Below, in pieces: positions 1 to 21,241 of a stretch of DNA of 21,241 bases. The DNA lies in the IMG/VR virus record IMGVR_UViG_3300022934_000238, positions 1 through 21,241 of that record. The stretch is one strand, 5' to 3'. Each line of letters begins with the position of its first letter. The stretch's first letter is position 1. The notes below the pieces were generated by a model. That model had not been told where the DNA came from and searched no databases. It was given only the letters and a program-made list of their open reading frames with translations. The stretch is from a virus. A program made the position numbers and the translations under genes.

Positions 1-883
1 TGAACAAGCGCCAGGACCCGTCGCTATCCTGCCAGGTAGAGCCGTCGTCGATACACGCTTCGCACGCTTCCCTACAGCCCTCGTCGTACTCGCCAGATGC
101 TGCGCACACGCTAAACAATACACCGCTACATTCTGGGTCAACCAGTCCAGCATCGCTCGAACAATGGGAATATCTCAACAAGCCGTCTCACAGCACATGA
201 AACGCCTCATAGAATGGGGATACATAGAAAAACTCAGACGCGAAGACCAAAGACGTAAATACGGCAAAAAAGGCGCTCTCTGGCGCGTCATATACGACCC
301 TACAATGTCCATGAAAGACGTCGAAGCCTGGGCAAGTAGACAACCACTCACCGAAGATGAAGAACAAGAAGCACTACAAGAAACCATCCAACAAGCAAAC
401 AAAGGCGCTAAAGGACAACAGTCTAAACGCAAAAAACAGCCTGTGGATAACTCGGCCTCACACAAGCCCCAGCTTGTAGAAACAGACAAAGGTAATGACA
501 ACTGCTACAAGCTGCAGCTTGTGCAACCTCACAAGACGGAGCTTGTACTCAACTACTACAAGGAACTAAGTAGTAAAAAGATAGAACAGAATGATTGTAG
601 AAGGCTCTGTTTACAATACGCACATGCCGTCAACGCTCGATGGGGTCAGACCTACAGGCATGACATGCGACAAGAGGCACTGGCAGCTCAGTTGCTCGGC
701 ATGGGCTACACACTCGATAGCTTTGCACGGGACAGCGCCAGCCTACTCGACTACCTGCGCAAGAACAACAAGCAGCCGCCGGCTAGTCTGCAATACTTCA
801 TAGCTAGAAAGCAGAAGCAGAGCCAGGCAAAGACGCCAGAGGACATCGTTAAACAAACCGTGAGCAAGATGAAGATGCCATGA
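1..883 (+). CDS. Winged-helix replication initiator, lambda-O-like (5' partial)
   Basis: The frame is open from base 2 with no stop. The first ATG (164) lies inside the helix-turn-helix, so the true start is upstream of the window; 293 residues are visible. Visible residues 10-40 (PGRAV, then a helix through ALVVLARCCAHAK) and 48-75 (IARTMGISQQAVSQHMKRL, then WGYIEKL) form a winged helix of the kind found at the N terminus of phage replication O/RepA-like proteins and MarR-like regulators. Residues about 95-195 are a charged, Q/K-rich linker. A compact C-terminal part follows (YAHAVNARWGQTYRHDMRQ to the end). The linker coding sequence holds a DnaA box and three palindromic iterons. This is the arrangement of lambda O, where the initiator binds an origin inside its own gene. 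I infer origin recognition plus possible autoregulation. A plain transcription regulator is the alternative. A/C-rich codons such as ATA and AGA set it apart from the genes downstream. Confidence 0.75.
   Translation, partial: EQAPGPVAILPGRAVVDTRFARFPTALVVLARCCAHAKQYTATFWVNQSSIARTMGISQQAVSQHMKRLIEWGYIEKLRREDQRRKYGKKGALWRVIYDPTMSMKDVEAWASRQPLTEDEEQEALQETIQQANKGAKGQQSKRKKQPVDNSASHKPQLVETDKGNDNCYKLQLVQPHKTELVLNYYKELSSKKIEQNDCRRLCLQYAHAVNARWGQTYRHDMRQEALAAQLLGMGYTLDSFARDSASLLDYLRKNNKQPPASLQYFIARKQKQSQAKTPEDIVKQTVSKMKMP
442..450 (-). promoter_or_regulatory. DnaA box, perfect consensus
   Basis: The + strand reads TGTGGATAA, so the - strand is TTATCCACA, the exact E. coli high-affinity DnaA box. It lies 11 bases before the first palindromic iteron, inside the linker-coding part of the first gene. 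A single 9-mer can occur by chance in 21 kb. Its position next to the iterons is what makes it credible as part of a replication origin. Confidence 0.6.
461..478. repeat. Origin-type palindrome, copy 1
   Basis: The sequence is CACAAGCCCCAGCTTGTA. Arms ACAAGC and GCTTGT (462-467 and 472-477) are perfectly complementary around CCCA. It encodes HKPQLV in the first gene. It shares the pattern YACAAG-N6-CTTGTR with copies at 506, 530 and 7075. Interpreted as an iteron bound by the winged-helix protein. Confidence 0.7.
506..523. repeat. Origin-type palindrome, copy 2 (perfect 16-bp core)
   Basis: The sequence is TACAAGCTGCAGCTTGTG. The core 507-522 is a perfect 16-base palindrome. It starts 45 bases after copy 1, in the same reading phase, and encodes YKLQLV. 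Likely a dimer binding site. Confidence 0.72.
530..547. repeat. Origin-type palindrome, copy 3 (degenerate left arm)
   Basis: The sequence is CACAAGACGGAGCTTGTA. The right arm GCTTGT is intact and the left arm differs at one base (ACAAGA). It starts 24 bases after copy 2 in the same reading phase and encodes HKTELV. The repeated K-x-[QE]-L-V peptide is most simply read as a by-product of selection on the DNA. Confidence 0.65.
547..600. other. A+T-rich stretch, candidate DNA-unwinding element
   Basis: A hand count gives 37 of 54 bases A or T (about 69%), well above the surrounding sequence, directly after the third iteron. In lambda-type origins the A+T-rich unwinding element flanks the iterons inside the O gene, and this has the same order. 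It is also coding, and no melting calculation was possible. Confidence 0.4.
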
Positions 884-1072
884 TGTACAATAACCAGACG
901 ACCGACTGCGGTGTGTACGACAATGCCCTGACGGCAGCGGCACGACGCGCTACGGCCGGCCTGGCAACGGACGCAGCAGCAGCGAAAGGGCACCCTTGCC
1001 CCCCCCGGCCCGCTGTATGCGTATGGGGGCACCACAAAAATATTTCCAGCTTTTTCATGAAAGGGAAGCGCG
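884..1072. other. Spacer between replication gene and late genes, with C8 tract and hairpin
   Basis: No convincing gene lies here. It holds a run of eight C (999-1006). TGCCCCC at 997-1003 can pair with GGGGGCA at 1025-1031, giving a 7-bp G/C-rich stem with a 21-base loop. A 10-base palindrome TTTCATGAAA lies at 1053-1062. The hairpin could stop transcription arriving from the first gene, but no U-run follows it, so a rho-independent terminator is not supported. I find no convincing -35/-10 pair. The base-composition flip occurs across this spacer. Confidence 0.4.
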
Positions 1073-1303
1073 ATGACGAAGAGAATGAATGTAGTTCAGG
1101 CGAAGGAGATTGAGGGTCGTGAGAAGCCGTATTGGTTGAAGGTTGGCTCTTTGTTTTTGAAGGACGGCAAGATTAGCGGGATTAAGTTGGATGCTTTGCC
1201 GTTGCCGGATTCTAAGGGGGAGGTTTGGTTGCGTTGTTTTGAGGATGATGGTGGTGAGCGGTCATCTGGTGGTGAGGGTGGCGGCGGGAATCCGTGGTCG
1301 TGA
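1073..1303 (+). CDS. Small conserved hypothetical protein (76 aa)
   Basis: Starts at ATG 1073 after the purine-rich AAGGGAAG at 1061-1068, a fair ribosome-binding site. The core reads KPYWLKVGSLFLKDGKI and then IKLDALPLPDSKGEVWLR, roughly residues 17-60. It resembles a common short protein of phages and plasmids with a 'YW..VG..F...DG...L.LDALP' pattern and no firmly assigned role. The tail is low-complexity Gly/Ser/Glu (from about residue 60). The stop overlaps the next gene's GTG start (GTGA), so the two are probably translationally coupled. Codon use is extremely G/T-rich, as in the next gene. Real gene likely; function unknown. Confidence 0.7.
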   Translation: MTKRMNVVQAKEIEGREKPYWLKVGSLFLKDGKISGIKLDALPLPDSKGEVWLRCFEDDGGERSSGGEGGGGNPWS

Positions 1304-1722
1304 GTGGCAGTCAGAAGATACCTCGTGGTGGTCGTTTTGCGATGGGGGAGGTTCGCAAGCGGCTGAAGGGTTCGGAGATTATTTATGACAACCGGGACGC
1401 ATTAGCTGAGGAGCTTTTGCGTCTTGGTGCTTCGAAGATAACTGATGTTGTGAACATTGAGGGTGGCACGGTTACTTTGAAGGAGCTGGATGAGATACCG
1501 GACCATGCTTTGACGGCGATAAAGAAGATTAAGGTTACGCCGACCAGGAATGGTGACCAGGTTGAGGTTGAGATGATTGACAAGGTTCGTGTGTTGCAGC
1601 TTTTGGCGAAGAGTGCGGGGTTGCTGGATACGGAGAAGCAGGTTGATAAGCCTAGTGTAGTAGCTATTGAGATGGTGATGCCAGATGACGGAAAAGACGA
1701 TACCGGCGGGTCTGAAGCTTGA
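1300..1722 (+). CDS. terS: Terminase small subunit (probable)
   Basis: I chose GTG at 1300, which overlaps the upstream TGA (GTGA); an in-frame GTG at 1294 would add two residues. The product is about 140 residues, the usual size for a small terminase. The best-matching part is the C-terminal half: AIKKIKVTPTRNGDQVEVEM followed by DKVRVLQLLAKSAGLLD. This is the two-strand plus helix pattern ('..V....G..VE....DK..AL..L.K..GL') seen in many phage small terminases upstream of the large subunit. The N-terminal part is basic but I do not see a clear helix-turn-helix. Expected role: a ring that recognises the packaging site and delivers DNA to the large subunit. It overlaps the terminase large gene by 38 bases (1685-1722). 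Confidence 0.7.
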   Translation: MSGSQKIPRGGRFAMGEVRKRLKGSEIIYDNRDALAEELLRLGASKITDVVNIEGGTVTLKELDEIPDHALTAIKKIKVTPTRNGDQVEVEMIDKVRVLQLLAKSAGLLDTEKQVDKPSVVAIEMVMPDDGKDDTGGSEA

Positions 1723-3211
1723 TTTTTCGACGTCGCCTACGGTGGCGCGGTTTTTCAAGAGTGATGCGTTTGTTCGGGGTTTGATGGGCCCTGTTGGCAG
1801 TGGGAAGAGTTATGCGTGTTGTGCGGAGATATTTCGGCGGGCGGTACAGCAGAAGCCTTCTCCGCGTGACGGGATAAAGTACAGCCGTTGGGCGATTGTT
1901 AGGAACACGCATCCGATGTTGCGGACGACGACGTTGAAGACTTGGCTGGAGTTATTGCCTGAGAATGTCTGGGGCCCGGTGAAGTATGCGCCGCCGATTA
2001 CACATCATATCAAGCTGCCGCCGCGTGATGGGGCTGCTGGCATTGATTTAGAGGTAATTTTTCTGGCGTTGGATGACCCCAAGGATACGCGGAAATTGTT
2101 ATCTTTGGAATTATCGGGGGCGTGGGTAAACGAGTGCCGTGAGTTGCCGAAGGCGGTGATTGATGGCCTGACGCATCGTGTGGGCCGTTTCCCGACGAAG
2201 GCTGATGGTGGGCCGTCCTGGCGCGGTGTGATACTCGACAGCAATCCGATGGATGATGACCATTGGTATTATCGGCTAGCTGAGAAGGAAAAGCCGGGCG
2301 GGCGTTTTGCCTGGGAGTTTTTCCGGCAGCCTGGCGGGGTTGTTGAGGTTGATATAGAGGATTTGCCTGCCGACATGCCTGAAGCTCAAGGTTTTACGCA
2401 TCAGGCGGGGCGTTGGTGGCAGACCAACCCGAAGGCTGAGAACCTGAAGAATTTGCCGAATGGTTACTATGACCAGCTCTTGGGCGGCAAGAACCTTGAC
2501 TGGATACGCTGTTACGCTGAAGGCAAGTATACGTTTGTGCAGGAGGGCAAGCCCGTCTGGCCGGAATATAACGATGGCATGATGGCGGCCGACTTAGAGC
2601 CCGACCCTAATGCGCCGCTGCATATCGGCCTCGACTTTGGTTTGACCCCGGCGGCTGTGTTTGCGCAGAAGCTGCCTAACGGCCGCTGGCATGTGTTGCA
2701 TGAGTTGGTGACGTTTGACATGGGGCTAGAGCGGTTCTGTCATCAGCTCAAGAGTGAGTTAGAGGCCCGGTTTCCGCGTATGGAAGTGCTGACATGGGGT
2801 GACCCGGCCGGCACACAGCGCGACCAGATATTCGAGACAACGGCGTTCGACCATTTGAAGACACACGGCATCTTGGCCCGGCCTACCGCTACTAACGAAT
2901 TCCGTACCCGGCGGGAAGCGTTGGCTATACCGATGGGCCGGCTTATCGATGGCAAGCCCGGTTTTATGATTGATAGGAAGTGTGTGCGCCTGCGCAAGAG
3001 CCTGGCCGGCGGGTATCACTTCAAGCGTGTGGCTGTCGGTGCCGGCCATGAGCGGTTCCGCGATACGCCGAATAAGAACGAACATTCGCATGTGGGTGAT
3101 GCGGCCGGCTACTGTCTGCTTGGCTCTGAGCATAAAATTATGACCAAAAGCCCTACCCGCATGTCTCGGCCTACCAATGCCAGGGTTTTAGATTTCGATG
3201 TTTTCGGTTGA
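1685..3211 (+). CDS. terL: Terminase large subunit (packaging ATPase/nuclease)
   Basis: A 508-residue product, normal for the family. N-terminal ATPase: Walker A GPVGSGKS at residues 35-42, and the Walker-B/catalytic segment SGAWVNECREL with Glu150. C-terminal RNase-H-fold nuclease: acidic residues Asp317 (GLDFGLTPA), Asp373 (GDPAGTQRD) and Asp472 (HVGDAAGY). All expected catalytic positions are present, so it should be functional: it cuts concatemeric DNA and pumps it into the prohead through the portal. It starts inside terS, indicating coupled translation. The first third is very G/T-rich and composition relaxes toward the 3' end. Confidence 0.96.
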   Translation: MTEKTIPAGLKLDFSTSPTVARFFKSDAFVRGLMGPVGSGKSYACCAEIFRRAVQQKPSPRDGIKYSRWAIVRNTHPMLRTTTLKTWLELLPENVWGPVKYAPPITHHIKLPPRDGAAGIDLEVIFLALDDPKDTRKLLSLELSGAWVNECRELPKAVIDGLTHRVGRFPTKADGGPSWRGVILDSNPMDDDHWYYRLAEKEKPGGRFAWEFFRQPGGVVEVDIEDLPADMPEAQGFTHQAGRWWQTNPKAENLKNLPNGYYDQLLGGKNLDWIRCYAEGKYTFVQEGKPVWPEYNDGMMAADLEPDPNAPLHIGLDFGLTPAAVFAQKLPNGRWHVLHELVTFDMGLERFCHQLKSELEARFPRMEVLTWGDPAGTQRDQIFETTAFDHLKTHGILARPTATNEFRTRREALAIPMGRLIDGKPGFMIDRKCVRLRKSLAGGYHFKRVAVGAGHERFRDTPNKNEHSHVGDAAGYCLLGSEHKIMTKSPTRMSRPTNARVLDFDVFG

Positions 3212-3689
3212 GACGCTGAACCGTGTCATGCGGATGGATTACCCGCGTAACAAGATTGTCCCGTGGCAGCCGCCGCACCTGTATGTCTGTGAGCTGAATG
3301 AGTTCGACCGGGCTAACCTGGAGCTGTTTGAAGGCTACAAGGACTATCTGCAAGCCTATGCCCAAACCGGCAGTGCCTATACGGCAGTTTGTGATGGCAC
3401 CATCTACGCCATGTTCGGCATCTGGCAGCTTTGGCCCGGCGTTTCCGAGGCATGGCTGATTCCCAGCAATAAAATTGACCGTAAAACCGTTGCCATGCAC
3501 CGAGGCTCCCTAGCGTTTTTTGAGTATGCGGCCGAGCAAACCAATACGAAACGGCTACAATTCACGGTTCATACACGCAATGAACGCGCTGACAGGTGGG
3601 CGCAACGCTGTCATTTTAAACGGGAAGGGTTATTACAGCGTTATGGCCCTGACGGTTCAGACTACTGGATGTATGCGAGGATGTTCTGA
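3198..3689 (+). CDS. T7 gp13-like / GNAT-fold phage protein
   Basis: A 163-residue protein that starts inside the terL end (14-base overlap). The pattern, with a central YTAVCDGTIYAMFGIWQL strand region, SEAWLIPSNKIDR, and a late LQFTVHTRNERADRWAQR plus HFKREGLL segment, matches the GNAT-like proteins that podoviruses carry near their packaging and head genes. T7 gp13 (internal virion protein A) belongs to this group. The classical acetyl-CoA loop (R/Q-x-x-G-x-G/A) is not evident, so acetyltransferase activity should not be assumed; an assembly role is more likely. The start is slightly uncertain: AGGG at 3183-3186 is 11 bases away, and an in-frame ATG at 3228 is possible. Confidence 0.7.
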   Translation: MFSVETLNRVMRMDYPRNKIVPWQPPHLYVCELNEFDRANLELFEGYKDYLQAYAQTGSAYTAVCDGTIYAMFGIWQLWPGVSEAWLIPSNKIDRKTVAMHRGSLAFFEYAAEQTNTKRLQFTVHTRNERADRWAQRCHFKREGLLQRYGPDGSDYWMYARMF

Positions 3690-3964
3690 TGGGTGGAATT
3701 TTTTCCCGACCGAAGCCCCCACCGCCGCCCCCTTCCCGCCTTGAGGAAAGCATCGTGCGCCAAGAAAAGCGCGAGGCTCAAAAAGAGGTTGATGTAACCC
3801 GCAAGGTTGCTGCCAGGTCGAAAGCTAGGCGGCAGGCAACTGGTCGTTTTGGTGGCCGGCGTAACTTGATGGCCCCTGGTGTAGTCAATGTGACCGGCCG
3901 GGATACGGCGTCAACGGCTGGTTTGCAGAGTACACTTGGCGCTGGCCGTAACCCGCGTGGCTAA
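3689..3964 (+). CDS. Small proline-rich, basic phage protein
   Basis: 91 residues. The ATG overlaps the upstream stop by one base (TGATG), with GCGAGG at 3675-3680 as ribosome-binding site 8 bases away. It begins MGGIFSRPK followed by six prolines, then a charged helical segment (about residues 17-50, E/K/R-rich) and a Gly/Arg/Thr-rich tail with LMAPGVV and TLGAGRNPRG. Short proteins with a 'MGG.F..PK.PPPP' start and a 'G...L.....G.ST.LG' end are common beside portal and head genes of tailed phages. They are usually annotated as hypothetical or minor virion proteins. I cannot assign a mechanism. Confidence 0.75.
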   Translation: MGGIFSRPKPPPPPPSRLEESIVRQEKREAQKEVDVTRKVAARSKARRQATGRFGGRRNLMAPGVVNVTGRDTASTAGLQSTLGAGRNPRG

Positions 3965-4003
3965 TGCGCCAGTTCAGACGAAACCCGAAACACCGGGAGG
4001 TTG

Positions 4004-4132
4004 ATGATGTACGGAGCCAAAGGAGCCAAACGTCCGATGTCCAAGAAGATGGACAGCAAGACGACGGCGCTTCGCAAGAAGATGGGCAAGAAGTACAGCA
4101 GCAAGAAGGCGACTAAGTCGTATGGTAGCTAA
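4004..4132 (+). CDS. 42-residue lysine-rich peptide
   Basis: A short open frame with a strong ribosome-binding site (GGGAGG, 3995-4000) just ahead of two adjacent ATGs (4004 and 4007). The product has 12 Lys and 2 Arg in 42 residues and a single Asp. It opens MMYGAKGAKRPMSKK and ends KKATKSYGS. The GAKGAK start comes from a 9-base tandem repeat GGAGCCAAA (4013-4030). It overlaps the next gene by 11 bases. Such composition suggests a nucleic-acid-binding or DNA-condensing minor head protein, but that is inference from charge only. It fills an otherwise empty gap in a tightly packed operon, which supports it being real. Confidence 0.7.
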   Translation: MMYGAKGAKRPMSKKMDSKTTALRKKMGKKYSSKKATKSYGS

Positions 4133-4394
4133 ACGCCACCAGAACCCTAGCGGTGGCCTGAATGAAGCCGGGCGCAAGCATTTCAAGCGCACGGAAGGTT
4201 CTAACCTCAAGCGCCCGTTATCATCCGGTACTTCGCCGCGAAGAGTTTCATTTGCCGCCAGATTTGCCGGGATGAAGGGCCCAATGAAAGATGGCCAGGG
4301 CCGGCCCACCCGTAAGGCTCTGGCTCTGAAAGCCTGGGGCTTTGGCTCGGTAGAAGCCGCCCGAAATTTTGCTAACCGACACAAGCAGGCATAA
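4122..4394 (+). CDS. Conserved small basic phage protein (DUF6321-like)
   Basis: 90 residues, basic. The signature is in order: SGGLNEAGRKHF (about residues 10-21), SPRRVSFAARFAGMKGPMKD (about 38-57) and GRPTRKALALKAWGF (about 60-74). The combination 'GGLN..GR...', 'R.SF..RFAGM.GPM.D..G.PTR...AL..W' is one I recall from a conserved short family widespread in marine phages (I believe DUF6321). Its molecular role is unknown; it usually sits among head genes. It starts inside the 42-residue gene and its stop abuts the portal ATG, so all are probably one operon. Confidence 0.75.
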   Translation: MVAKRHQNPSGGLNEAGRKHFKRTEGSNLKRPLSSGTSPRRVSFAARFAGMKGPMKDGQGRPTRKALALKAWGFGSVEAARNFANRHKQA

Positions 4395-5942
4395 ATGGCT
4401 GAGCTGTCCACCCAAGAGCTGAAAAAGCGATACAAGAAGGCCCAAACACACAAGGAAATGTGGCGGTCTATCTACGAGGAAGCGTATGAATATGCGCTGC
4501 CTATGCGGAACCTTTACGACGGCTATTACGAGGGCAACGCGCCCGGCCAAAACAAGATGAAGCGTGTGTTTGACAGCACCGCTATCCACAGCACAGCCCG
4601 GTTCGCTAATCGCATCCAATCGTCACTGTTCCCTCCGCAGCGGCCTTGGTGCCGGTTGCAGCCGGGCAACGAAATCCCTGAGCCGCGCAAGGTTGAGGCG
4701 CAGCAAGCTCTCGATTTCTATTCTGAGCGCATGTTCGGGATTATGGCGCAGTCGGGCTTCGACCTGGCTATGGGCGAGTTTCTGCTAGACCTAGCGGTCG
4801 GCACCGCTGTCATGCTCATTCAGCCTGGCGATGAAGTCACGCCTATCCGCTACACGGCCATCCCCAGCTATCATGTGACTTTCGAGGAAGGGCCAAACGG
4901 CACGGTTGATACGGTCTACCGCAAGTTTCGCCGCCCCTTCAGGCTCATCCAGAGGGAATGGCCTGATGCCGAGATACCGCCCGAAATGGAGCGCAAGTAT
5001 CAGGAAGACCGCAACGAAACGGTCGAGCTTCTAGAGGCAACCTATACTGAGCAAGGCCAAATCTACTATTGCCTGATGGCAATGGAAGAGGATGTGAAGA
5101 TTGTACACCGCGACCTGAAGTCGTTCCCGTTTGTCATCAGCCGCTACATGAAGGCGTCAAACGAGCGGTATGGCCGTGGCCCCGTGTTGTATGCCCTGCC
5201 CGATATCAAAACCCTGAACAAAGTCGTCGAGCTAACCCTGAAAAACGCCAGCATTTCCATTGGCGGCGTGTTCACAGCGGTTGATGACGGCGTCCTAAAT
5301 CCCCAGACCATCAGCATCGTTCCCGGCGCGGTGATAGGCGTTTCCTCCAACGGCGGCCCCCGTGGGCCATCTCTCGCCCCGCTTCCTCGGTCTGGGGATG
5401 CTAACCTCTCGCAGATTGTCGCTAACGACCTGCGCGTGAACATCAAGAAAACCTTGCTGGATGAGAGCTTGAGTCCCGACAATATGTCGGCGCGTTCGGC
5501 CACCGAAATCCAGGCAAAGCTGTCTGACCTGTCACAGAACCTAGGAAGTGCTTTCGGCAGGCTCATCAGCGAAACGATGTTCCCGATTGTGCGCCGGACG
5601 CTAGAGCTGATGGACGAGATGGGCATGATTGACCTGCCGCTAAAGGTGAACGGCCTTGAGGTGCAGGTCGTGCCGGTCAGCCCACTGGCGATGGCAAACA
5701 ACGCCGAGAAGCTAAACGAAGTTATGACTTTCATGCAGATTGCCCAGCAGCTTGGCCCGGTCGGCCAGACGTTGGTCAAAATGGAAGCTGTCGGAGACTA
5801 TCTTGCTGACCAGCTCGGCATCCCCGCCAGCCTTAGAACCACGCAACAAGAGCGCCAGATAATGCAGCAGCAGATGATGGAAGCTGCGCAGATGGCCGCA
5901 CAGCAACAAGGGCTTGTGCCCGCGCAGGAAGCCGCTGAATGA
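4395..5942 (+). CDS. Portal protein (T7-like head-tail connector)
   Basis: 515 residues, close to T7 gp8 (536). The N-terminal RYKKAQTHKEMWRSIYEEAYEYALP helix and FDSTAIHSTARFANRIQSSLFPPQRPW (about residues 59-85) are hallmarks of podovirus connectors. The stem/wing region runs through RYMKASNERYGRGP and LPDIKTLNKVVELTLKNA. A Met/Gln-rich C-terminal tail (about 483-515) is probably the barrel or crown. It forms the dodecameric ring at one capsid vertex through which the terminase pumps DNA and to which the tail binds. The start directly follows the upstream TAA and only a weak AGG precedes it, so translation is probably coupled. Confidence 0.93.
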   Translation: MAELSTQELKKRYKKAQTHKEMWRSIYEEAYEYALPMRNLYDGYYEGNAPGQNKMKRVFDSTAIHSTARFANRIQSSLFPPQRPWCRLQPGNEIPEPRKVEAQQALDFYSERMFGIMAQSGFDLAMGEFLLDLAVGTAVMLIQPGDEVTPIRYTAIPSYHVTFEEGPNGTVDTVYRKFRRPFRLIQREWPDAEIPPEMERKYQEDRNETVELLEATYTEQGQIYYCLMAMEEDVKIVHRDLKSFPFVISRYMKASNERYGRGPVLYALPDIKTLNKVVELTLKNASISIGGVFTAVDDGVLNPQTISIVPGAVIGVSSNGGPRGPSLAPLPRSGDANLSQIVANDLRVNIKKTLLDESLSPDNMSARSATEIQAKLSDLSQNLGSAFGRLISETMFPIVRRTLELMDEMGMIDLPLKVNGLEVQVVPVSPLAMANNAEKLNEVMTFMQIAQQLGPVGQTLVKMEAVGDYLADQLGIPASLRTTQQERQIMQQQMMEAAQMAAQQQGLVPAQEAAE

Positions 5943-6229
5943 ACCAGTCAGAGAAAATCCGGTCTATTAATTCTATCGGGTGGGACGGCGTCGAGGCCGA
6001 TGGTGAGCCCATCCATATCCAGAATGTAGACCTGCAACGCGACCTAGATATCCAGTTCAAACGCTGCTTTGAGACTGAGTCCGGCAAGAAAGTGCTGGAG
6101 CATCTACGGTCAATTACGGTTGGTCAGCCCGCCTGGGTGCCCGGTGCTGACCCCTCTTTTGGTTATGCCCGTGAAGGGCAGAACAGTATTTTCAGGGAAA
6201 TCGAACAAAGGATGATGAGAGCAAAATGA
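5939..6229 (+). CDS. Bbp19-like small structural-module protein
   Basis: 96 residues, ATGA overlap with the portal gene. The central motif FKRCFETESGKKVLEHLRSI, with PGADPSFGYAREGQNSIFREI after it (about residues 40-92), matches the short family named for Bordetella phage BPP-1 Bbp19 ('F.T..G..VL..L......V.G.DP....REGQ....R.I'). Members sit between portal and scaffold genes. The exact function is not established; head assembly is likely from position. Its stop overlaps the scaffold start (ATGA), giving a chain of three coupled genes. Confidence 0.75.
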   Translation: MNQSEKIRSINSIGWDGVEADGEPIHIQNVDLQRDLDIQFKRCFETESGKKVLEHLRSITVGQPAWVPGADPSFGYAREGQNSIFREIEQRMMRAK

Positions 6230-7044
6230 GCCAAGATGATAACCAGCAAGCCCAGGAACAACCGGCAGAAGCGTCGGCTCCTGACGGATTGATGGCCGCC
6301 GCCGCTCTAGCTGAAGATGAGGCAACGACTGATGAAGGCCAAGAAATCCCTCACCTCGCGGAAGACGCCCAGCCGGCTGAGGGGGAGGATGAGGACATCC
6401 TCTATGAAAGGCCGGAATGGTTCCCGTCTAAGTTCTGGGACGAAAAAGAAGGGCCAGACTTAGAGAAAATAGTTAAGTCCTACGAAAGCATGGAAAAGGC
6501 TTTTTCGCAGGGCAAGCACAAAGCGCCGGAAGAATACGACACCGCTGTTCTGACAGAGGCTGGGTACAACATGGAAGACCCGGTAGTCAGCGCATATGTA
6601 GACTGGGCGCAGAAATATGGCGTGAACCAGGCTGCATTTGATGAGCTAGCGGGCTCGATAACCAATCTTGCTTTAGAGAACGGCGCTGCCTTGGAAGCCG
6701 ACACAGAGGCTGAGCGGCAAGCACTTGGGCCAAACGCGGACGCTATCATCAAGTCTAATATAGACTGGGCTGACGGCCTGACCCGCAAAGGCATCATTTC
6801 TGAAGAAGAGCGGGCAGAGTTGAACATCTGGGGCGGCACAGCTATCGGGCAGCGTCTGATGCAGAAAGTACGGTCTATGACTGGCGATATGTCTCAGATA
6901 CCGATTGCGGATGTGGCTGAAGCCGGGATGTCAGAGGATGACTTCCGCGCTTCCATGCAAAGCAAGATGGCTGACCCGCGTTATGGCAATGATATGAACT
7001 ACACGCGGCAAATCGAGCAAGAGTTCCAGAGGCGCTACGGATGA
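6226..7044 (+). CDS. Capsid scaffolding (assembly) protein
   Basis: 272 residues. The acidic, disordered N-terminal 60 residues are followed by the scaffold signature RPEWFPSKFWDEKEG then IVKSYESMEKAFSQG (about residues 62-96) and a helical body. The C terminus ends DPRYGNDMNYTRQIEQEF, a typical shell-binding helix. It should line the inside of the prohead, direct capsid protein assembly and leave before or during packaging. It lies directly before the major capsid gene, as in T7 (gp9 then gp10). After its stop the coding chain breaks for 197 bases. Confidence 0.88.
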   Translation: MSQDDNQQAQEQPAEASAPDGLMAAAALAEDEATTDEGQEIPHLAEDAQPAEGEDEDILYERPEWFPSKFWDEKEGPDLEKIVKSYESMEKAFSQGKHKAPEEYDTAVLTEAGYNMEDPVVSAYVDWAQKYGVNQAAFDELAGSITNLALENGAALEADTEAERQALGPNADAIIKSNIDWADGLTRKGIISEEERAELNIWGGTAIGQRLMQKVRSMTGDMSQIPIADVAEAGMSEDDFRASMQSKMADPRYGNDMNYTRQIEQEFQRRYG

Positions 7045-7072
7045 CCAAATACCAGATGTAGCGGGTGGTATG

Positions 7073-7101
7073 TTTACAAGCTCCAGCTTGTAGTATATTT
7101 T
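7073..7101 (+). promoter_or_regulatory. Possible promoter for capsid genes
   Basis: TTTACA (7073-7078, 5 of 6 matches to TTGACA) precedes an A/T-rich block, TAGTATATTTT (7091-7101). Candidate -10 elements are TATATT at 7094 (15-base spacer) or TATTTT at 7096 (17-base spacer). Neither is ideal. It overlaps the palindrome at 7075-7092, so any bound protein would occupy the -35/spacer. Identification rests on similarity to sigma-70 consensus only. Confidence 0.35.
7075..7092. promoter_or_regulatory. Palindromic operator identical in pattern to the origin iterons
   Basis: TACAAGCTCCAGCTTGTA: 8-base arms TACAAGCT and AGCTTGTA are perfectly complementary around CC. It is the most symmetrical of the four YACAAG-N6-CTTGTR copies and the only one outside the first gene. 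It is non-coding, 31 bases after the scaffold stop and within a promoter-like sequence. I infer a binding site for the same winged-helix protein, acting as an operator for the capsid transcript. Confidence 0.6.
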
Positions 7102-7135
7102 GGTATTGACTGATAACCCTTTGGGCCGGTCTGGC

Positions 7136-7193
7136 GTGTAGAAATACACCGGGCGCTGACGTTCAGCGAAGCCAGAGGCCGGGGCACTCCCCG
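7136..7193 (+). other. Structured leader of the capsid mRNA (three hairpins)
   Basis: Three stems follow in series. 7136-7149: GTGTA-GAAA-TACAC, 5 bp closed by a GNRA tetraloop. 7154-7168: CGCTGA-CGT-TCAGCG, 6 bp. 7180-7193: CGGGG-CACT-CCCCG, 5 bp. None is followed by a U-run, so they are not rho-independent terminators. An alternative pairing CCGGT (7126-7130) with ACCGG (7148-7152) would compete with the first stem. Possible roles are mRNA stability, an RNase processing site or translation control. Folding was done by eye. Confidence 0.45.
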
Positions 7194-7241
7194 ATAACCT
7201 ACAAGGCGCAAGTTTTGTTTTGGTTCCACGAGGAGTGAGAT

Positions 7242-8096
7242 ATGTCAACGAACCTCTCTCCCGCATTTGTACAGCTCTTTGAAGCGGAAGTGCATCAGGC
7301 CTACCAAGGCGCTGCGCAGCTTCGGGGCACTGTTCGTATGCGGACTGGTGTTGTCGGGGACACCGTAAAATTCCCGAAAGTGGGCACAGGCCAAGCCTCT
7401 GTCCGTTCTCCGCAGACCGACGTCGTGCCTATCAACGGCGAGTTCAGCCAAGTTTCCGTTAGCCTTACTGACTATGTGGCTGCGGAATACAGCGATGTGT
7501 TCAACCAGGCCAAAGTCAATTTTGACGAGCGCCAGGAACTGGCACAACTAGTCGGTAACGCAATCGGCCGTCGTGAAGACCAGATTATTATCGACGCGCT
7601 TGATGCTGCATCTGCGGGCTCATCTGTAGCTAAAACGGTTGTGACGACCGGCTCGGCTACAGCTTCTAACCTCAACGTCGGTAAAATCATTGCTGCGAAA
7701 AAAGCACTGGATGCCAAGAACGTGCCGGCAGGTGACCGTCACTTCGTCATTCATGCCAACAACCTCGCAGGCTTGCTCGGTGACGAGCGGGCGATTTCGG
7801 GCGATTTCCAAGGCAGCATCCGTGCTTTGGTAAGCGGCGAAGTCAGCTCGATGATGGGCTTTACCTTCCATGTCGTGGGTGACCGCGATGAAGGCGGCCT
7901 GCCGCTGTCTACCAATGACCGTACCTGCTTTGCGTTCCACCGCTCGGCAATCGGTTGTGGTGTGGGCATCGCGCCGAAGACAGAGGTCAACTACATCCCA
8001 GAAAAAACGTCGTTCCTTATCACGGCGATGCTTTCGATGGGTGCCGGTGCAGTAGACGTTAACGGTATCGTTGATGTCACCTGTGACGAAAGCTAA
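7242..8096 (+). CDS. Major capsid protein (BPP-1/HK97-fold type)
   Basis: 284 residues. AGGAG at 7231-7235 lies 6 bases before ATG. The opening LSPAFVQLFEAEVHQAYQGA, the VGDTVKFPKVG hairpin, the DQIIIDAL helix and the C-terminal VGIAPKTEVNYIPEKTSFL then GAVDVNGIVDV are the order seen in the short capsid proteins of BPP-1-like podoviruses, which have the HK97 fold. Many copies form the icosahedral shell. There is no obvious N-terminal delta domain, consistent with a separate scaffold gene just upstream. The dedicated promoter-like region, structured leader, strong ribosome-binding site and downstream terminator all fit a highly expressed gene. Confidence 0.92.
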   Translation: MSTNLSPAFVQLFEAEVHQAYQGAAQLRGTVRMRTGVVGDTVKFPKVGTGQASVRSPQTDVVPINGEFSQVSVSLTDYVAAEYSDVFNQAKVNFDERQELAQLVGNAIGRREDQIIIDALDAASAGSSVAKTVVTTGSATASNLNVGKIIAAKKALDAKNVPAGDRHFVIHANNLAGLLGDERAISGDFQGSIRALVSGEVSSMMGFTFHVVGDRDEGGLPLSTNDRTCFAFHRSAIGCGVGIAPKTEVNYIPEKTSFLITAMLSMGAGAVDVNGIVDVTCDES

Positions 8097-8107
8097 GGAG
8101 GCTGACA

Positions 8108-8389
8108 ATGGCATTTGCTAGAGCAGGATGGAATCCTATCGGCGGTCAGTCTAAGAAGGGCTCCGCTCCGCAGGTTTTCACTTACACGACCACTGACGCG
8201 GTAGGGACTATCGACGCCTCTGGTTACTTCAATGATGTGTCTGATGACGTAAGCGTCGGTGACATCATCATCTCGGTAACCTCAACCGGCGGCACCCTTG
8301 CTTCTTCGATTCACACTGTTGTGTCGAACGCTTCGGGCGTGGTGGATATCTCTGACGGTACGAGCATCAGTCAGACTGACAGCGACTAA
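8108..8389 (+). CDS. Small head protein downstream of capsid (possible cement/decoration)
   Basis: 93 residues. AAGGAGG at 8095-8101, an ideal ribosome-binding site, overlaps the capsid stop codon and lies 6 bases before ATG. The sequence is Ser/Thr/Gly-rich: GWNPIGGQSKKG at the start, then FTYTTTDAVGTIDASGYF and VGDIIISVTSTGG (about residues 29-67). Such beta-rich short proteins often directly follow capsid genes and are annotated as hypothetical head or decoration proteins. The cement-like role is inferred from position, size, beta-rich composition and strong translation signals. It is the last gene before the terminator-like hairpin. Confidence 0.72.
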   Translation: MAFARAGWNPIGGQSKKGSAPQVFTYTTTDAVGTIDASGYFNDVSDDVSVGDIIISVTSTGGTLASSIHTVVSNASGVVDISDGTSISQTDSD

Positions 8390-8396
8390 ATCGAGT

Positions 8397-8424
8397 GGGG
8401 CGGGCAACCGCCCCCTCTTCTCTT
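8397..8424 (+). terminator. Hairpin terminator/attenuator between head and tail genes
   Basis: GGGGCGG (8397-8403) pairs perfectly with CCGCCCC (8408-8414) around a GCAA tetraloop, followed by the pyrimidine-rich CTCTTCTCTTT (8415-8425). This is a 7-bp all-G/C stem with a weak U-tract. It probably ends part of the transcription after the head genes and lets part through to the tail genes, giving more capsid than tail protein. The interrupted U-tract argues for partial termination. Confidence 0.72.
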
Positions 8425-8437
8425 TCGGAGATTTGTG

Positions 8438-9067
8438 ATGGCGTCAGGCGATACAGATGTTGGCATTTGCAATAAGGGCTTGCTGCTTCTAGGAGCGGAA
8501 GCCATTACGTCTTTCAGCGACGGGACGCCCGCCGCTACTGCCTGTTCCACGATTTATGATGAAGTTAAGTTTACGACTATGGGCATGTACCCTTGGTCAT
8601 TTACCGTTGCTAAAGCGCAGCTCACACGCGACAGCAACACCCCGCTAAATGAATGGACTTATCAGTATTTGTTGCCAAGCGACATGCTACTGGGCGTTCC
8701 CCGCGCAGTGCGCACTAGCTCGTCTCCCGGTGCCGGCATTTTCAAAAACTGGGAGATAGCCCAGTCCTCTGCTGGGGGCACGGTTCTTATGACCGAAGCG
8801 ACGGAAGTGCATATTGATTACCAGAAGGCTGTCGCTGAAGGCACGATGCCGACCTACTTTGTTACGCTGATGGCCTACCAAATGGCGTGGCACCTTGCTG
8901 AAATTATAACCGACCAGACCCAGAAGTCTGAGTATTGGCGTTCGGTAGCATTAGGCACCGCCGCTGAAGGCTTTAGGGGCGGGTTCTTCCGTCAGGCGGC
9001 GAACATCGACGCTGGCGGCCAGACGCCGTCTGTAGTCGGTGATTATCTTCTGACGGATGTGAGATGA
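8438..9067 (+). CDS. Tail tube protein A-like (portal-proximal adaptor)
   Basis: About 209 residues from ATG 8438; GGAG at 8427-8430 is 7 bases away. A GTG at 8435 would add one residue but has poorer spacing. The pattern GICNKGLLLLGAEAITSF then ACSTIYDEVKFTTMGMYPW (residues about 8-55), LPSDML (about 80-85) and MAYQMAWHLAEIITD (about 146-160) matches T7 gp11/P22 gp4-type adaptors ('.N.AL..LG...I.S......A..C...Y......L...PW'). It forms a ring below the portal and connects to the nozzle. Its stop overlaps the next start (ATGA). Confidence 0.85.
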   Translation: MASGDTDVGICNKGLLLLGAEAITSFSDGTPAATACSTIYDEVKFTTMGMYPWSFTVAKAQLTRDSNTPLNEWTYQYLLPSDMLLGVPRAVRTSSSPGAGIFKNWEIAQSSAGGTVLMTEATEVHIDYQKAVAEGTMPTYFVTLMAYQMAWHLAEIITDQTQKSEYWRSVALGTAAEGFRGGFFRQAANIDAGGQTPSVVGDYLLTDVR

Positions 9068-11136
9068 GCCGGATACAGCAATACCAGGCAAACTTTACGG
9101 TTGGTGAGCTTGACCCGTTGCTGCGTGGGCGCATTGACCTACAACAGTATTATTCTTCTGTTGAGACGGCCGACAATGTGGTGTTCGAGCCGCAAGGTGG
9201 TTTTAGCCGCCGGCCTGGCCTGCGTTTCCTCAAAGATATTACGGCTGACAACCCTGATAATGGCTCGGCTTTAATACCCTTTGAATTTTCGACGACGCAA
9301 AACTTTATGATTGTGGCGTCGGCCTACAACAATGCAACCACCATCCGGTTCCGTTTCTACGCTGACCTGCAATTACTGACGGACATTAACGGCAGCGGAA
9401 ATGACTATCTCGATTATAGTGTCGGCACATTGTACGACGTCAGCACCTTTGACATGGACAAGCTGTATTACACGCAGTCCGCTGACACGCTAATAATCGT
9501 CAATGAAAACTTCGCACCCTTCAAGGTGGTGCGCGGTGCCAATAACACGACCTGGACAGCTTCGGCACTATCTCTGACAAAGCCTAAGCTGCAATACACT
9601 GCTGCGACGACCAATCCTTCAGCAACCCTGACGCCGAGTGCAGTTGAAGGCACAGTCACGCTAACCGCCAGCTCTGGCGTGTTTACGTCCTCTCATGTTG
9701 ACCAATATGTAAACAGCCTCAATGGTTTCGGTCGGGCTAGAATTGTAAGCCAGACAAGCAGCACAGTCGTTACCGCCGTTACTGAAGTTCCGTTTTTCTC
9801 AACAGACGCAATCGCCAGTGGCTCATGGGAGCTAGAGACTGGTTATGAAGACGCCTGGTCAAACACTCGTGGCTGGCCGCGAACCTGTTCCTTCCACGAA
9901 GGCCGGTTGTATTTTGGCGGCAGCGCCTCAGACCCGACCACATTGTTCGGCTCTAAGGTATCTGACTTTTTCAATTTCAAAGCTGCCGAGGCGCTTGATG
10001 ACGATGCCATCATAGCCACGCTGTCAACGGACAGTGTGAACGCCATCACCGGCATCCGCTCTGGCCGGGACTTGCAGCTATTCACAACTGGGGCTGAGTT
10101 CTTTGTCCCGCAGGCCGACTTAGACCCGATTACGCCAAGTAACATCACGGTTAAGTCAGCGACACGCCGAGGCAGCAAGTTTGGCATCCGGCCACAGGCT
10201 GCTGAAGGCGGCACCCTTTTTATACAGCGGCAGGGTAAGGCTCTGCGTGAAATGCTGTTCAGTGACGTAGAGCTGTCGTACGTGGCAAACAATATCTCCC
10301 TGTTGTCGTCTCATATGATAGTCGACCCACAAAGGATGGCTCTACGCCCTTCTACGGACACAACTGAGGGTGACCTGCTGCTTATCGTCAACGGCACCTC
10401 TACGACTGGCTATCGGGCCGCAAGCACGGGTTTTGCCGGCACCATTGCTGCCTTTATGCTGAACCGGCCCCAGCAAATCGTGGCTCCGTCGAGCTTCACT
10501 ACGGATGGCGACTTTGTCGATGTTGGCGTTGATTTAGACGATATTTACGTCATCGTGAAACGCACCATCAACAGCGCCACGAAATACTATCTGGAGGTGT
10601 TTGACGATGACCGCACAACTGATGCTGCTATTCAGTATTATAACAGCCCCGTCTCGCCCGACCAGGCGCTCCCATCCAATTCCACGGCTTCTGGCCTTTC
10701 TCATCTAGAAGGTGAAACGGTCAAGATTATCCGCGATGACATTGTTGACACTGACCGCACCGTCAGCTCTGGCTCCGTTACGATGGGCGGCACACCAACA
10801 AGCTACGCTGAGGTTGGCCTCAACTACACCGTGACCGTGAAAACCCAACCATTCGAGCCGCGCCTGCCTTCTGGCACAGTGCAGTCACAGCGCCGCCGTA
10901 TTTTGGAAGTGTCGCCTATTCTTTACCGCAGCCAAAACATCACGCTGAACGGACGCAACATTTCATTAGAAACGCTGCCGCTTTCGGGCAGCGGCGCGGT
11001 GCCGACTTTCACCGGCATCAAAAAAACGCAGGGCTTTCTTGGCTATGACCGGGATGCGCAAATAACAATCAGCCAGAACCAGCCGGTGTTCTTCACTGTG
11101 CTGGCTATGGATTACAAAGTGAGTGTCGGTCAATGA
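9064..11136 (+). CDS. Tail tube protein B-like (nozzle)
   Basis: 690 residues, within the range of T7 gp12-like nozzle proteins (T7 gp12 is about 794). The N terminus QANFTVGELDPLLRGRIDLQ followed by NVVFEPQGGFSRRPGLRFL (about residues 8-56) is the diagnostic 'NFT.GE..P.L.GR.D...Y......N....P.GG..RRPG' motif. The W-P-x-x-x-x-F-x-x-x-R-L-x-F-G-G segment (about 271-286, WPRTCSFHEGRLYFGG) is also typical of the beta-propeller. It completes the tail tube and holds tail fibres. ATGA overlaps join it to both neighbours. Confidence 0.9.
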   Translation: MSRIQQYQANFTVGELDPLLRGRIDLQQYYSSVETADNVVFEPQGGFSRRPGLRFLKDITADNPDNGSALIPFEFSTTQNFMIVASAYNNATTIRFRFYADLQLLTDINGSGNDYLDYSVGTLYDVSTFDMDKLYYTQSADTLIIVNENFAPFKVVRGANNTTWTASALSLTKPKLQYTAATTNPSATLTPSAVEGTVTLTASSGVFTSSHVDQYVNSLNGFGRARIVSQTSSTVVTAVTEVPFFSTDAIASGSWELETGYEDAWSNTRGWPRTCSFHEGRLYFGGSASDPTTLFGSKVSDFFNFKAAEALDDDAIIATLSTDSVNAITGIRSGRDLQLFTTGAEFFVPQADLDPITPSNITVKSATRRGSKFGIRPQAAEGGTLFIQRQGKALREMLFSDVELSYVANNISLLSSHMIVDPQRMALRPSTDTTEGDLLLIVNGTSTTGYRAASTGFAGTIAAFMLNRPQQIVAPSSFTTDGDFVDVGVDLDDIYVIVKRTINSATKYYLEVFDDDRTTDAAIQYYNSPVSPDQALPSNSTASGLSHLEGETVKIIRDDIVDTDRTVSSGSVTMGGTPTSYAEVGLNYTVTVKTQPFEPRLPSGTVQSQRRRILEVSPILYRSQNITLNGRNISLETLPLSGSGAVPTFTGIKKTQGFLGYDRDAQITISQNQPVFFTVLAMDYKVSVGQ

Positions 11137-11720
11137 GTGGTGCAGAGTTAGCTGTCCTTTCTGTAGTAACGTCCGCTGTAGGCGCTATGGCGCAGATGAA
11201 CGCTGCGCGGTCACAGGCGATACAGTATCGGGCGCAGGCCCGTCAGACGGAGCTACAGGGCCGCCTAGAGGCTGTTAAGGCCAAGGCTGAAGGCAACCAG
11301 GTTCTAGAGAACATGAACGCTGTGATGGCTGCCACGGCAGCTAGGGCAGCGGCAGGCGGGCTCGACCCTTATGCCGGCGGCGAAAGCACTGACCTTATAA
11401 ACACGTTCAGTCTGCGGCAGGGAATTGGCGAGTTCACTATTGCCCGTGACAACGCTGCGATTGCCAAGGATATGTCCACATATCAGGCTGGCATTTACAG
11501 AACGGCGGCAGCAAACACCATGAAGGCGGCAAGGGCTAATGCGTTTATGAGCATTGCTGGCGGCATGTTGCAGGCTGGGCAGCTCTACCCAACCGAAGGC
11601 TTTACCGGCGGTGCGAATATGTTCCTGCCTAGTAGCTTCGGCTCATCTGCTTCAACAACACCGTTTGTTGAGCCATTGGCACCTGAGCTTAGCTTCCCAG
11701 GGGTGAAAGCTTATGGCTGA
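11133..11720 (+). CDS. Internal virion protein B-like ejection protein
   Basis: 195 residues, about T7 gp14 size. A hydrophobic N-terminal helix (AELAVLSVVTSAVGAMAQM, residues 3-21) is followed by an Ala/Gln/Arg-rich coiled region (about 25-80). A GLDPYAGGESTDL motif sits near 96-108, and a second small hydrophobic Ala/Met/Gly stretch lies near 145-155. The order 'hydrophobic N-terminus, AQ-rich helix, G.DPY.G.S' is typical of gp14-like proteins that insert in the outer membrane at DNA ejection. It overlaps the next gene by 8 bases. Confidence 0.78.
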   Translation: MSGAELAVLSVVTSAVGAMAQMNAARSQAIQYRAQARQTELQGRLEAVKAKAEGNQVLENMNAVMAATAARAAAGGLDPYAGGESTDLINTFSLRQGIGEFTIARDNAAIAKDMSTYQAGIYRTAAANTMKAARANAFMSIAGGMLQAGQLYPTEGFTGGANMFLPSSFGSSASTTPFVEPLAPELSFPGVKAYG

Positions 11721-13452
11721 GCGTCTTAGATATCAGCGACAAGGTTTGACGCTACGAGCGCCGAGAGTAGATTTCGCCGCGCAAGAAGCTGATGCTAGGG
11801 GTTATTCGCAGATAGCCGCCAACCTTGACCGCCTCAGCAACTTTTTCTTCTCTATGGCTGAGGACAAGGCGCAGATAGAAGGCGCTGAGTATGGCGCTCT
11901 AAATGCCCCTAGCCGCAAGCAGATTACAGAAGCTGCTGACCAAGGTGAGGCTATAGAGCTTTCTGGCGATACGGCGACTGTGTTTGGCCGTGCTGCGCGA
12001 AAGGCGTCCCTAGCGGCCGTCACAGATGAGCTTACCTATCTCGCCAAGCGCGACATCACTGACGTTATGACCCAAGCACAGCAAAGCAACGCTGCGCCTA
12101 ACGTGGTGGCTGAGCAAATCGACAGTATCGTCGCAGGTTATGCCAGTACCCTTGATGGGGCTGATGTTATCAGTGCCCGCAACTATCGCGCCAACCTCGG
12201 CATTTATGGCAACGCTGAGTACGAAGCCTATTCTAAAAAGTGGCTGACTGACGAAAAGGCGCGGCGCAAAACAAACTGGGAAGCAAGCTGGCAACTTACG
12301 AAAGACAACCTGCCAAAAATGTTTGCTAGCGGCATTTCACAGACGTTAAGCGACGGCAGCCAAGTGGAATTGCCGGCACCTACTGTTGAAACTATTGCTG
12401 CCATGAAGAAAAAGCTGCTGACAGATGCGGCTTCCTATTATTTTTCGGCCGCAGAAATAGAAGCTTTGGCAGATGAGTTTGATGCTGAGGTCAAGCTTGC
12501 GGCCCGCGATACTATCACCAACGCTGTCATAGACAGCGATAACGCCTACCTGACATATTTGCGGATTGAAAAAGGCAGCAAGGGCTTGCCCGAAAACGTG
12601 CAGGCGGCGCTTGATGTGTTAGGGGGTGGTGACCGAGCCACAGCTATACAAGAAGCGCGTCAGGCCTGGCTCGATGGTATTTCTGACAAGAACACCATCC
12701 GCGACTTGAGAGAAGCGGAAAGACAAGAAGCCGTGCGAGTAGTAGAAAAAAACGTCAACTCCGCACTGTTCTTGGCCCTTACTGACCCTGCGCAAGCGCG
12801 GACTGATTTCAACAACGCAGTTAATGCTCTAGCAGTAGTAGCCCCAGAAAAAGCAACTGAGTATCGCCGCAAGATGCCAACTGATGGCAGTGGCTTTGCT
12901 TTTGCATTAGAGACTGATGAAGGCATACGTTTTACGATTGACGCACAAATAACTAATCTGGACTCAACTCTCACCCTCGGAAAGCTAGACCAATACCTTC
13001 TTGACAGAAAACTGAGCTACGAAGACTGGCAAACATACAGCACCACTGTGCGTTCGCGCATGGATGACAGGTTCAAAAGTGCCCTAATTGAAACACGCAA
13101 GCGGCTAAAACTTCCGACCGGAATGATGACTGACAAGTCTATACTCAACACTTGGCAATGGAACACTCTTAACAATGTCGAAGTGCAGATGCGGCAAGCC
13201 CTGCGCGATGCGCCTAATGGCGGCCGTGATTTCGACGCGATAGCTTGGCTTGATGATAATTTTGACAGGTTGACGACGTCAGGCAAAGCGGGCGTTGTTG
13301 ATGCGCAGAAAAATAAACTTGCGGGCAAAAATCGCGCTCAGGTTGAAAGACTAATAAACCAGTCTTCCGGTGACGAAAAACAATATTATCAAGATTTGCT
13401 AGAGCTGGCTGACCGCCTGATTGCAGACGGTGAAACAGTAGTTGGGTTTTAG
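11713..13452 (+). CDS. Internal virion protein C-like ejection protein
   Basis: 579 residues, largely predicted helical by composition, rich in Ala/Asp/Lys, with no membrane segment. It lies between the gp14-like gene and the two very large proteins, the position of T7 gp15. In T7, gp15 and gp16 form the ejection tube across the periplasm. Notable segments: an aromatic NFFFSMAED near residues 43-51, and a DDFRDLTT-like acidic C-terminal part. No enzyme motif is seen. The call rests on position, length and composition more than on sequence motifs. Confidence 0.65.
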   Translation: MAERLRYQRQGLTLRAPRVDFAAQEADARGYSQIAANLDRLSNFFFSMAEDKAQIEGAEYGALNAPSRKQITEAADQGEAIELSGDTATVFGRAARKASLAAVTDELTYLAKRDITDVMTQAQQSNAAPNVVAEQIDSIVAGYASTLDGADVISARNYRANLGIYGNAEYEAYSKKWLTDEKARRKTNWEASWQLTKDNLPKMFASGISQTLSDGSQVELPAPTVETIAAMKKKLLTDAASYYFSAAEIEALADEFDAEVKLAARDTITNAVIDSDNAYLTYLRIEKGSKGLPENVQAALDVLGGGDRATAIQEARQAWLDGISDKNTIRDLREAERQEAVRVVEKNVNSALFLALTDPAQARTDFNNAVNALAVVAPEKATEYRRKMPTDGSGFAFALETDEGIRFTIDAQITNLDSTLTLGKLDQYLLDRKLSYEDWQTYSTTVRSRMDDRFKSALIETRKRLKLPTGMMTDKSILNTWQWNTLNNVEVQMRQALRDAPNGGRDFDAIAWLDDNFDRLTTSGKAGVVDAQKNKLAGKNRAQVERLINQSSGDEKQYYQDLLELADRLIADGETVVGF

Positions 13453-13454
13453 AA

Positions 13455-16316
13455 ATGGATGAGTTTACTAAAATCTTTATGGAAGGCGATGCCGCCCGCA
13501 GCAGCACTAAATCTTTTGTGTACCGCAACCCTATTACGGGCGAGACACAAGAAGGCGTAGGTGAGCCGCCTATGAATTGGGGCGAATACCCTGATGGCAT
13601 TGACCCTAACAGCCCAGAAGGTGATGAATACGACCTGAACCGTGGCCTGTTCCGGCCCCTGCCCGACGCACTGTTCGAGCCTGGCGGTTTAGCAGACATT
13701 GTTGACCAGCCTGAAGGCAGCCAGCTTGACGACCCGTACTGGGCAACAGCCAGCAAAATATTGCATGACTATATGTCGCCAGGCTTGCGCGGCCGTAATC
13801 GTGCGCGAGGCGTAGACCGAGAGATGTCTTCAGAAGATTACGCCCGCTATGGTGTGCGTTTCATCTCTAGCTTTGAAAACAACCTGACAGCAATGGCTGT
13901 CAACACTGCGCAGCTTTCTAATGCGCCGATGCCTGTCCACAAGGCGATGTACTACCTTTTAGAAACTGGTGACCGTGACGGCATCCTCGCCAGCAACTTT
14001 GGCCGTGATGCTCTCAATATGGCATCCGACCCATTTAACTGGGTTGGCCTTACAACCTTCGGTATTGGCACCGCTGGCAAGATGGCCGGCCAGAAGCTCA
14101 CCAAGATGGCCTTTCGTGATTTGCTGAAGCAGATGGTAATTAGCAAGCCAACGGCTGCCTCAGCAGCTCTGGGGGCTGAAGGCGCTGTGTATGCGGCGGC
14201 TGACAATCTTGCCCGGCAGAATGTTGCTGTTGAGGCAGGTGTACAAGACGCAATAGACCCGACTAGTGTTGCTGCGGCGGGCGCGACAGGCGCGGTGCTA
14301 GGTGACCGTCTTGGTGCGGGCGGCGCGGCAGTCTTAGAGGGCGGCAGGCGTGGCCTGGTAAAGTTAGGCGAAGGCGCACAGACACGGCTTGACGAAGCCG
14401 CTGGCGGCACCATGCTGTCGTCTGGCTTTGACCCGACAGGCCCTGTCGATAAGGCTCTGGTCGCGGCTCGGAATGCTCTGCTCACAAGAGAGGAGAAAGG
14501 TGCCCGCCGAGTGTCTGACATTGCTGCGGCTGACGCCACTAATAAGACGGGCCGGCCGAGGGTCAAGCATGTCCAGCAGTATGTCGATGAATTCGCTATT
14601 GATAGGCATGGCCGACCTCTCGACCAGTTTGACGATGCCGACTTTGCCACAGCCGTGACTGATGCCGCGTCTGAAATCCGCTACCAGCTCACCACCCCGA
14701 CATCCGGCAAAGGCTGGTACGACAAAGACATTGTGATGACCTTCGACATGGCGTCTCAAATACCCGGGCTTGAAAGCCTGCGTGATAATGAAACGCATCG
14801 CGTTATTTGGTCTGCCATTGCTGGCGCGACATCTAATGGCAATAAAGTGCCGCTCAACTCTAAGATAGCAACAGCTCAGATGCTGGAGTATCTTAAGAAC
14901 GGCAAAGCTATGGAGACACCTCCAGCTCCGGGCTCTACCATCCAGGGAATCCCTGACGCCGGTTACGGCCGCCGTGGCCCTGCCGTGGCCAAAGGCCTCA
15001 AGCTAATCAACTTCCTCATCGAAAAATATGGCGAAGAAGGTTTCGCTGATTGGTGGCTTAGCCCGCATTCGCTTGCTGAGCTGACAGCTCTCCGCAAAGA
15101 GGCGGGGTTCAGCGGTCCACCCTCGGGTCTGTCAGGCGGCAAAGATGCAATGTTCATTGGTGCCCGCATCCTCGGTGACAAGACTGGCCAGTTCTCACTA
15201 AACATCAACGGGCTGGAAGGTACAACCAAGGACGTCTGGTTCACCCGTGGCTATCACAGATACTTCGGCACACTGGGTGATGCCAGCAAGACCGACCGCT
15301 ATGGCGAGGAGCTGACGCAGCCTAGAAACGCCACAGAACGCCGCCGCATGGAGGAGTTTGTCCGACAGGTGCAGACCGAGCTTTCGGACCTCGAGTTGTC
15401 AGAACAAGACATTCAGGCCGTAATGTGGTATTACGAACAAGCTCTTTACACTGACCTCGGAGTGAGGTCTATACCAGAGAGCTTTAGCGAAGGAATAGGA
15501 AAGTTAGATGGACAAGCAGGAATTAGCGTTCAGCGAGGCGATGCTGACCAAGTTACGGCTGAACCGCAAACAACGCTCCCAGGCTTCCGGGACCCCAACC
15601 CCAAGCAGCGCACCGTCAGAGCCGACAGGCGACTTGCGGAGCTCAATAGCGCAGAAGGTAATGAAACGCCATCCGGGCCTTACACAGCAACAAGTGGAAC
15701 AGATGATGGAGCGGGACGGGTTCTAGAGCCCAACCCAGCCGTCCAAGCCCGATACGAAACTGCCGGACTAAACATCCCTCGCATCACACAGGCTGATGCG
15801 AGCACTTCACAGCAATATCATGACGACATGGTCGCTGCTATGGCAGGCCACCCGATGGGTGCACAGGTAGAAATCAAGTCTGCCGAAGACCTGTCAGGCA
15901 TGCAGCTTTTCAGAACAGAAGGCGGCAGCGGCTTTGCCATCAAGCCAGATGGTGATGTCGTAGCCGTGTTTGCCGGCCCCGGCGAGGCTAAGGGCAGCTC
16001 ATACGCCATGCTGCAAGCAGCGGTCGATATGGGTGGCAAGAAGCTCGATGCCTTTAACACATACCTGCCCGATATATACGAGACTGTTGGCTTCCGTCCA
16101 GTGTCCCGCCTCAAGTGGAATGATGCCTTTGCCCCTGATAACTGGGACAAAGAGACATTCAAACAATTCCAGAACGGCGAGCCAGATGTAGTCTTCTTTG
16201 TGTATGACCCCAAATATTTCGGTGACGCAGATTACGACAGCCTGCCTGTCTTCACAGATTATGACGAAGCAGCCGCAGTGCAGGACAAGGCGCTGCGTGA
16301 AATGGGAGGCGATTGA
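13455..16316 (+). CDS. Large ejection/virion protein with C-terminal GNAT-like domain
   Basis: 953 residues; starts 2 bases after the upstream stop with no strong ribosome-binding site. Parts: N-terminal helical region (1-260, with NWGEYPDGIDP near the start); a Gly/Ala-rich, possibly membrane-active stretch (about 270-300); a conserved central domain (about 465-675, GDKTGQFSLNINGLEGTT, then DVWFTRGYHRYFG and QAVMWYYEQALYTDLGVRS) of a kind I recall from phage large virion proteins (DUF7178-like, not certain); a low-complexity linker (about 685-757); and a C-terminal GNAT-like region (about 818-940) with DVVAVF, KGSSYAMLQAAVDMGGKKLDAF and IYETVGFRPVSRL. Catalytic competence is not evident. The linker is also the site of a nested 72-codon frame. 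Likely packaged and ejected with the DNA. Confidence 0.72.
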   Translation: MDEFTKIFMEGDAARSSTKSFVYRNPITGETQEGVGEPPMNWGEYPDGIDPNSPEGDEYDLNRGLFRPLPDALFEPGGLADIVDQPEGSQLDDPYWATASKILHDYMSPGLRGRNRARGVDREMSSEDYARYGVRFISSFENNLTAMAVNTAQLSNAPMPVHKAMYYLLETGDRDGILASNFGRDALNMASDPFNWVGLTTFGIGTAGKMAGQKLTKMAFRDLLKQMVISKPTAASAALGAEGAVYAAADNLARQNVAVEAGVQDAIDPTSVAAAGATGAVLGDRLGAGGAAVLEGGRRGLVKLGEGAQTRLDEAAGGTMLSSGFDPTGPVDKALVAARNALLTREEKGARRVSDIAAADATNKTGRPRVKHVQQYVDEFAIDRHGRPLDQFDDADFATAVTDAASEIRYQLTTPTSGKGWYDKDIVMTFDMASQIPGLESLRDNETHRVIWSAIAGATSNGNKVPLNSKIATAQMLEYLKNGKAMETPPAPGSTIQGIPDAGYGRRGPAVAKGLKLINFLIEKYGEEGFADWWLSPHSLAELTALRKEAGFSGPPSGLSGGKDAMFIGARILGDKTGQFSLNINGLEGTTKDVWFTRGYHRYFGTLGDASKTDRYGEELTQPRNATERRRMEEFVRQVQTELSDLELSEQDIQAVMWYYEQALYTDLGVRSIPESFSEGIGKLDGQAGISVQRGDADQVTAEPQTTLPGFRDPNPKQRTVRADRRLAELNSAEGNETPSGPYTATSGTDDGAGRVLEPNPAVQARYETAGLNIPRITQADASTSQQYHDDMVAAMAGHPMGAQVEIKSAEDLSGMQLFRTEGGSGFAIKPDGDVVAVFAGPGEAKGSSYAMLQAAVDMGGKKLDAFNTYLPDIYETVGFRPVSRLKWNDAFAPDNWDKETFKQFQNGEPDVVFFVYDPKYFGDADYDSLPVFTDYDEAAAVQDKALREMGGD
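15508..15726 (+). CDS. Nested 72-residue gene in another frame (candidate)
   Basis: ATG 15508 directly follows an in-frame TAG. AGGAA at 15497-15501 (6 bases away) and AAGGAA at 15490-15495 are Shine-Dalgarno-like. The product looks protein-like: a helix (KQELAFSEAMLTKLRLN), a Ser/Pro/Thr-rich linker and a terminal helical hairpin (IAQKVMKRHPGLTQQQVEQM) resembling the 'HPGLT..E...M.' ending of many small phage proteins. In this stretch the 953-residue frame uses GGA for five of nine glycines plus CGA, AGA and AGG, whereas its first eleven glycine codons are all GGC or GGT. The nested frame's codons look ordinary. This suggests that selection acts mainly on the nested frame. Function unknown. 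Confidence 0.5.
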   Translation: MDKQELAFSEAMLTKLRLNRKQRSQASGTPTPSSAPSEPTGDLRSSIAQKVMKRHPGLTQQQVEQMMERDGF

Positions 16317-19300
16317 TGGCTATTCCACGCGACGGCCTTGACCAGCAAATAGTCGAAGAGCAAAACGCGCAGCCGGACATGATGCCTGAGCTGTCGCCTG
16401 GCGCTGAGTTGCCAGAGGCTGAGCCGGTACAGGTCGCTGCGTCCGGCTTTGTGCGCAAAGCCACTGACGCTATTTTCCAGCCCGGTCCTTCCCGCGCCGA
16501 TGTCATTAACAAACCTAGCACGACAACTGAAGCGCCACAGGTGACCGTTGAGGAGCCGTTGGTGCGTGTAGACGAAAGCGGCGACATCATGGTGCGCCGT
16601 GCTACCGCAGAAGAAATGGCTGAGCTGGGCGCGTTTGCTGATGCGCCGGCCGAGGGCATGGAAGTGCTGCTGCCTAACCTCGATAAGATTAAGCCTAACC
16701 TATCTAAGATTGCCTTGTCGGCTGACGGTCAAACGCTCAATGAGCCAATGACAGAGGCTGAACAGCAGCTTGCTGGCCTTATAAGCTCTACCTACAACCA
16801 ATATAAAGACATCGTGACCCAATCCGGCCAAAGGATATTGCGGACGGGTGAGCGTGGTTATAAGCAGGTTATTGAAGACGCTGACCGTATAGGCTCGGCT
16901 GACATTTTCATCCAGCTCATGCAACGTGAGCCGGGTGACCGGCCGTTCACTGACGCTGAAATTCTGGCAGCGCGGCGTACCGTTCTGGCTCTACAGCTAG
17001 AGGCACAGCGCCTTATAAAGATTGCCAAGAAAAGCGGTGACGTCACTGACCAGGTGCGGGCGGCGCAGGCAATTAGCCTAGAGGGGTATGCCTCTATTCA
17101 GCTCGTCGGCATACAAGAGGCGATTGGCCGGACACTAGCAACACAGAAGATTATAGCAGCGCCGTCCAAGGCCCGTGTCCAATCAATGCGGACTATGCTT
17201 GAAACGACTGAGCAAACTGGTGGGCCCAGCGCGATTGTTGATGCGGACAATGTAGACCAGTTTATTGACGCATATGGTGGTGAAGACGGCCTCGCACTGT
17301 TTATTCATTACTATGACAGCCTGCCGGCAGATGGCAGTCGCCATAAGTTTGCGCGGCGTAGCATAGCCCGCCGTGGCGCTGACATGCTGGTAGAAATTTA
17401 TCAGTCAGCCCTGCTGTCAAACTTCCTGACACACAGCTTCAACATGGCCGGCAACGTAGTACACGCTGAAATGCTGGTACTGGAGCGGGCGCTAGAGGGC
17501 CGGCCAAAAGAGGCGTTCTCTATGCTGGCAGCTCAGCCTAAGTATTTTGGGCAGGCATTGCGGGCTGGCTTCCACGCTTTGAAGCATGAGCGGTCTATGA
17601 CCGACCAAACCAGCCGCCTCGATGTTGATATGCGGGCTGTAAGCCGGCAAGGCGCTGGCCTGCGCACCCGTGCTGAAGGCGGTGGCGGGATGGAAAGCGC
17701 GGCAGCGCACTTCTTCGACGGGTTCGGCGTAATGATGCGGCTGCAAGGCTTCCGGCCAATGATTGCTATGGATGAGTTTTCCAAAGCAATGGCGCGGGGT
17801 ATGCAGATAGAGGCTCTGTCTACAAGGGCGCAATCAGATGCTTACCGTGCCGCTCGGCAAGCGGGCGACACACGCGCCGTTGCAAAGGACAAAGGCACGG
17901 CGGCTTATCTTCGCACGTTGCATAGCGAAAGCGCGTTTGAGCAAGGTTCTGAGTTTGCCCGTATGGTCACATTCCAAGATGACCTGCCCGGTGCGCTCGG
18001 CCAGCTATCAGGGTTCATGTCGCATCCGTTGGTCAAAATCTGGGTTCCGTTCTACAAAACGCCGACCCAGGTCATGCGCCGGATTACAGAGCGCACACCT
18101 TTGGCAATCGCTATGCCTACCGTGATACGCGACAAGATTGTGAAGGGCAGCGCGGCTGACCGCCGCGAAGCTTTCTCACGCATCGCTACAGGCAGCGCAT
18201 TGGCGGCGACAACTATGAGCCTGGCAAAAGGCATGTACAGCGATGACTTTACGATTACCGGCTACGGGCCGACTGACCCTAAGCAGCGCCGTACTTGGCT
18301 AGAGAACAACCGCCCCTACTCTATCGGCATCCGTAAAGATAACGGTACATGGGAGTGGATAGGCTATGAGCGGTATGACCCTATGAGCGGCCTGCTTGCT
18401 GCGTGGGTTGATACGGCTGACACCCTAGAATATGCCGACAGCGTCGAGATGGCAGACGACCTTGTCTTAAATGTAGGCCTCGCGACCAGCCGGTATGTCG
18501 GCACGGCGCTGCCCATGACGCAGTTTATTGGTGAGATGCTGGATATTGCGGGCAGCCCATTCGCCCCGGCTGATAGCAAGATTGAGCGGGTACGGCAGCT
18601 TGTTGCGAAACAAGCGACAAATGCCGGCTTAGTGGTTGCGCAACAGGTTGGTACTGTCGGCCTAGCGCCACAATCTCTCATGGCTCAGACTGAGCGTTAT
18701 CTTGACCCATTTGCCCGTTCAACGGTTCCTGACAGCCGGTACAACTATGTACCTGGTGTTGGTATGCAGCCAGAGCTGCGCGGCATCTACGAGGCTCTAC
18801 AGTACGCTAGAAGCCGGACGCCGGGCCTGTCTGCTGACCTGCCGATAGCCCGTAATCGCTGGTATGAGCCTCGCTTCCAGGGCCAAGTACACAACTTAGA
18901 AGATGGTCGCTTGCGTGGTAATATCTGGCATAGCTTTGTGCCGTATCGTGTGCAGCAACTGCCGCAAGCTAACATAGTCAATGAAGAGCTGGAGCGCCTC
19001 GGCCTTGGCTTCGGTATGTTGCCGCAGTCAATGAACGAGCCCATGATTAAGCTGAATGGCGAACAATATGACCGCTATATTGAGCTTTACAACTACCCTG
19101 AACGCAGCGAGTACGCCAAAGATATGTTCGCTGTTGAATATGGCGGCGCTATCCCGCAGTCCGCTGTTTCTAGGTTTGCGCAGATGATAATCGATGCAGA
19201 CGGCGCTATGGGTTATAACAGCCGGTATGACTTGGCGTTCAGCAAAGACCGCAACTCTACACCCAAAGAAAAAATAGAATTGCTGCGCGGCATTGATACT

Positions 19301-19492
19301 GAGCATAAGCAGTGGGCAAAAGAGCTGATGCTCTTGGAATTCCCTGAGCTTAGGGCTTTGGTTGTTCAGAGGGACAGCTACTCTGATTATCGTGGGCGCA
19401 ATCCTAGCATGTTGTTTGAGCCTACTGAGGCTGAGGTTGAAGGTGCTAGGGCGGTCAATCGCAGCTTGTTAGACCCATTAGGGACACAGTGA
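16316..19492 (+). CDS. Very large internal virion/ejection protein (gp16-like position)
   Basis: About 1058 residues from ATG 16316 (GGGAGG at 16304-16309, spacer 6); a TTG at 16313 is possible but unlikely. The stop of the previous gene overlaps (TGATG). The first 100 residues are acidic and Pro-rich. The middle has motifs I recognise from large phage 'polyvalent' virion proteins: SNFLTHSFNMAGN near 367-380, TFQDDLPG near 551-558 and VPFYKTPTQVMRRITERTP near 576-594. The C-terminal third is rich in Tyr/Arg/Asn, with PNxx-like turn segments. There is no lytic transglycosylase motif like that at the N terminus of T7 gp16. The position suggests the largest ejection protein, forming the conduit through the inner membrane; this is inferred. 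Confidence 0.72.
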   Translation: MAIPRDGLDQQIVEEQNAQPDMMPELSPGAELPEAEPVQVAASGFVRKATDAIFQPGPSRADVINKPSTTTEAPQVTVEEPLVRVDESGDIMVRRATAEEMAELGAFADAPAEGMEVLLPNLDKIKPNLSKIALSADGQTLNEPMTEAEQQLAGLISSTYNQYKDIVTQSGQRILRTGERGYKQVIEDADRIGSADIFIQLMQREPGDRPFTDAEILAARRTVLALQLEAQRLIKIAKKSGDVTDQVRAAQAISLEGYASIQLVGIQEAIGRTLATQKIIAAPSKARVQSMRTMLETTEQTGGPSAIVDADNVDQFIDAYGGEDGLALFIHYYDSLPADGSRHKFARRSIARRGADMLVEIYQSALLSNFLTHSFNMAGNVVHAEMLVLERALEGRPKEAFSMLAAQPKYFGQALRAGFHALKHERSMTDQTSRLDVDMRAVSRQGAGLRTRAEGGGGMESAAAHFFDGFGVMMRLQGFRPMIAMDEFSKAMARGMQIEALSTRAQSDAYRAARQAGDTRAVAKDKGTAAYLRTLHSESAFEQGSEFARMVTFQDDLPGALGQLSGFMSHPLVKIWVPFYKTPTQVMRRITERTPLAIAMPTVIRDKIVKGSAADRREAFSRIATGSALAATTMSLAKGMYSDDFTITGYGPTDPKQRRTWLENNRPYSIGIRKDNGTWEWIGYERYDPMSGLLAAWVDTADTLEYADSVEMADDLVLNVGLATSRYVGTALPMTQFIGEMLDIAGSPFAPADSKIERVRQLVAKQATNAGLVVAQQVGTVGLAPQSLMAQTERYLDPFARSTVPDSRYNYVPGVGMQPELRGIYEALQYARSRTPGLSADLPIARNRWYEPRFQGQVHNLEDGRLRGNIWHSFVPYRVQQLPQANIVNEELERLGLGFGMLPQSMNEPMIKLNGEQYDRYIELYNYPERSEYAKDMFAVEYGGAIPQSAVSRFAQMIIDADGAMGYNSRYDLAFSKDRNSTPKEKIELLRGIDTEHKQWAKELMLLEFPELRALVVQRDSYSDYRGRNPSMLFEPTEAEVEGARAVNRSLLDPLGTQ

Positions 19493-19539
19493 CAAACTTA
19501 CGTTTTTGATGTACAAAGTCTAAAGGATGGTATTGGTAA

Positions 19540-21241
19540 ATGGCTACGTTCTCGGTAAATGACCAGGTACGGCGAGATGTCACCGTTGGTGACGGCTCGA
19601 CTGTGTCATTTCCGTTTTCGTTCCAAGTCAATGCCACCACCGACGTAAAGGTTTACGTTGACGATACGCTGAAGGTTGCCGGCACTCACTATGACATTGT
19701 CGATAGCACCGACAGCGCCGGCCTAAACTCCGACGGCACCGGCAAGGTAAAGTTCAAAACAACGCCTACTGACTACACTCCGGCCAACAATACATCAGTT
19801 ACTGTCATCTCAGAGGTGCCGGTTGCTAGGACATCTGTGTATACCGCTGGCGGCAACATCACGGCTGCTAGTCTGGAATCTGATTTCGACACCATCACCA
19901 TGCAGGTCGGTGACCGTGAACAAGAGATAGCCAGAGCTATACGCGGCCCTCTCAGTGACCCGACAAGCACAAGCATGGTGCTACCTAACAAGGCGACACG
20001 GGCTAATAAGTTCATGGCGTTTGACGGTAGCGGCAACGTGTCTGTCACCGCTGGCACAACTACCGTGCCTATCAGCTCCGCAATGGAGCCGGTGTTTAGC
20101 GCCTCGACGTTAGCTGTTGGCCGTGATGCCCTGCTTACTGGCACAACTCTGAAGACAATACTGGACGCCAGTGGTCAGCCTGGGCAAGCGCCCGTCCTAG
20201 ATGGTAGCGGCGGGGTTATCTTTGCCAATGCCAGCGGCAGCAAACGGCTGAACATCAACGGCGCAATGAACATTGCGCAACGCGGCAAGTCGCTTGCTAC
20301 TCGCGTCGAAACTGGCATCACAAGTGACTTTGCAGTCAGAAGAGGGCCAGACAGATACCGTTTCGGCATTATTGTCGGCGGCACTTGGACCGTGCAACAG
20401 CATGAAAACAATACCCCAACAGTGACCGGCGACGATTATTTCCGTTATTCGTACCGTGCGAGTTGTTCAACGGCGCAGGCATCATTGGCTTCCAGCGCGT
20501 CTGTCAGCATCTCCCACAAAATAGAAGGGCAAGATTTATTATTCCTCCAATACGGTACGTCTAACGCGCAGCCGGTCACGCTGTCATTTTATGTGTCAGC
20601 CGGCATCACCGGCACATATATCGTAAACCTCAATAGACATAATAGTGCTGCTGGGACAAGCTCCAGAAGCGTCAGCAAATCTTACACAGTGAGTTCGGCC
20701 AACACCTGGCAAAAGGTATCACTGACGTTCCCTGCTGATACAGGTGGCAATGCTCTCGACCCCATCGACAATGAATTCAGCTTCACAATTAGTTGGTATA
20801 TTGCTGCCGGCACCTCTTACACATCCGGCTCACTAGCCACCACTTGGGAAACCTACACGGCCGCAAACGTCGCTGTCGGGCAGGTCAACGGCGCTGGCAG
20901 CACCGCGCAGAATTTTTATCTGACCGGCGTTCAATTAGAAGCTGGCTCTTCAGCCTCACCGTTTGAGCATCGCACCCAGGCCAGAGAGCTACAGGATTGC
21001 CAGCGATATTTCCAACGGAGCGGCAACCTTTTCCATACCGACGATTGGTATATATCGAATGACCCAGAGGGCGCAATCATGTGCCAGGCTCTAGGCACTG
21101 ACACTGACAAAGCTGCTGTCCGAGTAGATTTCCCCGTCACCATGCGGGAAGAGCCGACATTAAAGATTTATCCGGCCAGCACATCAGGGACCACCTTAAA
21201 CACCATAACTCATTACAATGATTTGGCCCAGAACACCGCCT
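19540..21241 (+). CDS. Tail fibre/spike protein (3' partial)
   Basis: Open from ATG 19540 to the window end (567 codons visible, no stop). AAGGA at 19523-19527 is 12 bases away, longer than usual. Residues 1-137 resemble the T7 gp17 N-terminal adaptor that attaches fibres to the tail tube: VRRDVTVGDGSTVSFPFSFQ, a short beta-domain, then SLESDFDTITMQVGDREQEI and RAIRGP. Then comes a linker and MNIAQRG near 245. A beta-rich lectin-like module (about 255-480) ends in the widespread GVQLEAGSSASPFEHR followed by ELQDCQRYFQR (about 463-493). The distal receptor-binding or enzyme part is cut off. This module is shared among many unrelated phages, so the distal part may have been exchanged horizontally. 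Confidence 0.88.
   Translation, partial: MATFSVNDQVRRDVTVGDGSTVSFPFSFQVNATTDVKVYVDDTLKVAGTHYDIVDSTDSAGLNSDGTGKVKFKTTPTDYTPANNTSVTVISEVPVARTSVYTAGGNITAASLESDFDTITMQVGDREQEIARAIRGPLSDPTSTSMVLPNKATRANKFMAFDGSGNVSVTAGTTTVPISSAMEPVFSASTLAVGRDALLTGTTLKTILDASGQPGQAPVLDGSGGVIFANASGSKRLNINGAMNIAQRGKSLATRVETGITSDFAVRRGPDRYRFGIIVGGTWTVQQHENNTPTVTGDDYFRYSYRASCSTAQASLASSASVSISHKIEGQDLLFLQYGTSNAQPVTLSFYVSAGITGTYIVNLNRHNSAAGTSSRSVSKSYTVSSANTWQKVSLTFPADTGGNALDPIDNEFSFTISWYIAAGTSYTSGSLATTWETYTAANVAVGQVNGAGSTAQNFYLTGVQLEAGSSASPFEHRTQARELQDCQRYFQRSGNLFHTDDWYISNDPEGAIMCQALGTDTDKAAVRVDFPVTMREEPTLKIYPASTSGTTLNTITHYNDLAQNTA

Follow-up and report, generated by a model that had tools for sequence, protein, structure and literature searches.

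A putative replication-initiator site overlapping the capsid promoter, and a conserved structured leader RNA, in a group of uncultured marine phages

Background

Replication initiators of phages and plasmids bind repeated origin sites (iterons), which may lie within the initiator gene. Phage lambda carries four such iterons, 19-bp imperfect inverted repeats, inside gene O (PMC7466680). The locus described here resembles the lambdoid O origin in having imperfect inverted-repeat iterons of about 18-19 bp within the coding sequence of the initiator, but with three iterons instead of four, a MarR-type helix with weak O-like family matches and an extra site in the capsid promoter; no capsid-promoter copy is described for the lambdoid systems. 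RepE of plasmid F binds both its origin iterons and an inverted-repeat operator, repressing transcription (PMC13028717). The proposal made below likewise places an initiator at origin iterons and at an inverted-repeat operator; RepE, however, acts on its own gene, whereas the target proposed here is a structural gene at a distance of 6.5 kb, and in contrast to the RepE case operator and iterons share one palindromic form. In the literature surveyed, with thin coverage of subscription journals, no phage with an initiator site in its capsid promoter was found.

Sequence comparison has revealed conserved structured RNAs in marine phages, among them the manA and wcaG motifs (PMC2864571). They are associated with cyanophage metabolic genes, while the conserved marine-phage structure reported here precedes a capsid gene. 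By capsid (57% identity) and terminase (70% identity), the closest cultivated relative of the DNA under study is the OM43 phage MEP301, whose description contains no promoter or origin analysis (PMC8024684). MEP301 shares the order of genes around the terminase, portal, scaffold and capsid, and gives a weak match, correctly placed before the capsid gene, to the RNA model presented below; it differs in lacking the ACAAG palindromes at both places and in carrying a different initiator-like gene.

Results

Gene context. The window, i.e., the whole stretch of DNA analyzed, is a viral record of 21,241 bases and, with long relatives extending to 31-34 kb, is probably incomplete. It encodes a terminase, a portal protein, a T7-like scaffold and a podovirus-type capsid protein. 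The major capsid protein gene (7242..8096; PF19821, 3.1e-67; phrog_3437), which is the gene proposed to be regulated, lies on the plus strand, as do the initiator, iteron, promoter, operator and leader features given below, and is preceded by a Shine-Dalgarno-like GAGGAGT read from the sequence (7230..7236, plus strand). Between the end of the scaffold ORF (7044) and the capsid ATG (7242) there is a gap of 197 nt, and the palindrome at 7075-7092 falls within it, in agreement with its preliminary description as non-coding. A small protein at 3198-3689 matches phrog_4177 and shows a weak GNAT acetyltransferase signal; a putative acetyltransferase of MEP301 occupies the same place.

The putative initiator and its iterons. 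At the left end of the window lies the putative replication initiator gene (2..883), the 5' end of which is cut by the window (PF12802, 1.8e-8). Its product consists of an N-terminal MarR-type winged helix, a disordered linker encoded by the iteron-bearing stretch, and a C-terminal domain. Weak matches to phage replication-initiation families (phrog_270, 9.9e-9; phrog_391, 4.7e-7) span the winged helix and the stretch after it. The core of the recognition helix, SQQAVSQHM (residues 58-66 of the truncated ORF), is encoded at 173..199. In the AlphaFold model, helices occupy residues 48-55 and 59-71, and the linker (residues 137-191) has pLDDT below 50; a linker able to accommodate an embedded origin would be expected to be disordered in this way. 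A structure search with this uncertain model (pTM 0.34) returned weak MarR-like matches only, and relatives of the initiator were found neither among cultivated phages nor in prokaryote genome contigs. The weak family matches together with the arrangement suggest that the gene product is an initiator and that the iterons constitute its origin. The gene identities proposed in the preliminary description hold, both for the MarR-type winged-helix protein with its weak initiation-family matches and for the podovirus-type capsid protein.

Three iterons lie within the initiator gene: CACAAGCCCCAGCTTGTA (461..478), TACAAGCTGCAGCTTGTG (506..523) and CACAAGACGGAGCTTGTA (530..547). Nearly all operator-clade relatives carry two to four palindromic iterons in the initiator coding sequence, and in most genomes the last two are 24-26 nt apart and the first two 33-45 nt. 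All iterons of the window are read in one frame (HKPQLV, YKLQLV and HKTELV). The first iteron is read in another frame in L032 and L086 (TSSSLLK and TSSSLCK, respectively) and in the third frame in L028 and L017 (QAPPC and QAAPC), with the palindrome kept. As the palindrome persists in differing reading frames, the iteron is taken to be a DNA site, and its interpretation as a peptide repeat is rejected. Owing to an insertion, the linker between the winged helix and the iterons is about 80 residues longer in the L039 initiator than in that of L043.

Distribution of the palindrome. Exact matches to YACAAGNNNNNNCTTGTR (YACAAG-N6-CTTGTR) occur in the window at 461-478, 506-523, 530-547 and 7075-7092, with no others; 100 dinucleotide shuffles of the window contained 0 matches, and a reversed control pattern had none in the window itself. 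With three mismatches allowed the motif occurs at chance level, so only exact or near-exact copies were counted. The capsid-side copy is not, as had been claimed, uniquely the most symmetrical of the four: it ties with 506-523, each having 8/9 arm matches.

A looser pattern identified about three copies at the initiator gene and one at the capsid gene in 15 long genomes, with occasional single strays. Eighty loci were collected from viral contigs by searching with the capsid protein and without use of the site. Among their unique leaders the palindrome is found upstream of the capsid gene in 29 of 67, mostly 167-171 nt and up to 189 nt from the start codon, and outside the initiator gene and the capsid leader it occurs almost nowhere in these loci. 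When 2.9 million viral contigs were searched for the promoter together with the site, 85 stretches were obtained; about three are unrelated, and nearly all lie 168-175 nt upstream of this capsid gene or on a contig that ends in its leader. Because these 85 stretches were selected by the pattern, only the capsid-bait leaders are unbiased for the presence of the -35 element. A scan of the whole phage genome and relatives had been proposed as a check on the shared pattern; apart from rare strays, scattered copies were not found, and in the 15 long relatives the sites are located essentially at the initiator and capsid genes.

Promoter and operator geometry. A -35 element, TTTACA (7073..7078), and a -10 element, TATTTT (7096..7101), are separated by 17 nt, and this is the sole sigma70-type match on either strand of 6900-7300, which bears out the earlier reading of 7073-7101 as promoter-like. 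The operator TACAAGCTCCAGCTTGTA (7075..7092), a putative initiator site, extends from -33 to -16 if 7108 is taken as +1. Its overlap with the -35 element and the spacer was described correctly: the palindrome overlaps TTTACA and fills the 17-nt spacer. Across 101 leaders, TTTACA is located 34-38 nt (mostly 35-36 nt) upstream of the first base of the leader RNA described below and is followed after 17 nt by TAT at the -10 position; the distances in the unbiased capsid-bait leaders agree. Overlap of the operator with the core promoter occurs at fixed spacing across relatives, and in the operator-bearing clades, including one with ACAAC instead of ACAAG half-sites, both the -35 overlap and the distance to the RNA start are kept. 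The operator role proposed earlier is supported by the fixed overlap with the -35 element and spacer, while repression is suggested by geometry only.

TTTACA-N17-TAT is positioned 35-36 nt before the RNA start also in leaders without the operator. L017 has lost the capsid operator but kept its iterons and the promoter TTTACA-N17-TAATGG; L211/L254 keep iterons with a degraded capsid-side site, and the capsid-side operator is absent from more distant clades, whose iterons differ. These cases indicate that the site is not essential and that only part of the group has the operator-initiator link. The capsid promoter of L263, from the same genome as L215, has no ACAAG operator and carries TTACAC-N13-GTGTAA across its -35/-10 region, possibly the site of another regulator. 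In L006, a GC-rich intrinsic terminator (9169-9184) is present between the scaffold and capsid genes, and GC-rich terminators were recognized by eye also in L007, L009, L014, L023, L028 and L032; the window, L005 and L085 are without one. Where such a terminator separates the two genes, a capsid promoter would be necessary.

A structured leader RNA. The preliminary description, in the remainder of its observation confirmed, had missed a structured RNA that begins at the predicted +1 and spans 7108..7199 (covariance model R1, 107 bits). Hairpin H1 (7108..7131; helices 1 and 2) has the form GACTG-AYAA-CCC..GGG-C-CGGTC and hairpin H2 (7177..7199; helices 6 and 7) the form GG-C-CGGGG..CCCCG-AYAA-CC, so that each contains one AYAA/C internal loop, in opposite orientation. 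Between them lies a variable two-hairpin domain, which is lost in L263. The model, built from 17 leaders and run on 89 sources, gave 60 matches, a single one in each matching source and always in the capsid leader; as some sources duplicate one contig, 53 of the 60 alignment rows are distinct. In the alignment, 96.6% of cells pair, and both sides are changed in 25 of 30 pairs. The covariation score is 0.481; shuffles give 0.163 and slid partners less than 0.1. Having been fitted to the model, the alignment leans towards its structure, although the control with slid partners is clear. The consensus fold predicted with no structure supplied agrees with the model. Relatives that lack the operator retain the RNA, and weak matches extend to more distant loci. 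At the gathering score, Rfam 15 has no match in the window or in ten relatives (best weak match, E 5.8). On this comparative evidence the leader is a previously undescribed conserved structured RNA; candidate roles include a protein-binding site for translational control and protection of the 5' end of an abundant message.

Linked changes of recognition helix and half-site. Among 29 contigs tabulated, 27 have both iterons and a good capsid-side site, and the fifth base of the two agrees in every one (27/27). In L187, L188, L189, L190, L193 and L213 the iterons are ACAAC..GTTGT instead of ACAAG..CTTGT, and the capsid promoter contains ACAAC..GTTGT in ten contigs. L188 is the single contig that carries both, with three identical ACAACACCCAGGTTGT iterons and the operator ACAACCTCCAGGTTGT; the rest of this clade is split over contigs. 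The recognition helix of the ACAAC clade is SQQAVSRHF, compared with SQQAVSQHM or SQQAVSQHF elsewhere. Outside this clade, Arg or Lys is again paired with AAC..GTT iterons in L242 and L071 (SKH) and in L039, L043 and L078 (SRQ), while L211 has Leu at the helix position and keeps AAG iterons. The apparent recognition code would pair Gln (once Leu) with ACAAG..CTTGT and Arg/Lys with AAC..GTT, with Q64 as the putative specificity residue. This fits with the CRP and FNR families, in which an arginine at the equivalent helix position makes contact with a guanine.

In a tree of 60 initiators, the Arg clade falls, with strong support, within the Gln-type initiators. Three changes of the helix residue and three of the iteron base are seen, coinciding in 3/3 cases; three switches are too few for significance (sign test, p 0.25), and some of the joins are long branches. 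L215/L228 combine the helix TQSAVSQH with iterons ATAAGC..GCTAAT, suggesting that a second helix position may read another base. Right half-sites ATTGT, present in the operator and in part of the iterons (L214, L219 and L222, with the capsid leaders L259 and L261), might represent a second, weaker sign of joint change. Similarity of whole operators is only slightly higher within genomes (13.9/16) than between them (13.1/16); the argument is therefore based on the half-site switch and not on overall similarity.

Discussion

The co-occurrence of the two kinds of site, their near-absence elsewhere and the joint change of helix and half-site all favor the earlier suggestion that one DNA-binding protein links the origin and the capsid promoter; it is very likely, from sequence comparison, that the initiator binds both the origin iterons and the capsid-promoter site. 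A dimer of the putative initiator on 7075-7092 would cover the capsid -35 element and spacer and would keep the host RNA polymerase off the promoter. Repression is favored because the palindrome fills the 17-nt spacer and overlaps the -35 element, and because activators that bind in the spacer need longer ones. On this geometry the initiator probably represses the capsid promoter, and, with slightly less assurance, production of capsid mRNA would be restricted to times of scarce free initiator, for instance after its uptake by many new origins.

Activation through the same site, with late expression as the initiator accumulates, would be supported by identical binding evidence, and the -10 elements (TATTTT, TATCCT, TATGTC and others) depart strongly from consensus, which may leave the promoter in need of help. 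The site nevertheless overlaps the -35 element and fills a spacer of the normal 17 nt, and L017 retains a recognizable promoter after losing it. Spacer-bound activators of the MerR kind need spacers of 19-20 nt. An activating role is thus rather unlikely, though the best placed of the alternatives to repression.

Less probable still is that the capsid-side site serves replication control (handcuffing, titration or a second origin) and that its position in a promoter is incidental. Plasmids offer a precedent, as extra iteron clusters off the origin set copy number (incC of F, PMC13028717). Here, by contrast, the site is a single copy, and the operator-bearing clades preserve its place relative to the -35 element and the RNA start. 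That another regulator of the phage or host, and not the initiator, recognizes both sites is highly improbable, given that in three separate switches the residue in the initiator recognition helix changes along with the site base. The least credible alternative, a weak intrinsic terminator formed by the palindrome as RNA after the scaffold gene, draws on the terminator-like score of the window palindrome and on TATATTTT after its stem, but is rejected, as a GC-rich stem with a T tract is not kept in relatives: a T-rich tail is present in just 24 of 78 operator-bearing leaders, common variants (e.g., ACAAGCCCCAGCTTGT) break inner stem pairs, L006 has its proper GC-rich terminator just upstream instead, and the same sequence also lies inside the initiator coding region.

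If the initiator does repress the capsid promoter, its release could be coupled to replication. With three origin sites and one operator per genome, each new copy adds both kinds of site, so titration works only if initiator synthesis lags behind replication; relief of repression by rising copy number is a model with somewhat less than even prospects. The leader RNA, at the 5' end of the transcript, would add a separate second layer of capsid control. The combined scheme, in which the initiator provides a replication-timed late switch and the leader RNA, as a new class of structured leader, then sets capsid translation or message stability, is offered tentatively.

The timing of late genes in small podoviruses without their own RNA polymerase is poorly known, and this locus turns the question into a test with one protein and two pieces of DNA, for which the Gln/ACAAG and Arg/ACAAC pairs constitute natural specificity variants. 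The phages concerned form an uncultured, marine and widespread group, in which a new conserved structured RNA precedes the capsid gene. The shared initiator site suggests that in these phages capsid production may be directly tied to the copying of DNA.
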